54,057 bases of DNA from a virus, in the IMG/VR virus record IMGVR_UViG_3300048597_000056, positions 1 to 54,057 of that record; one strand, written 5' to 3'. Every line of letters starts with the position of its first letter. The stretch's first letter is position 1. This document shows, in pieces, positions 1 through 54,057 of this stretch. The notes beneath the pieces are model-generated. The model was given only the letters and a program-made list of their open reading frames with translations. It was not told the DNA's origin and ran no database searches. Both the position numbers and the translations under genes were made by a program.

Positions 1-127
1 GCGCATGTTTTCCATGAATTTCGGCGCGCTGGCGCTGGTGTGGCTGGCGCTGCCGGCCGAGGCGCAGAGCACCGTGCTGCGCATGCTGCCGGGCATGACC
101 GAAGAGCGGCTCGCGGGCGGGTTGATC
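1..127. repeat. Terminal direct repeat (circle join), left copy
   Basis: Positions 1-127 are identical to 53931-54057. The repeat lies inside a small gene that reads correctly through the join. An exact 127-base overlap is what a k-mer assembler leaves when it linearises a circular or circularly permuted molecule, so this is most likely an assembly overlap and not a biological terminal repeat. Unit genome length would be 53,930 bp. Confidence 0.95.
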
Positions 128-178
128 TTGCTGGCGATGATCGGACGGCTGATCGCCCAGCCGCGCGTGAAGGGGTGA
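2..178 (+). CDS. Holin-like small membrane protein, C-terminal part (continues from 53899)
   Basis: This is the 3' part of the gene that starts at 53899; joined across the circle it encodes about 69 residues starting MKLIPEWRRAWRMFSMNFGA. A Trp/Arg-rich amphipathic N terminus is followed by two hydrophobic segments (around FGALALVWLALP and GGLILLAMIGRLIAQ). This is the layout of the small holin-like phage family I know as DUF7940. It probably acts in the inner membrane during lysis. It overlaps the next gene by a GTGA stop/start overlap. The family assignment is from memory of the pattern; the hydrophobic segments are seen directly. Confidence 0.75.
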   Translation, partial: RMFSMNFGALALVWLALPAEAQSTVLRMLPGMTEERLAGGLILLAMIGRLIAQPRVKG

Positions 179-357
179 AGCTGCTTTGCAGCGACGCCAA
201 CATGCCCCGGCTGGTGACGGCGCTGGCTGATGACGCTATCCCCGCTGTGCTCATGGAGCGCACCGGCACCGGGTGGCGCGTGGAGTTCATGGCGACTGCG
301 CCAACTCCGGCCGTGGATCAAATGCTAAGTATTGGCCTGGTGCAACGCTCATCGTGA
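175..357 (+). CDS. Hypothetical protein, 60 aa
   Basis: A GTG start at 175 overlaps the stop of the holin-like gene (GTGA), with a purine-rich AAGGGG just before it. The product is small and soluble, starting MKLLCSDANMPRLVTALADD. I do not recognise the family. An internal ATG at 202 is an alternative start. The stop overlaps the next start by the same GTGA arrangement, so this gene looks translationally coupled on both sides at the far end of the late operon. Confidence 0.5.
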   Translation: MKLLCSDANMPRLVTALADDAIPAVLMERTGTGWRVEFMATAPTPAVDQMLSIGLVQRSS

Positions 358-596
358 GTCTGAACCTGTATAGCACGGCGCTGGTCTGGTATGGATACCA
401 AGGCATCGCCAAGTTACACGGGCGGCAGATCACGCTAGTGACAGCTCCCAGGATCGAAAGCTGGCGCTTGGCGATGATTGACTACCGACCCGAAATCGGC
501 GAGCGCCGCATTCAGATGTTTGACGGCCCGGCGCGCGACATGGAGCCGCGCGAGGTGCTGGCGGCAGATGCTTTTCTCGGTTCGCTGTTCGCCTGA
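354..596 (+). CDS. Hypothetical protein, 80 aa, end of the late operon
   Basis: A GTG start at 354 lies in a GTGA overlap with the upstream stop. The 80-residue product (MSLNLYSTALVWYGYQGIAK) has no membrane segment or motif I recognise. Its last 85 bases overlap the 3' end of the convergent leftward gene ending at 512. I see no clear bidirectional terminator between the two transcription units. Confidence 0.5.
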   Translation: MSLNLYSTALVWYGYQGIAKLHGRQITLVTAPRIESWRLAMIDYRPEIGERRIQMFDGPARDMEPREVLAADAFLGSLFA

Positions 597-1495
597 GCGA
601 GCGCGTCGCGCACGCGCTGCGCGTCCACCTCCAGCGACTGTTGCAGGGCGGGCCACGGGAATAAGTCCCGCGACTGCTGGATGATGACCTCGATCGCTTG
701 CAGCCGGTGCTTTAGTGCAAGTCGCGTCGGATTTCCAGATAGAAGCCTGGTGACTGCTTCGGTTGAAATCGCGATCTGATGAACGCCGCCGCGTTTCCCA
801 GGCACAAGCGACTCTCTGCCTGCAATGGCTGTGTCAATAGTTTTGATGGCGGCATTGGTGCTGTGGATCGGCCGCGTTTGCTCTTGGTGATAGCGCAGTG
901 CTCCTCCGGCCACCTTCAACGCATTGCGCAGCGCCTCGTTCTCGACTCGCAGCTTCTCGAATGCGCCAGCGGTATATCCGTACTCACTTGCAATTCCTTC
1001 TTCAAGTCGGCGTTGTAGGTTGACGGGGCCATAGCCTTCTGCGTCGCAGTGGGCATCCCAGTGTGCTGCCATTTCCTCTGCCGCTGCAACCATTACAGTC
1101 TTGAGCTTCGCGTTCTCGGCCAGCAGGCGATCAAGCTCAGCCCGCTGGTCTGCTTGCACTGATGCCGTAGAGGCACGCAGCGCGGCGAGTTCCTTGCCCT
1201 TCTCGCGGATGATGTCGCACAGGTTGTCATTGGTGCGGCCTGGGTGCCACCCGGCATCCTTCATCGCGTAGTGAAACTGGTAGACCGTCGCTGTAGCCCG
1301 GTCGGCTTTGTTGCGCTGAAACTCGTAGTTCTCCATATTGATGCGCGCGGCGTCTTGCAGCGCGGCGAGTTCGGCGGCTTGGCGCTCGATCAGGTCGGCG
1401 GCTTTGCGCATGCGCTGCCCAAGCGGGGCGCCTGCCCTGGCATCACAATCAGCAAGCCAGCGCAGCTTGTCGGCCAGTGTCTTTGCGTCAGTCAT
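512..1495 (-). CDS. Coiled-coil protein with MTDAKTLA N terminus
   Basis: The ATG at 1495 sits in an ATGA overlap with the upstream stop and has GAAGGTG as ribosome binding site; a longer reading frame upstream is not needed. The roughly 327-residue product is rich in heptad-like Glu/Ala/Leu segments (ERQAAELAALQDAAR, ENAKLKTVMVAAAEEM). Its first residues, MTDAKTLA, and the underlying 20 bases match the start of the gene at 4661-5824, so the two share an N-terminal module. Function is unknown. The last 28 codons overlap the convergent gene ending at 596, so the true C terminus is less certain. Confidence 0.65.
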   Translation of the reverse strand: MTDAKTLADKLRWLADCDARAGAPLGQRMRKAADLIERQAAELAALQDAARINMENYEFQRNKADRATATVYQFHYAMKDAGWHPGRTNDNLCDIIREKGKELAALRASTASVQADQRAELDRLLAENAKLKTVMVAAAEEMAAHWDAHCDAEGYGPVNLQRRLEEGIASEYGYTAGAFEKLRVENEALRNALKVAGGALRYHQEQTRPIHSTNAAIKTIDTAIAGRESLVPGKRGGVHQIAISTEAVTRLLSGNPTRLALKHRLQAIEVIIQQSRDLFPWPALQQSLEVDAQRVRDALAQANSEPRKASAASTSRGSMSRAGPSNI

Positions 1496-1695
1496 AGATG
1501 CACCTTCGAGTTTTTCCACCCGAGCGCAGGCACATGCAGAGGCTTCCACCGCCCGCCCCACGATATGCGGACGCGTGGTATGTTCAAGCGCCGTCCTGCC
1601 TTGTTTGCTCTGTGGCTGCTAACGCTGCGCGCAAAGTGTTGCGTTGTCCAAGAACTGAGGTTCCAGCCGTACCACGTCTTGCCGTTCGGTCTCAT
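1492..1695 (-). CDS. Hypothetical small basic protein, 67 aa
   Basis: The ATG at 1695 overlaps the upstream stop (ATGA) and its own TGA overlaps the start of the next gene the same way, which argues that this short frame is translated. The product starts MRPNGKTWYGWNLSSWTTQH and is rich in Arg, Lys and Trp. There is no cysteine cluster or membrane segment and I do not recognise the family. Confidence 0.5.
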   Translation of the reverse strand: MRPNGKTWYGWNLSSWTTQHFARSVSSHRANKAGRRLNIPRVRISWGGRWKPLHVPALGWKNSKVHL

Positions 1696-2237
1696 CCCTT
1701 CCCCCTCATCCTCTCGATCACGATGCGCTCGATGGCGCGCACAAGGTCCATCAGCACCGGCATCGCAAGTCCTGCTCTTGCGCCGTTGATAGACATGATT
1801 TCCTGACTGTTCCACACATCATCTGCACTCAGCGGCTCGGGCACTGGCTGCGCCTCACTCTGCGCCTCACTCTGCGCCAGTGCTGCGCGGGCAATGTCGC
1901 CGGCTTTCTTCATGCGATCCCATGCGCGCCCAACATCAAGATGGCCGGCAGATGGTGCGATCTGAAACGTGAGTCGGTAATGCGCCTCTGCTTGCTCAAG
2001 CTCGTCCATCGCCGCGCGCAGGGCCGCGCAGATTTCCTCTAGGCCCTTCATCTTGTTTTCAATGTCGGCAATGGCCGTCACGTCGTCGCGGTGCGCCAGC
2101 TTCAGCAGCCGAATGGCATCCAGCGTGCGCTGAGTCGTGTTGCATCCGTCCTGTGGCAAGCCAAGTTCGTCGTCAATCGCCGCAAGCGCGCGGATCATCT
2201 GTGTCCATAGGGCCTGGGTTCCTGTGTTGTCGCTCAT
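1692..2237 (-). CDS. Modular accessory protein with C-terminal RAIERIVIE block
   Basis: The 181-residue product has a helical, coiled-coil-prone centre (ENKMKGLEEICAALRAAMDELEQ), a Ser/Glu/Ala/Gln linker, and a C-terminal block (LSADDVW...LVRAIERIVIERM). That block parallels the C terminus of the gene at 4661-5824, including a 27-base identical stretch (1713-1739 and 4685-4711). Such 'LS.. ..RAIE' tails are common on betaproteobacterial phage accessory proteins of unknown function. The ATG at 2237 has an AGAGGAAC ribosome binding site and follows attC site 1 directly. Confidence 0.65.
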   Translation of the reverse strand: MSDNTGTQALWTQMIRALAAIDDELGLPQDGCNTTQRTLDAIRLLKLAHRDDVTAIADIENKMKGLEEICAALRAAMDELEQAEAHYRLTFQIAPSAGHLDVGRAWDRMKKAGDIARAALAQSEAQSEAQPVPEPLSADDVWNSQEIMSINGARAGLAMPVLMDLVRAIERIVIERMRGKG

Positions 2238-2262
2238 AGTTCCTCTCGTTTCTCCACCAGCC

Positions 2263-2329
2263 GCCTAACCCCCGGTTCAAGCGGAGTCACCCGGCAGGCC
2301 GGGTGCCCCGCTTAACCGGAACGTTAGAA
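2263..2329 (+). other. Integron-type attC site 1
   Basis: Read on the plus strand: outer core GCCTAAC (2263-2269), inner arm CCGGTTCAAGCGG, a central hairpin CACCCGG/CCGGGTG, inner arm CCGCTTAACCGG, and outer core GTTAGAA (2323-2329). The inner arms pair perfectly apart from one extra C on the left arm. That single unpaired base is the hallmark of attC sites and fixes their polarity. The flanking outer cores fit RYYYAAC and GTTRRRY with one deviation. The stop codon of the transporter gene (TAA, 2326-2324) is embedded in the right core. Confidence 0.85.
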
Positions 2330-2815
2330 GGCGTCCGCTTCTCGTTGCACCGTGCGCGCCAGCAGTGCGGCCCACACGGCACCACCGAGCACCTTCGCCA
2401 CGAACTGCAGGGCAACGATGTGCGGCATCAGCACACCAAAGGCAAGCGTCGGGAAAAGCAGCGAGTCCACCGCAGCGCCTGCCACGTTCGAGCCGTTGGC
2501 ACGGTACAGCCAAGACCCGCGCAGCCGCGCGAACGTCGCCCAATCCACCAGGGACGCAGCGGTGAATGCCACGCTCGACGCCACGGCGATCATCCCCGCT
2601 GCCGGGTTCAGTGCGTAGGTCAGAAGCCCCGTGGAGGCGATCAGCGCTCCCATCTGCCAAGCGCGCAGTCGAACGTGCAGCCAGTCGCGCAGCGCCAGGT
2701 CCAACCCGATCAGCACGAAGGCATTGATCGGGCTCACCCACGGCCCGAAGTGGGCGATGGTCAGGTTCGCCACGGTCATCGCGGCGGCATAGATCAGGAT
2801 TGCAATGGTCAGCAT
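2324..2815 (-). CDS. VUT/YhhQ-family queuosine-precursor transporter
   Basis: The 163-residue product is almost entirely hydrophobic, with about five to six membrane segments. It has signatures I associate with the VUT family (PF02592, formerly DUF165; E. coli YhhQ): ANLTIAHFGPW near residue 16, a PINAFVLIGLDLALRDWLH stretch, and SNVAGAAVDSLLFPTLAFG. YhhQ homologues import 7-deazaguanine precursors (preQ0/preQ1) across the inner membrane. The start overlaps the end of the DpdA-like gene by 7 bp, so the two are coupled. The likely role is to feed the modification enzyme with a precursor the phage cannot make, since no queuosine synthesis genes are present here. The stop codon lies in the attC core. 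Confidence 0.8.
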   Translation of the reverse strand: MLTIAILIYAAAMTVANLTIAHFGPWVSPINAFVLIGLDLALRDWLHVRLRAWQMGALIASTGLLTYALNPAAGMIAVASSVAFTAASLVDWATFARLRGSWLYRANGSNVAGAAVDSLLFPTLAFGVLMPHIVALQFVAKVLGGAVWAALLARTVQREADAF

Positions 2816-3492
2816 AGAGCCTCTTGAATTGGCCGCTCAGTCCAAAGAGTCGGCGGGTTGGTGGAGTCGATACGCTGCGCCATGCACTCAGCGCAGGTTG
2901 TGGAACCGCGGTTTTTGAAGTTGCGGCCTACGTTCGTGGAATCCGCGCTCGCCAGCGGCCACGGGCCGGCAGCGTGCCCCAGCATGCGCAGGCCGTGCAG
3001 CCAGGGCACGCGGCCAAACTGCTGCACAAGCGCGTTAAATGTCTCGTCCATGCGCCCAGCCCACGCGGCCGAGCCAACCTGCCAGAACTCGCCGCTACTG
3101 CCGATGCACACGCGGGGCCAGTCGTTGCACAGGTCAAACAGGTATTCCAGCGGCAGGCCCAGGTGCCACACTGGCGCCCCGTACTCCTTGCGGTGCGGCC
3201 AGGTCGCCACCATCGCGCGCTGCTGTTCAACGCCGCCGCCTATCTCGTCTGGCACTACAGCCCAGTGCGGGTGCGCCAGATGCGGCTCGATCCAGCGGTA
3301 AAAGCCAGGCGCATCAAACGCTATGCCGCGCGTCTTCACGCTGAACGCGCCGTTGTCCAGCATCACACTTTGCCCAATTCTCAGGCACGTACTCAAGTCC
3401 TGCGGCGCAGCGTAGCTCACGCAGAACATGCGCCCCGCCATCGCGCTCAAGCTGGCGCGCGGCGTGATTGGGGTTCCGTGGTAGTGCAGCAC
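2809..3492 (-). CDS. dpdA: DpdA-like DNA guanine transglycosylase (TGT paralogue)
   Basis: A GTG start at 3492 has GGAAGGA seven bases upstream. The 227-residue product follows the tRNA-guanine transglycosylase layout: DNGAF (46-50, like the DSGGF substrate loop), PDE (81-83), GSSGE (131-135, like the GGLAVGE loop), HGLRMLG (166-172), and ADSTNVGRN (183-191), whose Asp184 is the candidate nucleophile. TGT and DpdA enzymes swap guanine for a 7-deazaguanine base; phage DpdA proteins do this in DNA. The C-terminal CAEC (200-203) may bind metal. It is shorter than true TGT and adjoins a precursor transporter, which favours DNA modification. The family call is from motif pattern only. Confidence 0.75.
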   Translation of the reverse strand: MLHYHGTPITPRASLSAMAGRMFCVSYAAPQDLSTCLRIGQSVMLDNGAFSVKTRGIAFDAPGFYRWIEPHLAHPHWAVVPDEIGGGVEQQRAMVATWPHRKEYGAPVWHLGLPLEYLFDLCNDWPRVCIGSSGEFWQVGSAAWAGRMDETFNALVQQFGRVPWLHGLRMLGHAAGPWPLASADSTNVGRNFKNRGSTTCAECMAQRIDSTNPPTLWTERPIQEALC

Positions 3493-3515
3493 TCAATCCT
3501 TCCGCTTCGGAAACA

Positions 3516-3540
3516 GCCTTCTAACCCCGCATTCGAGCGG
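3516..3540 (+). other. Partial attC site 2 (left half only)
   Basis: Outer core TTCTAAC (3519-3525, within GCCTTCTAAC) is followed by an inner arm ATTCGAGCGG containing the same extra C seen in the other sites. The matching right arm (a CCGCTCAA-like sequence and a GTTRRRY core) is not visible before or within the neighbouring gene at 3543-3764. The site therefore looks truncated, probably by a deletion that fused it to that gene. Confidence 0.65.
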
Positions 3541-3542
3541 CC

Positions 3543-3764
3543 TCACAGCAGCGTGGCGGGCATCCACCCGCCTTCTGTCAGCCATATCGCCAGTTCGCGG
3601 CGCTTCATCGCCGGTTGCGTCATGCCGTCAGAGAGGGACACCATCACGAAGCGCGCATCCCCATGCTCTGCGGCCAGGAAGCCGATCAGCAGCCGCTCTC
3701 TGATCGTCTGCTTGCCGACTTGTCGGCCGGGAATCACGTCGCTCTCTTCCCAAGAGACTCGCAT
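3543..3764 (-). CDS. Hypothetical protein, 73 aa
   Basis: I chose the ATG at 3764 because AAAGGAA lies just upstream; the longer reading frame would run into attC site 3. The product begins MRVSWEESDVIPGRQVGKQT and ends WLTEGGWMPATLL. It is soluble and of unrecognised family. It sits between attC site 3 and the truncated attC site 2, so it is probably the content of a cassette that has lost one boundary. Confidence 0.55.
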   Translation of the reverse strand: MRVSWEESDVIPGRQVGKQTIRERLLIGFLAAEHGDARFVMVSLSDGMTQPAMKRRELAIWLTEGGWMPATLL

Positions 3765-3793
3765 AGTCGTTCCTTTCGTTCCGGCCACCATAG

Positions 3794-3889
3794 GCCGAAC
3801 TAGTTGTTCGAGCGGACTGCCTGCCGGCAGTCCTCGTGCATCATTCGTCGTCAGCGCGGGCAGGCATCCGCTCAACGCCGACGTTATGC
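3794..3889 (+). other. Integron-type attC site 3
   Basis: The outer core GCCGAAC (3794-3800, one deviation from RYYYAAC) and the outer core GTTATGC (3883-3889, a core type also found in Vibrio-type attC sites) flank paired arms. GTTCGAGCGGACTGCCTGCC on the left pairs with GGGCAGGCATCCGCTCAAC on the right except for two extra C bases on the left arm. The right core is directly followed by the reverse-strand stop codon of the gene ending at 3891. Polarity is the same as in sites 1 and 4. Confidence 0.8.
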
Positions 3890-3890
3890 G

Positions 3891-4664
3891 TCAGATCAAA
3901 GCGCGGATGGCGGCTCCACGCCCGCATCCTCCACGCTGACTATCGTTGTCAAGACACTCGTGCAGGACATGCGGACGGCCAAGCGAGGCGCGCAGCTCGG
4001 CATTAGCCTTGAATAGCAGCGCGTAGGCTTCCTTTAGCTCAGCGATTTCTTCCTCATCTGCTTTGCTGGCGCGTGGCGTCAACCCCGGCACAAACTGCCC
4101 AGCGTCAAGACGGTGAAGCGCATCCATGACGGTCTCGACGGTCGGCGCATCGGTGCTAATTGAGCCATCGGCGCCTAGCTTTGCCATCATGTGCGACACG
4201 GCAGCGTAGAGGCTCGACCATTCAAAGTTGTCTGCCGCGAGCTTTGCTGGCGCTGCTGGGGCGGCTGTGTAAAGCGGAAAATCAAGAACTGTTTCTGACC
4301 CAGACGGAACACAATGAAATTCACATAGTCCATCGGGCCATTTCCACATCCATGCCACCGGCTCGGCCTGTTCTGTGGGCTGCGACTCTTTGAGCGCGTG
4401 TACGAAAGCAAGGCGCGCTGAATCGGCTAAGTTATCCGGCATGTCGCCGTGGATGCATCGCAGAATCTCCATGAACCTGTCACCCAACTCTAGCGCCACC
4501 GGCTCGGCCTGTTCTGTGGGCTGCGCTAGGGCTGCGCGAAGTTGCTCAATGACTTCGGGGCACCAGACGGTGATTGCCTCGACGGTGCCGTCATCGTGAT
4601 CTGTGCATCCGCCTTGCAGGTTCTCCAGCACTTCCAGCGCAGCGCGCATTGCTTGTTCGCTCAT
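3891..4664 (-). CDS. Modular accessory protein with repeated EPVAW linker
   Basis: The ATG at 4664 lies in an ATGA overlap with the upstream stop. The 257-residue product starts MSEQAMRAALEVLENLQ. It contains QPTEQAEPVA twice, the second continuing as EPVAWMWKWPDG...PLYTAAPAAP, a block I know from many betaproteobacterial phage and prophage proteins of unknown function. A helical ELKEAYALLFKANAELR stretch follows. The stop codon touches the core of attC site 3. No catalytic motif is visible. Confidence 0.7.
   Translation of the reverse strand: MSEQAMRAALEVLENLQGGCTDHDDGTVEAITVWCPEVIEQLRAALAQPTEQAEPVALELGDRFMEILRCIHGDMPDNLADSARLAFVHALKESQPTEQAEPVAWMWKWPDGLCEFHCVPSGSETVLDFPLYTAAPAAPAKLAADNFEWSSLYAAVSHMMAKLGADGSISTDAPTVETVMDALHRLDAGQFVPGLTPRASKADEEEIAELKEAYALLFKANAELRASLGRPHVLHECLDNDSQRGGCGRGAAIRALI
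4354..4525. repeat. 31-bp direct repeat within a gene
   Basis: Positions 4354-4384 and 4495-4525 are identical. They lie in frame inside the gene at 3891-4664 and encode the duplicated QPTEQAEPVA linker. The spacing of 141 bp is a multiple of three. The repeat probably arose by, and could promote, recombination between modules of these accessory proteins. Confidence 0.9.
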
Positions 4665-5824
4665 GGCATTTGCCCTCCCACACACTCGATCACGATGCGC
4701 TCGATGGCGCGGGCAACTCGACGCATGTCGCTCATCGTCTGCCATCCACCAGAACCGTGCGATGTAGAAACGCTGTCGATCTGCTCATCACTCAGCGGCA
4801 CATAGGGTGCGCTTGCTGGTGGCGGGTGGTAGTACACGGGGCGAACAACCCATGTCGCGGCATCTTCAATGTCGTCTTCGTTTATGGCATCGTTGATGTG
4901 CTCGTGGGCGGCTTCTTCCCATGCGGCGGCGTGTTCTAGGCTCAACGATCCGTCGCTGTTGACGCTGCACACATGCCACGCAACCGGCTCTGCGCTCACG
5001 CTGGGCTGCGCCTCCTGCCGGCCGCGATCAATCAGCGCTTGCGCGTCAGACGAGACGCACGGGTCAAGCCAGATGTCGTGATGCCATTGCAGCAACTTGT
5101 TCAAGTCGTCATAGGGCTCCGTCGCTACGCCAAGATGCGCGACAACAAGGGCCTCATCAATCGCCTCTCGCCAAGGGTTGCGCGCCTGCTGCGGTGCTGG
5201 GGGTGCGGCGTAGAGCATGGCGCGGTAGCATTCAACCCATCGGAATTGCGCCGGCAGCGGGTGCGCGGAAGGCCCGACAGCGCGCCAATACTTCTCTGCG
5301 GCCTCGGCCATTGCAGAAGTAAATGGCGCGCGGCAACAGGCGCTATCTGCCGGCTCATTTCCAGCGCAATATGGGTAGGTGCATAGCGCCACCGGCTCAC
5401 CCTGCGCGTGCTGCGTCAATGGCGGCGCCCATTGCTGATTCCCAGCAGTGGTGCCGCTGCTCATTCGGCCCGTCAACATCTGTGTAGAAAGTTGCGCCCG
5501 CATCGCGCAGCCCCGATACCGCTCCGCATCCGCCTTCAGCGCCTCGCGCTCGGCCCGCAGCGCGGCAATCTCTGCGGCCTGCTGCTCGATCTCTCTGCGC
5601 GCCTTCAGCAGCAGTTCTTCGCGCACCCACTGGGCGACGCCATCTGCGCGCCAGCCCATGCAGTTTTCTCGCCCACAGCGCGCCAGCTTTTCCAGTTCCG
5701 ACGCCTGCTGCTCGATCATGTCTGCGGCTTTGGATTCAAGCGCTGCAACATCTCGATAGCCTAGTGATGTCATCCAGCTTTCGTTTTCGCGTAGCCGCTC
5801 GGCCAGTGTCTTTGCGTCGGTCAT
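4661..5824 (-). CDS. Large modular accessory protein (MTDAKTLA, coiled coil, EPVAW, PLSDEQI)
   Basis: The 387-residue product joins modules seen elsewhere in this phage. The N terminus MTDAKTLAERLR is shared with the gene ending at 512. A coiled coil (EIEQQAAEIAALRAEREALKADAERY) follows, then two EPVA blocks (EPVALCTYPYC and EPVAWHVCSVNSDG...VRPVYYHPPP), and finally PLSDEQIDS...RAIERIVIEC, which is shared with the gene at 1692-2237. The central part has several Cys residues (CGRENC, CTYPYC, CCRAPF). Function is unknown. It is coupled by ATGA to the following gene, suggesting both travelled together between attC sites 3 and 4. Confidence 0.7.
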   Translation of the reverse strand: MTDAKTLAERLRENESWMTSLGYRDVAALESKAADMIEQQASELEKLARCGRENCMGWRADGVAQWVREELLLKARREIEQQAAEIAALRAEREALKADAERYRGCAMRAQLSTQMLTGRMSSGTTAGNQQWAPPLTQHAQGEPVALCTYPYCAGNEPADSACCRAPFTSAMAEAAEKYWRAVGPSAHPLPAQFRWVECYRAMLYAAPPAPQQARNPWREAIDEALVVAHLGVATEPYDDLNKLLQWHHDIWLDPCVSSDAQALIDRGRQEAQPSVSAEPVAWHVCSVNSDGSLSLEHAAAWEEAAHEHINDAINEDDIEDAATWVVRPVYYHPPPASAPYVPLSDEQIDSVSTSHGSGGWQTMSDMRRVARAIERIVIECVGGQMP

Positions 5825-5843
5825 GGCAGGCTCTGTTAGCGGA

Positions 5844-6212
5844 CTAGGGTGTCTGCCAATTCACGTTGGGCTGCACATCCAAACCGCCGCACACGTCCAG
5901 CAGCATCATTGCCATGTTGGCAACGTCTGCCGAGTGTTCGCGGATCAGCGCGCCGTCCTTGTTCTTCACGGCCGCCGACAGCTTTGCGGTGTGCCAATAG
6001 ATTTCCAGCAGCCCGACTTCTGGCGTCATCGACAGCCAGCCGGGCCGGTCCCCTTTGCGGGCGTTGGCGTGCAGCTCGGCCTCCATCAGCGTCACAAATG
6101 GCCCCAGCACGTTGCCGTACTTGCCATGTAGCGCGTGCAGCCCAACTGGTCGTTGCACCTGAACCCCTTCGGCGGGCGGCTCAGTGGCGTTCGGGAACTC
6201 GGTGGTGCTCAT
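5844..6212 (-). CDS. DUF550-like / MazG-fold nucleotide pyrophosphohydrolase
   Basis: The 122-residue product contains ELHANARKGDRPGWLSM, EVGLLEIYWHTAKLSAAVK and REHSADVANMAMMLLDVCG. This arrangement matches the DUF550 (PF04447) family, annotated as dATP/dGTP diphosphohydrolase N-terminal-like, and resembles the paired acidic helices of MazG-type all-alpha NTP pyrophosphatases (E in EVGLLE, D in SADVAN). It may trim the host nucleotide pool in favour of phage or modified nucleotides. It lies 21 bp after the upstream small gene and 19 bp before the next start. Confidence 0.65.
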   Translation of the reverse strand: MSTTEFPNATEPPAEGVQVQRPVGLHALHGKYGNVLGPFVTLMEAELHANARKGDRPGWLSMTPEVGLLEIYWHTAKLSAAVKNKDGALIREHSADVANMAMMLLDVCGGLDVQPNVNWQTP

Positions 6213-6233
6213 GCTTGGTCAGCGCCTCAGTGG

Positions 6234-6494
6234 TCAGGTGAACTTTGCGTTGGGCGTCTTCAGGTTCGCCCGCAGTGTGGTCAGCGCGGCCACTATCCCG
6301 GCATCCTGGCCACGCCAGTAACTGCCCGGCTGCCCTGCCGGTTTCATCGGGTCCACCATCTGCCAAGTCAGGCGCAGGGCTTCTTCCCAGCGTGCCGTTT
6401 CGGCGTCAAGCGCAGCCCGCAGCAGTGAGGCTTCGGTTTCGGCCTTCATGGCGCGCTGCAGCAGCGCGAGGTCCATCTGCAGTTCAACGTGCAT
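6234..6494 (-). CDS. Hypothetical helical protein, 86 aa
   Basis: I chose the ATG at 6494 (MHVELQMDLALLQRAMKAET) because the reading frame upstream of it overlaps the next gene and is low-complexity Arg/Ser. The start follows the upstream stop by four bases. The product is a predicted helix-rich soluble protein (AETEASLLRAALDAETARWEEALRL) with no motif I recognise. Confidence 0.55.
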   Translation of the reverse strand: MHVELQMDLALLQRAMKAETEASLLRAALDAETARWEEALRLTWQMVDPMKPAGQPGSYWRGQDAGIVAALTTLRANLKTPNAKFT

Positions 6495-6498
6495 GGCG

Positions 6499-6687
6499 TC
6501 AGCCGCGCTTGGTGGCGCGCTCCCAGATGGTGTCCAGCGTTTCGACCTGCTTCGCGCTCGGGCGGCGGCCTTCGGCAAGCTGCCGCTGTAGCGAGTCCAC
6601 AAAGCCGAGCTCCCAATCGCTCAAGCGCTCGCTGCGCTTCTCGCAGTCTTCCAGCAGCGTCAGGTACTCATCAGCCCAGGTAGTCAT
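6499..6687 (-). CDS. Conserved small phage protein, 62 aa
   Basis: The ATG at 6687 begins MTTWADEYLTLLEDCEKRSE and the end reads AEGRRPSAKQVETLDTIWERAT. The pattern 'LLEDCE.R...L.DWE..FVDSL...L..GR..S.KQ...LD.IWERAT' recurs in many phage early regions in my experience, but no function is known to me. The start lies inside the upstream Cys-rich gene (17 bp overlap). It is a soluble, helical protein. Confidence 0.65.
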   Translation of the reverse strand: MTTWADEYLTLLEDCEKRSERLSDWELGFVDSLQRQLAEGRRPSAKQVETLDTIWERATKRG

Positions 6688-6907
6688 CTTCGTCCTCCGG
6701 CCATCCGTGGCACAAGCATTCGCAGGGGTCTTCCGGGCCATCGCCGCCGTAGCGAATCCAGGCGCACATGCTGCCGTCGTGGTGCGCGCAGACGCAGCCG
6801 TAAGTGCCACGCGGCCCCTCGGCGTCCGTGCCTTCGTTCACCGGCCGCCCAACTGACGCTTCGAGCCGACCCACAACAGGCCGGCTAGTTTGGTTCGCTT
6901 CGGTCAT
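6671..6907 (-). CDS. Cysteine-rich small protein starting inside attC site 4
   Basis: The 78-residue product has a Cys/His-rich centre (CVCAHHDGSMCAW, CECLCHGW) and an acidic tail (PEDEDDYLG), suggesting metal binding. The ATG at 6907 has a strong GAGGAAAC upstream, and both lie within the arm/loop of attC site 4; about the first 20 residues are encoded by attC sequence. A GTG just past the attC core (frame VNEGTDAEG) is the alternative start but has no visible ribosome binding site. Family not recognised. Confidence 0.6.
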   Translation of the reverse strand: MTEANQTSRPVVGRLEASVGRPVNEGTDAEGPRGTYGCVCAHHDGSMCAWIRYGGDGPEDPCECLCHGWPEDEDDYLG

Positions 6908-6949
6908 GTTTCCTCGGCCTGTTGCGGTCGGCTCAAGCTAACGTTAGGC
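6847..6949 (+). other. Integron-type attC site 4
   Basis: The outer cores GCCCAAC (6847-6853) and GTTAGGC (6943-6949) fit RYYYAAC and GTTRRRY fully. The arms GCTTCGAGCCGACC...CAACAGGCCG and CGGCCTGTTGCGGTCGGCTCAAGC pair over about 22 bp, with one extra C on the left arm as in the other sites. The reverse-strand stop (TAG, 6953-6951) of the next gene lies one base beyond the right core. The loop carries a ribosome binding site and start codon for the reverse gene at 6907. Confidence 0.85.
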
Positions 6950-6950
6950 C

Positions 6951-7190
6951 CTAGAAGCCGCGCCCCTGAAGATCGGCCGTGTGCCACAGCATCAACTTGC
7001 CTTGCCTTTGGTGCCCGTCGCCACCTTCGCATCGAAGCACGGACAAGCACTCTTGATGTTTGGCGCTCAGGTGCCGGCATGTGCGGCAGTCAAGCGACTC
7101 CAGCTTTGCGGTTGCGTAATCTGCCGCGCTGACTACCTCCATCGTTCCGGCTCGATACGGGTGCTGAATGGTGAAGCTCTCAAACATCAT
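6951..7190 (-). CDS. Hypothetical protein with CxxC...C residues, 79 aa
   Basis: I chose the ATG at 7190 (MMFESFTIQHPYRAGTMEVV) with GGAAC upstream; the frame before it is Cys/Arg-rich and unlikely to be coding. DCRTCRHLSAKHQECLSVLRC gives a possible zinc site, similar in spacing to small phage zinc-ribbon proteins. The stop is one base from the attC site 4 core, so this gene would be the 'first' gene of the cassette beginning there. Function unknown. Confidence 0.55.
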   Translation of the reverse strand: MMFESFTIQHPYRAGTMEVVSAADYATAKLESLDCRTCRHLSAKHQECLSVLRCEGGDGHQRQGKLMLWHTADLQGRGF

Positions 7191-7251
7191 CTTGTTCCGG
7201 TTACGACTAGGGATAGGGTGGGTCTTGGGGGAAGAGTCGGCAGCTTTGCAC

Positions 7252-7539
7252 TCACAACAACCCAACCTGCACCAGCGCCCACAGCACGACGACGCCAAGA
7301 CTGGCGCCGAGTCCCCACGCGGCGACCGATGCTGCCTGAAACTGCTTCGGTGCCGGCCGGTAGAACAGCGCCTGCTGCAGCCAAAGCGCGTCGTTGCTGT
7401 AGTCGCGCGGGTTGACGCATTCGTAGGTGCCGGCGAGAGTGTCGCGGCGCAGCACTGAGCTGGGCGCCCAGCGGCTGCTGATGGCGGGCAGGCGTGGATC
7501 GAGAAAGACGGACCCGTCTTTGTTTCTGTGCAACATCAT
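7252..7539 (-). CDS. Small membrane-anchored protein, 95 aa
   Basis: GGAGGGG lies directly before an ATGATG at 7539, overlapping the stop of the tiny upstream frame (ATGA). The product begins MMLHRNKDGSVFLDPRLPAI and ends with one hydrophobic segment (AASVAAWGLGASLGVVVLWALVQVGLL), so it is probably a C-terminally anchored inner-membrane protein. A longer frame starting at 7617 exists, but the ribosome binding site supports 7539. Function unknown. Confidence 0.6.
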   Translation of the reverse strand: MMLHRNKDGSVFLDPRLPAISSRWAPSSVLRRDTLAGTYECVNPRDYSNDALWLQQALFYRPAPKQFQAASVAAWGLGASLGVVVLWALVQVGLL

Positions 7540-7613
7540 CCCCTCCAAGCAAGCAAAACACCGATCGCGGCAAACAGGGCGAATGTAAACAATGATTGGG
7601 CGGCGCACTTCAT
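7536..7613 (-). CDS. Tiny single-span membrane peptide, 25 aa
   Basis: The frame MKCAAQSLFTFALFAAIGVL plus five residues is almost wholly one hydrophobic helix. Its ATG at 7613 overlaps the TGA of the gene ending at 7610 (ATGA) behind GGAGGAAG, and its own TGA overlaps the ATG of the gene starting at 7539 with GGAGGGG inside its 3' end. The double coupling suggests real translation. Function is unknown. Confidence 0.5.
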   Translation of the reverse strand: MKCAAQSLFTFALFAAIGVLLAWRG

Positions 7614-7825
7614 TCATCTTCCTCCGGCGGAAACATTGCGTCCCAATCCTCGCTTGTGTAGCCGGTCTTGATAAATTCGCGCTCCTCGGCCGACAAGTCG
7701 GGGAATATGTCTTGGATAAGCCGCGCACGGAAGCGCGACGCAAACTCGTCGAGTTGATCCTGCGTCACCGGCAAATCCATTGCCGCGGTGCGACCTGTAA
7801 GGGGGCTAGTGCGGACGATGATCAT
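7610..7825 (-). CDS. Hypothetical acidic protein, 71 aa
   Basis: The ATG at 7825 is in an ATGA overlap with the upstream stop. The product, MIIVRTSPLTGRTAAMDLPV and onward, ends in a strongly acidic tail (PPEEDE). The DQLDEFASRFRARLIQDIFPDLSAEEREFIKTGYTSEDWDAMF region is typical of small phage proteins recurring in early operons (pattern 'E.REF..TG.T...WD..F'). No catalytic role is known to me. Confidence 0.65.
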   Translation of the reverse strand: MIIVRTSPLTGRTAAMDLPVTQDQLDEFASRFRARLIQDIFPDLSAEEREFIKTGYTSEDWDAMFPPEEDE

Positions 7826-8148
7826 GCTGGAATCTCCGGGCAGTGCGGCGAGCCGGCGACATAGGCCACCGCCACGACGTTCAACAGCGACAGGCTTGCG
7901 CGGCACACGAGCACGCCGCGGCGCTCGAAGTAATCCTCGCCAACGGGAATGGTCAGCGTCCGCGCGCCATCTGTCTGTTGCAAATGGCGCCAGTCCATCC
8001 GGCCGTTTCGATCGACGCACCCGTTGAAGACAAAGCGGTCGCCCTGCATGTGCAGATCTCCCCAAGCGATGCCGCGCGATTGCTGCAGGTACAGCGTGCA
8101 GCCGGTGATGAGGCACTGCGTTCGGGTGGTGTTTTCGAGTTGCTTCAT
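7822..8148 (-). CDS. Hypothetical protein, 108 aa
   Basis: I favour the ATG at 8148 (MKQLENTTRTQCLITGCTLY); a longer frame to 8220 would overlap the preceding gene. No strong ribosome binding site is visible at either. The sequence contains RNGRMDWRHLQQTDGARTL and a hydrophobic segment near the C terminus (LLNVVAVAYVAG). Family not recognised. It is coupled by ATGA to the next gene. Confidence 0.55.
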   Translation of the reverse strand: MKQLENTTRTQCLITGCTLYLQQSRGIAWGDLHMQGDRFVFNGCVDRNGRMDWRHLQQTDGARTLTIPVGEDYFERRGVLVCRASLSLLNVVAVAYVAGSPHCPEIPA

Positions 8149-8191
8149 AGGATGAAAGTCTGCCCGCACACCGAGCGCAATAAAACTGGTA

Positions 8192-8437
8192 TTAACCCTG
8201 CCTTTTGAACATCGCGGCATCGGGGCCGCAGAACGCTCCGGGCAGGCGAGCGTCGATGCAGTACAGGAATTCGCGTAGTCCTTGGTCGGCGCGCCGCGCC
8301 GTGCAGCGCTCGCCCGTGTAGCCCTCGTGTCGCTGGTCGGCGTGCGCCTTGTTACGGGTGTAGTGCGCGCAAGCGCGGCACTGCTCGCGCTGTGCCCACC
8401 ACAGCGCCGTCGCTGGATGTAGTTCGAGCAAGTTCAT
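8192..8437 (-). CDS. Cysteine-rich small protein, 81 aa
   Basis: The product starts MNLLELHPATALWWAQREQC. Cys residues in CRAC, GERC, LYC and AFC suggest a structural metal site. RREQ/ERCTARRADQ basic stretches could contact nucleic acid, but that is inference. The start at 8437 is ATG; the ribosome binding site is weak. Family not recognised. Confidence 0.55.
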   Translation of the reverse strand: MNLLELHPATALWWAQREQCRACAHYTRNKAHADQRHEGYTGERCTARRADQGLREFLYCIDARLPGAFCGPDAAMFKRQG

Positions 8438-8486
8438 GTCTTGTCCAGTCGCGCGAGCACTCTAGGTTTGTAGACTCGTTGTGCTC

Positions 8487-8666
8487 TCATTTCATTTCCA
8501 TGATTCGCCGCAGCACCTTGCCGGCTTTGGTCTCCCCGGCGCACAACCTCTGCTTCGTCTCGGGCGCGGGTGGCTGCACGCGGTTCGGGTAGCGCGGGTT
8601 GCAGTATTCGGCGGCAATCTTGCCCCGGTAGTGCGGGCCGAAGGGGTGGTTATTGGGGTAGGTCAC
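8487..8666 (-). CDS. Hypothetical protein, 59 aa
   Basis: I chose a GTG at 8666, which overlaps the upstream stop (GTGA) and has GAAAGGG five bases before it. The product would start MTYPNNHPFGPHYRGKIAAE. An ATG at 8681 gives five more residues. A C-terminal basic region ends GKVLRRIMEMK. Function unknown. Confidence 0.5.
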   Translation of the reverse strand: MTYPNNHPFGPHYRGKIAAEYCNPRYPNRVQPPAPETKQRLCAGETKAGKVLRRIMEMK

Positions 8667-9055
8667 ATGTGCCCTTTCCATTGAAAGACGCTCGGCGCGC
8701 GGGCGCGCAGCCGGTACTTGCTGGCGAGGCTGCGGGTGTTGTTGTCGATGGGCGGGAGTGGCGCGTACACCTCGCCGCCCTGAACGTAGTCGGGGTGCGC
8801 GTAGACGACCATCTGGCGAACACCGGGCTCGCGCACCGCAGCGACGCGCACCAGGGCGCCGCGCTGAACAAGGTCGCTGATCGCCCCGCGGACTTTGCGC
8901 GGCGTGATGTCGCGCAGCGCGTCCTGATGGATTTCGCGGCTCGTGGCACGGCCGGCTTCTTTCACATAGGCCATGATTCGGTACGACATGGAACCGGGCA
9001 TGAATGTGCCCTTGGTGCGGTTAGGCACGCTTGGGCTGCGGCGTTTGGGCTTCAT
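8663..9055 (-). CDS. Winged-helix DNA-binding protein
   Basis: The ATG at 9055 lies in an ATGA overlap. After a basic N-terminal extension (MKPKRRSPSVPNRTKG), residues about 23-75 read SYRIMAYVKEAGRATSREIHQD...RKVRGAISDLVQRGALVRV, a good winged helix-turn-helix pattern (recognition helix around TPRKVRGAISDLVQRG). VVYAHPDYV may be the wing or dimer strand. It probably acts as a transcription regulator of the phage or host. I see no further clue to its target. Confidence 0.65.
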   Translation of the reverse strand: MKPKRRSPSVPNRTKGTFMPGSMSYRIMAYVKEAGRATSREIHQDALRDITPRKVRGAISDLVQRGALVRVAAVREPGVRQMVVYAHPDYVQGGEVYAPLPPIDNNTRSLASKYRLRARAPSVFQWKGHM

Positions 9056-9357
9056 AGCTTGCGCGCCCGCACCTTGTCCACGTACCGGCAGATGTCGGCG
9101 TAGCTCGGCGACCAGTTCGGATGCGTGTCGGGGAGCCGCTCGCCGATCTGCGTCAGCGCCATGCCGCACACCACGACCTTCATGCGTTCCACGGCCAATT
9201 CGTCGCGCAGCATGGCGATGCGCTTCTGGAGCTGCGTGACGACGGTACGAGGTGCTTCATTGTGGCGCCGGGCGCGGCGACCGACCCGGTAGCACGCGAT
9301 GCAAGCGGCCACGACCGACGAGACAAGCACGCCGAGTTCAAACTGGTTGAGGTTCAT
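9052..9357 (-). CDS. Membrane-anchored protein, 101 aa
   Basis: The ATG at 9357 overlaps the upstream stop. An N-terminal hydrophobic segment (FELGVLVSSVVAACIACY) is followed by a basic RVGRRARRHN stop-transfer stretch and a helical region (QLQKRIAMLRDELAVERMKVV). The topology is therefore probably N-out with a cytoplasmic helical tail. Function unknown. Confidence 0.6.
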   Translation of the reverse strand: MNLNQFELGVLVSSVVAACIACYRVGRRARRHNEAPRTVVTQLQKRIAMLRDELAVERMKVVVCGMALTQIGERLPDTHPNWSPSYADICRYVDKVRARKL

Positions 9358-9806
9358 AGCCAATCCTCAAATGCTTCATAGACCAGCGCGTTAAATTCAA
9401 CTCTAGCTGCGTCACTCGCTGCGTCCCACGCTGCGGCCCTCGCTGCGTCATCTCCCATCAGAAAATCGAGCACAACCTGCGGTGGTTTCCACAGATGCAC
9501 AACGGACAGCGCCTGCTGCCGTGCAAAGTAACGCAGAAGCAGCGTCGCGTCCATTCGAGTGACGATGGTGCGCTCGCTGCATGCCAGTTTGTCAACTGGA
9601 TTCCCGTGGGGTACAACGACGCCGCCGTATTCCACCAGACACAGATGTGGCCCGGAAGCGTATTGCAGCGCATCGAACGGGTCGGTGCTAACGTGCAGGC
9701 CAGACTTGCACGGGACCACGGGGCCGCTGTGGACCAGCTTGATGCCATCGGCCGGGACGGGCGACCCGTCACGCAGCGTGTCATCTACGAAGTGCCATGC
9801 TTTCAT
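9354..9806 (-). CDS. DUF7666-like conserved phage protein
   Basis: The ATG at 9806 is in an ATGA overlap. The 150-residue product begins MKAWHFVDDTLRDGSPVPAD. The pattern KAWHF...LRDG...L.H.GP.V.C.SGLH.S..P.DAL.YA...L..V..GG....HG...DK..CSERT is a widespread phage family (DUF7666 in my memory) with no known reaction. The C-terminal DDAARAAAWDAASDAARVEFNALV is an alanine-rich helical tail often seen in this family. Soluble, no signal peptide. Confidence 0.7.
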   Translation of the reverse strand: MKAWHFVDDTLRDGSPVPADGIKLVHSGPVVPCKSGLHVSTDPFDALQYASGPHLCLVEYGGVVVPHGNPVDKLACSERTIVTRMDATLLLRYFARQQALSVVHLWKPPQVVLDFLMGDDAARAAAWDAASDAARVEFNALVYEAFEDWL

Positions 9807-10048
9807 GCCGTCACCTCTGCTTGCACGACGCGCGCCTTGTACAACTTGACCGCCAGCGGCATCAGGCTGCGGTGCGCGTAGGTGGCGCGGACGTAGGCCT
9901 GAGCCTCGGACGGGCTCATCGCGCACAGGTCGCGCACGAGCGGTTCGAGGTGCGCTTCGTGGTCGGCTCTGGATGGGCAATAGGGCTGCGCGCGCTGCCA
10001 CGCTTGGAGCTCGGCGCTGGCGCAACGGGTGGCGAATGTGCGGGTCAT
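9803..10048 (-). CDS. Hypothetical protein, 81 aa
   Basis: The product begins MTRTFATRCASAELQAWQRA. The gene is ATGA-coupled on both sides. The sequence suggests a helical protein (HLEPLVRDLCAMSPSEAQAYVRATY). The MTRTFA start resembles the MNTRTFA start of the gene just upstream, possibly a small duplication. Function unknown. Confidence 0.55.
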   Translation of the reverse strand: MTRTFATRCASAELQAWQRAQPYCPSRADHEAHLEPLVRDLCAMSPSEAQAYVRATYAHRSLMPLAVKLYKARVVQAEVTA

Positions 10049-10269
10049 TCTGGTTCCTTTCTGAATTTCACTAGCTCATCAAAAACCACTGTTGCGTACT
10101 TCTGGTCACGATTTTTGTATTGGGCAGACTCGATGCTAGTCAAGTGGCCCCGCCGCCTGTGAATTTCGATGTGGGTCTGCTTCGCAAACGCGACAGTCTT
10201 GCCGGCTTGCAGCAGCGCTTCAGCCATCGCATTCTGGATCGCGGTCTTGGCGAAGGTGCGGGTGTTCAT
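10045..10269 (-). CDS. Hypothetical basic protein, 74 aa
   Basis: The ATG at 10269 overlaps the upstream stop. The product starts MNTRTFAKTAIQNAMAEALL, is Lys/Arg-rich in the middle (IEIHRRRGHLTSIE) and ends VVFDELVKFRKEPE. It could bind nucleic acid but has no diagnostic motif. Confidence 0.55.
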   Translation of the reverse strand: MNTRTFAKTAIQNAMAEALLQAGKTVAFAKQTHIEIHRRRGHLTSIESAQYKNRDQKYATVVFDELVKFRKEPE

Positions 10270-10577
10270 TGCGTTTGACCTTCTTTCCACATTTCGTATT
10301 CTGCTTCGGCGCGTGCCGCGTGCCAGTCGGATTCGATCGACGTTAGCCGCTCCATCACTTCGCTTTCGCAGCGATCGAGGTCGAGTTGAGGATACGTGTC
10401 AGGTGACTCCCAACCGGCGCCGAAGTTGACCTCGATGATGAACACGCTCGGATCGTATCCCGGCGAGCCGACCCCGGCTCGTGCGTCAAACCATTGATCC
10501 TCGCCGCGGTCGTAGTCGAAGCGCACGCGAAACGCGGTGTCGCCATCGAACATTTCTATTTCTGTTGGCAGCTTCAT
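10266..10577 (-). CDS. Hypothetical acidic protein, 103 aa
   Basis: The product starts MKLPTEIEMFDGDTAFRVRF. It is acidic, rich in Asp, Glu and Trp, and ends with a helical ESDWHAARAEAEYEMWKEG stretch. The start at 10577 follows the upstream stop by one base and the end is ATGA-coupled. Family not recognised. Confidence 0.6.
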   Translation of the reverse strand: MKLPTEIEMFDGDTAFRVRFDYDRGEDQWFDARAGVGSPGYDPSVFIIEVNFGAGWESPDTYPQLDLDRCESEVMERLTSIESDWHAARAEAEYEMWKEGQTQ

Positions 10578-10578
10578 T

Positions 10579-10788
10579 TCAGTCTCCCCAGTAGGTGCGG
10601 CCGGAAACGTTCATCCGCGGGTCATAGAAGTCGGCCATCGTGAAGCGGCGCAGCGGGCCGACGAAGGCCGGGTGGCCTGGGCGCGGGACGTTGCGCTCGG
10701 GACGGGCCGCGAATTCGCGTGCGATTTGCCTGCGAATGCTTTCCTCCAGCGAGATCGCCGAGGGCTCGGGGGTGAAGATGCTTTGCAC
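10579..10788 (-). CDS. Hypothetical protein, 69 aa
   Basis: A GTG start at 10788 is used; the ribosome binding site is weak. The product starts MQSIFTPEPSAISLEESIRR and contains FTMADFYDPRMNVSGRTYWGD at its end. It is the first gene of the tight operon that follows the recombination genes, with 101 bp to the gene upstream. Function unknown. Confidence 0.5.
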   Translation of the reverse strand: MQSIFTPEPSAISLEESIRRQIAREFAARPERNVPRPGHPAFVGPLRRFTMADFYDPRMNVSGRTYWGD

Positions 10789-10889
10789 TTTGCTTTCATT
10801 TCTGTTTCAACCGTGAACGGATTCTGCGCCAACTAGTGATTCTTCTATTCAGCTACGATATTTGGAATTGGTACAAACCCTATGCTCTA

Positions 10890-11921
10890 TCACTCAGCTG
10901 GTTGCTGCGAAGCGCTTCCATGCTTTCCGCGCCAGTATTCAGTGAGCACCAAATGCCCTGCTTCGTCTAGCGTGTCTCTGGCCTGATCAAGCACAAGCGC
11001 AGCAGTCTCTGAGTCTGCGGCGGAGTCAATATCGGCCTTGAGTTGTTCGACAGTCTTTATGGGCTGTTCTTTGGTGGCCTTCTTCGCCTTGATTGCCGCT
11101 TTGACTTTCTCTGCAGCTGATGCAGTCGCTGCAGAATCCTCGACGGCCTCGAACCAGTCGGATATGCCGCTCATTCCGTCCCGCAGACTTGCGTAAATCT
11201 TCTTCAGAGCTACTACCTGGGCGGGCTGGATAGCATCTAGCCGGCGCTGGATGCGCTTTTCGATCTGATCCTTAGAGACGTTGAACCCTGCGAATGCAGC
11301 TACCATCTTTTGCGTAGCCTCTGGGCTTGTGTCGGCGCTAGCGTGCATGGTCAGTTCGCACTGATTAACCGCTGCCTCAGTCACGTCACCAGGGATGACC
11401 GCCAGGATGCATGCGCGCAGCCTTCGCGCGCCGCTGTTAGCGACCAGTTCGTAGATGTCCCGCGGGTCTTCAAGCCTAGTGGCTCCGCGCTTCGTGTAGC
11501 GGATATGCGGAACGTGGAACACCTTATCGCACTGATATCCGGTTTCCAAATCCCATGCAATGGTCTGCACTGTCGACGAACCGTTTGACTGGTCAAGCTC
11601 ACGCACCGACGTCTTGATGTTCCCCCACTGCTGTGCGATAGCCTCGGCAAGCCTTATGGATGGACCGCTAATGTCCGTTCCGCCACGGCTGTAGGTATAG
11701 ATAGCCGCATTAGCGAGCGACGGCCGGGTGCATGAATTCAGGATGCGGTCCATCGACTGGATTGGGTCGCGCGGGTTCATCCGCGCAATCATCATCGCGG
11801 CCTGCACTTCAGCTATGGCCCGATGCTGGTCGGTGTTCGCAACCGCAGTCTGCGGCCTAGTGGCTACAGGAGCATTGGCGAACGGGCTCGCTGCTGACTT
11901 CTCGTCTAGATCGGTGTTCAT
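10890..11921 (-). CDS. Putative single-strand annealing recombinase (RecT-like role)
   Basis: I favour the second ATG at 11921, five bases after AGAGGA; an ATG at 11927 is in frame. The roughly 343-residue product contains QHRAIAEVQAAMMIARMNPR, RPSLANAAIYTYSRGG, GPSIRLAEAIAQQWGNI and ARRLRACILAVIPGDV, a conserved phage family. It sits beside a YqaJ-type exonuclease, the usual place of an annealing partner in two-gene phage recombination systems. The C terminus is Lys/Ala-rich (AAIKAKKATKEQP). The role is inferred mainly from context; direct homology to RecT is not provable by eye. Its promoter overlaps two operator sites. Confidence 0.6.
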   Translation of the reverse strand: MNTDLDEKSAASPFANAPVATRPQTAVANTDQHRAIAEVQAAMMIARMNPRDPIQSMDRILNSCTRPSLANAAIYTYSRGGTDISGPSIRLAEAIAQQWGNIKTSVRELDQSNGSSTVQTIAWDLETGYQCDKVFHVPHIRYTKRGATRLEDPRDIYELVANSGARRLRACILAVIPGDVTEAAVNQCELTMHASADTSPEATQKMVAAFAGFNVSKDQIEKRIQRRLDAIQPAQVVALKKIYASLRDGMSGISDWFEAVEDSAATASAAEKVKAAIKAKKATKEQPIKTVEQLKADIDSAADSETAALVLDQARDTLDEAGHLVLTEYWRGKHGSASQQPAE

Positions 11922-11936
11922 TGTCATCCTCTGGTG

Positions 11937-11967
11937 TTAGGTGAAGCTAAAGTATAGCCACGGCTAA
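11937..11967. promoter_or_regulatory. Two 14-bp operator sites of the phage regulator
   Basis: TTAGGTGAAGCTAA (11937-11950) and ATAGCCACGGCTAA (11954-11967) match the 14-bp palindromic consensus found at 14.2 and 15.4-15.5 kb. The second overlaps the spacer and -10 of the promoter for the recombination operon; the first lies just downstream of the -10. Binding here would block transcription of the annealing-protein operon. Confidence 0.75.
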
Positions 11968-11980
11968 TGACTGATGTAAA
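11951..11980 (-). promoter_or_regulatory. Predicted sigma70 promoter for the annealing-protein operon
   Basis: On the minus strand: -35 TTTACA (11980-11975), 18-bp spacer, -10 TATACT (11956-11951). It lies 30 bp upstream of the gene beginning at 11921 and is overlapped by the operator at 11954-11967. Confidence 0.6.
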
Positions 11981-11983
11981 GCG

Positions 11984-12889
11984 TTATTTCAGGAGAAAGC
12001 GACGAGACACATTGCCGGTGTGCGCGAATTGATAGTAGAGGTCAGGGTGTGCAACCTTGAACTTCGCCGCGTCGAAGCGTTGTGCTGGCTTTGCTGCCTT
12101 CCAAGTGCAAAGAGTCGATCCACGTTCATCGACAAGCGTATCGGCTTCTCCCATTGCCTTCATCACGAAAGCCTTGAGCATTTCCTCCTGCTCGTCGTAC
12201 TGTGCGCGTTGCAGTCGGAGTGCTTGAAGCTGCAATACAGCCTCCTTTACGGGGTCGTCTGCCATCACCAGTGCTGACTTGCTGGCGCGGCCCCACTTGG
12301 CCTGTACGTCTGCAAAGCTAACCGGGTCTGGAGGATTCCCGGCCTGCACTCGCGACCAGAATTCAGCCTCTGCCGCAATGATCATTTCCTGAAGCTCGCG
12401 GTCTGCCTCGACTTCGTAGATACGGAAGTCACTCCCGCCGATCAGCACGGCAATGTCAGCGACTGGAATAGCGGTAACTTCCATGTAGTGCTGCACCTGT
12501 AGGAGGTAGGCTTCCGGTACTTGATCTGTCCCAGGCTCGCCCCATCCCTCGGAGCTTCTAGCTGTCTTTGCCTCGAAGATTCGCCCGGTGCGGTCTGCAA
12601 TGACCCCATCGAGATTGGCGATCATGAAGTCATGCTTCGGGTGCCTGAGCATCGTCTCTGGAATGCGGACTTCGTTCCCTGTGGCATCAGAGTAAGCCTG
12701 CCGGATGACTGGTTCTAGATACCGTCCCCACTGCATCGCTTTGTTGTCCTCGGTAGGCTGAGATTCCCCGCGCTTAGACAGGTAAACCTCCAGCGCTGTA
12801 GACCACTTGCTCAGACCCAGGATCGCCGCTACGTCCGATCCGCCGATCCCTGTCGAGCGGGCCAGATGCCATTCTCTAGACTTTTCCAT
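11984..12889 (-). CDS. YqaJ-type (lambda-exonuclease-like) recombination nuclease
   Basis: The 301-residue product has the PD-(D/E)XK layout of YqaJ viral recombinases: GIGGSDVAAILGLS (14-27), WGRYLEP with E59, LDGVI with D94, and EAKTA with E107 and K109, followed by LLQVQHYM. It would degrade one strand at double-strand ends to produce tails for annealing and recombination or concatemer formation. Its partner is probably the protein encoded just downstream. The start at 12889 overlaps the upstream gene by 14 bp. Length fits the family. Confidence 0.85.
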   Translation of the reverse strand: MEKSREWHLARSTGIGGSDVAAILGLSKWSTALEVYLSKRGESQPTEDNKAMQWGRYLEPVIRQAYSDATGNEVRIPETMLRHPKHDFMIANLDGVIADRTGRIFEAKTARSSEGWGEPGTDQVPEAYLLQVQHYMEVTAIPVADIAVLIGGSDFRIYEVEADRELQEMIIAAEAEFWSRVQAGNPPDPVSFADVQAKWGRASKSALVMADDPVKEAVLQLQALRLQRAQYDEQEEMLKAFVMKAMGEADTLVDERGSTLCTWKAAKPAQRFDAAKFKVAHPDLYYQFAHTGNVSRRFLLK

Positions 12890-13151
12890 GTGTGTCCTTC
12901 AAACTTTGTTCAAGAAACGTGATGTAGCTGCAAAGCGACTTGATTTCGTTGCGCAGCATTCCTATCTCACGCGCCATGCGATACAGCGGTTCGTATATGT
13001 GCTGCACCGCTAACTGCGCCTCGCGGATCAGGTTGTTAGCCTGCTCGGTAGCGGCCACTGCGTTGTCCACGGACGGCCACGTTGCGGTGTCCTCAATGTC
13101 GGGGAGACTTTGCGTAATCGCTGCGCGTTCTTCAACGTATGCGGTGTTCAT
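12876..13151 (-). CDS. Hypothetical helical protein, 91 aa
   Basis: The product starts MNTAYVEERAAITQSLPDIE and continues as an extended helix (AVAATEQANNLIREAQLAVQH... MLRNEIKSLCSYITFLEQSL) likely to form a coiled coil. It overlaps the start of the exonuclease gene, so it may be a cofactor, but nothing in the sequence proves this. Confidence 0.6.
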   Translation of the reverse strand: MNTAYVEERAAITQSLPDIEDTATWPSVDNAVAATEQANNLIREAQLAVQHIYEPLYRMAREIGMLRNEIKSLCSYITFLEQSLKDTHGKV

Positions 13152-13161
13152 GATTCTCCTT

Positions 13162-13413
13162 TCAGTGACCGAAATCCCAAACTTTCGCCCATGACTTCCG
13201 AGTGATCTTGACTAGCCAAAGGTCTCCGTTTGCCCTGTAGGCGAACTGGTGCAGAAACGCAATGTCGTCGTGCCTTGCAAGCCAATTCCTGGCATGGATA
13301 AGCGTGTCGCGGAACGACCCGGCTGTGATCCGCGCGTCCGGACTAGCCCACATGGCAAGGTCGCGCACATCGAACAGATCGCGGATCGGGCTATCAGGCG
13401 ACGGAAGTTTCAT
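13162..13413 (-). CDS. Hypothetical protein, 83 aa
   Basis: The product starts MKLPSPDSPIRDLFDVRDLA and includes HARNWLARHDDIAFLHQF and LWLVKITRKSWAKVWDFGH. It is soluble and basic at the C terminus. The start overlaps the end of the upstream gene by 20 bp. Function unknown. Confidence 0.6.
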   Translation of the reverse strand: MKLPSPDSPIRDLFDVRDLAMWASPDARITAGSFRDTLIHARNWLARHDDIAFLHQFAYRANGDLWLVKITRKSWAKVWDFGH

Positions 13414-13606
13414 CTTTGCTCGCTGCTTCTGCGACTTGGTTTGGAAGCATTTCGATGATCACAGGCTCGGCAGAGAAGCCGCAGACTTCGTGCGTCGAGC
13501 CGTCCTCAAGGTGGAACGTCAGACTGTGCGAAGTGAATGACTCGAAGGTCATCAGTTGGAACGTGATGCGCTTGACGTTGTGGACGCTGGTGGTGGTGAT
13601 GCTTAT
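13394..13606 (-). CDS. Hypothetical protein, 70 aa, apparent ATA start
   Basis: An open frame of 70 codons encodes ISITTTSVHNVKRITFQLMT and continues through HLEDGSTHEVCGFSAEPVIIEML. No ATG, GTG or TTG lies at its head. AGGAGG precedes an ATA (13606-13604) at normal spacing, and that ATA overlaps the upstream TAA stop exactly where neighbouring genes have ATGA. The only canonical start is an internal ATG at 13552, with no ribosome binding site. Either ATA is used or a single G-to-A change destroyed the start. Confidence 0.5.
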   Translation of the reverse strand: MSITTTSVHNVKRITFQLMTFESFTSHSLTFHLEDGSTHEVCGFSAEPVIIEMLPNQVAEAASKDETSVA

Positions 13607-13965
13607 AGTTCGCCTCCTGCTGCTTTGATAGCCGCGCGCATCGCGGTGCCGTGCTGGCTCAAGATCATCATGGCGGTGTTAGGCGCCTGCCTGCCGTCCT
13701 CAAGGTCGTAAACGTCCTCCATCTGCTCCAGCGTGTCGAGGACTTGGCTCAGGGCGGCAAGTAAGTCCGGCGCAGCGGATATCAGGCGAGCCACGTCATC
13801 GCACTTGGCAGCCATCACAAATCCCTCGTCAGAGTCGTGTCCGTCCGTGCAATCTGCGATCAAGCCTCCGCAGGCATCAAGTACAACTACCCGCCAATCT
13901 GTCGATTCAACGGACCACGACGATGGCGAGTCACCGTCTACTTCCCATGAGTGCTTGCTCATCAT
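13603..13965 (-). CDS. Conserved phage protein with ARLISAAPDLLAAL motif
   Basis: The ATG at 13965 lies in an ATGA overlap. The 120-residue product has a beta-rich N-terminal half (WRVVVLDACGGLIADC) and a helical half beginning DVARLISAAPDLLAALSQVLDTLE. This 'A.LI.AAPDLL.AL' signature is common in phage and prophage proteins of unknown function. It is preceded by a TGGTGG ribosome binding site. Confidence 0.65.
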   Translation of the reverse strand: MMSKHSWEVDGDSPSSWSVESTDWRVVVLDACGGLIADCTDGHDSDEGFVMAAKCDDVARLISAAPDLLAALSQVLDTLEQMEDVYDLEDGRQAPNTAMMILSQHGTAMRAAIKAAGGEL

Positions 13966-14168
13966 TCATCCACCAGACAATCAGCGGCAGACTTCATCAG
14001 ATCGCGTGCAGCGGCGGTGTCGCCTGCCAGCAGCGCGCGTTCTGCGCGACCGATGTATTCCTCTGCCATTGCGATGCACTCGCGCAGTTCGTCTGACTCT
14101 GTGCCTTCCGGCTCGGCCATATTGTCGAAGGTGGATTGCGCCTTGGACATTGCGGTTTGCTGGTTCAT
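13962..14168 (-). CDS. Hypothetical helical protein, 68 aa, first gene of an operator-controlled operon
   Basis: I chose the ATG at 14168 because CCAGGAGAAAG lies upstream. The product starts MNQQTAMSKAQSTFDNMAEP and is helical and acidic, with RAERALLAGDTAAARDLMKSAADCLVDE resembling a helical hairpin. It is the first gene after the promoter and operator pair at 14.2 kb. Function unknown. Confidence 0.6.
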   Translation of the reverse strand: MNQQTAMSKAQSTFDNMAEPEGTESDELRECIAMAEEYIGRAERALLAGDTAAARDLMKSAADCLVDE

Positions 14169-14202
14169 CGTGCTTTCTCCTGGTGTGTGAGTCGATGTGG
14201 AG

Positions 14203-14231
14203 ACTATAGCCAAAGCTAAAGCACAGTGCAA
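14203..14231 (-). promoter_or_regulatory. Predicted sigma70 promoter for the 14.2-kb operon
   Basis: On the minus strand: -35 TTGCAC (14231-14226), 17-bp spacer, -10 TATAGT (14208-14203). It lies 35 bp upstream of the gene starting at 14168. The two operator sites at 14206-14219 and 14231-14244 overlap the -10 and the -35 edge. Confidence 0.65.
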
Positions 14232-14244
14232 TAGCTTTGGCTAA
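14206..14244. promoter_or_regulatory. Two 14-bp operator sites of the phage regulator
   Basis: ATAGCCAAAGCTAA (14206-14219) and ATAGCTTTGGCTAA (14231-14244, the reverse of TTAGCCAAAGCTAT) have centres 25 bp apart. The same 25-bp spacing occurs for the pair at 15396/15421, suggesting cooperative binding on one or nearly one helical face. Confidence 0.8.
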
Positions 14245-14261
14245 CTGTTACACCTTTCTTT

Positions 14262-15335
14262 TCACGCCAGTTGCAGCGGCTTAGCGTTTGCGATGGCAGA
14301 CCACTCGCGCTGCGGGAGTTCCATGAGCCTATAGCCCAGGGTTTCCAGTTCCGTTGCGCGGTCGTAGCTAGGAACATCCTCGGCAGTGCGGGTCACTGCG
14401 TTGATGAGTGCGTACCGGCTAAGGTCGCCGCCAGTGATCAGGTGCCGCAGAACCGATTGACGTTCTCCGATCTGGAGTCCGAGAGTCGGGCCGAGAGCTT
14501 CTACGGCGGCATTGACGTCCCCGGTAATCTCCTGCTGGGTAGTCTCGGTCAGGCCATCGATGAACTTGCGGAACGACTGTTCGTTGAATGCGTTGGCAAG
14601 AACGTCCCGGACCTTGCGTAACACCAACTCATCCTCTAGGCGGCGGGTCGAGTCAGACAGGATGCCTTCGATATCCATGTCGATCTTGCGACCGATATGA
14701 GCCTTGCGCATCCCTGACTTGTCCCGCACCATCCCGTTGGTGCAGATCAGGAAATGGGCGAACGGGGTGATCGAGAGCGAACCAGACCCGACTTCGCTGT
14801 TGCGGATCATCACCCCTGCCTCGACCAGATCACCGACCCGGCGAGAGCCAGGAACTGGCATAACGATATCGTTGCTCACCGCCTTGATGTAGAGGCGCGA
14901 TTCGGTGATGGCGCTGGAGACTACCCGCAAGCCGCGCTGGTCGCTCAGGACGTTCAAGGCCACCTCGGCGACCTCCTTGTTGTCGATGCGTTGATAGCGA
15001 TCCGACAGCAGCGCGCGGACGTTTCCGTTCAGCGTGCGGATCATCCTGCGCTCGTTGCCCTTGTCGTCCATCCAGCGATTCACGTTCTTCGCCAGCAGGG
15101 GCTTGTCCTCAGTGCGAAGCCGGTCGTAGTACGCAGCAGGGATGCCGGTGTACTCCGCAATCTGGCGGTGCCCGCCATCAGTGGCAAGGCTCTGGTCCAA
15201 GGCGCCAGGGACGGTTATCGTTGCATCGTCGTTCATGCTGACCGAGTGGCTAGGAACCACGTAGTCAAACATCGCGGCTGCGTTTGCTTCCAGGGTGGCT
15301 GCGAGTTCGGTGAGGGATTTCATCTGTTGCTTCAT
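14262..15335 (-). CDS. DUF932 family protein
   Basis: The ATG at 15335 follows CGGAGAACCGC. The 357-residue product shows DUF932 (phage/plasmid-like protein) features: ALLSDRYQRIDNKEVAEVAL, SSAITESRLYIKAVS, GDLVEAGVMIRNSEVGSGSLSI and FLICTNGMV. DUF932 proteins occur widely on phages and plasmids; their biochemical role is not settled. As the first leftward gene, under the operator-controlled promoter at 15.4 kb, it is probably among the earliest expressed. The length fits the family. Confidence 0.8.
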   Translation of the reverse strand: MKQQMKSLTELAATLEANAAAMFDYVVPSHSVSMNDDATITVPGALDQSLATDGGHRQIAEYTGIPAAYYDRLRTEDKPLLAKNVNRWMDDKGNERRMIRTLNGNVRALLSDRYQRIDNKEVAEVALNVLSDQRGLRVVSSAITESRLYIKAVSNDIVMPVPGSRRVGDLVEAGVMIRNSEVGSGSLSITPFAHFLICTNGMVRDKSGMRKAHIGRKIDMDIEGILSDSTRRLEDELVLRKVRDVLANAFNEQSFRKFIDGLTETTQQEITGDVNAAVEALGPTLGLQIGERQSVLRHLITGGDLSRYALINAVTRTAEDVPSYDRATELETLGYRLMELPQREWSAIANAKPLQLA

Positions 15336-15392
15336 GCGGTTCTCCGGTGGGTTGCGTCTGCTCTGGTTCCCTGCAATCTGCAAGGTGCGTGA

Positions 15393-15421
15393 ATATTAGC
15401 CTAGACTAAGCACTATGTCTA
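15393..15421 (-). promoter_or_regulatory. Predicted leftward early promoter
   Basis: On the minus strand: -35 TAGACA (15421-15416), 17-bp spacer, -10 TAATAT (15398-15393). It lies upstream of the DUF932 gene. Operator sites 15396-15409 and 15421-15434 overlap the -10/spacer and the -35. Confidence 0.65.
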
Positions 15422-15434
15422 TAGCCTAGATTAA
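15396..15434. promoter_or_regulatory. Two 14-bp operator sites at the leftward promoter
   Basis: TTAGCCTAGACTAA (15396-15409) and ATAGCCTAGATTAA (15421-15434) have centres 25 bp apart, as at 14.2 kb. Together with the site at 15477 they flank the divergent promoters in the way lambdoid operators do. Confidence 0.8.
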
Positions 15435-15464
15435 ACTGTTACATCTTTTTTTCGGCCTCTGCTG

Positions 15465-15493
15465 TTGCCAGCATACTTTGCCTAGGCTAAGAT
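15465..15493 (+). promoter_or_regulatory. Predicted rightward promoter giving a leaderless mRNA
   Basis: -35 TTGCCA (15465-15470), 17-bp spacer, -10 TAAGAT (15488-15493). Transcription would start at about 15500, the A of the regulator's ATG, so that mRNA would have no leader. The operator at 15477-15490 overlaps the spacer and -10. Confidence 0.6.
15477..15490. promoter_or_regulatory. 14-bp operator site at the rightward promoter
   Basis: TTTGCCTAGGCTAA contains a perfect palindromic core GCCTAGGC. It overlaps the -10 region of the promoter for the regulator gene, predicting autorepression. Confidence 0.75.
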
Positions 15494-15499
15494 TGCGCC

Positions 15500-15703
15500 A
15501 TGACTAAAGATGACGTAGTTGCCTTCTTCGGCAATCAGGCAGAGGTCGCCAGGGTGCTAGAGATAAGCCAGCCCAGCGTGTGCAACTGGATCGAGGTGCC
15601 ACCCATGCGGCAGCTCGAACTGGAGCGCATCACCGAGGGCAAGCTGCGAGCCGGCCCGGAGTGCGCTCGCTACCGCGTCGGTACTCTAGTTAAGGCTCGC
15701 TGA
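15500..15703 (+). CDS. Cro-like HTH transcription regulator
   Basis: The 67-residue product begins MTKDDVVAFFGNQAEVARVL; residues about 12-34 (NQAEVARVLEISQPSVCNWIEVP) form a clear helix-turn-helix with recognition helix QPSVCNWIE. The basic region after it (MRQLELERITEGKLRA) fits Cro/YdaS-type regulators. It sits at the divergence point of the two transcription units with operators on both sides. No CI-type partner is seen. No ribosome binding site is visible because the mRNA is probably leaderless. Confidence 0.8.
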   Translation: MTKDDVVAFFGNQAEVARVLEISQPSVCNWIEVPPMRQLELERITEGKLRAGPECARYRVGTLVKAR

Positions 15704-15705
15704 CC

Positions 15706-15957
15706 ATGCGCGCCAGTTATCTAGTGCCCGGTAAGCTCTACTACAGCCCGCTCGGCAAGCTCTGCACGCTTCTGGCCCCGAGCGAAAACCGCAGTGCACA
15801 TCTGTTCGCGTACCTTACGAAAACCGGCAGGCCAAGCGAAGACGGATTCGCTATCAACGCAGACAACATCCGTGCAATCGCCGCGATGTGCGAGGCCGGA
15901 GATCATCCGCCGATGACGATTTCTGCCTACATCAAAGCGCGTGGGATCACAGCATGA
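15706..15957 (+). CDS. Hypothetical protein, 83 aa
   Basis: The product starts MRASYLVPGKLYYSPLGKLC two bases after the regulator's stop and is ATGA-coupled to the next gene. The N-terminal part looks like a small beta-barrel (VPGKLYYSPLGKLCTLLAPS). No motif is recognised. It may be an accessory protein of the early rightward operon. Confidence 0.6.
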   Translation: MRASYLVPGKLYYSPLGKLCTLLAPSENRSAHLFAYLTKTGRPSEDGFAINADNIRAIAAMCEAGDHPPMTISAYIKARGITA

Positions 15958-16205
15958 GCATCAAGTCCGTGCTCTATGACGTGGCCCGCCTGTGCGAGAA
16001 GTCGCAAGAGCGCTACGGAGACTTCGCCAGCACGCACGAAGCGCTCGGCGTGGCTCTTGAGGAATGGGACGAACTCCGCGCAGCGTTGCAGGCAAACGAT
16101 CTGCCACTAGTCGCATACGAGGCTATCGACTTGGCCGCAGTGCTTGTGCGGCTTGCTGATGCATGTGATAGGTCAATCGCGTTTAAGGAAAGGTCTGTTA
16201 AGTGA
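15954..16205 (+). CDS. MazG-like / dUTPase-fold-type nucleotide pyrophosphohydrolase, small
   Basis: I chose the ATG at 15954 (ATGA overlap). The 83-residue product has RYGDFASTHEALGVALEEWDELRAALQAND and EAIDLAAVLVRLADAC, the EE.(D/E)EL...D layout of all-alpha NTP pyrophosphatases such as MazG. The first acidic pair would bind Mg and the Asp of EAIDLAAV completes the site. It may hydrolyse non-canonical or excess nucleotides. It is short for a full MazG domain, so activity is uncertain. Confidence 0.6.
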   Translation: MSIKSVLYDVARLCEKSQERYGDFASTHEALGVALEEWDELRAALQANDLPLVAYEAIDLAAVLVRLADACDRSIAFKERSVK

Positions 16206-17566
16206 AGTACGAGGATTTCATCGAATCAAAGACGCAGGCCGGCGCTAACAGCGGGTTTGAACCTGTTTGGATGCCCGATTTCCTGTTCGATTTCCAGCGC
16301 GAGATTGTCGAGTGGGCCGTCCGCAAGGGCCGCGCGGCGGTGTTCGCTGACTGCGGACTCGGTAAGACGCCAATGGGACTGACATGGGCATCCAACGTGG
16401 CCCGCAAGACCGGCAAGCCGGTGCTGTACTTGACCCCGCTGGCGGTCGCATCGCAGACCGTGCGCGAGGCGGCGAAGTTTGGCATCGAGGCGGTGCAATC
16501 GCGCGACGGCGCCAGCAACGGGCACATCATCGTTGCCAATTACGAGCGTCTGCACTATTTCAATCATGCCGACTTCGGTGGCGTGGTGTGCGACGAGTCG
16601 AGCATCCTCAAGAGCTACGCCGGCCAGCGCCGCGGCGAGATCACCACATTCATGCGCAAGGTGCCGTACCGGCTGCTGCAGACCGCGACAGCCGCGCCGA
16701 ATGACTACATCGAGTTAGGCACCAGCTCCGAAGCGCTTGGGTACATGGGCCACATGGACATGCTCAATAGGTTCTTCAAGAATGACCTGAACAACAGCGC
16801 GCAGGGGCGCATTGGTGGCGAGGTCATCAAGTTCCGGCTGAAGGGTCACGCCGAAGGACCGTTCTGGCGCTGGGTGTGCTCATGGGCGCGCGCCATCCGC
16901 CGGCCGTCTGACCTGGGCTTCGATGACAGCAACTTCATCCTTCCGCCGTTAAACGAGGGCGAGCATCTTGTAGATGCGCAATCGCTGGCGGACGGCATGC
17001 TGTTCGCCATGCCTGCCGTTGGCCTGAAGGAACAGCGCGAGGAACGTCGGCGCACGGTAGAGGAACGATGCGAGCGCGTTGCTGAACTGGTCAACCACAC
17101 CGGACAGCCGGCGCTTGTCTGGTGCCACTTGAACGACGAAGGCGATATGCTGGAGCGCATGATTCCAGACGCTGTGCAAGTCAGCGGTGCCGATAGCGAC
17201 GACAAGAAGGAACTGCACCTAGAAGCCTTCGCCGAAGGGCGCGCCCGCGTGCTCATCACGAAGCCGAAGATAGGCGCGTGGGGGTTGAACTTCCAGCACT
17301 GCAACCATGTGACCTTCTTCCCGTCACACAGCTTCGAGCAGTATTACCAGGCGGTGCGACGCTGCTGGCGCTTCGGGCAAACGCGCCCGGTAAAGGTGGA
17401 CATCATCACCACCGAAGGCGAGCGCGGAGTGATGCGCAACTTGCAGCGCAAGTCCGACCAGGCCGACGAAATGTTTTCCCGCCTTGTGGAGGAGATGACC
17501 AACGCGCTGTCAATCGAACGCGCGAACAACATGACCAAGAAACTGGAGATCCCATCATGGCTGTAA
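16202..17566 (+). CDS. SNF2-like DEAD/DEAH-box helicase
   Basis: A GTG start at 16202 overlaps the upstream stop. The 454-residue product has Walker A ADCGLGKT (49-56), a DEAH-like box CDESS (130-134), TATAAPNDY (motif III), and GAWGLNFQHC...QAVRRCWRFGQTRPV (motifs V and VI). The domain order matches SNF2-type ATPases that translocate on double-stranded DNA. It overlaps the DNA methyltransferase gene by 10 bp, so the two probably act together, for example in modifying replicating phage DNA. It is short, with little beyond the two RecA lobes. Confidence 0.85.
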   Translation: MKYEDFIESKTQAGANSGFEPVWMPDFLFDFQREIVEWAVRKGRAAVFADCGLGKTPMGLTWASNVARKTGKPVLYLTPLAVASQTVREAAKFGIEAVQSRDGASNGHIIVANYERLHYFNHADFGGVVCDESSILKSYAGQRRGEITTFMRKVPYRLLQTATAAPNDYIELGTSSEALGYMGHMDMLNRFFKNDLNNSAQGRIGGEVIKFRLKGHAEGPFWRWVCSWARAIRRPSDLGFDDSNFILPPLNEGEHLVDAQSLADGMLFAMPAVGLKEQREERRRTVEERCERVAELVNHTGQPALVWCHLNDEGDMLERMIPDAVQVSGADSDDKKELHLEAFAEGRARVLITKPKIGAWGLNFQHCNHVTFFPSHSFEQYYQAVRRCWRFGQTRPVKVDIITTEGERGVMRNLQRKSDQADEMFSRLVEEMTNALSIERANNMTKKLEIPSWL

Positions 17567-18546
17567 TCGATCAATGCGTTACCGAGAAGTTCGCCATCTA
17601 TAACGGCGATTGCGTCGAAGTGATGAAGGGCCTTCCGGCCGGCGTAATTCATCTGTCGATCTACTCCCCGCCGTTCGGTGGGCTGTATCACTACAGCAGC
17701 AATGAGCGTGATCTTTCGAACTGCGACGACTACGACACGTTCTTCGAACACTACGCATTTGTTGTGCGCGAGTTGGCGCGGGTGACGATGCCGGGCCGGG
17801 TGACTGCGGTTCACTGCATGGACGTGCCGCGCAGCAACAGTGGCACCGACAGCTACATCGACTTCCCAGGAGACATCATCCGTCTGCATGAGCGTGAAGG
17901 CTGGCGATTCACAGGCCGGCGCATGATCTGGAAGGAGCCGCTTGCCGTTCGCCTAAGAACGATGCAGAAGAACCTCGCGCATGCCTCGCTGGTGGCCGAC
18001 AGCATCGACTGCGGGGTTGCCGCTGGTGACCAGTTGCTGACCTTTCGCCGCGTCGGCACGAACCCGGTGCCGGTCGAACATCCGCAGGGCATGCTCGACT
18101 ACGCTGGTGAACGTGTCATGCCTGGCGACCTGTTGCCATACCGCGGCTGGACAGGCAAGCAGACGGAAAATCGCTACTCGCATTGGATCTGGCGACAGTA
18201 CGCGGATTGCATGTGGGACGACATTCGCATAGGCCGCGTGTTGCCATACCGTGAAGCTCGCGACAGCGAAGACGAGAAGCACGTCCACCCTCTGCAGCTG
18301 GACGTGATCGACCGCTGCGTCGAACTGTTCAGCAACAAAGGCGAGACGGTCTTTACGCCGTTCATGGGAGTCGGTTCAGAGGTCTACAGCCCTATCATCC
18401 TAGGCCGCCGTGGAATGGGTGCAGAACTCAAGCCGAGCTACTACCGTCAGGCATTGAAGAATGTGCAGATGGCCGCTGCTGGGCGGAAGGACATCGAGAC
18501 GTCAGAGGCGTTTGACTTTTATACTGAAGCAATAGAAACAGAGTAA
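17557..18546 (+). CDS. DNA N4-cytosine/N6-adenine methyltransferase
   Basis: The ATG at 17557 overlaps the helicase end. The 329-residue product has YNGDCVEVMKGLPAG, the catalytic SPPF (37-40), and a late FTPFMGVGSE motif followed by GRRGMGAELKPSYYRQA. Catalytic motif before the SAM-binding motif is the beta-class order (PF01555). It transfers a methyl group from S-adenosylmethionine to an exocyclic amino group in DNA. SPPF is compatible with N4-cytosine methylation, but N6-adenine cannot be excluded. No restriction endonuclease partner is seen, so protection from host restriction is the likely role. Confidence 0.85.
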   Translation: MAVIDQCVTEKFAIYNGDCVEVMKGLPAGVIHLSIYSPPFGGLYHYSSNERDLSNCDDYDTFFEHYAFVVRELARVTMPGRVTAVHCMDVPRSNSGTDSYIDFPGDIIRLHEREGWRFTGRRMIWKEPLAVRLRTMQKNLAHASLVADSIDCGVAAGDQLLTFRRVGTNPVPVEHPQGMLDYAGERVMPGDLLPYRGWTGKQTENRYSHWIWRQYADCMWDDIRIGRVLPYREARDSEDEKHVHPLQLDVIDRCVELFSNKGETVFTPFMGVGSEVYSPIILGRRGMGAELKPSYYRQALKNVQMAAAGRKDIETSEAFDFYTEAIETE

Positions 18547-18682
18547 TCAACCGGCGACCCATGCGGGTGAGTACGTAACCTAAATATAGGTCGAAGTGCA
18601 TTGCACTGGTCTGTGGAGATGCGTGCGATAGCCGAATGTTGCGTTTCGGTAGCCGACCCAATAAACAAGGATTGGACAAGGT
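18547..18682. other. Intergenic region before the replication genes
   Basis: This 136-bp gap holds a perfect short palindrome (GTGCATTGCAC near 18596) and AT-richer sequence near 18580 and 18660, including CCCAATAAACAAGG just upstream of the next gene. A weak promoter-like pair (TTGCGT, 17 bp, TAAACA) is present. I cannot assign an origin or promoter with confidence. Confidence 0.3.
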
Positions 18683-18889
18683 ATGAAATCCACCCAAGGC
18701 CGCCGCCTGATAGCAGCCCTGAAGCGCCGCGCAATGACCTATGGCTAAATGCAGGCACTAGGCATCAGCACCAGTCCTCAAAAGCGCGTGGTCGAATGCC
18801 TGCTCGAGCATGAGCGCATCATCAAGGCGAAGGACTCGCGCGGGCTTGTGAGGTGGCGGGTTATCTCGGCTACTAGGTGGACTGCATGA
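18683..18889 (+). pseudogene. Small HTH-like phage protein split by an in-frame TAA
   Basis: The frame reads MKSTQGRRLIAALKRRAMTYG, then TAA at 18746, then ATG at 18749 and 45 further codons (MQALGISTSPQKRVVECLLE...). The joined sequence matches a common small phage family (GRRLIAALKRR..MTY..M..LGIS..P.KRV.E.L), so a single codon has become a stop. The second part could be made by restart at the adjacent ATG. The 3' end is ATGA-coupled to the next gene, so the reading frame is otherwise intact. Confidence 0.6.
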
Positions 18890-19101
18890 AATCCAGCGAC
18901 ACATTCAGATGGGAGCAGGACGGCTCAGGCGGTGACCACGGCACGGCGCAATACTTCTTTATTGGGGGCAGCGTGAAGTTGCGGGTAGAGTCGTTCGCAA
19001 AGGCTTTCGAGTTGAATCAAGCAATTGCTCTTGAGCGCGAAAACGTAACCTATCAAGCGCGCCGGGAACTGTTGCGCGAGATAGCCAGGATCGAAGCATG
19101 A
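18886..19101 (+). CDS. Hypothetical protein, 71 aa
   Basis: The ATG at 18886 lies in an ATGA overlap. The product starts MKSSDTFRWEQDGSGGDHGT; an N-terminal beta region (YFFIGGSVKLRVESF) is followed by a helix (AKAFELNQAIALERENVTYQARRELLREI). It is coupled to the zinc-finger-like protein downstream. Function unknown. Confidence 0.6.
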   Translation: MKSSDTFRWEQDGSGGDHGTAQYFFIGGSVKLRVESFAKAFELNQAIALERENVTYQARRELLREIARIEA

Positions 19102-19319
19102 AAGCCAAGAACCTACGCGGCGACCGCAACCAGTGCACGGCATGCGAACGCTTGTTTAACTCCGCCCTGGCCTTCGACAAGCACCGCACAGGAAAGCACG
19201 AAGGCGGAAACCGCCGCTGCCCGACCGTTGCAGAGATGACCGCGAAGGGCATGGTGCTTCGGGATGATGGATTCTGGCGCGGTTCTGAGTTCAAACTGCA
19301 CGCCAAAGGCTTAGAGTAA
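19098..19319 (+). CDS. Conserved phage zinc-finger-like protein
   Basis: The 73-residue product contains CTACERLFNSALAFDKHRTGKH, a C2H2-like arrangement, then RRCPTVAEMTAKGMVLRDDGFW. The pattern C..C...F.S..AFD.HR.G.H...RRC....EM...GM recurs in many phages of proteobacteria beside replication genes. It probably binds DNA or RNA through one zinc site. Role otherwise unknown. Confidence 0.75.
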   Translation: MKAKNLRGDRNQCTACERLFNSALAFDKHRTGKHEGGNRRCPTVAEMTAKGMVLRDDGFWRGSEFKLHAKGLE

Positions 19320-19421
19320 GCATACGCGGCTTACGCGAATTACTGGAGATTAGCCATCTACGCCAAACTGTTTACGAGCATCTATCAAGGCACTTTAAGG
19401 GGCAATTCTCATGGCCTGCTG

Positions 19422-20231
19422 GTGTTCACCAACCTCATCGCGCACTGCGACAAGTCGGGTTCCGTTGACATGCACCCGAGAGCGATAGCCGAAGAAGTCG
19501 GCCTTTCGGTGGAGCAAGTCAGGGCAGCTTTGGACGAATTGGAGTCTCCAGACCCAGAGTCCAGAAGCCCGGAATGCGACGGAAAACGCATCATTCGCCT
19601 CGATGAACACCGTTCTTGGGGCTGGGTTGTCGTCAATTACACCAAGTACCGAGCTATCAGGGATGAGGACGACAGACGGGAACAGAACCGCCTTGCCCAG
19701 CAGCGTTGGCGTGCTAAATATAAGCTTGAGTCAGGCGCGATAAGCCGCGTAAGCCAGGATAAGCCAGAAAAAGCCCATACAGAGGCAGAGGCAGAAGCAT
19801 TAAATACTAGCTTGCTACCGCAAGCTTGTACTTTTCCTCCAGAAAAGTCCGAACTGGTGCTTGTGGAGTCGAATCCTGACAAGCCAGGACTCCCACACTG
19901 CCCGCACAAGGCTATCCTTTCCCTATGGGCTGAAGTCTTGCCAGCCTTCCCGCAGCACAACGTGGAACTATGGAACGGCACCAGGGCGGCGCACCTTCGC
20001 TCAAGATGGCGAGAAACAGCGGCATTCAAGGGATGGAGGAACGAACCGGACGGGATAGCCTACATGCGCAAGCTATTCGCATACATCGGGCAAAGCCGGT
20101 TCCTCAGCGGGCGGGTTCCTGCAATCAACGGGCGACCGCAGTTCATTGCAGAGCTTGCATGGGTTGTGAACCCGACGAATTGGGCGAAGATTCACGAAGG
20201 CAAATACCACCAAGAGGAGAAGTCGGCATGA
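19422..20231 (+). CDS. Phage replication-initiation-type protein (canonical start shown; real start probably upstream)
   Basis: From GTG 19422 the product reads MFTNLIAHCDKSGSVDMHPR, with IAEEVGLSVEQVRAALDELE (winged-HTH), RIIRLDEHRSWGWVVVNYTKYR and DDRREQNRLAQQRWRAKYK. A C-terminal domain (LWAEVLPAFPQHNVELW...LRSRWRE...WRNEPDGIAYMRKLFAYI) is typical of phage replication proteins. The conserved frame extends 22 codons upstream (IYAKLFTSIYQGTLRGNSHG) to 19356 with no canonical start but with GGAG six bases before an ATC. It is probably a replication initiator or helicase loader. It is ATGA-coupled downstream. Confidence 0.7.
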   Translation: MFTNLIAHCDKSGSVDMHPRAIAEEVGLSVEQVRAALDELESPDPESRSPECDGKRIIRLDEHRSWGWVVVNYTKYRAIRDEDDRREQNRLAQQRWRAKYKLESGAISRVSQDKPEKAHTEAEAEALNTSLLPQACTFPPEKSELVLVESNPDKPGLPHCPHKAILSLWAEVLPAFPQHNVELWNGTRAAHLRSRWRETAAFKGWRNEPDGIAYMRKLFAYIGQSRFLSGRVPAINGRPQFIAELAWVVNPTNWAKIHEGKYHQEEKSA

Positions 20232-20545
20232 GACGCACATTCAACGAAGATGCGGAACCGGTGCAACAGATCGAGCAGGAGCGGTCGTATAAATGCCCGG
20301 CGCACGGTTGCCCTAACGCTGCAAGCACGTCATTCGACGGGTCAAGGTGGGCATGCTCAAGGCACGCAAGCGCATCGGCTGAGAAGTGGCCGCAGGTCAC
20401 GACAGAGATTCGCCAAGGTTGGCCTGCAACGTGCAACTGGAACCACCCTGACAAGGTGCAATATGAAGCCGAGCAGGCAGCTAAACGTCGAGAAAAGCTT
20501 CCGCCAAGGCGCGGTCCTGTGGGAATGGCAGGACTGCCGCAATGA
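20228..20545 (+). CDS. Zinc-binding-like protein, 105 aa
   Basis: The ATG at 20228 overlaps the replication gene stop. YKCPAHGCPNAASTSFDGSRWACSRHAS forms a plausible Cys/His metal site. The rest is helical and basic (AEQAAKRREKLPPRRGP). Small zinc proteins of this layout commonly follow phage replication genes; no specific function is known to me. Confidence 0.65.
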   Translation: MRRTFNEDAEPVQQIEQERSYKCPAHGCPNAASTSFDGSRWACSRHASASAEKWPQVTTEIRQGWPATCNWNHPDKVQYEAEQAAKRREKLPPRRGPVGMAGLPQ

Positions 20546-20793
20546 TTGCGCAATGCATGGGCGGGATGTGCGGATCGCGAGAGAAGTGCGCGCACTACCA
20601 CGCCGAGCAGAATCCAGGCCGACAACCGATTGAACGGTTGTGCGGTGATAGAGAAGAACCAGAGGTAAACCGTGGCAGCAACGATCAAAGACCTTTACAA
20701 GCGCAGCATCGTGGACAAGTATTCCGGGTGTTGGCACTGGCAGGGAGCGACCAGAAAGGACGGCCTTCCGTCGATCTGGACGCTGGACTATGA
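20542..20793 (+). CDS. Small Cys-rich phage protein, C terminus uncertain
   Basis: The ATG at 20542 is in an ATGA overlap. The N-terminal part MIAQCMGGMCGSREKCAHYH with ERLC resembles a short phage family (C..G.C..R..C.HYHA....ERLC) that normally ends soon after. Here the frame runs on 122 bp into the next gene with low-complexity sequence, so the natural stop may have been lost by a small frameshift near 20650. Confidence 0.5.
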   Translation: MIAQCMGGMCGSREKCAHYHAEQNPGRQPIERLCGDREEPEVNRGSNDQRPLQAQHRGQVFRVLALAGSDQKGRPSVDLDAGL

Positions 20794-21199
20794 GAAGGTC
20801 AAGAAACGCACGATGGCTGGACCTAGAGCGGTGTGGATGATCGCAAACGGGTCAGCACCGAAGGGGGTTGTGTATCGATGTTGCGCTCGGGACTGCGTGA
20901 ACCCTAAGCACATGCGGGTTGCAAAGGACCGTGAAGCGATGACCGCTGCCGTAGCCAAGGCGGGAAAGTTCAGATCGCCAAAGATGCACGCGGCAAGGCT
21001 TATTAACCTCAGACACGCCAGGAAAGCGCAAGGGATCGTAGACACACCGGACCATCATGTCATGGCAATTCGAGCCTCCAGCGAGCCACTGGCCGTTTTG
21101 GCTGAGCGGTTCGGGATATCTGACCATGCGGTGAGCGAGATTAGGCGAGGAAAGTCTCGCCTAGGGGTGGCGATGAACAGCGAGAGGGATGCAGCGTGA
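20672..21199 (+). CDS. HNH-type homing-endonuclease-like protein
   Basis: A GTG start at 20672 follows AGAGGT. The 175-residue product has GCWHWQGATRKDG, RAVWMIANGSAPKG, and YRCCARDCVNPKHMRV, which matches phage HNH proteins (GC..W.G....G......R..W....G..P.G...R.C....CVNP.H). The C-terminal LAVLAERFGISDHAVSEIRRGKS is an HTH that would contact DNA. It may be a free-standing homing endonuclease. The first His of the HNH triad is replaced by Tyr (VVYRCC), so nuclease activity is not assured. Confidence 0.7.
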   Translation: MAATIKDLYKRSIVDKYSGCWHWQGATRKDGLPSIWTLDYEKVKKRTMAGPRAVWMIANGSAPKGVVYRCCARDCVNPKHMRVAKDREAMTAAVAKAGKFRSPKMHAARLINLRHARKAQGIVDTPDHHVMAIRASSEPLAVLAERFGISDHAVSEIRRGKSRLGVAMNSERDAA

Positions 21200-21795
21200 G
21201 AGTGCTGGTCGCTTGCGAGTATTCAGGCGTGGTGCGTCAGGCTTTCCGTGCGCGCGGGCATGATGCTTGGTCTTGCGACTTGCTGCCCGCAGAAGACGGT
21301 CCCTGCTTGCGCGCCTATCACATGCAAGGGGACGTGCTCGGCATCCTTTGGCAAGGATGGGACATGATGATTTCGCATCCGCCTTGCACACACCTGTCTG
21401 TCAGTGGCGCACGACATTTCGATGAAAAGCGCGCAGATGGGCGGCAGCAGAAGGCAATCGAATTCTTCCTAGAACTTGCGCGAGCACCAATCCCACGCAT
21501 CGCCATCGAGAACCCGGTTTGCATCATGTCCACGGTATGGCGAGAGCCTGACCAGATCATCCAGCCGTGGCAGTTCGGGCATGGTGAGACAAAGGCTACG
21601 TGCCTGTGGCTGAAGGGACTTCCGCCACTGGTGCCGACCAACATCGTGCATGGCAGGGAACCACGCGTCCACCGTATGCCACCAGGTCCCGACAGGTGGA
21701 AAGAGCGTAGCAGAACCTACGCAGGAATCGCCACAGCAATGGCCGACCAATGGGGTGCGTATAGTGATCTGGTCACGCAGATGGAAGTTGCGTAA
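21196..21795 (+). CDS. C5-cytosine-methyltransferase-like protein
   Basis: The 199-residue product starts MRVLVACEYSGVVRQAFRAR, a SAM-binding-like opening, with HPPCTHLS (61-68, catalytic PC loop), and AIENPV (103-108, the ENV-equivalent loop). This is the compact Dcm-like family common in phages; it lacks an obvious target-recognition domain. It may methylate cytosine or act as a companion of other base modifications. It overlaps the HNH gene start-to-stop and the ninG gene (TAATG). Confidence 0.75.
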   Translation: MRVLVACEYSGVVRQAFRARGHDAWSCDLLPAEDGPCLRAYHMQGDVLGILWQGWDMMISHPPCTHLSVSGARHFDEKRADGRQQKAIEFFLELARAPIPRIAIENPVCIMSTVWREPDQIIQPWQFGHGETKATCLWLKGLPPLVPTNIVHGREPRVHRMPPGPDRWKERSRTYAGIATAMADQWGAYSDLVTQMEVA

Positions 21796-22310
21796 TGGAA
21801 TGCCGTGTCTGCTCAAAGCCATTCGAGCCAGCAAGGCCGCTTCAGTCGGTTTGCTCGCTTCGATGTGCAAAGCAGGTTCCTAAGGCGGCACGCAAGGTAG
21901 AGCGTGAGCGAACAAAGGCACGCAAAGAAGCCGCAAAGCCACGGTCCAAGTGGCTCCAAGAGGCGCAACAAGCGTTCAACGCATGGATAAGGTCAAGGGA
22001 CGCAGGATTGGGCTGCATTAGCTGTGGCACGCATGTAGGCAAGGCCAATGCTGGGCACTATCTCTCGACAGGAGCAAGGCCGGAACTCAGGTTCAATGAA
22101 CGCAACGTTCACCTCCAGTGTGAGCGGTGCAACACTTACCTGCACGGCAATCTGATTGCCTACCGGATCAACCTGATCGACCGGATCGGACTAGCCGCAG
22201 TGGAAATCCTTGAAGGCCCGCACCCTGCGCAGAAGTGGACGGTTGACGAGTTGAAGGATATCAAGGCTATATATCGCGAAAAGCTGAAACCTGTCCATAA
22301 CGATGGTTGA
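21795..22310 (+). CDS. ninG: NinG-like recombination protein
   Basis: The ATG at 21795 overlaps the upstream stop (TAATG). The 171-residue product has an N-terminal zinc knuckle (CRVCSKPFEPARPLQSVCSLRCA), a basic helix (KVERERTKARKEAAKPRSKW), and GCISCGTHVGKANAGHYLS...NVHLQCERCNTYLHGN, the diagnostic part of lambda NinG (PF05766). NinG is linked to phage recombination and contains an HNH-like fold. Length and motif order fit the family. Confidence 0.9.
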   Translation: MECRVCSKPFEPARPLQSVCSLRCAKQVPKAARKVERERTKARKEAAKPRSKWLQEAQQAFNAWIRSRDAGLGCISCGTHVGKANAGHYLSTGARPELRFNERNVHLQCERCNTYLHGNLIAYRINLIDRIGLAAVEILEGPHPAQKWTVDELKDIKAIYREKLKPVHNDG

Positions 22311-22319
22311 GGTCAACAA

Positions 22320-22562
22320 GTGAGCGATAAGTGTCCAGCCTGCGAGCAATCCAGAGTCAATCGTTGGTGTGGCTACTATCGCGCTGACTGCCTGGAGTGC
22401 AGCGCAAGGGCTCTATCATCTTCGCCGGATTACTTCGAGTCTCGAAAGGTCGGAGCGATGACAGGCGCCTACAGGGCCGCGCTGTTCACCGTCTTCGGCG
22501 AGCAGTGGGAAGCTGGGCATATCAAAGTGAAGGCTTGGGCTGAAACAACACCCATCATATAA
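22320..22562 (+). CDS. Small zinc-binding-like protein, 80 aa
   Basis: A GTG start at 22320. The product starts MSDKCPACEQSRVNRWCGYY; CPAC...C...C.EC suggests one zinc site. The second half (MTGAYRAALFTVFGEQWEAGHIKVKAW) is helical. Function unknown. Confidence 0.6.
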   Translation: MSDKCPACEQSRVNRWCGYYRADCLECSARALSSSPDYFESRKVGAMTGAYRAALFTVFGEQWEAGHIKVKAWAETTPII

Positions 22563-22581
22563 TGTTAGGACGCACTGACCT

Positions 22582-23451
22582 ATGAAACGCGACGCTATCT
22601 CCCCATTAGAAAAGGCTAAGGCGTCCTTTTTGCCCGTCGATAGCCTGATCCCGTATGCCCGCAATGCCCGCACGCACAGCGATGCGCAGATCGCCCAGCT
22701 CGCAGCGAGCATGGTCGAGTTCGGATTCACCAACCCGGTGATCGCTGACGAGCGCAGCATCATCGCCGGGCATGGGCGGGTGCTGGCAGCGCGCAAGCTC
22801 TACGCATCCGGGAAGCGGATCAAGCTCCCTGGGGGCGAGGAACTTCCAGAGGGCACCGTCCCTGTCATCGACTGCACCGGGTGGACAGAGGCGCAGCGGA
22901 AAGCCTACGTCATCGCGGACAACAAGCTCGCGATGAACGCGGATTGGGATTGGGAGATGCTCGCCGTCGAGGTTGACGAACTGCGGGACTTGGACTTCAG
23001 CCTGCCGATTCTCGGCTTTACGTCCGAGGAGTTGAATGAACTGATTGGGACGCCGAATACTGGTCCGGATGGAAGCCTGAGCGAATACAGTTCCAAGATC
23101 GAGGCGCCTACCTACACCCCGAAGGGTGACAGGCCGGAGATTTCCGCGCTATTCAACCGCGAGAAAATGGACTCGCTGCTAAAGAAGATCGATGAATCAG
23201 AAGCGACTTATGCAGAAAAGCAGTTCATGACGATGGCTGCGTGCAGGCACGTCGTATTCGACTACCACCAGATCGCAGAGTTTTACTGCCACGCCTCGCC
23301 AGAAGTGCAGTCGCTCATGGAAGATTCAGCCCTAGTGATAATCGACTTCGACAAGGCGATTGAGCTTGGATATGTCCAACTGTCCAAGAAACTAGCCGAT
23401 ATCTACAGTGAAACCCAGGACGTAGAGGACGAGGAGGACGTAGATGAATGA
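22582..23451 (+). CDS. ParB-domain protein with a novel C-terminal domain
   Basis: The 289-residue product has a ParB/Srx-type N-terminal domain: VDSLIPYARNARTHSDAQI (19-37), GFTNPVIADERSIIAGHGRVLAARKL (48-73), and AYVIADNKLAMNADWDW. Phage versions are often joined to a DNA methylase; here a different region follows (EISALFNREKMDSLLKKIDE... ending in an acidic VEDEEDVDE tail). It overlaps the glycosyltransferase gene by 8 bp. In phage base-hypermodification clusters described computationally, ParB-type proteins co-occur with TET-associated glycosyltransferases. The reaction is unknown. Confidence 0.75.
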   Translation: MKRDAISPLEKAKASFLPVDSLIPYARNARTHSDAQIAQLAASMVEFGFTNPVIADERSIIAGHGRVLAARKLYASGKRIKLPGGEELPEGTVPVIDCTGWTEAQRKAYVIADNKLAMNADWDWEMLAVEVDELRDLDFSLPILGFTSEELNELIGTPNTGPDGSLSEYSSKIEAPTYTPKGDRPEISALFNREKMDSLLKKIDESEATYAEKQFMTMAACRHVVFDYHQIAEFYCHASPEVQSLMEDSALVIIDFDKAIELGYVQLSKKLADIYSETQDVEDEEDVDE

Positions 23452-24292
23452 TGACTTCTGCGCCTTCATCCTTACGCACGGAAGGCCGGATCGTGTGCAT
23501 ACGATGGACAGTCTGCGCAAGCACGGCTACACCGGGCGGGTCATCATACTGATCGACAATGAGGATAAGACTGCTGACGAGTACCACAAGCGTTTCGGCT
23601 CTATGGTGCATGTCTTTGACAAAGCGGAGATTGCCAGCAGGATCGATGAGGGCGATAACTTCAACGACAGGCGGGCGATTATCTATGCCCGCAACGCTTG
23701 TTTCGAGGTAGCCGAAAAGCTAGGCATTACGTACTTCGTGCAGCTTGATGATGACTACATGGCATTCCGCCACAAGCGTGACGAAAAGCAGGAATACATC
23801 GACGGTCGCGATATCCACGATCTAGACGCAGTATTCAGCGCAATGCTTGAGTATTACAAGCTAATCCCTGCTGCATCGATTGCCATGGCGCAGACTGGAG
23901 ACTTTCCTGGCGGTAAGGAATGCACAAGTCGCAATAAGCACAGCCGCAAAGCCATGAATAGCTTTATATGCTCAACGCTTAGGCCATTCAAGTTTGTAGG
24001 ACGCATCAACGAGGACGTAAACACATACACAAGCGCAGCAACGCGCGGTGCATTCTTCATGACCGTCAACGATATCGTGTTGCAGCAAAAGCAAACGCAA
24101 TCAAATGCCGGTGGAATGACCGAGATGTATATGGACAGCGGTACATACGTCAAATCGTTCTATACGGTTATGTATCACCCCTCTGGTGCGCGCGTGATGT
24201 ATAGTCCAGCCGTCTCGCGGTTGCACCATCAAGTCCGTTGGAGGCACACTGTCCCATGCATCCTGCCTGAGCATTACCGCAAAGCCGCATAA
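23444..24292 (+). CDS. TET-associated-type DNA-base glycosyltransferase (TAGT-like)
   Basis: The 282-residue product has a GT-A opening (FCAFILTHGRPDRVHTMDSL), an IILIDNEDKTADEY segment, and LDDDY (101-105) as nucleotide-sugar/metal site. It also has RGAFFMTVNDIVLQQKQTQS and NAGGMTEMYMDSGTYVKSFY, which I associate with the TAGT family (TET/JBP-associated glycosyltransferase). TAGT proteins are proposed to glycosylate hydroxymethylated DNA bases. No TET/JBP oxygenase or hydroxymethylase is encoded here, so the acceptor base is unknown. The start overlaps the ParB-domain gene. Confidence 0.7.
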   Translation: MNDDFCAFILTHGRPDRVHTMDSLRKHGYTGRVIILIDNEDKTADEYHKRFGSMVHVFDKAEIASRIDEGDNFNDRRAIIYARNACFEVAEKLGITYFVQLDDDYMAFRHKRDEKQEYIDGRDIHDLDAVFSAMLEYYKLIPAASIAMAQTGDFPGGKECTSRNKHSRKAMNSFICSTLRPFKFVGRINEDVNTYTSAATRGAFFMTVNDIVLQQKQTQSNAGGMTEMYMDSGTYVKSFYTVMYHPSGARVMYSPAVSRLHHQVRWRHTVPCILPEHYRKAA

Positions 24293-24676
24293 ATGGCCCG
24301 CCCACCGTTTGAACCCACCCGCGAGCAACGCTTGACCGTAAGCGTCATGGCGGCGTGCGGCACTCCGCAGGAAACGATGCGGCAGTCGGTGATCAATGGG
24401 ACGCGCGGGACGCCGATTGACCTGAAGACGCTTCGCAAGGCATTCCGCTACGAGCTAGACCAGGGCATGGAGATTTCCAATGCCATCGTGGCTCAGTCTC
24501 TGTTTAAGAAAGCTACCGGGAGCGGGCCGCAGTCAGTGACTGCAGCGATTTTCTGGCTCAAGACAAGGGCTAGGTGGCGCGAGACTAGCGACGGCGACGC
24601 AATGACTAACGACGAGCTTGCAGCCAACGTTCAGGAAGCCATCCAGCAGGCACTTGCGACGGTCGAAGGTGAATGA
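24293..24676 (+). CDS. terS: Small terminase subunit
   Basis: The 127-residue product begins MARPPFEPTREQRLTVSVMA; residues 10-60 form an HTH (TVSVMAACGTPQETMRQSVI...DLKTLRKAFRYELDQGMEI). A helical region (NAIVAQSLFKKATGSGPQSVTAAIFWLKTRARW) follows, a signature of TerS proteins that pair with the adjacent large subunit. It recognises the packaging site on phage DNA. It overlaps terL by four bases. Confidence 0.8.
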   Translation: MARPPFEPTREQRLTVSVMAACGTPQETMRQSVINGTRGTPIDLKTLRKAFRYELDQGMEISNAIVAQSLFKKATGSGPQSVTAAIFWLKTRARWRETSDGDAMTNDELAANVQEAIQQALATVEGE

Positions 24677-26046
24677 GCGCCCAGGCTCTAACGCCTGACA
24701 GGACAGCGACAAACCGTCTGTACCCGCTTCGCTACCATCCCGAACAGGATAGGCTAAGGAAAAGCTCCGCGCGGTTTGGCGTCGTTCCTTCCGGCCGCCG
24801 TTCCGGTAAGACAGAGCTAGCCAAGCGCAAGGTCGTCATCGAGGCACTTCGGGCTACAGGCTGGGTGGATGCCCGCTATTTCGCAGCCGCCCCGACGCGG
24901 GATCAGGCCAAAGCGATCTATTGGGCCGACCTGAAGGCGATGGTCCCTCGGGTGATGGTGATCAACCGCAGCGAGTCCGAGCTTTCCATGAAGCTTAGGA
25001 ATGGGTCGGAAATCTGCGTAGTCGGAATGGACCGCCCGGAGCGGATCGAGGGAAGACCCTGGAACGGTGGCATTTTGGATGAATATGCCAACATGAAGCC
25101 AGGGGCCTGGGGAGAGAACGTTCGACCTGCCCTGTCGGATAGAAAAGGATGGTGCTGGCTGATCGGCGTGCCAGAGGGACGGAATCATTACTATGATCTG
25201 TGGAAGTACGCCAAGAGCGGTGTAGACGCGGATTGGGATGGATTCCACTGGATAAGTCGAGATATCCTAGACCCAGAAGAGGTTGCCGCGGCAAAACGCC
25301 AACTCGACCCGACTACATTCGAGCAGGAGTACGAGGGTTCGTTTGTCAATTTCACCGGGCGGGCTTACTATCCGTTTGAAGAGCGGTTACATTGCAGGCA
25401 ACTAGCCTACAATCCGGCGGCGCCGTTGAATCTGTGCTTCGACTTCAACGTTGAACCTGGGGTCTGTGCCATCGTGCAAGAGCAGAAAATGCCTGGACAG
25501 TTTGAGCGTGATTCCGGCTTGACGATCAGGCTGGATGCTCCTGTCTTTGGGACCGGTGTGATTGGTGAGGTTCACATCCCGCGAAACTCCAACACACCCG
25601 CTGTCTGCCGCAAGATCATCGCGGATTGGGGCAAGCACACCGGGCCTGTACGTTGTTACGGTGACGCTACGGGCGGGGCTAGGGGCACGGCAAAGGTAGA
25701 CGGTTCGGATTGGGACTTGATTAAGGCCGAGCTCAGGCCGGTTTTCCGTGATCAACTCTCGTTCCGTGTGAAGCGCGCAAATCCTCCAGAACGGGCAAGG
25801 GTCAACGCGATGAACTCTCGCCTCGTCGCAGGGGATGGTGTTATCCGACTGATGGTCGATGGTGCCAAAGCGCCATACGTAGTCAAAGACCTAGAAGGTG
25901 TCAGGCTGCTAGAGGGCGGGTCTGGAGAGATCGACAAAGACGCGACTCCGAGCCTAACCCACATCTCTGATGCATTGGGGTATTACGTCGAGCGCGAATT
26001 CCCGACTACGAAACGCATTGCTACTGTTTCGGACCTGACGATATGA
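24673..26046 (+). CDS. terL: Large terminase subunit
   Basis: The 457-residue product has Walker A SGRRSGKT (40-47), Walker B with catalytic Glu ILDEYAN (134-140), a coupling region LIGVPEGRNHYYDLW, and an RNase H-like nuclease domain beginning LCFDFNVEPG with further acidic sites (YGDATGG, TPSLTHISDALGYYV). It is the ATP-driven motor and headful/cos nuclease of packaging. Length fits the family. It overlaps the portal gene by four bases. Confidence 0.92.
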   Translation: MSAQALTPDRTATNRLYPLRYHPEQDRLRKSSARFGVVPSGRRSGKTELAKRKVVIEALRATGWVDARYFAAAPTRDQAKAIYWADLKAMVPRVMVINRSESELSMKLRNGSEICVVGMDRPERIEGRPWNGGILDEYANMKPGAWGENVRPALSDRKGWCWLIGVPEGRNHYYDLWKYAKSGVDADWDGFHWISRDILDPEEVAAAKRQLDPTTFEQEYEGSFVNFTGRAYYPFEERLHCRQLAYNPAAPLNLCFDFNVEPGVCAIVQEQKMPGQFERDSGLTIRLDAPVFGTGVIGEVHIPRNSNTPAVCRKIIADWGKHTGPVRCYGDATGGARGTAKVDGSDWDLIKAELRPVFRDQLSFRVKRANPPERARVNAMNSRLVAGDGVIRLMVDGAKAPYVVKDLEGVRLLEGGSGEIDKDATPSLTHISDALGYYVEREFPTTKRIATVSDLTI

Positions 26047-27842
26047 CCAACTCCGTCGCCGATCGCTCGCTGGCCGTCGATGCGATGGTGCCCGATTGGG
26101 CGCTCGCCGCCGCGCTGCTTGGCGGGACGCGCACGATGCGCGCTGCGGGGCAAACCTACCTACCGAAGTGGCCGAAGGAGGACACCGAAGCGTACACGAC
26201 GCGGCTCGGCGTGTCGGTGCTGTTTCCAGCCTACGCACGCACCGTTCAGACGCTCGCGGGCAAGCCGTTCAGCAAGCCGATCACTGTCGGTGAGGACGTG
26301 CCCGCGCGCTTCCTGCCGTGGCTGCAGGACATCGACCTGCAGGGGCGCAATCTCGACACGTTCGCCGCGGACGTGATGAATACGGCGCTCGGCTATGGGC
26401 TGGCCGGCATCCTGATCGACTACCCGCCCGCGATGGGGGTGCGCACGCAGGCCCAGGAACAAGCCGCAGGGCTCCGGCCGTATTGGGTCGAAGTCAAGCC
26501 GCAGCAGATTCTCGGCTGGCGCGCGGCGCGCGTCGATGGCTATTGGAAGTTGCTGCAACTGCGGCTGGCCGAAGTGGTCGAGTTGCCTGATGGTGAATTC
26601 GGCACGGAACTGGTCGAACAAGTGCGAGTGCTGGAGCCTGGCAAGTGGACCACGTACCGCAGCACCGATGCCGGCGCGTGGTCGGTTTTCGAGGAGGGCG
26701 TCACGACGCTCGACATGATCCCGTTCGTTCCGGTCTACGGCGGGCGAACCGGGTTCATGACCGCAACGCCGCCGCTGATTGAAGTGGCGCATCTGAACGT
26801 TGCACATTGGCAATCGGCCAGCGATCAGCAGAACATCCTGCACGTCGCGCGGGTGCCGATCTTGACGGTGACTGGCGTCGATGACCCTGAATGGAAGATG
26901 ACAGTTGGTGCTTCGTCGGCGATCAAGCTGCCGACCGATTCGCAGATGGTTTTCGTTGAGCACTCCGGCGCCGCGATCGGGGCTGGTGCGGATGACCTGA
27001 AGACGCTCGAAGAACGCATGCGGCAAGCTGGTGCCGAACTGCTGGTCATCGCTCCGGGCTACATCACCGCCACGCAGATCAACACCGAGAATGCCGTCGG
27101 CTTGTGCGTCCTGCAGCGCATCACGCAAGGATTCGAGGATGCTCTCGACCAAGCTCTACAGATCACGGCCGATTGGGTGGGCGAACCGACAGGCGGTCAC
27201 GTCACCGTGTTCAACGACTACGGCGCCGCGTCGCTGCAAGAAGCGTCCGCGCAGCTTCTTCTGTCCACGAATCAAGCCGGCAAGCTGAGCGACGAAACGC
27301 TGCACAGCGAGTACCAGCGGCGCGGCATATTGGCCGCTGACCTGTCCTGGGCCGACGAACAGGCGCGCATTGAAGAACAAGGGCCTGCGCTCGGAACAAT
27401 GGGGGCCGCGCCGATGGACGACGCGATTGGAGCGCCGACTGCGCAACCTGTCGCGCCCGCTGCACCGTCTTTTGACATGGACGCGCTTGTGGCCGCTATC
27501 GGTTCGATCACCTTCCCGGCGCCGATCGTGAACATCGAGGCGCAGCCCGCCGCGCTGCCGCCGCAAATCACGGTTGAAGCCCCGACGATCAACGTCACCG
27601 TGCCCGAGCAGCAGCCGCCCGTCGTAAACATCTCACCAGCCGCGATCACAGTCGAGTCGCCGCAGATCACGATGCCGACCATTACGGTCAACGTGCCCGA
27701 ACAAACTGCGCCCGTGGTCAACGTCGAGCCGGCCGCCGTCACTGTGAACGCGCCGCCCGTCAACGTCACGATCGAAAAGGGCGGATCGGTAAAGTTCACC
27801 GAGGACGACGACGGCAACATCACCGGCGCCGTAATGCAATGA
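26043..27842 (+). CDS. Portal protein (DUF4055 type) with repetitive C-terminal tail
   Basis: The 599-residue product follows terL directly. Residues 1-460 match the DUF4055 portal-like family (LPKWPKEDTEAYTTRLGVSVLFPAY, RTVQTLAGKPFSKPI, YWVEVKPQQILGWR, NVAHWQSASDQQNILHVA, QINTENAVG). Residues about 480-600 are a repetitive beta-prone tail built from units like INVTVPEQQPPVVNISPAAI, ending FTEDDDGNITGAVMQ. The portal forms the dodecameric vertex for packaging and tail attachment. The repeated tail is an unusual addition. Confidence 0.85.
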   Translation: MTNSVADRSLAVDAMVPDWALAAALLGGTRTMRAAGQTYLPKWPKEDTEAYTTRLGVSVLFPAYARTVQTLAGKPFSKPITVGEDVPARFLPWLQDIDLQGRNLDTFAADVMNTALGYGLAGILIDYPPAMGVRTQAQEQAAGLRPYWVEVKPQQILGWRAARVDGYWKLLQLRLAEVVELPDGEFGTELVEQVRVLEPGKWTTYRSTDAGAWSVFEEGVTTLDMIPFVPVYGGRTGFMTATPPLIEVAHLNVAHWQSASDQQNILHVARVPILTVTGVDDPEWKMTVGASSAIKLPTDSQMVFVEHSGAAIGAGADDLKTLEERMRQAGAELLVIAPGYITATQINTENAVGLCVLQRITQGFEDALDQALQITADWVGEPTGGHVTVFNDYGAASLQEASAQLLLSTNQAGKLSDETLHSEYQRRGILAADLSWADEQARIEEQGPALGTMGAAPMDDAIGAPTAQPVAPAAPSFDMDALVAAIGSITFPAPIVNIEAQPAALPPQITVEAPTINVTVPEQQPPVVNISPAAITVESPQITMPTITVNVPEQTAPVVNVEPAAVTVNAPPVNVTIEKGGSVKFTEDDDGNITGAVMQ

Positions 27843-28048
27843 GCGAAATCAAACTCACACCGATGCCTGCCACGCTTTGCGGCGTTGCTGGCCGAATCAG
27901 CGCAGCGGAGAAGGCCGCGCTCGCTGCCAAAGCCACGCCGGCAATCCTGCGCGCCACCATCCAAGTCACTCGCGCCGCGACCGGACAGGTCGAGGAATAC
28001 GAAATCATCGGCACTGCTGCCGAGCTCACTGACACAAAAGGAACCTAG
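27839..28048 (+). CDS. Hypothetical small virion-region protein, 69 aa
   Basis: The ATG at 27839 overlaps the portal stop. The product starts MSEIKLTPMPATLCGVAGRI and is helical and alanine-rich in the middle (SAAEKAALAAKATPAIL), with a beta-rich end (IQVTRAATGQVEEYEIIG). Its place suggests a small structural or assembly protein. Family not recognised. Confidence 0.55.
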   Translation: MSEIKLTPMPATLCGVAGRISAAEKAALAAKATPAILRATIQVTRAATGQVEEYEIIGTAAELTDTKGT

Positions 28049-28050
28049 CA

Positions 28051-28437
28051 ATGGCCGTCACTCACCCAGTCGCTTTCCGCAACACCGTCGCTGATCTTGT
28101 TGATTCCACCCTGAGCACCGCCGCGCTGCTCAAGTTCCGACTGACCGGCACCGCCGCGTCGCCTGGCACTGCCGCGGCAACGCTCAGCTTCGGCAACCCG
28201 GCATTCGGCGCCGCGGCCAGCGGCATCATTACCGCGAACGCGATCACCAGCGACACAAACGCCACCGGCAACGCCTCGCCCGTCGCCACGGCAACGCTCG
28301 AAACGGGTGGAGGTACGGTCGTCGTGCACTGCGCCGTGGCTGCGTCGGGTTCGGACATCAACCTGACCGGTGGTTTGACCATCGGCGCAGGCGACACGGT
28401 GTCGTGCTCTTCGCTGACTTACGAAGCGATGCCCTGA
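28051..28437 (+). CDS. Putative virion surface protein, 128 aa
   Basis: The product starts MAVTHPVAFRNTVADLVDST and is rich in Gly, Ala, Ser and Thr beta strands (LLKFRLTGTAASPGTAAATLSFGNP...). There is no cleavable signal. Such small beta-sandwich proteins commonly decorate heads or tail fibres; the context among receptor-binding genes supports that, but it is inference. Confidence 0.55.
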   Translation: MAVTHPVAFRNTVADLVDSTLSTAALLKFRLTGTAASPGTAAATLSFGNPAFGAAASGIITANAITSDTNATGNASPVATATLETGGGTVVVHCAVAASGSDINLTGGLTIGAGDTVSCSSLTYEAMP

Positions 28438-28438
28438 G

Positions 28439-30415
<1,977 letters not shown>

Positions 30416-30424
30416 AGGCTCATC

Positions 30425-30865
30425 ATGTCCGCCTACACCTTCAACCGCCCGAGCGCAGCCCTGAGCACGTCGAACGATCTGGCGACGTTTATCGCAGCGG
30501 CAGGAAAGCCGGTGTCGTTCATGCACATCAAGCTGAAGGGCGCAGGCACAGCGTCGGCGCAGAATGAGGTGGTCTTGTACCGCTCAAGCGGCGGCACCAC
30601 GCCTGGCGGCGCTATCACTCTGCGCCCGGTCAGCAGCGACGGGGCTGCGGCCGGGTGCCTGATGTACACCACATGGAGCGTGCAGCCGACGCTGGGCGTC
30701 GAGGTGTGGCGCTTCTCGCTCAATGCGTTGGCCGATTGGGACGCCTTCACCGCGCTGCCTGGTCTCGAACTGACGCTGCCGTCCGCCGGGCAGTATTCGC
30801 TGCGCAGCGCATCCGGCACCAGCAATGTCGTGCTGACCGGACAACTCTACGAGCATGTGGGCTGA
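30425..30865 (+). CDS. Hypothetical structural protein, 146 aa
   Basis: The product starts MSAYTFNRPSAALSTSNDLA and is a beta-rich soluble protein (VLYRSSGGTTPGGAITLRPV, YTTWSVQPTLGVEVWRF, GQYSLRSASGTSNVVLTGQL). It sits between the polyproline spike and the beta-helix spike, so it may be an adaptor or chaperone for them. Family not recognised. Confidence 0.55.
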   Translation: MSAYTFNRPSAALSTSNDLATFIAAAGKPVSFMHIKLKGAGTASAQNEVVLYRSSGGTTPGGAITLRPVSSDGAAAGCLMYTTWSVQPTLGVEVWRFSLNALADWDAFTALPGLELTLPSAGQYSLRSASGTSNVVLTGQLYEHVG

Positions 30866-30868
30866 CCC

Positions 30869-33616
30869 ATGATCCTGGGCCGCCCGCTCCGTGCCGCGCC
30901 CCGTATGGGGGTGATGCGGGCGCCTGCGCGCATGTCTATGGGTGGAGTGACTGACTCCGATCTGATCCCGGCCGAGCGGCTTGTGGATTGGCATCTTGCC
31001 GGCGTCGATGGCGGAATCGTGGTGCGAACGGTGCTGGCTGAAACCATCTCGACTGCCGGCGGCAACGACTCCGCCAGCAACACGACGACGATTCAGAATG
31101 CAATCGACGCCGCACCTTCAGGCAGTGTGGTTCTGATCCCGCCAGGAATCTACCGCACATCTGCGCTGAATATGAAGTCGGGCGTCACGCTGCGCGGCGT
31201 AGGAGACTTCTGCAAGAGCACGTCCAGCGTGGCTATCGGCACGGGCACCAAGACGTTTACCGTGCCTGCGGGCCTGGGCTATGTGGCAGGTGTTCAAGTT
31301 CGCGTGTACCGGCCTGGGGATCGCGGCTACTACATGCAGGGGTCGGTGACGACCTACAGCGGAACGACCCTGACGCTGAACATCGCCAGCAGCAACGGCA
31401 GCGGCACTTACGCCGATTGGCGAATTACTCTGACGGTGCTCAAGACAGTATCCGGCGGCGGGTCGAACGGCCTTATCAACTTCGGCACGTCGGGCGTTTC
31501 GTCGCCAACCGTAGGTACAAACAAGGTCATCGACAGCGGCGCCACGGCGGGGTCAACTTCGCTAGTCACCACGTCGGCCGGGCCAACGGTCACGGTGGGC
31601 CAGTTCCTCGTCATCAGCGAAACCAACAACGCCGAGGTGGCGCTGTGGGGGGCGTCCAATTCTTCGCCCGGCGCCACATGGGCGGACGGGTGGAACACCA
31701 GTGGAGGCAGGGCGCGCGGGCAGATCGTGGAGGTGACAGGAGTCACCGGCACCACGACGCAGACGCTGACCATCGAGCCGGCGCTATACACCGACTACCC
31801 GAATACCTGCTGGGCAACACCATTCTCTGCCTCCATGAGCTATGCCGGCCTGGAGCACATGCAGCTGTTCGCGGACTCTGCGGACTCGCATGTAGCCCTG
31901 GTGATGATGCGCAAGGCCGCGAATTGCTGGGTCACGGGGGTAGATTTCGACTTTGCCACCCGTGACCACATCGAGATTGAATGGAGCTACCGCTGCGAGG
32001 TCCGTAACTGCCACTTCTACGACCGATTCGCCACGGACAGCAACTACCCCGGCTTGATCGCTGTTCGGTACAAGTCTTCACTGTGCCGGGTCGAGAACAA
32101 CATCATGGAGCGGCTGCAAAGCTCGATCATGTTGGAGTGGGGCGCGGCTGGCAACGTGGTCGCGTTCAACTATGTTTTCGATGGCTATAACCCATCCGTG
32201 AGGTCGTTCCTCATGCGCGGTGTGGACATGAACCACGGGGCACATCCGCAGTTCAACCTTGCCGAGGGCAACATAGCCAACAAGGTCTGCGCCGATTCCA
32301 CCTGGGGCACATCGAGCGATTCGCTGATCTACCGCAATGCAATCTTCGGCTTTGAGCAAAGTCGCGGCCCGAATAACAGCCGGACGGTAGACGCCACGAC
32401 ATACAACGAAACACAGGTCAATTACGCCATCGACCTTTGGGAAGGGCAGATTCGTTACTCGGCCCTGGGCAACGTCATCGGCAACACTGGCAATTGGGCG
32501 TCAAGGACAAAGGTTCGCAAGCCCACCTACCCGACTGATTTCGACTACGACACTACGGTGCTGTGCATCGCGCTCGGCAAAGACTCGGACGGACTTGCAC
32601 ACACGCCGATCCTGACTAGCCCGCTGGCGACGTTCATCGACCACGGCAACTATGACGTGGTGACGGCAGGGCAATTGTGGGACGGCAGCATATCCAACCA
32701 GACGCTGCCCAACTCCTACGCCTACGCGGCCAAGCCTTCATGGTGGGACGACAACGTGACGTGGCCGCCGATCAACCCGGCGTCGCCTGGCACTCTGGCA
32801 AACGCCACGAATCCAGCTCGCTACAGGTACGACAACGGCATCAGCGCGGCGCCGTCGATCACCTATGCGAACGAAGTTCAGTCCGTTGGCGATTTTGAGG
32901 TGCAAAGCGACGGCACGACCATTTCGCGCGCTATCGCTGAAACGGTCTTCAAGGGCTTGAATGCGGCGACGTGGGACACATCCGCCGGAAACAGCAGTTT
33001 CTCAGGTGTGGAAACGTCAACCCTGTTTATCGAGGCGGACGCAGCCCACGACCCCGATCAAAGCCTAATTGCCGATGGCAGCAGCATCGCGCGACCCGGC
33101 GGGTTTGGTATGCGCGTGGTTCAGTCGGATGATGCAAACCTGATCTTGCCATTTACTCACACGTCGGCCCCGAGCGTGGGGTTCCACTTCCGCTGGAACG
33201 GATCGCAGATAAACAGCAGTCCGCGCGACGTTGCCGGCTGGCATAACGCACAAGGGTTCTATGAATATCTGCAGGTTTACGACGGATCGACACCGTACTT
33301 TCATACGCACTACCAAGGTGTGGGCTACGTTGGCGGCAGCGGATCTAACGTAAATTTTGCCAAAAGCCATTGGTATTGGGTTGAGATGTCTTGGGTTGCT
33401 GGTGGAGCAACGTTTTCTATTAGTTTCTACGATGCTGAATCTGGATATTCATTGGTCGGCACGTCTACGAATACTATGGCATCCGGGTCAATGAGTCTGC
33501 CAACTTACTTTTTGATTGGGTGCATCAAATACAGCAGCGGCGGGTCACAGACATTTGACTTCGACAACATCATCTACAACGCCGATGGCAGTTCACTGCC
33601 AAGGCCAACGGCTTAA
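30869..33616 (+). CDS. Tail spike: pectate-lyase-like beta-helix plus LamG-like C terminus
   Basis: The 915-residue product has, from about residue 60, the opening of a Pectate_lyase_3-type right-handed beta-helix (NTTTIQNAIDAAPSGSVVLI, PPGIYRTSALNMKSGVTLRG). A long helix region with N-rich turns follows (DHIEIEWSYRCEVRNCHFYD, RVENNIMERL, NVVAFNYVFDG). About residues 720-905 look like a concanavalin/LamG sandwich (SHWYWVEMSW, FDFDNIIYNADG). It probably recognises and degrades a host surface glycan. The last 280 bp are more AT-rich than the rest, suggesting a swapped tip. Confidence 0.8.
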   Translation: MILGRPLRAAPRMGVMRAPARMSMGGVTDSDLIPAERLVDWHLAGVDGGIVVRTVLAETISTAGGNDSASNTTTIQNAIDAAPSGSVVLIPPGIYRTSALNMKSGVTLRGVGDFCKSTSSVAIGTGTKTFTVPAGLGYVAGVQVRVYRPGDRGYYMQGSVTTYSGTTLTLNIASSNGSGTYADWRITLTVLKTVSGGGSNGLINFGTSGVSSPTVGTNKVIDSGATAGSTSLVTTSAGPTVTVGQFLVISETNNAEVALWGASNSSPGATWADGWNTSGGRARGQIVEVTGVTGTTTQTLTIEPALYTDYPNTCWATPFSASMSYAGLEHMQLFADSADSHVALVMMRKAANCWVTGVDFDFATRDHIEIEWSYRCEVRNCHFYDRFATDSNYPGLIAVRYKSSLCRVENNIMERLQSSIMLEWGAAGNVVAFNYVFDGYNPSVRSFLMRGVDMNHGAHPQFNLAEGNIANKVCADSTWGTSSDSLIYRNAIFGFEQSRGPNNSRTVDATTYNETQVNYAIDLWEGQIRYSALGNVIGNTGNWASRTKVRKPTYPTDFDYDTTVLCIALGKDSDGLAHTPILTSPLATFIDHGNYDVVTAGQLWDGSISNQTLPNSYAYAAKPSWWDDNVTWPPINPASPGTLANATNPARYRYDNGISAAPSITYANEVQSVGDFEVQSDGTTISRAIAETVFKGLNAATWDTSAGNSSFSGVETSTLFIEADAAHDPDQSLIADGSSIARPGGFGMRVVQSDDANLILPFTHTSAPSVGFHFRWNGSQINSSPRDVAGWHNAQGFYEYLQVYDGSTPYFHTHYQGVGYVGGSGSNVNFAKSHWYWVEMSWVAGGATFSISFYDAESGYSLVGTSTNTMASGSMSLPTYFLIGCIKYSSGGSQTFDFDNIIYNADGSSLPRPTA

Positions 33617-33624
33617 CGCAAAAC

Positions 33625-34335
33625 ATGGCATACGCGTTCGTACAGCAGAAGGCCAACGATGGGGTCGTCGCAACAGGCGTTGGAAGCGTTGCAAGCGGGG
33701 CATTTGGGTCATCGCTGACTGCAGGTAATCTGCTTGTCTGTTTTGTCTGGTTCCAAAGACCCTCAGCGACAACTGTAACTCTGTCAGGGGCGGGTAGCCC
33801 GACGTGGAACGAAGAAACATCCAATGTAGACGGAGTGAATATGTTGCACTCGTTCTACGCGATGAACATTGGCGGCGGAACCACGACGCAACTGACTGCG
33901 ACTTTTGGTGCAAACGTAGACTACCCAAGTATCTATGTCGCAGAGTATTCTGGGTTTAAAACATCGGCAGCAAGACTGGCGTTTGCGTCAAATTATCAAG
34001 CGGCTCCAGGCACATCGACGGATGCGGTGACATCAGGGCTTCTTGGCACTTTGGCTGCGCAGCCAGCAGGAATCGTTGGGTTCACGCTCAACATCAACAA
34101 CGACACTACGCCAAGCGCAGGAACTGGATTCACCGCGCTGACCCCGGTGATTTCGTATGGACTCACGGTTGGTGGCCGCCCGCAACACAAGCGCGTGACG
34201 GCAACTACATCGGTTGCTGCGACGTGGACGGCAGGAAGTAACCAGACCCACCACACGCACGCATGGGCCTTTGAGGAAGCCTCCAGCGGATCATCCATCG
34301 CTCACACCCGACTTTCACTTCTAGGAGTAGGCTAA
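33625..34335 (+). CDS. Putative tail-fibre or surface beta-sandwich protein, 236 aa
   Basis: The product starts MAYAFVQQKANDGVVATGVG; alternating hydrophobic and Thr/Ser strands (NLLVCFVWFQRPSATTVTLS, YPSIYVAEYSGF) suggest a beta-sandwich. Its final residues (SSGSSIAHTRLSLLGVG) look like a tail for attachment. The position after the spike gene suggests a virion surface protein. Family not recognised. Confidence 0.55.
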   Translation: MAYAFVQQKANDGVVATGVGSVASGAFGSSLTAGNLLVCFVWFQRPSATTVTLSGAGSPTWNEETSNVDGVNMLHSFYAMNIGGGTTTQLTATFGANVDYPSIYVAEYSGFKTSAARLAFASNYQAAPGTSTDAVTSGLLGTLAAQPAGIVGFTLNINNDTTPSAGTGFTALTPVISYGLTVGGRPQHKRVTATTSVAATWTAGSNQTHHTHAWAFEEASSGSSIAHTRLSLLGVG

Positions 34336-34857
34336 ATGGCTGACAACTTCGTAGCAAATGCCGGCTCCGGCGGCAGCACATTCGCGTCTGATGATATCAG
34401 TTCGGTGCAGTTCCCGCGCCTCAAGCTCACGCTTGGTGCGGATGGCGTCAACGACGGTGACCTATCGCTTACAAATCCGGCGCCGGTGCGCGTGGTGCCG
34501 ATGGCGGCGGATGGCAGCGACATCTTCCGCTCGCTCGATCTCGACGAGTCCGAAGAAGAAGTCAAGTCCAGCGCCGGCTGCGTCTACGGCTTGTGGTTCA
34601 GCAACACGGCCACGGCAACGCGGTTCCTCAAGTTCTACAACGCGACGGCCGCGAGTGTCACGGTGGGCACGACGACACCTGTCCTGACCATCGCCCTTCC
34701 TGGCAACACCAGCGACGACATCAGCGGCGTTTTTAGCATCGCGCAGGGCATCAAGTTTTCTACCGCCATCTGCGTCGCGGCGACGACTGGCGTTGCGGAC
34801 AACGACACGGGCGCACCGGCCGCGAATGACGTGATCGTGAACATCTTCTACAAGTGA
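34336..34857 (+). CDS. Putative virion protein, 173 aa
   Basis: The product starts MADNFVANAGSGGSTFASDD directly after the upstream stop. It resembles small phage structural proteins placed near fibres: a beta-rich body (VYGLWFSNTATATRFLKFYN, TPVLTIALPGNTSDDISGVF) ending DVIVNIFYK. No enzymatic motif is present. Confidence 0.6.
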   Translation: MADNFVANAGSGGSTFASDDISSVQFPRLKLTLGADGVNDGDLSLTNPAPVRVVPMAADGSDIFRSLDLDESEEEVKSSAGCVYGLWFSNTATATRFLKFYNATAASVTVGTTTPVLTIALPGNTSDDISGVFSIAQGIKFSTAICVAATTGVADNDTGAPAANDVIVNIFYK

Positions 34858-34864
34858 TGCGGCC

Positions 34865-35725
34865 ATGATTCTGCTGACGTCAACGAGCGACCTGCTCAGA
34901 GTGGTCACGTCGAGCACATCTAATTTGGATGTGCAGGTGTCGGCGATGGACATGGAGCCCTCCGGCTCCGGCCGCCCTACGGGCTATCGTCTGAATACGC
35001 AGGTCAGTTCAGCCACCACAACGAACATCTGCGGCAATCCAGCTTCAGGTTTCATACGCACCGTCAAAACCGCATCGCTTCGGAACAAGGGCTCAAGCGC
35101 AAACATCGTGACGGTTGTTCACACAGACGGAACGACAGCGGTGGAAGTCATCGAGGCCACACTAGCCGCCGATTGTTCGCTGCTTTATCACGAGGGGGCT
35201 GGCTGGTGGGTCACGGACAACCAGGGCCGCGCGGTGGTGCAGAACATGCCCAACGCCGGCACGGTAGTTTCCGACGCAGACACGATCACGCGACTTACTG
35301 GTGACGTAACCAACAACAATGCCAGCGCGAACACAATCGCGGATGTAACGGGTCTATCGTTCAGCGTGACCAGCGCCAAGCTGTATTGGTTTCAGTTCAA
35401 CATCGTCTATACGGCAGCCGCCACAACCACTGGCTCTCGCTGGTCAATCAGCGGACCGGCGTCGCCGACTCATCTGGACTACACAAGCGAATACTCGTTG
35501 ACCACCACCACAACGACGCGGAACGCACTGCTGCAGGCGTATGACGTGCCAGCGGGCGCCAACGCCACCAGCGCCGCGACCGGCAACAACTGGGCTCGCA
35601 TTGAAGGCGTGATTCAGCCCAGCGCTGACGGAACGGTGATCGCGCGCTTCGCGTCCGAAGTGAGTAGTTCCGCCGTCGTCGCCAAGGTCAACAGCTTCGT
35701 CCGGTATCGGCAGATCACCCCGTAA
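34865..35725 (+). CDS. Putative virion fibre protein, 286 aa
   Basis: The product starts MILLTSTSDLLRVVTSSTSN. The N-terminal half (ATTTNICGNPASGFIRTVKT, VVHTDGTTAVEVIEATLAAD) and C-terminal half (SFSVTSAKLYWFQFNIVYTA, WARIEGVIQPSADGTVIARF, VRYRQITP) look like two beta-sandwich domains. The second half resembles C-terminal domains of phage structural proteins that end '...RYRQI'. Probably virion surface. Confidence 0.6.
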   Translation: MILLTSTSDLLRVVTSSTSNLDVQVSAMDMEPSGSGRPTGYRLNTQVSSATTTNICGNPASGFIRTVKTASLRNKGSSANIVTVVHTDGTTAVEVIEATLAADCSLLYHEGAGWWVTDNQGRAVVQNMPNAGTVVSDADTITRLTGDVTNNNASANTIADVTGLSFSVTSAKLYWFQFNIVYTAAATTTGSRWSISGPASPTHLDYTSEYSLTTTTTTRNALLQAYDVPAGANATSAATGNNWARIEGVIQPSADGTVIARFASEVSSSAVVAKVNSFVRYRQITP

Positions 35726-35734
35726 CACCGCATC

Positions 35735-37993
35735 ATGGACCAGTGGTTCGACGAGAACGGCGAACCGCTAGGTTGGTTCGACGAAACCGCTGATCCCGGC
35801 GGGTGGTTCGCGCCCGAAGCGGCCGAGGGCGAAGCCTTCGAAGCCGCCCAAGGCGGTGATCCAGCCCCGCTGCCGCATCTTGGACTGCTACTAGAGCCAG
35901 TAGTAACGCACGCCGCCACAGGTGCGCTAGTTGCACAGTCGGCGGTCGTGGTCGGAGCGGCGCTTAGTCCGCATACATCAGCCGGCACGCTAGTCGCACA
36001 GAGCGCAGCAGTCTCCGGCAACGCTTCGCGCTTGCTGGCGCACGACTCGACGGGTGCGCTGGTCGCGCAAGCAGCAGTTGTCGCGGGTTCATCGGCGCAT
36101 CTTGCGCTGCACGCTTCAACGGGCACGCTGGCTGCGCAATCGGCTGATATCGCCGGCACCGCGCTGCGCCCACACACGTCTACGGGGGTGCTCGCAGCAC
36201 AAAGCGCAGTCAGCGCCGGCACATCGGTGCGTGCTGGCGTTGCGCAGGGCGGCGACCCTGCCCCGCTGCCCCACCTTGGCCTGCTGCTTGCACCGAACAA
36301 CGAGCATGCCGCGACGGGCGTACTTGCTGCGCAACCCGCGACGATAGCCGGCACTGCGGCGCACTACATCCTGCACACCTCGTCCGGTGCGCTTGTCTCG
36401 CAGTCCGCCGCCATCGCGGCCGCGGCACTGCACCCGCACACCGCCATCGCGGTCGCTGCCGCGCAGGCCGCATTGGTTGCAGGTACGGCGGCGCACGCAA
36501 CGCTGCACACCTCGACCGGCGCGCTCGCCGCGCAGCCGGCAACATTGGTCGGTGCTTCGCTTCGTCCTCACGTCGCCACCGGCACGCTTACCGCGCAAGC
36601 AGCAGATGTAGCCGGGGCGTCAGTACATTTAACGCTGCACACCTCGACCGGCACGGTCACCGCGCAAGCCGCGAGCGTCGCGGGCGCGGCGAGCACCGGA
36701 CAGGTCGCCAGCGGCGCACTCGCTGCACAAGCTGCAGTCGTTTCTGGCACCTCGACGCACTACACCCTGCACACCTCAACCGGCGCACTCGCAGCCGGCG
36801 CAGCGGTTGTAGCCGGCAATTCAGTCCGTTACGCGCTGCACACGTCTACGGGCGAGCTCGCAGCGCAGGCTGCGGTGCTCGCCGGCTCGGGCACCGTGTC
36901 TGCGGTGGCGCAAGGCGGCGATCCAGCGCCGCTGCCGCACATCGGGCTGCTGCTCGGTGCGATTCCAGCCGGCACGCACCCATCCAGCGGCACGCTCACC
37001 GCTGGCGCGGCAGTGGTTGCTGGCGAGGCGTTGCTCACGCCGGCTCGGCCGCCGAGAAGCACCGGCCCGGAAATCCCCGCGGCTTGGTATGCGGACCCTG
37101 GCTACGCGGCAATCTTCGGTCAAAAGGCCGCGGGCATCCCGCGCAGCTTGCTCAGCAACACCTTCACCTCGACAGGTGCACTCGCCGCGCAAGCTGCGGC
37201 TGTCGAGGGCGCCGCTGCACGCACGCACATTCACACCGCGACAGGCGCACTCGCCGCCGGTTCGAGCGCGGTTGCTGGCGACGCCAGTGTCGGCTCTGTC
37301 GCAACCGGCACGCTGACCGCGCAGGCCGCGACGGTAGCGGGTGCGGCAGCGCACGCCGTCACGCACGCTTCGAGCGGCGCACTGTCGGCAACGGCCGCCA
37401 CGGTTGCCGGTGCCGCCGCGCACCTGACGCTGCACGCTTCGGCCGGCGCGCTCTCTGCTGGCGCGTCAACAACCGCAGGCTCTGCCACTCGCGCCGCACC
37501 GTCGCACGACGCCACGGGCTCGATGAGCGCGCAGGCGGCTGCGGTTGTCGGTGCGGCGCTGCGGTTCGCGGTTCACACTTCGACTGGCGCGCTCGCCGCG
37601 GGCGCCGCGTCGGTGGCTGGCGCCGGCTCGGCGATCACGATCCACACGTCCGAAGGCGCTCTCGCTGCTGGCCCGGCGTCAATCGCGGGCGCCGCCGCGC
37701 ATAACATCGACCTCGCGGCAACGGGCACTCTCGTGGCAGGCGCGGCGTCAGTGTCTGGCGCAGCCGCAGTTATAAGCCCGCGCGCCTTTGCAGTTTGGGA
37801 CTTGGTGCTGGGAAATGGAATGACATCGGGCCAGACATTGCTGCAAGCGCACGACAAGGCGCTCGAATTCTGGATCGAGCACGGACTGCAATCTGGCACG
37901 CCGCTTGTGGTGACGCCCACTTCGACGACGGCCGGCGCAATCGAGTTGGCACTCGCAAACGACGGGACGCAGACCACTGTGCAGCGCGTATGA
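35735..37993 (+). CDS. Long alanine-rich repeat protein, 752 aa
   Basis: After an acidic head (MDQWFDENGEPLGWFDETAD), most of the protein is roughly thirty units of about 20 residues on the pattern HTSTGALAAQAAVVAGTA. They are interrupted three times by GGDPAPLPHLGLLL-type inserts (near residues 40, 170 and 390) and once by a unique TPARPPRSTGPEIPAAWYADP segment. A C-terminal helical domain (AVWDLVLGNGMTSGQTLLQA...) ends the protein. It is probably an elongated fibre or surface stalk. I know no named family for the repeat. Confidence 0.65.
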   Translation: MDQWFDENGEPLGWFDETADPGGWFAPEAAEGEAFEAAQGGDPAPLPHLGLLLEPVVTHAATGALVAQSAVVVGAALSPHTSAGTLVAQSAAVSGNASRLLAHDSTGALVAQAAVVAGSSAHLALHASTGTLAAQSADIAGTALRPHTSTGVLAAQSAVSAGTSVRAGVAQGGDPAPLPHLGLLLAPNNEHAATGVLAAQPATIAGTAAHYILHTSSGALVSQSAAIAAAALHPHTAIAVAAAQAALVAGTAAHATLHTSTGALAAQPATLVGASLRPHVATGTLTAQAADVAGASVHLTLHTSTGTVTAQAASVAGAASTGQVASGALAAQAAVVSGTSTHYTLHTSTGALAAGAAVVAGNSVRYALHTSTGELAAQAAVLAGSGTVSAVAQGGDPAPLPHIGLLLGAIPAGTHPSSGTLTAGAAVVAGEALLTPARPPRSTGPEIPAAWYADPGYAAIFGQKAAGIPRSLLSNTFTSTGALAAQAAAVEGAAARTHIHTATGALAAGSSAVAGDASVGSVATGTLTAQAATVAGAAAHAVTHASSGALSATAATVAGAAAHLTLHASAGALSAGASTTAGSATRAAPSHDATGSMSAQAAAVVGAALRFAVHTSTGALAAGAASVAGAGSAITIHTSEGALAAGPASIAGAAAHNIDLAATGTLVAGAASVSGAAAVISPRAFAVWDLVLGNGMTSGQTLLQAHDKALEFWIEHGLQSGTPLVVTPTSTTAGAIELALANDGTQTTVQRV

Positions 37994-38214
37994 CGGACGA
38001 AGAATTTGCTCAACAGGTGTTTTCCGTACCGATTGGCGGTGTGCCGGCCGGGACGTTGCTGCAGTCGCTGCTCGTTTACGTCAAGGAGATGCATATCATC
38101 AACGGGTTGGACCCCGCCGCGCCGATGACGTTGACACAGATCTCGCGCGTGGCCGGGCTCATCACGCAGGCCATCTCCGAGTCGGAAAGCACGATCACCT
38201 ATGAGCGCACTTAA
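37990..38214 (+). CDS. Hypothetical protein, 74 aa
   Basis: The ATG at 37990 overlaps the repeat-protein stop. The product starts MTDEEFAQQVFSVPIGGVPA and is helical (TLLQSLLVYVKEMHIINGL, QISRVAGLITQAISESES). Its last 14 bases overlap the next gene. Probably a partner of the repeat protein; function unknown. Confidence 0.55.
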   Translation: MTDEEFAQQVFSVPIGGVPAGTLLQSLLVYVKEMHIINGLDPAAPMTLTQISRVAGLITQAISESESTITYERT

Positions 38215-38662
38215 TCCGCGCGCCATCGCTGCCCGCGGCGTCGGCTTCGAGCCGCGCGTGCGTGCTGCGTTGGGTTTGTGGCCGCTGGCCGACAGCGGGT
38301 TCAATGGTGGCGGAGCGCGATCGAAACCAAGGCGCACGCGCGAGGCGCGCGACCGGGAGCGGCTGGACGAACTGATGCGCCGGCTCGAACAGGTGCTAGA
38401 TGCAGCACCTTCGGCCGTTGTGCCGGGTGCCACGGCGTCGCCGATCACGTTCAGGACCGACAACGAGGCCGCCGCGCGCGTCGCCGAGGCACTGCGTCGC
38501 ATTGAATCGCCCGCCCCGCTGGCCGACGGCGACGAGGCGGCGATGGGCGCTATCCTGCGCGCCGCGAAAATGCGTGCTGCTGTCGGTGCCGAAACCGATG
38601 TGCGTGTCCGAAACAACCGCTGGCGCGCCATCGTGCTCGTCGCACTGCTGATGCTGTCATGA
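38201..38662 (+). CDS. Protein with C-terminal membrane segment, 153 aa
   Basis: The product starts MSALNPRAIAARGVGFEPRV. A basic middle (SKPRRTREARDRERLDELMRRLEQVL) is likely a coiled coil and the C terminus is one hydrophobic helix (WRAIVLVALLMLS). It could be a tail-anchored membrane protein. Function unknown. Confidence 0.55.
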   Translation: MSALNPRAIAARGVGFEPRVRAALGLWPLADSGFNGGGARSKPRRTREARDRERLDELMRRLEQVLDAAPSAVVPGATASPITFRTDNEAAARVAEALRRIESPAPLADGDEAAMGAILRAAKMRAAVGAETDVRVRNNRWRAIVLVALLMLS

Positions 38663-38910
38663 ATAGAACTCAACACCCAACAAATAATGCCGTGCTCGGC
38701 GCACCGCCAGGCACCACCATTGAAGAATGCGGGGCGCTCCCAATAACGCGTCTCCAGTTCGATGATGGCTCGCTCGGAGTCGTGAGTTTCTGGCGGCCAT
38801 CTGCTGACGAGATCGCCAGGATCATTTCCGGACAGTCGATTCGGCTTTGTGTGATCGGCAGCACCCACGCACCCGTGGCGTTGGGCGTTGACGGGGATGG
38901 TTGGATATGA
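38659..38910 (+). CDS. Hypothetical protein, 83 aa
   Basis: The product starts MNRTQHPTNNAVLGAPPGTT. A compact soluble domain (CGALPITRLQFDDGSLGVVS FWRP...) ends VALGVDGDGWI. Small proteins with 'PP.G....CG.LP..R' are common in phage morphogenesis regions. It is ATGA-coupled to both neighbours. Confidence 0.6.
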   Translation: MNRTQHPTNNAVLGAPPGTTIEECGALPITRLQFDDGSLGVVSFWRPSADEIARIISGQSIRLCVIGSTHAPVALGVDGDGWI

Positions 38911-39926
38911 CCCAAAACGAGTCCCTTGTTGACGCCTCGATCGTGCATCAGATCGACTTGCAGTTCTACGCAAACGGCGTGGTGCGCGAGGAGGTCGGTG
39001 CGCTTAACGAGGATGACGCGGAAATCTTCGCGTTGCTCCTGGCCGCGCTGCTGGCGCTACCGCGCAACGCCACGCCCGCGCAGATAGACACTGCGCTCGG
39101 CCCAGCGCTGATGATGAGCGATCGCTCCTACGCGGACGTGTCGCGCGATCTGGCGGCGAAGATGGAAGATGTGGTCGAGACTGAGGCCGAATATCAGGCG
39201 GCACTGCTCGCCAAGTCGCAGCCGAAGGCACCCGACAAGCTGGACACGGGCGCGACGTTTGGCGAAATGATGGCGGTGCCGATCATCGGCATGACCATCG
39301 CGGAAACCATGCGTAGCCTGGCCGAGTCGCGCAAGGCGACGATTCGCAATACCGTGCAAGCCGGGTTCGTCAACGGCCAGACGGCCGAGGAAATTGTCCG
39401 GTCGCTGCGCGGCACGCGCGCTGCGAACTTCACCGATGGTCTGTTCAACCGTGCACGCATCGCGCTGGAGACCACGGTGCGCACGGCGCTAAGTCACGCG
39501 GCGGAATTCACCAGCGCCGCGTTTCACGCGCTCAATTCCGATATTGTGCGCGCCGTGGTGTGGTTGTCGGTGCTGGACGGGCGAACAAGTTCATGGTGCA
39601 TCGCCCGCTCCGGCAAGCGCTACACCGCCGACGCGGCGCATCGCCCGATCGGCCACAACTACGATTGGGGCGCCGGGCCGGGCAGGTATCACTACAACTG
39701 CCGCTCGACCTTTGCCCCTCTGGTGGCGGGTGAGGTGCCGAACTCGAATCGTTTTGCCGACTGGCTGAAGAAGCAGCCGGCCAAAGTTCAAGATGAAGTA
39801 TTGGGGCCGACGCGCGGCAAGATGTACCGCTCCGGCCAGATCGGCGTCGAGGGGTTTCTGAACAACAAAGGTAAGCTGTTAACCCTCGAACAACTCAAGG
39901 CCAAAAACGCTGGAGCGCCGCAATAA
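38907..39926 (+). CDS. MuF/SPP1 gp7-like minor head protein
   Basis: I chose the ATG at 38907 (ATGA overlap). The 339-residue product has a helical N-terminal two thirds and the Mu F-like C-terminal domain: ARIALETTVRTALSHAAEFT, WLSVLDGRTSSWCIARSGKR, HNYDWGAGPGRYHYNCRSTF. Proteins of this family are minor head components needed for morphogenesis and probably DNA delivery. They normally lie right after the portal; here 11 kb of surface-protein genes separates them. Length is normal. Confidence 0.8.
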   Translation: MTQNESLVDASIVHQIDLQFYANGVVREEVGALNEDDAEIFALLLAALLALPRNATPAQIDTALGPALMMSDRSYADVSRDLAAKMEDVVETEAEYQAALLAKSQPKAPDKLDTGATFGEMMAVPIIGMTIAETMRSLAESRKATIRNTVQAGFVNGQTAEEIVRSLRGTRAANFTDGLFNRARIALETTVRTALSHAAEFTSAAFHALNSDIVRAVVWLSVLDGRTSSWCIARSGKRYTADAAHRPIGHNYDWGAGPGRYHYNCRSTFAPLVAGEVPNSNRFADWLKKQPAKVQDEVLGPTRGKMYRSGQIGVEGFLNNKGKLLTLEQLKAKNAGAPQ

Positions 39927-39931
39927 ATTCT

Positions 39932-39961
39932 TTGTCTTTCAAAACCGCTTTGTCGTAGAAT
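39932..39961 (+). promoter_or_regulatory. Predicted promoter for the scaffold/capsid operon
   Basis: -35 TTGTCT (39932-39937), 18-bp spacer, -10 TAGAAT (39956-39961), in an AT-rich gap between the MuF-like gene and the scaffold gene. It is the best promoter match in the structural region and would boost capsid expression. Confidence 0.6.
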
Positions 39962-39970
39962 CCAACTATT

Positions 39971-39995
39971 GTGAAAAAGTCAAGCACTTTTGCAC
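39971..39995 (+). promoter_or_regulatory. Palindrome at the 5' end of the capsid transcript
   Basis: GTGAAAAAGT and ACTTTTGCAC form a 10-bp inverted repeat (one mismatch) around a 5-base loop. It starts about three bases after the predicted transcription start. No T-run follows, so it is not a typical terminator. It could be an mRNA-stabilising hairpin or an operator. Confidence 0.5.
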
Positions 39996-40092
39996 GTAAC
40001 TGCCTTCAACCCGGATGGGTTGCGGGCGCTTTGGGCCGGATGGCCCTTTCGCACTGTCTGGGTGGATGCCCGCAGGAACCTCAACTCAACCC

Positions 40093-40860
40093 ATGAAGCT
40101 CAAACTCACCGCCGAAGGGCATGCCGTCGTTCAGGATGGCAAGCCGGTCTACGTTCACGACGACGGCAAAGAAGTCGCCTTCGACGCACCCGGTACGGTC
40201 GCCACGATCAGCCGCCTCAACTCCGAGGCCAAAGGTCACCGCGAACGCGCCGAAGCCGCCGAAGCTGCGCTCAAGCCGTTTGCAGGCATCGAGGACGCAG
40301 CCAAGGCCCGCAAGGCGCTGGAACTGGTGGCCAATCTCGATGCGAAGAAGCTGGTGGATGCCGGCGAGCGTGACAAGGCCATCGAACAAGCGATCAAGGC
40401 GGTGGAGGATCGATTCGCACCTATCGTCAAGACCAAAGAGACGTTGGAAGCCCAATTGCACGCCCACATGGTCGGCGGCGCGTTCAGTCGCAGCAAGTAC
40501 ATTGCCGACAAGTTCGCCACCGAAGGCCCTGCGGGCGTGGAAATCGCGCAAGCGCTGTTTGGGAATCGGCTCAAGGTCGAGGATGGTAAGGTGGTCGCAT
40601 ACGACGCCAACGGGGCCAAGATTTACTCGCGGGCGCGGCCCGGCGAACTGGCGGACCCCGATGAAGCGATCGAACAACTGGTCGAGTCGCACCCCTACAA
40701 GGCGCATCTCATCAAGGGTTCGGGCGCGTCGGGCGGCGGCGCTGCGGCTGGTGCAGGTCCGGGCAACAACGGGTTCAGCGGTCAACTCAAAGGCAAGCTC
40801 GACGGCACTCCCGACGAGCGCACGGCGTATTTCAAATCGAAGTACTCCGAACTCAAGTAA
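40093..40860 (+). CDS. Scaffold-like protein (DUF6651-type)
   Basis: The 255-residue product starts MKLKLTAEGHAVVQDGKPVY. It has a beta N terminus followed by long helices (ISRLNSEAKGHRERAEAAEAALKPFAGIEDAAKARKALE), a conserved FSRSKYIADK segment, and a Gly-rich linker before PDERTAYFKSKYSELK. This layout, immediately upstream of the major capsid gene, is that of phage scaffold proteins (I recall the family as DUF6651). It would assemble the procapsid and be absent from mature virions. Start chosen at MKLK; an upstream in-frame ATG at 40066 exists. Confidence 0.75.
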   Translation: MKLKLTAEGHAVVQDGKPVYVHDDGKEVAFDAPGTVATISRLNSEAKGHRERAEAAEAALKPFAGIEDAAKARKALELVANLDAKKLVDAGERDKAIEQAIKAVEDRFAPIVKTKETLEAQLHAHMVGGAFSRSKYIADKFATEGPAGVEIAQALFGNRLKVEDGKVVAYDANGAKIYSRARPGELADPDEAIEQLVESHPYKAHLIKGSGASGGGAAAGAGPGNNGFSGQLKGKLDGTPDERTAYFKSKYSELK

Positions 40861-40902
40861 CCAAGCTCGGGCAAGAGTCCTGGGCGCGAAAGGTATTTCA
40901 GC

Positions 40903-41865
40903 ATGGCACTCAGCGACATGAAGGTCTTCAACGAATACGTTCGTGAGGCCACCATCGAAACCGTCGCCCAGATGGTTGATAAGTTCAACGGCGCCAGCGC
41001 CGGAGCGATTCAACTGTCCACCACGGGCTTCGACGGCGACTACATGATGCGGTCGAGCTTCAGCTCGCTGCACGCCGCCCAGCGCCGCGTGGACCGCTAC
41101 GCAACGAACACTTCCGCCTCCTCGACGGCGCTGGCTCAGATGCAGCACAACACCGTCAAGATCGCGGGTGGCTTCGGCCCGATCGCCTGGGAGCCGGCGC
41201 AGCTGCGCTGGGTCGGCGACAACCCGGCCGCAGCCGTCGAGGTCATCTCGCGCAACATGGCCGAGGCGATCATGAAGGATATGCTCAACACCGCGATTGC
41301 CGCGGCTGTGGCGGCCATCGAGAACGTGGGTTCGACTGTCGTCAACGACACCGGCACTGGCCCGATCACCTACACCGACATTAACGGTGCGCACGCCAAG
41401 TTCGGCGACATGAGCCAACTGCTGATCTGCGACGTGATGGACGGCACGACCTACCATGCGCTGATCGCCGCCAACCTGACCAACACCCCGCAACTGTTCC
41501 AGGCCGGCAACGTCACCGTGGTCGAAATTCTGGGCAAGCGCGTGGTCATCACCGACGCCCCGGCGCTGCGCGAAACGGGCTCGGGTGCCGATCAGAAGGT
41601 GCTGTCTCTGGTGTCTGGTGGTGTGATCGTGCATGACGCGGGTGATCTGGTCACCAACATCGAAACCACGAACGGCGCCCAGCGCATCACGACCACGATG
41701 CAGGCGGACTACACCTTTGGGCTGGGCCTGAAGGGCTACGCTTGGGACACGACCAGCGGCGGCAAGTCCCCGACCGACGCCGAACTGGCGACCGGCTCGA
41801 ACTGGGACAAGATCGCCACGAGCGTGAAGCACACCGCAGGCGTCCTGACGCTGGCGAACATCTAA
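40903..41865 (+). CDS. Major capsid protein
   Basis: The 320-residue product (MALSDMKVFNEYVREATIET) has features of HK97-fold capsid proteins: a helical N-arm, SAGAIQLSTTGFDGDYMMRS, a spine-helix-like NPAAAVEVISRNMAEAIMKDMLNTAIAAAVAAIEN, and a C-terminal strand region ending in HTAGVLTLANI. It follows scaffold and a ribosome binding site (GAAAGG near 40890). It forms the icosahedral shell. Confidence 0.85.
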   Translation: MALSDMKVFNEYVREATIETVAQMVDKFNGASAGAIQLSTTGFDGDYMMRSSFSSLHAAQRRVDRYATNTSASSTALAQMQHNTVKIAGGFGPIAWEPAQLRWVGDNPAAAVEVISRNMAEAIMKDMLNTAIAAAVAAIENVGSTVVNDTGTGPITYTDINGAHAKFGDMSQLLICDVMDGTTYHALIAANLTNTPQLFQAGNVTVVEILGKRVVITDAPALRETGSGADQKVLSLVSGGVIVHDAGDLVTNIETTNGAQRITTTMQADYTFGLGLKGYAWDTTSGGKSPTDAELATGSNWDKIATSVKHTAGVLTLANI

Positions 41866-41892
41866 ATCGGAGGGCCGGCAACGGCCACCGAC

Positions 41893-42450
41893 ATGGATGC
41901 GCTGTTAGACCGCGAGGCTACCAAGTACCGCGCCACTTGGGCGAACCCGCTTTACCGTGAGGTTTCGCCAGGTGCGCGGCACTTGGCGTTCGCGCTCGAA
42001 TGGATGCAGCCCGACCCATATTCCTCATTCACCGATTGGGGCTGCGGGACGGGCCGCGTCGCGGCGGAACTGTACGGGCGCGAATTCGACGTGCGCCTGG
42101 TGGACATCGCAGCCAACGCCTACACGGGCAAACTGTCGTTCATTGAAGCCTGTCTTTGGGCGTTGCCTGATGATCTCGGGCCGACCGACTACGGGTTCTG
42201 TGCCGATGTGATGGAGCACATCCCAACGGAGCGCGTCGATGATGTCTTTGCGGGCATCGCGGCGCGCACGCGCAAGGCGTGCTTCTTTCAGATTGCGCTG
42301 TTTCACGACAACCACTTTCGGCAAAACGGGCCGCTGCATTTGAGTGTGTTCCCGCCGGAGTGGTGGGCGGACAAAATCGCGCCGCACTTCGGCACGGTTG
42401 AACTCAAGTTGATTAGGCGCAAGCACGTCTTGCTGTTGGCGCGGCCATGA
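41893..42450 (+). CDS. Class I SAM-dependent methyltransferase
   Basis: The 185-residue product has the SAM-binding motif TDWGCGTGRVAAELYG (47-62), VRLVDIAANAY, a post-motif ADVMEHIPTERVD and a C-terminal LKLIRRKHVLLLARP strand. This is a small class I methyltransferase of the type found with cell-surface and small-molecule methylation. The substrate is unknown. It is inserted between capsid and tail genes and overlaps the next gene by four bases, so the pair forms an accessory insert. Confidence 0.75.
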   Translation: MDALLDREATKYRATWANPLYREVSPGARHLAFALEWMQPDPYSSFTDWGCGTGRVAAELYGREFDVRLVDIAANAYTGKLSFIEACLWALPDDLGPTDYGFCADVMEHIPTERVDDVFAGIAARTRKACFFQIALFHDNHFRQNGPLHLSVFPPEWWADKIAPHFGTVELKLIRRKHVLLLARP

Positions 42451-43139
42451 TTGCGCTGCGCAGCTTCGGCGAACTGGTGATGCGGCACAAGGGTGCGCGC
42501 ATCTGCGTGATGGGCGGAAGCCATTGCCTAGCTGCTGATCTGGAGAAGGTGGATGCCGACATCTGGGTCAGCGCGAATCAGCACGGCGCAAAGCTGCGCC
42601 CGGTGGACTACGTGGTGGCGATGGACAACCTGCACACGATTCAACGTGTGCTGATGTTGGACATCATCCGCGAACACACCGACGCGCCGATCATTGGGCC
42701 GTGGCACTGGTGCGACTACGGAATCACCAACTACCCGTTGGCTCCGCGCCTGATGTTCACCGGCATCGTCGCGCACTGGCTGGCGGGCATGATGGGCGGG
42801 CATCCGGTCATCCTGGCCGGGTATGACTGCTACGGCGGCAAGCACCGGACGTTCTCCCACCACAAGGAGTACGTGCCGCACATGGCGAACACGCAAGTGC
42901 GCGTTGTGAGCGGGCCGCTGCAAGAAGTCTGGCCGACCTACGATCCGGGCGAGAAGTTCGCGCCCTATGTGGTACCTGACGACTTGGACATCGAACGCGA
43001 ACACGGCGTCGTGGTCAAGGTCATCAAACCCGTGCCAATTCGCGGTATCGAATATCCAGTCGGCACCATGTTGCGCGTCCCGAAGGCCGAAGTCTGGCGC
43101 CAGATCAAACACCGTTCACTGATGGAGGTCGCTGCCTGA
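42447..43139 (+). CDS. DUF115/MptE-like Rossmann-fold protein
   Basis: The 230-residue product opens with FGELVMRHKGARICVMGGSH CLAADLEKVDADIWVSANQHGAK and VDYVVAMDNLHTIQRVL, continues with MGGHPVILAGYDCYGG and ends with VIKPVPIRGIEYPVGTMLRV. The GGSH...D..V..N.H......DY.V..D pattern resembles DUF115/MptE-like and some sialyltransferase-like proteins. It may handle a sugar-nucleotide or pterin-like substrate. It is coupled to the methyltransferase upstream and to a small gene downstream. Confidence 0.5.
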   Translation: MIALRSFGELVMRHKGARICVMGGSHCLAADLEKVDADIWVSANQHGAKLRPVDYVVAMDNLHTIQRVLMLDIIREHTDAPIIGPWHWCDYGITNYPLAPRLMFTGIVAHWLAGMMGGHPVILAGYDCYGGKHRTFSHHKEYVPHMANTQVRVVSGPLQEVWPTYDPGEKFAPYVVPDDLDIEREHGVVVKVIKPVPIRGIEYPVGTMLRVPKAEVWRQIKHRSLMEVAA

Positions 43140-43315
43140 TGGGCACACGTCAACGCCCCGTGATTTATGAACCGCACCCGGTTAGCCGCGAGCGCAAGGC
43201 AGAGCTTCGCGCGCAAGGCTACAACATCATCGACGCCAAATTCGCCCCGCCTGCTGCAAGGCAACCGTTGAAGGCGCGCAAGTCTCGCAATCAATCTCCC
43301 GAAGGAGTCCAGTAA
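43139..43315 (+). CDS. Small basic protein, 58 aa
   Basis: The ATG at 43139 overlaps the upstream TGA (TGATG). The product reads MGTRQRPVIYEPHPVSRERK and continues AELRAQGYNIIDAKFAPPAA to a basic end. The motif 'PV...R...LRAQGY.IIDA.FAP' is seen in short phage proteins following capsid genes in my memory. A GAAGGAG within its 3' end serves as ribosome binding site for the tail-tube gene. Function unknown. Confidence 0.65.
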   Translation: MGTRQRPVIYEPHPVSRERKAELRAQGYNIIDAKFAPPAARQPLKARKSRNQSPEGVQ

Positions 43316-44332
43316 ATGGCTACCGCTGAACAAGCAAAACTGCAATACGAGGCGGGGCAAAGCTCCACCGCCATGACCCTGCTGACGAACAGCGGGGACG
43401 AAACCACGTTTACCAGTGCCGCGACGCTGTGGTCGGGCCGCTCGGGTTACGCGCCCGTCGTGCGAGTGAACGGTCTGCTCACTGGCGGGCTAGTTACTGT
43501 GGACGATGCCGCCGCAAACAATGCCGTTGACGTGGCCGCGCTGACCTGCAATCTGGCCGGCGTGGTGACTTCGGTCAGCGCCGGTAGCGTGAGCATCACG
43601 CGCCCGGCGACGGCCGTGTCAAAGATCAACTCCGTGACGGTCGATTCGGCCGGCGCGCTGGCAATGGTGGCGGGTACCGATGGAGCGACGACCGCTTTCA
43701 GTGAGACTCGCGCGGCGGCGGGTGGCCCTCCGTTGATCCCTGTGGGTTCGATCGAGATTGCCCAGGTGCGCGTCACCAGCAACACGGCCGGCCCGATCGT
43801 GGCGAGCGAGATTTTCCAGGTGGTCGGCCTGCACCAAGAGCGCGCCGATTTCCCGCTGTACGACATCAACTATGGCCCGACCATCGTGGACGGCGTGCAG
43901 ACGAAGGCGGGCGGCTCCGTGACGTTCATCTCGGCGCTGCCTGAGATCCACACCGGGCCGGTACCGAAGCGTGTCTACGCCTCGTATGCCACACCGATCT
44001 TCGCGGACGTGGCGCTGGCGTCGGACTTCGTGCCGCCGGAAACGTCGAACAGCGTCACCAGCACGCAGGTCTACGGCACGACCATCGGCGCGGCGTCTAG
44101 CACGTTGAACCAGGGTTCGTTCACCGCCTACCTGACAAACGGCATCACCGACGCGCTGGTGCAGTTGAAGAATGCGACGCTGTGGTTCAAGTTCTACGCC
44201 GATCGCTACGCCGCGCCGTACATGCTGACGCAGGGGAAGCTCGGCATCGCGCGCACGTTCCCCGTGGCCGATCAGGTGCAGGCCGCTTGCACCATCTCCG
44301 CGACCGTCGCGGCGGTCGAAATCTCGTCCTAA
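43316..44332 (+). CDS. Putative major tail (tube) protein
   Basis: The 338-residue product starts MATAEQAKLQYEAGQSSTAM. It is a beta-rich structural protein (NGLLTGGLVTVDDAAANNAV, IPVGSIEIAQVRVTSNTAGP) ending VQAACTISATVAAVEISS. Its place immediately before a terminator and the tail-assembly chaperone genes, with a strong ribosome binding site, is that of the tail-tube protein. It has no enzymatic motif. The call is mainly from position. Confidence 0.65.
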   Translation: MATAEQAKLQYEAGQSSTAMTLLTNSGDETTFTSAATLWSGRSGYAPVVRVNGLLTGGLVTVDDAAANNAVDVAALTCNLAGVVTSVSAGSVSITRPATAVSKINSVTVDSAGALAMVAGTDGATTAFSETRAAAGGPPLIPVGSIEIAQVRVTSNTAGPIVASEIFQVVGLHQERADFPLYDINYGPTIVDGVQTKAGGSVTFISALPEIHTGPVPKRVYASYATPIFADVALASDFVPPETSNSVTSTQVYGTTIGAASSTLNQGSFTAYLTNGITDALVQLKNATLWFKFYADRYAAPYMLTQGKLGIARTFPVADQVQAACTISATVAAVEISS

Positions 44333-44508
44333 AGGGGCGTTTCACGACGACGCACATAGGGACGCCAGGGATGGACCGGAAAAACCGCCCCTGGCCCCGA
44401 TTTGCTGGGTTCCTTGATGGTTGTCTCTTGTGGCCGTGTCTCGAAGCGGCCTTAGCGTCCCCGATCGGTTCCGGCCGGTCGGGGCGCGTTTTGTCTTGAG
44501 GGGCGCCA
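44333..44508. other. Intergenic region with a terminator
   Basis: The 176-bp gap between the putative tail-tube gene and the chaperone gene holds a first hairpin around 44336-44395 (AGGGGCG...CGCCCCT with an inner CAGGG/CCCTG) and the terminator described separately. It would reduce readthrough from abundant structural mRNA into the tail-assembly genes. Confidence 0.55.
44459..44494 (+). terminator. Rho-independent terminator
   Basis: CCCCGATCGG (44459-44468) pairs with CCGGTCGGGG (44475-44484) with one G-T pair, and CGCGTTTTGTCTT follows. The T-run is short, so termination may be partial, as is usual between abundant tail-tube and chaperone genes. Confidence 0.65.
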
Positions 44509-44967
44509 GTGGGATTCAATGCAGACAAGTTCATGCAGGAAAAGCTGGAGGCGCGGCGCAAGCTGGTGCCCGTGCCAGCGCTTGCGTCATGGTTTGACGA
44601 AGGCGAACCGGCGCAGTGGGAAGTGCGCGGGCTGACTTCCAATGAGCTGTACTTGGCGAACGACGCCAAACAGCGCCGCAGCACCACTGACAACATCATC
44701 AAAGCGCTGACCGAATCCGGCGATCAGGCGAAAGCCATTCGCGAGGCGATCGGACTGACAAACAACACGCCCGGCGAGGTGGTCAAGCGGCTGGAGATGC
44801 TCGTCATGGGTTCCGTCACACCGAAGATCGAACTGCCGCTGGCGGTGAAGCTCGCTGAGGCGTTCCCGATCGAGTTCCTTATGCTGACCAACGAGATCAC
44901 CACCCTTACCGGGATGGGCTACGACGTTGTAAAGCCTCCCGCCGCCTCGCAGCCGATCCCGGACTGA
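44509..44967 (+). CDS. Tail assembly chaperone (gpG-like)
   Basis: A GTG start at 44509 follows GAGGGG. The 152-residue product starts MGFNADKFMQEKLEARRKLV; helical segments (RLEMLVMGSVTPKIELPLAVKLAEAFP) and the position directly before the tape measure gene match phage tail assembly chaperones of the lambda G type. The following small frame may be its T partner. Confidence 0.7.
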   Translation: MGFNADKFMQEKLEARRKLVPVPALASWFDEGEPAQWEVRGLTSNELYLANDAKQRRSTTDNIIKALTESGDQAKAIREAIGLTNNTPGEVVKRLEMLVMGSVTPKIELPLAVKLAEAFPIEFLMLTNEITTLTGMGYDVVKPPAASQPIPD

Positions 44968-44975
44968 GTGCCACG

Positions 44976-45116
44976 ATGGCCATGATCGACAAGCGCGGCG
45001 GCTTCCTGTACGAGCACCGTCCGGACATCATCCCGCAGGGGTTCGTGACCGAGGAGGAAATCTCGCTGTGGTCGGCGTTCTACGAGCGCCGGGCCGCGGA
45101 GCAAAAGCGTGGCTGA
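44976..45116 (+). CDS. Small tail assembly protein (gpT-like), 46 aa
   Basis: The product reads MAMIDKRGGFLYEHRPDIIP and continues with FVTEEEISLWSAFYERRAAE. 'EEEISLWSAFYERR' resembles DUF4035-type tail assembly proteins (E...W.A.YE..P) that sit in the T position. Its frame is -1 relative to the chaperone gene and open upstream to at least 44922, so a frameshift fusion is possible. It overlaps the tape measure start by 8 bp. Confidence 0.6.
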   Translation: MAMIDKRGGFLYEHRPDIIPQGFVTEEEISLWSAFYERRAAEQKRG

Positions 45117-47133
45117 TCTCAATAAGACTGTTGGCATTGTTTTTGAAAGTCAGGACAAAGTAGGTCCTGTAGTAGAAAACATTGCGAATAGTCTCAGCAA
45201 GCTTGAACGACAACAGCAGTTGTCGGCGGCGCAAGCGTTGCAGTCCGCCGCCGCCGAGGAAAAGTGGGCGGCGTCTGCCATCAAGGCGCAATTGGAGGCT
45301 GAGAAGTTAGCCGCCGATCAAGAAAAGCTAGGTATTGAGACCCAGCAAGCCGCCACAAAAGCTGACACTGCGGCAGATGACTTCAATCGTCTGTCATTGG
45401 TCTTCAAAGCAATCGCTGGTTCAATCGTCGTAAAGGAGTTTCTCGATGCTAATGCTGCGATTGAAAAGCTTCGTCTAGGCTTTGAATCCGTCACCGGTAC
45501 AAGCGCCGCCGCCGCCCGAGAACTTGAATTCGTACGTGACGCTGCCGATCGGCTCGGCGTTAAAACTGAAGAGGCCGGTTTTGCCTATCTTCGTTTGGCC
45601 GCCGCGACAAAAGGCTCTACGCTTGAGGGCGAAGGTGCTCGCGCTATCTTTGAGGCAGTCACAAAGCAACTCGTGCTGCTTGGCGGGTCGAGTGCAGACG
45701 TTACCGGTGCGCTGATTCAGGTTGCACAGGGAATCAGCAAGGGGAAATTTGAGCTCGAAGACCTTAAGAGCATTGCCGAGCGCATGCCGGGATTCTTCGA
45801 CAAGTTTGCAGAATCACTTGGCAAGACGACGCCGGAACTGTTCAAACTGATCGAGCAGGGGAAGATCGGCGGTCCGGAGTTTCTGAAGTTTGCAAACACG
45901 GTTAACGCCGCGATCGGATCAATCGACGTTGACACTTACGAAGCGCAGACGGCGCGGCTGTCGAATGCATCGAAGGATTTAGCGGTAGCGCTTGGTGACG
46001 CGGGGCTATTCAACGCCGCCACTAAATCAATCGAGGTTCTCGCTGGAAGCATCAAGGGCATCCCTGGGCTATTTGAGAAGTTCCGCGACGGTGCCAAAGA
46101 AGCTTGGGCTTCACTAAGCGCTGGCGAAGGCACGATAAAGATTATTCGTGAGAGTCTCGCTGAGTCGGAAGTCGGCGCGCAAAAGTTTCTTGGCACGTTT
46201 GAAAACGGCGCTGAAAGTGTTAATCTTTTTGCCGATGAAGCGGCGAAATACATAGAAGAAACCGCCGGAGGCTTTAATCTTTTTGCCGGCGAAGCGGCAA
46301 AGTACATCGCGGCCACAAAGGAGATCGACGCCGCGTACAAACTCCTTGGCATCAACTCCGAAAAAGTCAACGCAGACTTCATCGGGGCATTTGAAAAGAT
46401 TGCTGCGGGGGCGACTGCGACAGGAAAGGTTGTTCTAGAAGCCTTCAGCAAGGCACTTCCAAAACTCGAAGGCGGCGATGACTTTGTGCGCGCTATGGAG
46501 GCGCTTAACAAAGCGTACGAAAACGGAACAATCAACGCCACACAGCACCGAAAGGCTGCGGAGGATTTAGGCAAGGCGCTGGAAAAAACGGTCGGCCCGT
46601 CCGATGATGTCAAAAAGGCTTTTGAGGCCCAGCAAAAGGAAATCACTCGCGCTAAAGAAGCCGCCGAGAAGTACCAGCTAGAACTAGAAAAGCTCGCCGC
46701 GAACGAACGCATCAAGCTGATCGAGGCCCGCGTCCAGTTGAACGTCGCGCAGATCGAGGCGGACACGAAGCGCATTGAAGCGGCGTTCGATAGCATCAAC
46801 TCCGTTGTTGGCGACACGAACGAGCTGATCGGCAACCTGTTCGGCATCCTGGCCGACCCCAATCTGGAGTGGGCGCAGATCAGGGCGATCGAGGATCAGA
46901 TCGCAAAGGAAAACCTGATTAAGCAAGGTCAACTCGAACTGCAGCGCAAGTTGATCGAGGCGCAGATCATGAAGCTCAACGCCGAGACAGCGAACATCAT
47001 CAAGGGCGACGCGCTGATCAAGATAGACGGCGCCGGGCTACAGCCGCACTTGGAGGGGTTCATGTGGGAAATCCTGCGCACGATCCAGATGCGCGCGAAT
47101 CGGGACGGCCGCGCGCTGTTACTGGGACTCTGA
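45109..47133 (+). CDS. Tape measure protein
   Basis: A GTG start at 45109. The 674-residue product has an N-terminal coiled coil (NIANSLSKLERQQQLSAAQA) and the conserved tape-measure domain (residues about 105-250: SIVVKEFLDANAAIEKLRLG, GFAYLRLAAATKGSTLEGEG, ALIQVAQGISKGKFELEDLK SIAERMPGFFDKFAESLG). A long helical C-terminal half follows. It sets tail length; at about 1.5 Angstrom per residue this predicts a tail of roughly 100 nm, consistent with a siphovirus. Base composition shifts from AT-richer to GC-rich near 46690, inside the gene. Confidence 0.85.
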   Translation: MADLNKTVGIVFESQDKVGPVVENIANSLSKLERQQQLSAAQALQSAAAEEKWAASAIKAQLEAEKLAADQEKLGIETQQAATKADTAADDFNRLSLVFKAIAGSIVVKEFLDANAAIEKLRLGFESVTGTSAAAARELEFVRDAADRLGVKTEEAGFAYLRLAAATKGSTLEGEGARAIFEAVTKQLVLLGGSSADVTGALIQVAQGISKGKFELEDLKSIAERMPGFFDKFAESLGKTTPELFKLIEQGKIGGPEFLKFANTVNAAIGSIDVDTYEAQTARLSNASKDLAVALGDAGLFNAATKSIEVLAGSIKGIPGLFEKFRDGAKEAWASLSAGEGTIKIIRESLAESEVGAQKFLGTFENGAESVNLFADEAAKYIEETAGGFNLFAGEAAKYIAATKEIDAAYKLLGINSEKVNADFIGAFEKIAAGATATGKVVLEAFSKALPKLEGGDDFVRAMEALNKAYENGTINATQHRKAAEDLGKALEKTVGPSDDVKKAFEAQQKEITRAKEAAEKYQLELEKLAANERIKLIEARVQLNVAQIEADTKRIEAAFDSINSVVGDTNELIGNLFGILADPNLEWAQIRAIEDQIAKENLIKQGQLELQRKLIEAQIMKLNAETANIIKGDALIKIDGAGLQPHLEGFMWEILRTIQMRANRDGRALLLGL

Positions 47134-47134
47134 C

Positions 47135-47494
47135 ATGCTGAACGTCGTTGCGTCGCACGTGTGGGACCTGGCCGGCTACGTCGAGCTGGAAGTTGACAAC
47201 AGCAACACATCCGGCCCGACGCGCCGCCGCGTCTCGCGCATCGCCACGCTGGACGGTGGCGCGGTGTTCAACGATGCGGGCTACACAGAAGCTGATCGCA
47301 CCATCGAGCTGTCGTGGAATTCCGCGCTGCAATCAGCTACGGCCGATGCGGACATTGATCGTCTTGTGCGCACCTATACCCGCGTCGTCGTCGTCACGCG
47401 CAGCGGCGCCTATCTCGCCTCGCCCGAAGCGTTCACGCCCGGCGCGCCCGACTCGCGGCTGAAGCTTCTCATCGTTTCCAAACTATCCTCGTAG
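47135..47494 (+). CDS. Putative distal tail protein, 119 aa
   Basis: The product starts MLNVVASHVWDLAGYVELEV. A beta-rich compact domain (RRVSRIATLDGGAVFNDAGY TEADRTIELSW) of this kind recurs immediately after tape measure genes. It probably belongs to the tail tip. No motif is diagnostic. Confidence 0.6.
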   Translation: MLNVVASHVWDLAGYVELEVDNSNTSGPTRRRVSRIATLDGGAVFNDAGYTEADRTIELSWNSALQSATADADIDRLVRTYTRVVVVTRSGAYLASPEAFTPGAPDSRLKLLIVSKLSS

Positions 47495-47504
47495 GGAGCC
47501 CACT

Positions 47505-47894
47505 ATGCCCGCACCAGCACAAGCCACCTTCAGCGCCGAGTCGCTGATTGCCGCGCACACCGCGCTCCTGAACCTGATCGACACGGGTACGGCCGGCTCG
47601 ATCAAGATTTACGACAACTCCGACGTGCTGCTCGCACAGATCACGCTCGACGACCCGGCCGGCACCGTCAACGGCACGACGGGGCAACTCACGATCACGA
47701 TGGACGGGCGCGACGAGTCGGCCAATTCCTCAGGTACAGCAGCCTACGCAACCATTTGCGAGTCTGACGGCACGGTTCACCTATCCTTGCCTGCGCAGGC
47801 CGGCGCCTCGCCCGTGAGCGGCAAGATCGTGCTCAATACGCTCACCATCGTGTCCGGGTTGCCGGTGGAAATCCTGACTGTGACCATCGGGTGA
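47505..47894 (+). CDS. Putative tail protein, 129 aa
   Basis: The product starts MPAPAQATFSAESLIAAHTA. LLNLIDTGTAGSIKIYDNSD, TGQLTITMDGRDESANSSGT and a C-terminal strand region (VLNTLTIVSGLPVEILTVTI) form a small beta structure. It is probably a tail-tip or decoration protein; assigned by position. Confidence 0.6.
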   Translation: MPAPAQATFSAESLIAAHTALLNLIDTGTAGSIKIYDNSDVLLAQITLDDPAGTVNGTTGQLTITMDGRDESANSSGTAAYATICESDGTVHLSLPAQAGASPVSGKIVLNTLTIVSGLPVEILTVTIG

Positions 47895-47898
47895 TCCG

Positions 47899-50154
47899 TT
47901 GGCTGATCCGAACTATGCAGACGTTTCGCTGCTGTTGCACTGCAACGGCACGGACGCCTCCACGACCTTCACGGACAGCGGCCCGGTCGGCCACACCGTC
48001 ACGGCGAACGGCAATGCGCAGCTAGACACCGCGCAACAGAAGTGGGGCACGGCGGCGGCGCTGTTCGACAGCACGACCGACTACCTCACCGTCCCAAACC
48101 ACACAAGCCTAGAACTCGCAACAGGCGATTTCACGGTTGAGTTTTGGGTTCGACTAGCCGACACAAGCGCCGGCACGCTGATGTCCCGGGGCAGCGTCGG
48201 CGCGCAGTGGTATGTCTACTACGACGGCGATGTCGTCAACTTCCTCTTCAACACCAACGAGGAAGGTCCGCTTGCAATCTCCGGCACGAACTCTTTATCG
48301 AGTGGTGTTTGGTATCACGTTGCCGTGGTTCGCAACGGCGACAACATCACGATCTATGACGATGGAGATGAGGGGCAAACTGCACCGCTGAGCGGCACGG
48401 ACGACATTGTTTCCTCCACCGCCACGCTCGCAATCGGGGCGCACAGCGATGGCAGTGATTCGATCAATGCTTGGCTCGACGACATTCGGATCACCAAGGG
48501 TGTTGCGCGCTACACCGCCGCCTTCACGCCGCCCACGGCGGAGTTTTCCGACAGCGCGAGCGACGACGTTACCGGGTACATTGCTGCGGCCGCCATCCTG
48601 GGCGGCGTCGATGGGGCGAAGCTGTTTGGAGAGGCGACACAGATCGAGGAGCAGTACTTTGCGAACGTCAAGCTGCTGCTGCACTGCGACGGAAGCGACG
48701 CCTCGACGACGTTCACCGATAACAGCTCGCTGGCGCACACCGTCACGGCGAACGGCAACGCGCAGATCGACACGGCGCAAAGCAAGTGGGGCGGCGCGTC
48801 GGGTTTGTTCGATGGCACCGGCGACTACCTGACCGTCCCAGACCACGCAGACCTGATCCTGACGTCGGGCGATTGGACGGTCGAGTGCTGGTTGCGGCTG
48901 AACAGTCTGGCGGCCAACGCGATAATCATGCAGCGTGCCGTGGGCACGGGCATCTACCCGTGGCAGTTTTGGTTCGATTCGTCCACGGCGAAATTCGGAT
49001 TTCGCGGCTTCAACACAAGCGCGAACACCGAATTTGATCTGCTGTCGAGCGTTGTCACGACGGGGGTCTGGTATCACCTTGCCGGTGTGCGTGACGGCAA
49101 CACGATGCGCTTCTTTTTGGACGGCGTGTCGCAGGGCACAGATACCGTTTCGATTGCGCTTGCGACAACTTCATCTACTTCACTGTCCATCGGCGCCGCA
49201 AACACCGGCAGCACATCGTTTAACGGCTGGATAGACGACGTTCGGATCACGAAGGGCACGGCGCGCTACACAGCCAACTTCACGCCGCCCACAGCCGCCT
49301 TCCCGAACGGAAATAACGTCTACGGCTACGTCTCGACGGCGCACATGATGGGTGCGCCGGCTCTGCTTGGCGGCACAGGCGTGGATGGCTCGATCTCTGT
49401 CGGAACGCTTATCGGTTCGCCGAGGTTGTACGGCGGGCTAGCGGTTGGAACAATCTCAACTTCCGCCATCCTTGGCGGCTCTGCAGGCGCAGCGGTATTC
49501 GGGTCGCTGGTGTTCGGCCGCGTAGTGATGCCGACGATCCTCGGTGGGGCGAGTGGCGCATTGCTTCTTGCTACACACGACTTTTCGGCCGCGGTCACTG
49601 ACCGCCCGACGCAGTACGTCATGGACCTGTTGACCGATGAGTCCGCAGACACGCGCGTGCGTGTTCCGATCAGCTCGTGGCAGGGCACGCAGCAGACGGA
49701 CAACGACAGCTACCTGGGGTGCGTTGTGCCGGCGTGTTCGCCGTGGCTCGAAACGCTGGACATCGCCACGCACTTCATCATCAGCCGCCGCGTCACGCTG
49801 GATGACGGATCGGTGCTTGAATCCGAGATGGCGCGCTCGCCGCTGGAGACGCTCCAGACCGACGAAGGCCCGACCAATTACACCGCGTCGCTGTCTGGGT
49901 ACAGTGATCCGTACACATCGGATGCAGACCCGGACGCTGCGCGGGACCGCACGCTGCAAGGCATCCGCTCAATCAGCGTCTACGAGTCAGGGGTGCGCAT
50001 TCGGTGCGCAATCGACTGGTTCTTGCGGCCCGCGCAGCGGGCTTTCTACGGCGATACCTCGTTCATCGTCTCCTATATCAATTACTACGTCACCGCGAAC
50101 ACCGCCAGCGTGGACGAGTACATGGACGTGGGCGAACGGATCGCGGAGGCCTGA
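47899..50154 (+). CDS. Tail protein with two tandem LamG-like domains
   Basis: A TTG start at 47899. The 751-residue product carries two tandem concanavalin/LamG-3-like domains (about 8-210 and 255-460), each with 'LLLHC(N/D)G.DASTTFTD', 'HTVTANGNAQ.DTAQ.KWG.A..LFD', a FWVRL/CWLRL strand, 'WYH(V/L)A' and 'W(L/I)DD(I/V)RITKG.ARYTA'. A linker (VYGYVSTAHMMGAPALLGGTG) leads to a C-terminal tail domain (VMDLLTDESADTRVRVPISS). The LamG units probably bind host glycans and are a clear internal duplication. TTG start is weakly supported. Confidence 0.75.
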   Translation: MADPNYADVSLLLHCNGTDASTTFTDSGPVGHTVTANGNAQLDTAQQKWGTAAALFDSTTDYLTVPNHTSLELATGDFTVEFWVRLADTSAGTLMSRGSVGAQWYVYYDGDVVNFLFNTNEEGPLAISGTNSLSSGVWYHVAVVRNGDNITIYDDGDEGQTAPLSGTDDIVSSTATLAIGAHSDGSDSINAWLDDIRITKGVARYTAAFTPPTAEFSDSASDDVTGYIAAAAILGGVDGAKLFGEATQIEEQYFANVKLLLHCDGSDASTTFTDNSSLAHTVTANGNAQIDTAQSKWGGASGLFDGTGDYLTVPDHADLILTSGDWTVECWLRLNSLAANAIIMQRAVGTGIYPWQFWFDSSTAKFGFRGFNTSANTEFDLLSSVVTTGVWYHLAGVRDGNTMRFFLDGVSQGTDTVSIALATTSSTSLSIGAANTGSTSFNGWIDDVRITKGTARYTANFTPPTAAFPNGNNVYGYVSTAHMMGAPALLGGTGVDGSISVGTLIGSPRLYGGLAVGTISTSAILGGSAGAAVFGSLVFGRVVMPTILGGASGALLLATHDFSAAVTDRPTQYVMDLLTDESADTRVRVPISSWQGTQQTDNDSYLGCVVPACSPWLETLDIATHFIISRRVTLDDGSVLESEMARSPLETLQTDEGPTNYTASLSGYSDPYTSDADPDAARDRTLQGIRSISVYESGVRIRCAIDWFLRPAQRAFYGDTSFIVSYINYYVTANTASVDEYMDVGERIAEA

Positions 50155-50157
50155 GCG

Positions 50158-51585
50158 ATGGGCTACGCCACGATCGTCGGGGAAATTGGTGACGGGCGCT
50201 ACACCGTCGAACTCGACTTCGGCGAGGCGCAGCGTGTGGCGCTTCTTGCCTCTATCGCACAAGCGCTCGTTGTCGTCGGTGAAAAGATCGTGGAAGCGAC
50301 CGCGAAAGTTGCCGTTGCCGATGCAGCAAAGGCCGCGCAACAGGCCATCGTCAATGCGGAGGGCGCGGCTTTGCAGGCGCAGGCGAATGCTCTGCCGCCT
50401 GGCTCACCGGCGCCAGACACTAAAGTCTATGACGCAGAAGTCGCCAAACTGCTGGAGATTGAGTTGGCAGGCGAGCCGCGGCGCATCGCGCTTCGGACGC
50501 TCAAGCAAAGCCAAAAGAACCTGCTCGCCAAACAAACGCAGTACACAAATCTTGTGTGCATTGAGCGCCGAAACGCGTGGTGTTGCGATTTGACAGAGGG
50601 CGGAGAAGGAATTGTCGCCACGGTGGACATCCCGGGCGAGTCTGATTTGATCTTGGTTGCGCCAGGGTGCCGGCCGTGGGACGCGACAGATGGCTATTTT
50701 CGTGAACGCGATTTGATGTCGCCGGAGCAATGCTATTACAACGCCGCCGTCTTACCAACGTGGCAGAAATACATGCCCACGTACCGGTGGGGAACGATCA
50801 CATTCATCAACCATGAACTGAACATCGTCAACCTGAACCTGCACGAGTCCACGTCAAGTGCAAATGCCCCGCTGATCAACGTCAACCAAACACCGCAGTT
50901 GAACGGCGTTACTGTTCAGTATATGTCGTGCAACAGCCGAGCGTTTGATGTAGGAGACGACGTTATTGTGCAATTTATTGGCAAGGATTGGGCGCTTCCA
51001 GTGGTCGTGGGTTTCCTTGACAACCCAAAGCCTTGCGGGTTTACTGCGGTTGGGTTGGCCGGTTATGGGTGGGTGACTTCTCAAGCTGCGTTTATCACCA
51101 AGTCGGTTGAATTTGCGGACGCAGTTTTTGATGCGAACGCAGTCGTTGAAGGAAGACTTAATAGCGGAGCGTGGTTTGCCTTGCCCATAAGCACATTTTG
51201 GACGCAGATCCCAAACTTTCAGCGCATATACGAATACAGAGCAAACTACGGCGCAAACCCAAGCACGCCCGACGACTTCCCTCAGTTGCTTTTGACAGTT
51301 CAGCGGGATGTTCAGAATTTTCCTGGCTACCCTGCTGGGTGGTTTCCCACAGCCCCGCCGTCTGGTACCGTTGGCGTAATAAACATCGGACTAGAAACTT
51401 TCTACGGCAGCACCGGGGAAGTATTCGAGGTTCGCATCATTGTCGACGGAGAACTCAAGTTCAATGCCGCCGCAACTACGCAATTTAGTGACCCGGTATA
51501 CGCTAGAAACCGCGATGGGTTTGTGCAGTCATGGGGATACGTACTTGATGAATTAGAAGGCTATCAACTATTTTCGGACGCTTAG
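50158..51585 (+). CDS. Tail/baseplate-type protein with OB-like region, 475 aa
   Basis: The product begins MGYATIVGEIGDGRYTVELD, an OB-type strand pattern found in tail spike-base proteins. A helical segment follows (ALVVVGEKIVEATAKVAVAD), then a Cys-containing region (CIERRNAWCCDL, APGCRPWDATDG), and FDVGDDVIVQFIGKDWALPV VVGFLDNPKPC. The C-terminal third is beta-rich. It follows the LamG tail protein by three bases. The second half is more AT-rich than the first, suggesting mosaicism. Probably part of the tail tip. Confidence 0.6.
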   Translation: MGYATIVGEIGDGRYTVELDFGEAQRVALLASIAQALVVVGEKIVEATAKVAVADAAKAAQQAIVNAEGAALQAQANALPPGSPAPDTKVYDAEVAKLLEIELAGEPRRIALRTLKQSQKNLLAKQTQYTNLVCIERRNAWCCDLTEGGEGIVATVDIPGESDLILVAPGCRPWDATDGYFRERDLMSPEQCYYNAAVLPTWQKYMPTYRWGTITFINHELNIVNLNLHESTSSANAPLINVNQTPQLNGVTVQYMSCNSRAFDVGDDVIVQFIGKDWALPVVVGFLDNPKPCGFTAVGLAGYGWVTSQAAFITKSVEFADAVFDANAVVEGRLNSGAWFALPISTFWTQIPNFQRIYEYRANYGANPSTPDDFPQLLLTVQRDVQNFPGYPAGWFPTAPPSGTVGVINIGLETFYGSTGEVFEVRIIVDGELKFNAAATTQFSDPVYARNRDGFVQSWGYVLDELEGYQLFSDA

Positions 51586-51589
51586 TTCT

Positions 51590-52048
51590 ATGCCCATCAC
51601 CATCAAAACCGAAGGCATCCCGCAGGCGCAGGCCGCGCTGCGGGCGCTGACAGACATCCCGCGCGACGTGCTGGAGGAGATGGCTCTTGTGGCATTCGCG
51701 GCGATGAAGGGCGGCGCGCAGCGGCACACGGGCGGCGGCGTGTTCACCACGGGCAAGTTGCTGCAGTCGCTGTTCCACGAGCGCGCGCCGCTCAAGCACA
51801 CCGTCGGCCACGACCTCGACACCGCGCGGCACGCCGAGTGGGTCATCTTCGGCGCACGGCCACACCGCATCGTGCCGAAACGCCCGGGAGGCCTCCTGCG
51901 GTTTCAATTGGTGTTTGGCGGGCCGTTCATATTCGCCAAGGCAGTCAACCATCCCGGCTACGCGGGGGACAATTACCGCGACGCAGCCGCAAATGACGCA
52001 CTGGCGCAGTTCGCGCGCATCGTGGACACCGCATTCAAGGAGAAGTGA
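51590..52048 (+). CDS. HK97 gp10-like head-tail joining / minor tail protein
   Basis: The 152-residue product has KTEGIPQAQAALRALTDIPR DVLEEMALVAFAAMKGGAQRHT at the N terminus, GGGVFTTGKLLQSLFHERAPL, WVIFGARPHRIVPKRPGGLLRF and VNHPGYAGDNY. This is the layout of HK97 gp10-like proteins (H.....P....L........HPG). They act at the head-tail connector or tail terminator. Note the late position, after the tail tip. Confidence 0.7.
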   Translation: MPITIKTEGIPQAQAALRALTDIPRDVLEEMALVAFAAMKGGAQRHTGGGVFTTGKLLQSLFHERAPLKHTVGHDLDTARHAEWVIFGARPHRIVPKRPGGLLRFQLVFGGPFIFAKAVNHPGYAGDNYRDAAANDALAQFARIVDTAFKEK

Positions 52049-52051
52049 ATC

Positions 52052-52375
52052 ATGGCACTGACCTACGCTTACCCGGACGCCTATCTTGACACCTACTGCA
52101 CTGAGGAGGTGGAGGGGCGCGCAATCGAGGAGGTGGCGCTGCTGGCCGGCGATCGCACGCTGTCCGCCGAGTGGGAGGAAAGGCTTGTGATCCTGCAAGC
52201 GTACATCCTCGCGGCGCTGGAGAATCAGGCGAAACCGGATGACTTGTTTGCGGCGAAGTTGAAGAACTACCGCGACGAGATGGCCGTACAGTTGCCGCGC
52301 GCCCTGGCCGCGGCGGATGAAACGGCGGACGCCGATGTGTCGTCGGTGTACTCCATCGCAGTGAGCCGCGCATGA
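52052..52375 (+). CDS. Head-tail connector-type protein, 107 aa
   Basis: The product starts MALTYAYPDAYLDTYCTEEV and is mostly helical (LSAEWEERLVILQAYILAAL, DLFAAKLKNYRDEMAVQLPR), as in gp6-like head completion proteins. It is four bases after the gp10-like gene and overlaps the next gene. Assignment rests on context. Confidence 0.55.
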   Translation: MALTYAYPDAYLDTYCTEEVEGRAIEEVALLAGDRTLSAEWEERLVILQAYILAALENQAKPDDLFAAKLKNYRDEMAVQLPRALAAADETADADVSSVYSIAVSRA

Positions 52376-53196
52376 GCGGCGCTGCGGAGCTGATGCCGGC
52401 GCTGGAACAGGCGCGCGACGCGCTGCGCGGCATCGCGGGCGTCACGACATGCAAGGTGGGCCGCGAGGCGAACATCTCGCCGAACAGCTACCCGATCATT
52501 CGCGTCGTGCCGATCCGCGCACTGAGCGGCAAGGGCTACTCCGGGCGAACGGTGGAGTCGTGGGTCTTCTTCGGCGCGGCTTTGACCAATGCGGACGGGC
52601 TAGAGGCCGTCTACACGGCCATGTCGGCGCTGGAGGCGGACATCATCGACGTGCTCAGCACCATTGAAGGTCGGTACATCGAGACGCTGAACGATCAAGA
52701 CCAACTCGACCAGGATCAACTCGAACCGTACAAACTCATGGCGATCCGGTGCGAACTGACCGCGCCGGCAACTCCGCATGTGAAGTGCGCGGTCTATTCA
52801 AGCAGCACTGCCGAGACGCTCGGTGCGTCGCCAACGGTTGTCGCACCGTTCACCACTGCGCTGCACAACAGCAACGCGCTGGACTGGACGCAGACACTGG
52901 CCAGCGGGTCGATCGAGCGGCTGCTGAACGGCGCGGCTTCGACCCGGACGCGCGTCACGGTCGCTGGCTACGTGGCCGGCGCGGCGGCGTCCGAAGTCGC
53001 CATCGGCGTCTACGCTGGCGGCACACTCGTCGGGAACCGCACACTGGTGGCCACAACGGGCGCCGGCACGCCGATCGCCTTCGAGGTGGGGGCTACCCAC
53101 ACGGCTGCGATCGACACGGTCTATGACGTGCGGGCTACGGGGACGGCCGGCCCATACGCTTTCACAAAACTGACGCTCACCGCACAACGGGTGTGA
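52372..53196 (+). CDS. Tail-terminator-like protein fused to a beta domain, 274 aa
   Basis: Residues 1-130 (MSGAAELMPALEQARDALRG, ISPNSYPIIRVVPIRALSGK, ESWVFFGAALTNADGLEAVY) resemble a tail terminator / minor tail U-like fold. Residues about 140-274 form a second domain rich in Ala, Thr and Val strands (ERLLNGAASTRTRVTVAGYV AGAAASEVAIGVYAGGTL). Such C-terminal Ig-like extensions on tail proteins are often surface-exposed. The fusion is seen directly; the functions are inferred. Confidence 0.55.
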   Translation: MSGAAELMPALEQARDALRGIAGVTTCKVGREANISPNSYPIIRVVPIRALSGKGYSGRTVESWVFFGAALTNADGLEAVYTAMSALEADIIDVLSTIEGRYIETLNDQDQLDQDQLEPYKLMAIRCELTAPATPHVKCAVYSSSTAETLGASPTVVAPFTTALHNSNALDWTQTLASGSIERLLNGAASTRTRVTVAGYVAGAAASEVAIGVYAGGTLVGNRTLVATTGAGTPIAFEVGATHTAAIDTVYDVRATGTAGPYAFTKLTLTAQRV

Positions 53197-53212
53197 CGTC
53201 TTGGGAACCGTT

Positions 53213-53476
53213 GTGGGCCAAACCGATGAACAGAAGGAGCGCGAGATCGAGCGCAGGACCCAGGAGCGCGTGGCCCTGCTGCTGGATACCCTGGATGCGC
53301 GGCTGCCCACCGAAGCCGAGATGCTGGCTATACGGCAGATGATTCTGAGCGACGGGCGGGTGCGGTGGCTGTGGGGCGCAGCGCGCACAACTGCGATCTG
53401 GATTGCCGCTGTGGTGGCCGGCGTGACGGTGGGCTTCGATGCACTGCGCGCCGCTGTCAGGAGGCTGGTCGAATGA
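53213..53476 (+). CDS. Small membrane protein, lysis-region candidate
   Basis: I chose GTG 53213 with GGGAA upstream; a TTG at 53201 is in frame. The 87-residue product is helical and charged at its N terminus (TDEQKEREIERRTQERVALL), with one hydrophobic segment near the C terminus (TTAIWIAAVVAGVTVGFDAL). The layout resembles small phage membrane proteins next to holins. It is ATGA-coupled to the next gene. Confidence 0.6.
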   Translation: MGQTDEQKEREIERRTQERVALLLDTLDARLPTEAEMLAIRQMILSDGRVRWLWGAARTTAIWIAAVVAGVTVGFDALRAAVRRLVE

Positions 53477-53889
53477 ACAGATCGATCCTGCGCATGGACG
53501 GCTTCCTGCGCCGGCTGGAATGGGTGGCGTGGCTGGTGCTGATCCTGTCGCTGGGCCTGGGGCTGGGGCAGGAGATCGGCAGCGCGCCGGCCGGCACGAA
53601 CGTCGGCTCGGGATATTGGGCCTTGGATGTGGCAATGACCGTGCTGATCTTCGCCGCCGCCGGCGTGCAATGCTGGGTGCAGCTGCGCTACCCGGAACAC
53701 GGCACCCGGCTGCAGCGCGTGGCAAGGTGGCTGATGTTCGGCGTGTCCACCGTGTTCGCGTTCCGCTTCGCGTGGATGCTGCACACGCTGGGCGACATCT
53801 ACGCGCCGCCGATCACCGTAGCGGCATTCTCGGTGTACGCCATTGCACAGATGATGCACGGCATCGCCATCGTCGGGTTGCACAAGTAG
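53473..53889 (+). CDS. Multi-span membrane protein, holin candidate, 138 aa
   Basis: The ATG at 53473 overlaps the upstream stop. The product has about four hydrophobic segments (LEWVAWLVLILSLGLGLG; LDVAMTVLIFAAAGVQCW; WLMFGVSTVFAFRFAWML; ITVAAFSVYAIAQMMHGIAI). It lies directly before the DUF7940-like protein, so it is a candidate holin or antiholin. No enzymatic motif is seen. Confidence 0.6.
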   Translation: MNRSILRMDGFLRRLEWVAWLVLILSLGLGLGQEIGSAPAGTNVGSGYWALDVAMTVLIFAAAGVQCWVQLRYPEHGTRLQRVARWLMFGVSTVFAFRFAWMLHTLGDIYAPPITVAAFSVYAIAQMMHGIAIVGLHK

Positions 53890-53898
53890 GAGGCACGG

Positions 53899-54057
53899 AT
53901 GAAGCTGATCCCCGAATGGCGCCGCGCGTGGCGCATGTTTTCCATGAATTTCGGCGCGCTGGCGCTGGTGTGGCTGGCGCTGCCGGCCGAGGCGCAGAGC
54001 ACCGTGCTGCGCATGCTGCCGGGCATGACCGAAGAGCGGCTCGCGGGCGGGTTGATC
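53899..54057 (+). CDS. Holin-like small membrane protein, N-terminal part (continues at position 2)
   Basis: The ATG at 53899 has AGGAGG seven bases upstream. The frame MKLIPEWRRAWRMFSMNFGA runs off the contig end and continues in frame at position 2, finishing at 178, to give about 69 residues. See the entry at 2-178 for the membrane segments and family argument. Confidence 0.8.
   Translation, partial: MKLIPEWRRAWRMFSMNFGALALVWLALPAEAQSTVLRMLPGMTEERLAGGLI
53931..54057. repeat. Terminal direct repeat (circle join), right copy
   Basis: Identical over 127 bases to positions 1-127, so the contig is a closed circle or a circularly permuted genome of 53,930 bp. The true packaging site and physical ends cannot be read from this sequence. 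Confidence 0.95.

Follow-up and report, generated by a model that had tools for sequence, protein, structure and literature searches.

A predicted two-gene, salvage-fed cassette for 7-deazaguanine DNA modification in phages: a DpdA-type enzyme paired with a VUT-family membrane protein

A dpdA-like gene and an overlapping gene for a VUT/YhhQ-family membrane protein probably form a two-gene, mobile, salvage-fed cassette for 7-deazaguanine modification of phage DNA, a prediction made from sequence comparison and by analogy with characterized phages. The pair was found in the window analysed here, the whole 54,057-nucleotide stretch of the virus record IMGVR_UViG_3300048597_000056. The earlier note on this DNA had proposed a minimal enzyme-plus-importer unit free of biosynthesis genes, and that proposal is supported by reciprocal linkage of the two genes across phages, by swapping of partners, by mobility, and by host context. 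Coordinates are given in Table 1.

Table 1. Features of the window discussed in the text
Feature	Position	Strand	Remark
Left copy of exact 127-bp direct terminal repeat	1..127	.	contig complete/circular
VUT/YhhQ (QPTR, COG1738)-family membrane protein, 163 aa, ATG start	2324..2815	(-)	predicted 7-deazaguanine-precursor importer
dpdA stop / VUT start overlap, 7 bases	2809..2815	(-)	
dpdA-like gene, 227 aa, GTG start	2809..3492	(-)	predicted phage DpdA-family base-exchange enzyme
Shine-Dalgarno-like AAGAGG for VUT, within dpdA	2820..2825	(-)	direct sequence reading
Asp184 codon (ADST), candidate nucleophile	2941..2943	(-)	invariant in 87 homologues
Asp82 codon (PD)	3247..3249	(-)	invariant in 87 homologues
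Asp46 codon (DNGAF), candidate catalytic Asp	3355..3357	(-)	invariant in 87 homologues
Shine-Dalgarno-like GGAAGGA 5' of dpdA	3497..3503	(-)	direct sequence reading
PHROG_757 methyltransferase homologue	21196-21795		same PHROG adjoins VUT in mEp021
NinG	21795-22310		
ParB/methyltransferase-like protein	22582-23451		
TET-associated glycosyltransferase	23444-24292		Pfam TAGT E 9e-37
Right copy of 127-bp direct terminal repeat	53931..54057	.	

Both open reading frames occur exactly where the earlier note had placed them. The dpdA start cannot lie farther upstream, because a TGA immediately precedes the GTG, and the VUT ATG sits within the 3' end of dpdA. Given this overlap and the Shine-Dalgarno-like sites of both genes, translation of VUT is likely coupled to that of dpdA, to judge from the sequence; the 7-base overlap recurs in loci L007, L008, L009, L017, L027, L034, L040, L042 and L096. 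Chance does not account for the two reading frames, since they match PHROG_887 and Pfam family Vut_1, respectively, are under purifying selection (dN/dS about 0.1 for DpdA and 0.13-0.33 for VUT), and recur in dozens of contigs.

By profile comparison and structural modelling, the 227-residue enzyme is a relative of phage DpdA. It matches PHROG_887, "queuine tRNA-ribosyltransferase", with an E-value of 7.7e-44. In the comparison with DpdA that the earlier note had recommended, its profile matched the DpdA of phage CAjan over 156 columns (hhalign probability 96%, E 3.3e-9), aligning DNGAF with LDSGAF and ADST with SCDSS; CAjan dpdA is genetically required for the dPreQ0 found in CAjan virion DNA (PMC6884629). 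The companion comparison with bacterial tRNA-guanine transglycosylase (TGT) came out negative, as a profile built from nine bacterial TGTs did not match (hhalign probability 0.2%). No Pfam family matches the enzyme, and the protein is without the conserved C-terminal region present in the TGT alignment. Structure prediction, also recommended, gave a confident AlphaFold2 model (pLDDT 95) and a divided answer: the viral fold library BFVD returned many phage proteins annotated as queuine tRNA-ribosyltransferase, with E-values down to 1.9e-8 and TM-scores of about 0.55-0.68, but the PDB fold search listed generic barrels only, no TGT among the listed matches and none at E<=0.001. A PDB sequence search with the DpdA and VUT profiles produced nothing meaningful. 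Direct membership in the canonical bacterial TGT family (PF01702) was rejected, as neither Pfam nor hhalign nor the PDB fold search supported it.

The TGT identity originally claimed for the enzyme must therefore be restated: no bacterial TGT profile or PDB fold matches it directly, but a link runs through phage DpdA, and placement in the TGT superfamily would follow from that link together with the HHpred result published for the DpdA of Pantoea phage MED16 (PMC8306585), which belongs to the same family as the window DpdA and is 36% identical to it. Likewise, the statement that every TGT landmark is kept applies, in an alignment of 87 homologues, to D46, N47-F50, P81, D82, G131, S132 and D184, all invariant or nearly so, but not to E83 and E135, which are not conserved to that degree. 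Ten positions, Asp46, Asp82, His110, Gly131, His166, Arg169, Pro179, Ser182, Asp184 and Ser185, are found in every row of that alignment.

The 163-residue partner matches Pfam model Vut_1 (PF02592) with 43.5 bits against a curated cut-off of 27.2 (E 5.5e-11), and its AlphaFold2 model has six helices and a pLDDT of 95. Cellular YhhQ aligns to the phage VUT profile with an hhalign probability of 98% (E 1e-14), and residues kept across the phage members, N17, R43-D44, A79-S80, D91 and D117, are profile-aligned with those of cellular YhhQ. Equivalog-level NCBIfam models for the queuosine precursor transporter are missed, with 20.4 bits against 50.95 for TIGR00697 and 20.8 against 252 for NF008406, so that the window protein is best described, at the level of sequence models, as a family member rather than an equivalog. 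Substrate varies within the VUT/YhhQ/QPTR family and is hard to predict from sequence: E. coli YhhQ moves preQ0 and preQ1, and queuine is moved in Chlamydia (PMC11130926). In PHROGs, the phage VUT family is PHROG_4899, which carries no name.

An exact 127-bp direct terminal repeat at both ends of the contig backs the description of this genome as complete. Profile searches of the complete contig detected no FolE (PF01227), QueD (PF01242), QueC (PF06508) or QueF (PF14489), and found in the window neither a radical-SAM protein (PF04055), QueE included, nor a canonical TGT (PF01702). The same searches were positive in control genomes, confirming the reported absence of FolE, QueD, QueE, QueC and QueF. 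Nor is there a full 7-deazaguanine DNA pathway of the type known from 9g, CAjan and Vid5, as no FolE, QueD, QueE, QueC or Gat-QueC accompanies dpdA anywhere in the complete contig. Separately, a second possible DNA-hypermodification block occupies positions 21196-24292 of the window (Table 1); no TET/JBP was seen among the window ORFs scanned.

Linkage of the two genes was examined among the nearest relatives of each query, near-copies included, and the fractions are accordingly not population rates. A VUT gene lies within 600 bases of dpdA in 67 of the 80 viral contigs with the nearest DpdA relatives, and near dpdA in 34 of 44 viral loci after dereplication at 85% identity. Starting instead from the window VUT, all of the 80 nearest viral contigs have DpdA adjoining VUT, 78 of them within 20 bases. 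Across all groups examined, each of the 82 DpdA-VUT pairs shares a strand, and in 65 the two genes overlap or are at most 20 bases apart. In bacterial genomes, VUT accompanies 10 of 80 DpdA relatives, and for the Enterobacterial SfI-type DpdA the count is zero in 80 loci, which means that the importer is not essential to the DpdA enzyme family. No conserved third gene completes the cassette: once the VUT cluster and the spurious reading frames that overlap DpdA are set aside, no neighbour family occurred in more than 22 of 174 loci.

The idea that phage VUT always travels with DpdA was rejected. Among 21 annotated phage records with a tblastn match to VUT, 14 also match DpdA; the remaining seven are mEp021-like, with VUT beside a methyltransferase of PHROG_757, and a further set of 27 viral contigs with this arrangement is without DpdA. 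In phage mEp021 itself (L336 3459-4726) and in L379-L405, the VUT gene overlaps the methyltransferase gene and no DpdA is found; the VUT of such loci may supply something else. Several individual loci depart from the usual layout. In two distant phages (L003 6678-6938 and L002 5515-5760), the gene for a small protein matching PHROG_9572 separates DpdA from VUT. In L082 (5001-6092), DpdA has a C-terminal extension of about 135 residues in a contig with no VUT neighbour; a DpdA-VUT fusion was considered for this case and rejected, as the extension is unrelated to VUT. Caulobacter phage DMCA (L006 5705-6726) shows a further reduced arrangement, in which DpdA is immediately preceded by a short QueD-like protein, scoring at the Pfam cut-off for PTPS, and VUT is absent.

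The partners do not seem simply to have been inherited together. On the DpdA tree, VUT presence and side require 19 changes, a number that falls when poorly supported branches are collapsed, and the order of the two genes has switched several times, near relatives sharing an inherited order. The DpdA-linked VUT proteins fall into three supported clades, separate from cellular YhhQ, in a quickly built tree that has some long branches. Members of one clade adjoin both the window-type DpdA and a second DpdA-like family, PHROG_15826, whose members are shorter and are annotated as DpdA-like in actinophages, although PHROGs lists the family as "unknown function". The PHROG_15826 gene overlaps VUT in L366 (3423-4049), L368, L369 (3458-4054), L370, L374 and L377. 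The same functional pair appears to have been re-formed from different partners, a pattern for which common descent by itself is a poor explanation.

Comparison of whole contigs indicates that the DpdA-VUT pair is a recurrent mobile module. The closest DpdA relative, at 92-93% identity, is encoded in L007, and the DNA that blastn finds in common between that contig and the window consists of the cassette and one methyltransferase stretch of 66% identity; with the L009 contig, the cassette is the sole similar stretch. Both cassette genes are missing from the first 42 kb, which include the non-structural arm, of MW202621 (L357), the record closest to the window in structural genes. That arm of MW202621.1 encodes a deoxycytidylate deaminase and a "pyrimidine hmase" at 14617-16310, which suggests that this phage carries a different DNA modification.

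The host of the window phage was not revealed by its relatives: megablast of 25 kb of the window matched nothing beyond 280 bases of an uncultured spring phage, and relatives of its terminase and capsid were uncultured or diverse and gave no host assignment. Bacterial genomes that carry DpdA relatives give a broader view. Full-length QueC is encoded in 6 of 10 genomes with a VUT-bearing cassette and in 64 of 66 without VUT, so that QueC is lacking in 4 of 10 versus 2 of 66 (Fisher p=0.002), a comparison of few and phylogenetically confounded genomes. In the four QueC-less hosts, which are phylogenetically clustered MAGs, QueF is missing as well at the family cut-off, TGT is found in all and QueA in three; retention of TGT and QueA with neither QueC nor QueF fits the profile of a precursor salvager. 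QueC absence is a lineage trait in the Devosia-type and Rhizobium-type genera concerned, since it is missing in 33 of 41 and 4 of 4 genomes, respectively. One bacterial locus, L355 (G040:C24:472500-480000), contains QueC, a weak TGT-like match and VUT within about 6 kb.

The pair resembles several known systems in part. Group 3 "DpdA-only" phages, such as Salmonella 7-11 and Mycobacterium Orion (PMC6884629), also have DpdA without preQ0/G+ biosynthesis genes, and their precursor necessarily comes from the host or outside, but no dedicated importer has been linked to them; Hutinet et al. 2019 found YhhQ homologues uncorrelated with any phage group (PMC6884629). MED16 has a same-family DpdA, no Que genes, and dADG in its virion DNA (PMC8306585), but its DpdA has no VUT neighbour. 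Viral preQ0/preQ1 transporters tied to 7-deazaguanine DNA pathways are known from Pantoea phage Vid5 (PMC6266253), Enterobacter phage EC151 (PMC8310023) and haloviruses HCTV-1/16 (PMC8651126), where, in contrast to the cassette, they come with a biosynthesis cluster that is complete or almost so; the Vid5-like transporter belongs to the cellular YhhQ type, from which the clades of cassette VUTs are distinct. In bacteria, QPTR-bTGT fusions and salvage pairs similarly couple a base-exchange enzyme to a queuosine-precursor transporter, but act on tRNA (PMC11130926, PMC11570991). Same-strand DpdA and VUT genes, adjacent or with one small gene between, are present in public records for Pseudanabaena phage Pam5, Rhizobium phage RHph_N3_2, Acinetobacter phage AB3P2 and Pectobacterium phage PEAT2, which differ in host, gene order and VUT clade; no discussion of these pairs was found in the literature. 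The novelty claimed for the stand-alone pair is accordingly narrower than first put. Its parts have precedents, in DpdA-only phages and in preQ0 transporters within full pathways; what is new here is the minimal, mobile, partner-swapping DpdA-importer pair, of which we found no description in the literature consulted, although an earlier one may exist.

We propose that VUT, in the host inner membrane, would import a 7-deazaguanine in free-base form, preQ0 being the likeliest and preQ1 possible, and that the DpdA-type enzyme, translated from the same message by coupling, would remove guanine at selected sites of phage DNA through an Asp-bound intermediate, with Asp184 the candidate nucleophile and Asp46 the candidate acid/base. 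DpdA would then insert the imported base into the DNA, probably blunting host restriction. We infer that the enzyme is active and that it acts on DNA and not on tRNA, by analogy with CAjan (PMC6884629) and MED16 (PMC8306585), as well as which base is imported and that the phage gains protection. That protective value is doubtful, because modification in DpdA-only phages is very low, 0.02-0.13% of G (PMC6884629, PMC8306585), and MED16 DNA, with dADG at ~0.13% of G from a lone DpdA, is cut normally by most enzymes, Dam-methylation-sensitive ones excepted (PMC8306585).

Such tiny levels of DNA modification would also suit a reduced phage TGT whose substrate is tRNA, of the host or of the phage, with the importer raising the supply of queuosine precursor and so keeping translation efficient. 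TGT ancestry and the service of QPTR-bTGT fusions to tRNA queuosine in bacteria (PMC11130926) speak for this account, which we nevertheless consider unlikely: hosts keep their own canonical TGT, in 26 of 26 genomes examined; the enzyme resembles the DNA-acting CAjan DpdA rather than bacterial TGT and lacks the C-terminal region conserved there; and 7-deazaguanine is found in the DNA of MED16, whose DpdA is of the same family and which has no Que genes (PMC8306585). A shade less probable again is that the host provides the base through a preQ0 pathway of its own, with VUT only topping up the supply or carrying a different purine or vitamin. QueC is indeed encoded by the hosts of nearly all VUT-less DpdA loci and by 6 of the 10 with VUT, sequence is a poor guide to what a VUT protein carries (PMC11130926), and mEp021-like phages have VUT without DpdA; against this, the reciprocal linkage in 80 of 80 contigs, the swapping of partners, and the enrichment of VUT in QueC-less hosts point to dedicated substrate supply.

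That the genes are two independently useful morons, brought together by chance or common descent, draws on the inherited gene order common to near relatives, but we regard it as very improbable. Partner swapping argues strongly against it, as do the changes of order, the three VUT clades and two DpdA-like families, the tight same-strand packing, and transfer between unrelated genomes. Within the preferred account of a salvage-fed DNA-modification cassette, a more far-reaching version, in which the base is made by neither phage nor host but scavenged from neighbours, so that modification depends on the surrounding community, is offered only tentatively and seems rather doubtful. On that version, hosts lacking both QueC and QueF might receive preQ1, or some other salvaged form, in place of preQ0.

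Where the largest group of phages with DpdA obtains its precursor had not been known, and for part of that group the DpdA-importer pair provides a concrete, testable answer. It suggests a nucleobase-salvage role for phage VUT proteins of PHROG_4899 and a kit of just two genes with which deazaguanines could be put into DNA, and it would mark those phages in which the chemistry of the DNA would hinge on what the environment supplies.

Follow-up and report, generated by a model that had tools for sequence, protein, structure and literature searches.

The window analysed here covers positions 1 to 54,057 of IMG/VR record IMGVR_UViG_3300048597_000056, a stretch of 54,057 nucleotides that represents a complete tailed-phage genome with a 127-nt terminal repeat. 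Its leftward early operon contains four complete integron-type attC sites within 4.7 kb, together with a half site, and all of them have their top strand on +, whereas the genes lie on the − strand. The features of the region are as follows; genes were called with a simple home-made codon-usage caller.

2263–2329 (+), attC site 1; its R′ core GTTAGAA (2323–2329) holds the TAA stop codon of the gene 2324–2815 (−).
2324–2815 (−), cassette gene for a Vut_1/YhhQ-like 7-deazaguanine precursor transporter (PF02592, 5.5e-11; phrog_4899, 1e-36; weak hits to NCBIfam preQ0 transporter models, below cut-off).
2809–3492 (−), cassette gene for a phrog_887 'queuine tRNA-ribosyltransferase'-like protein (3.5e-44), possibly of the DpdA type acting in DNA modification.
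3516–3540 (+), half attC site with the R″ and L″ arms only, about 24 nt before the start of 2809–3492 (−); a decayed site.
3543–3791 (−), small cassette gene without an assigned function, from the codon-usage call.
3794–3889 (+), attC site 2, with a long loop.
3891–4664 (−), gene without an assigned function, whose TGA stop codon lies 2 nt from the R′ core of attC 2.
4661–5824 (−), gene without an assigned function in the same unit.
5844–6212 (−), gene whose start codon lies inside the loop of attC 3.
6140–6255 (+), attC site 3, with perfect 7-bp core pairing GCCCAAC/GTTGGGC.
6249–6949, complete mobile unit from core to core, consisting of attC 4 plus the genes 6671–6907 (−), 6499–6687 (−) and 6234–6494 (−).
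6671–6907 (−), cassette gene whose Shine-Dalgarno sequence and ATG sit in the loop of attC 4, so that the ORF reads out through the attC arm.
6847–6949 (+), attC site 4, with a long loop carrying the Shine-Dalgarno sequence and ATG on the coding strand.
6951–7298 (−), gene upstream of the array in the operon, whose TAG stop codon lies 2 nt from the R′ core of attC 4.

The sites were identified using a covariance model, R1, built from 22 attC sites of loci that encode an IntI, with no sequence of the window included. R1 gave 42.2 bits for 3794–3889 (E = 2.9e-8), 34.8 bits for 2263–2329 (E = 2e-6) and 34.7 bits for 6847–6949, and no other hit in the 54 kb up to E = 10. With the filters off, it additionally called 6140–6255 at 38.1 bits (E = 7e-8), a site that was also picked up by a pattern finder. 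The simple pattern score alone did not separate all sites from shuffled sequences, but chance as an explanation of the sites was rejected by the covariance-model scan. The half site gave no hit with R1, although it retains an R″/L″ half (TTCTAAC...ATTCGAGCGG). Each complete site presents R″/R′ cores (RYYYAAC, GTTRRRY) and L″/L′ inner arms in an imperfect palindrome. The strand polarity is marked by the extrahelical base and the asymmetric arms according to a rule derived from 30 of 34 integron sites, and the correct strand scores 35–42 bits and the opposite strand of the same sites at most 11 bits. A search of Rfam returned no match for the region. No tyrosine recombinase of any kind was found in the window or in eight related records, with no match to PF00589 or TIGR02249 in this complete genome; the locus thus fulfils the definition of a CALIN (cluster of attC lacking integron integrase), which asks for at least two attC sites close together with no intI in the replicon.

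The original prediction had named three complete attC sites and the half site, with stop codons of neighbouring genes abutting the cores and no integron integrase, and this observation is confirmed, the stop codons abutting or overlapping the cores. It had missed the site at 6140–6255 and the fact that the sites are antisense to the genes. Its interpretation is only partly supported. The sites are of the integron type and lie in a tailed-phage early operon without an integrase, and breakpoints at the cores, which had been set beforehand as a test, were indeed found in the cassette-level comparisons given below. However, the suggestion that the cassettes were picked up from chromosomal integrons is not supported, because the genes run opposite to classical cassettes, the same layout recurs across unrelated phages, and some of those phages have their own intI. 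This points to a separate phage cassette pool.

The inverse orientation of genes and attC sites is not restricted to the window. In the first nine phage records examined, the cassette's own gene was antisense to its attC in 56 cases and same-sense in 4, and in 65 further IMG/VR loci with 260 attC sites the ratio was 236:10. The genes are antisense whichever way the operon runs, including both arms of the record G002. In contrast, the IntI loci of bacterial genomes gave 32 same-sense and 5 antisense genes, and an identical 18-nt probe applied to 399 genomes of one bacterial order found only same-sense arrays. Contigs G010–G012, in which intI is truncated or partial, were kept out of the main counts. 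The upstream stop codon was located at one fixed core position in 107 sites. In long sites, a Shine-Dalgarno sequence with ATG lies inside the attC in 70 of 172 cases on the coding strand, compared with 0 of 172 on the other strand and 0 of 31 in chromosomal sites. The relatives of 5844–6212 (−) in the loci L111 and L112 also start inside an attC.

The boundaries of the mobile units were examined by comparison of cassettes. The unit 6249–6949 is shared at 88% with the IMG/VR contig of L204, an otherwise unrelated phage; the homology (47110–47810, coding-strand coordinates) stops within the 7–8 nt cores and the neighbours on both sides are unrelated. In the record G004 there is a 100% internal cassette duplication, and a cassette shared by G001 and G002 starts at the core. 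The endpoints of homologous blocks in general are enriched at cores but not restricted to them, with 20 of 136 at a core in both sequences against an upper bound of 5.7 expected; this unfiltered excess is only moderate because shared attC arms lengthen the alignments and many blocks reflect vertical descent. No excised circle or read-level variant was seen. Relatives with the same RecE-neighbour gene (L002–L025) share almost no DNA with the attC region, so that a simple presence/absence comparison in close relatives was not possible. For the dpdA-like unit, the gene 2809–3492 (−) has a 92% identical counterpart in a phage without attC (L107), and 92% identity over its first 51 residues in L110, where a complete attC (L110:5907–5978) is located at the place of the half site in the window. 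Homology of this unit with L107–L110 ends near the gene start, and L107, L108 and L109 have the genes without attC, but these contexts differ so much that they prove nothing about G|TT, and no second copy of the unit with core-exact ends was found. BLASTN of the region against isolated phages gave only short unrelated matches, and none of the attC sites or cassettes tried matched any INPHARED phage.

Four contigs (G432, G448, G456 and G458) carry a true intI, with the IntI-specific domain, next to inverse arrays, scoring 425–435 bits against a cut-off of 265. The phage IntI proteins form one clade (support 92/95). A conserved attI-like motif was present in G448, G456, G458 and L192 but not in G432, and was found only before phage intI genes. 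All cassette genes in these contigs run towards intI and hence, judged from gene direction alone, are not read outward from attI by a Pc promoter. The terminases and portals of the array-bearing phages are unrelated.

Taken together, we consider with good confidence that the early operon of this phage contains a small, integrase-less array of integron cassettes of inverse polarity. Each mobile unit, bounded by two G|TT cores, is an attC followed in coding direction by a ribosome-binding site and one or a few genes. In this view, the attC is a 5′ leader of its gene rather than a 3′ tail as in classical cassettes, the array would be read by the early promoter of the phage towards the attI/intI end instead of from Pc, and the recombinogenic bottom strand of every attC is the coding (non-template) strand of the operon. 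We propose that an integron integrase supplied in trans, either by the chromosomal integron of the host or by a co-infecting or resident phage that encodes one, folds and recombines these sites, so that phages with otherwise unrelated backbones would trade single early genes, among them DNA-modification genes, while some phages carry the complete system of intI, attI-like site and inverse array. The identity and polarity of the attC sites, the unit boundaries, the core-exact sharing and duplication, the translation starts inside attC and the phage intI clade are shown by the present analysis, whereas the IntI reaction itself, including recombination of the folded bottom strand, the source of IntI for this phage and the advantage of the polarity are inferred. 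The evidence within the window is limited in that it has only four sites and one unit has lost half an attC.

A bolder reading, which we regard as somewhat more likely than not, is that tailed phages have long maintained an integron lineage of their own, that is, a phage IntI clade with its own attI and a cassette pool in which every gene is reversed and carries its attC as a 5′ leader, often with the start codon in the hairpin loop. Phages with no other relation would trade early genes through this pool, with a share of anti-restriction DNA modification. Because of the reversed polarity, the pool would be functionally insulated from the integron cassettes of the host although the recombination chemistry is the same, and phage genes may then be one source of new cassettes.

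These observations raise two questions. First, why is the polarity inverse? It is possible, though only tentatively proposed, that this is a founder effect, in which the first attC entered a phage operon backwards and later cassettes had to match, without any advantage of the polarity itself. Insertion of attC into attC keeps the array polarity, and the phage IntI proteins form one clade, both of which fit this idea. However, the layout is found in phages with unrelated structural genes and on both genome arms, and it would also place the attC bottom strand on the non-template strand, which, if replication is co-directional, is the lagging-strand template that raises recombination in V. cholerae (PMC11023631). 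The two readings are not exclusive.

Second, could the arrangement have arisen without an integron reaction in phages? An unlikely alternative is that the units are exchanged by phage homologous recombination using the conserved attC sequence as short homology, the sites being relics. The window encodes a RecE-like exonuclease (11984–12889), attC arms are often conserved over 20–30 nt, and several homology blocks end 13–34 nt inside the attC. Nevertheless, only 7–8 nt are shared at the downstream core between the window and L204 and the attC bodies differ, and the duplication in G004 ends at GCCTAACGT with different arms beyond. Ordinary capture of classical cassettes from a host chromosomal integron, for example by attC × attG or illegitimate recombination, with the antisense genes being rare reversed-ORF cassettes or an accident, is very unlikely. 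The attC sequence type is close to that of betaproteobacterial integrons (R1 was trained on such loci and scores phage sites up to 75 bits), insertion of cassettes at non-classical attG sites is known (Loot et al. 2024, cited in PMC11023631), and chromosomal arrays contain a minority of antisense genes (5 of 37), but the consistently antisense arrangement in the 65 loci, the translation starts built into the attC loops on that strand only and the dedicated phage intI clade disfavour it. Least likely is that the hairpins are RNA elements of the operon (attenuators, processing or translation-initiation structures) that merely resemble attC, since, although the Shine-Dalgarno sequence and start codon in many hairpin loops suggest selection on the transcript and the strict orientation relative to transcription fits an RNA role, and a translational role may coexist, the conserved R cores with G|TT, the polarity matching that of IntI-associated attC, the core-to-core shared and duplicated units, and the intI and attI-like site adjoining the same arrays argue against it.

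Integrons are treated as bacterial devices that read cassettes from one promoter, and phage examples are seen as fragments of host arrays. A widespread phage-borne version with reversed cassettes would explain how phages swap single early genes with base precision, give a concrete route for the spread of DNA-modification (anti-restriction) genes, and bear on the open question of where cassettes come from. It would also mean that attC surveys ignoring gene orientation merge two different gene pools.

The closest known systems are the CALINs and integrons in phages that were already published (Qi et al. 2023, PMC9892861), for example Tetrasphaera phage TJE1 (HQ225832). These share with the system described here attC clusters without integrase in tailed phages and, as cargo, DNA methyltransferases, and five of six phage attC sites tested in that study were active with IntI1. 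The attC sites of TJE1, however, are same-sense with the genes by the model used here, as in classical arrays, and we found no description there, so far as its main text was covered, of inverse polarity, start codons in attC loops or a phage intI clade; the inverse polarity and the size of the system thus appear to be the unreported part. The sedentary chromosomal integrons and IntI1-like integrons of Beta- and Gammaproteobacteria have in common with the phage arrays the attC architecture, the G|TT cores, one gene or a few per attC, units bounded exactly by the cores and, in the intI-carrying phages, the intI-attI-attC geometry. They differ in that the phage cassette ORFs face intI instead of facing away from it, that there would be no reading from Pc, and that the attC is 5′ of its gene and often carries the start codon. 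Finally, CTX-type phages use the host XerCD on a folded single-stranded attP and likewise depend on a host tyrosine recombinase acting on a folded DNA strand; here, in contrast, the reaction would serve gene shuffling inside the phage genome rather than integration, and the sites are many and of the integron type.

The three complete attC sites and the half site of the original prediction are present in the window. To check them independently, a covariance model (R1) was trained on 22 attC sites taken from bacterial genome loci that encode an integron integrase (IntI1-like), with no window sequence included. On the window, R1 finds three sites and nothing else up to E=10 in 54 kb, although its E-values are rough, and with filters off it adds a fourth complete site with perfectly paired cores that had been overlooked. 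The features concerned are as follows.
2263-2329, top strand on +: attC site, 34.8 bits
3794-3889, top strand on +: attC site, 42.2 bits
6140-6255, top strand on +: attC site, the additional one, 38.1 bits with filters off
6847-6949, top strand on +: attC site, 34.7 bits
3516-3540: half site, not called by R1, which keeps one outer core and one inner arm about 24 nt before a gene start
2324-2815, strand -: Vut_1/YhhQ-like gene
2809-3492, strand -: phrog_887 gene (TGT-like)

In L110, a related phage record which carries the start of the same gene at 92% identity over 51 residues, a complete attC stands at the place of the half site. The window has a 127-nt terminal repeat, i.e. it is a closed assembly, encodes terminase, portal and tape measure proteins, and contains no tyrosine recombinase of any kind. 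The observation held, with one site added. Its interpretation, an integrase-less attC cluster suggesting that phages can pick up and spread cassettes from chromosomal integrons, was partly supported. The module formed by the phrog_887 gene and the YhhQ-like transporter gene (window 2324-3492) travels between phages, with attC in the window and L110 and without attC in three other records (L107:6001-7190, L108:177-1351 and L109:6052-7151), and may belong to 7-deazaguanine DNA modification. Two further minus-strand genes of the window, 512-1495 and 4661-5824, share a repeated N-terminal segment (MTDAKTLA...) and coiled-coil-like repeats 4.3 kb apart.

In real integrons the extra unpaired base lies in the left arm of the strand that carries the cassette gene (30 of 34 sites). 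By R1 the window sites have their top strand on +, with at most 11 bits on the other strand, while the genes of the region are on -, two of them (2324-2815 and 2809-3492) being confirmed as minus-strand genes by family matches. So all four attC are antisense to the operon. Related phages showed the same, namely L003, L007, L012, L110, L111 and L112, the last with 13 sites, all antisense to phage genes. In nine records (G000-G008), with genes called by a codon-usage caller written for this work, the gene that a classical cassette would own is antisense in 56 cases and same-sense in 4. In contrast, in IntI loci of bacterial genomes it is same-sense in 32 and antisense in 5. In one of the nine records, G002, the attC on the leftward arm and those on the rightward arm are each antisense to their own operon.

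To see how common this layout is, we searched the metagenomic contigs of IMG/VR with one 18-nt probe from the conserved half of the site (GCCTAACGTTSGAGCTRA), which matched at least 120 stretches. In 65 non-redundant loci with 260 attC, the own gene is antisense 236:10. The probe was derived from phage sites, and is therefore neutral as to gene orientation but not as to attC lineage. The identical probe in 399 genomes of one bacterial order (that of a Methyloversatilis) found 7 sites in 6 genomes, and in all of these loci the array genes are same-sense. No match to two phage attC or to the window cassette was found in 50,697 isolate phage records. The phages that carry the inverse arrays have unrelated terminases and portals.

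In coding direction, the stop codon of the upstream gene lies in or next to the R' core (the commonest position by far, TAA inside GCCTAAC, in 107 sites), followed by the attC and then by the next gene. Sites fall into two length classes. Short ones (about 55-70 nt) are often followed by a Shine-Dalgarno and ATG some 20-35 nt later, whereas long ones (about 85-125 nt) often carry both inside the hairpin, with the reading frame running out through the attC arm. This is the case in 70 of 172 long sites on the coding strand, in 0 of 172 on the opposite strand, and in 0 of 31 long chromosomal sites on either strand. Window site 6847-6949 is of this kind. In addition, the same gene family starts inside a long-loop attC in three phages (L151:14996-15099, L149:7635-7737 and window 6140-6255), while homologous genes in the L113 and L114 records lie in phages without any attC call. 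The mobile unit between two G|TT points is therefore attC + RBS + gene, the reverse of the classical gene + attC.

The window unit 6249-6949 is found at 88% identity in the IMG/VR contig of L204; the alignment covers core to core and stops within the 7-8 nt core at each end, and the neighbours on both sides are unrelated. G004 holds two identical copies of one unit 2.7 kb apart, again ending at the cores with different attC bodies beyond. G001 and G002 share a unit that starts at the core in both, and two further loci, L195 and L219, share one at 90%. Over all homologous blocks, 20 of 136 endpoints lie at a core in both sequences, against an upper bound of 5.7 expected. These facts, which come from sequence comparison alone, fit site-specific exchange, and homologous recombination through 7-8 nt is unlikely.

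Of 50 attC-bearing viral contigs, 12 have a tyrosine recombinase, and four of these are true integron integrases (425-435 bits, with a cut-off of 265) adjacent to the array, in the contigs G432, G448, G456 and G458. In each the order is early genes, inverse attC array and intI, all in one direction, followed in G448 and G458 by an ordinary phage integrase. Relative to intI the attC point outwards as in any integron; only the ORFs are turned round. Before the intI start, G448, G456 and G458, and also the locus L192, have the motif TAAC-N-TCAATTCG ... TAACAC, which fits an attI (R box plus a second core) and occurs nowhere else in the 3.4 Mb of loci examined, including the IntI1 loci. G432 lacks it. 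The four phage IntI are 53-61% identical to one another and form one clade (92/95; 96% of bootstrap trees) next to the IntI1-type integrases. G432 also has a Mu-type transposase (phrog_310, L304:10718-12469), so the inverse integron also occurs in a transposable phage. The viral contigs L147 and L148 (G011 and G012), L124 and L138 have an 84-codon intI remnant beside two inverse attC, an apparent decay from a complete phage integron to an integrase-less array.

Among 68 of the larger cassette proteins, 8 match N6/N4 DNA methylases, 2 match C5 methylases, 1 matches a D12 methylase, and one each matches Mom, NADAR and YhhQ-like families. A Mom-like gene (PF25680, below the curated cut-off) fills a single-gene inverse cassette between two attC at L160:5047-5568 (-). 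Together with the phrog_887 gene of the window this cargo suggests, but does not prove, a bias to DNA modification and anti-restriction. Most cassettes have no known family.

The best explanation is an inverse-polarity integron array, read by the phage early promoter towards attI/intI, with IntI acting in cis in some phages and in trans for the window phage. The polarity of the sites, the boundaries of the shared units and the presence of intI beside some arrays are read directly from the sequences, whereas the recombination reaction, the supply of IntI in trans and the reason for the polarity are inferred. The attC bottom strand is the non-template strand; if replication runs with transcription it is also the lagging-strand template, which in an inverted V. 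cholerae integron raises excision (PMC11023631). That the polarity is kept for this reason is inference, and an alternative interpretation, a founder effect that locks array polarity, remains live. In the classical scheme a cassette from such a phage would enter a host attI back to front relative to Pc, and a host cassette would enter the phage array antisense, so the two pools would be insulated in expression.

We found no description of inverse polarity, attC-embedded starts or a phage intI clade in the literature searched, which did not extend to subscription papers, preprints or the supplements of Qi et al. 2023. In contrast, attC clusters and integrons in phages as such are already published, with recombination shown for five of six phage attC (PMC9892861). 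The published phage array of TJE1 from that study is same-sense by the same model R1, whereas the four attC of the window are antisense to their operon.
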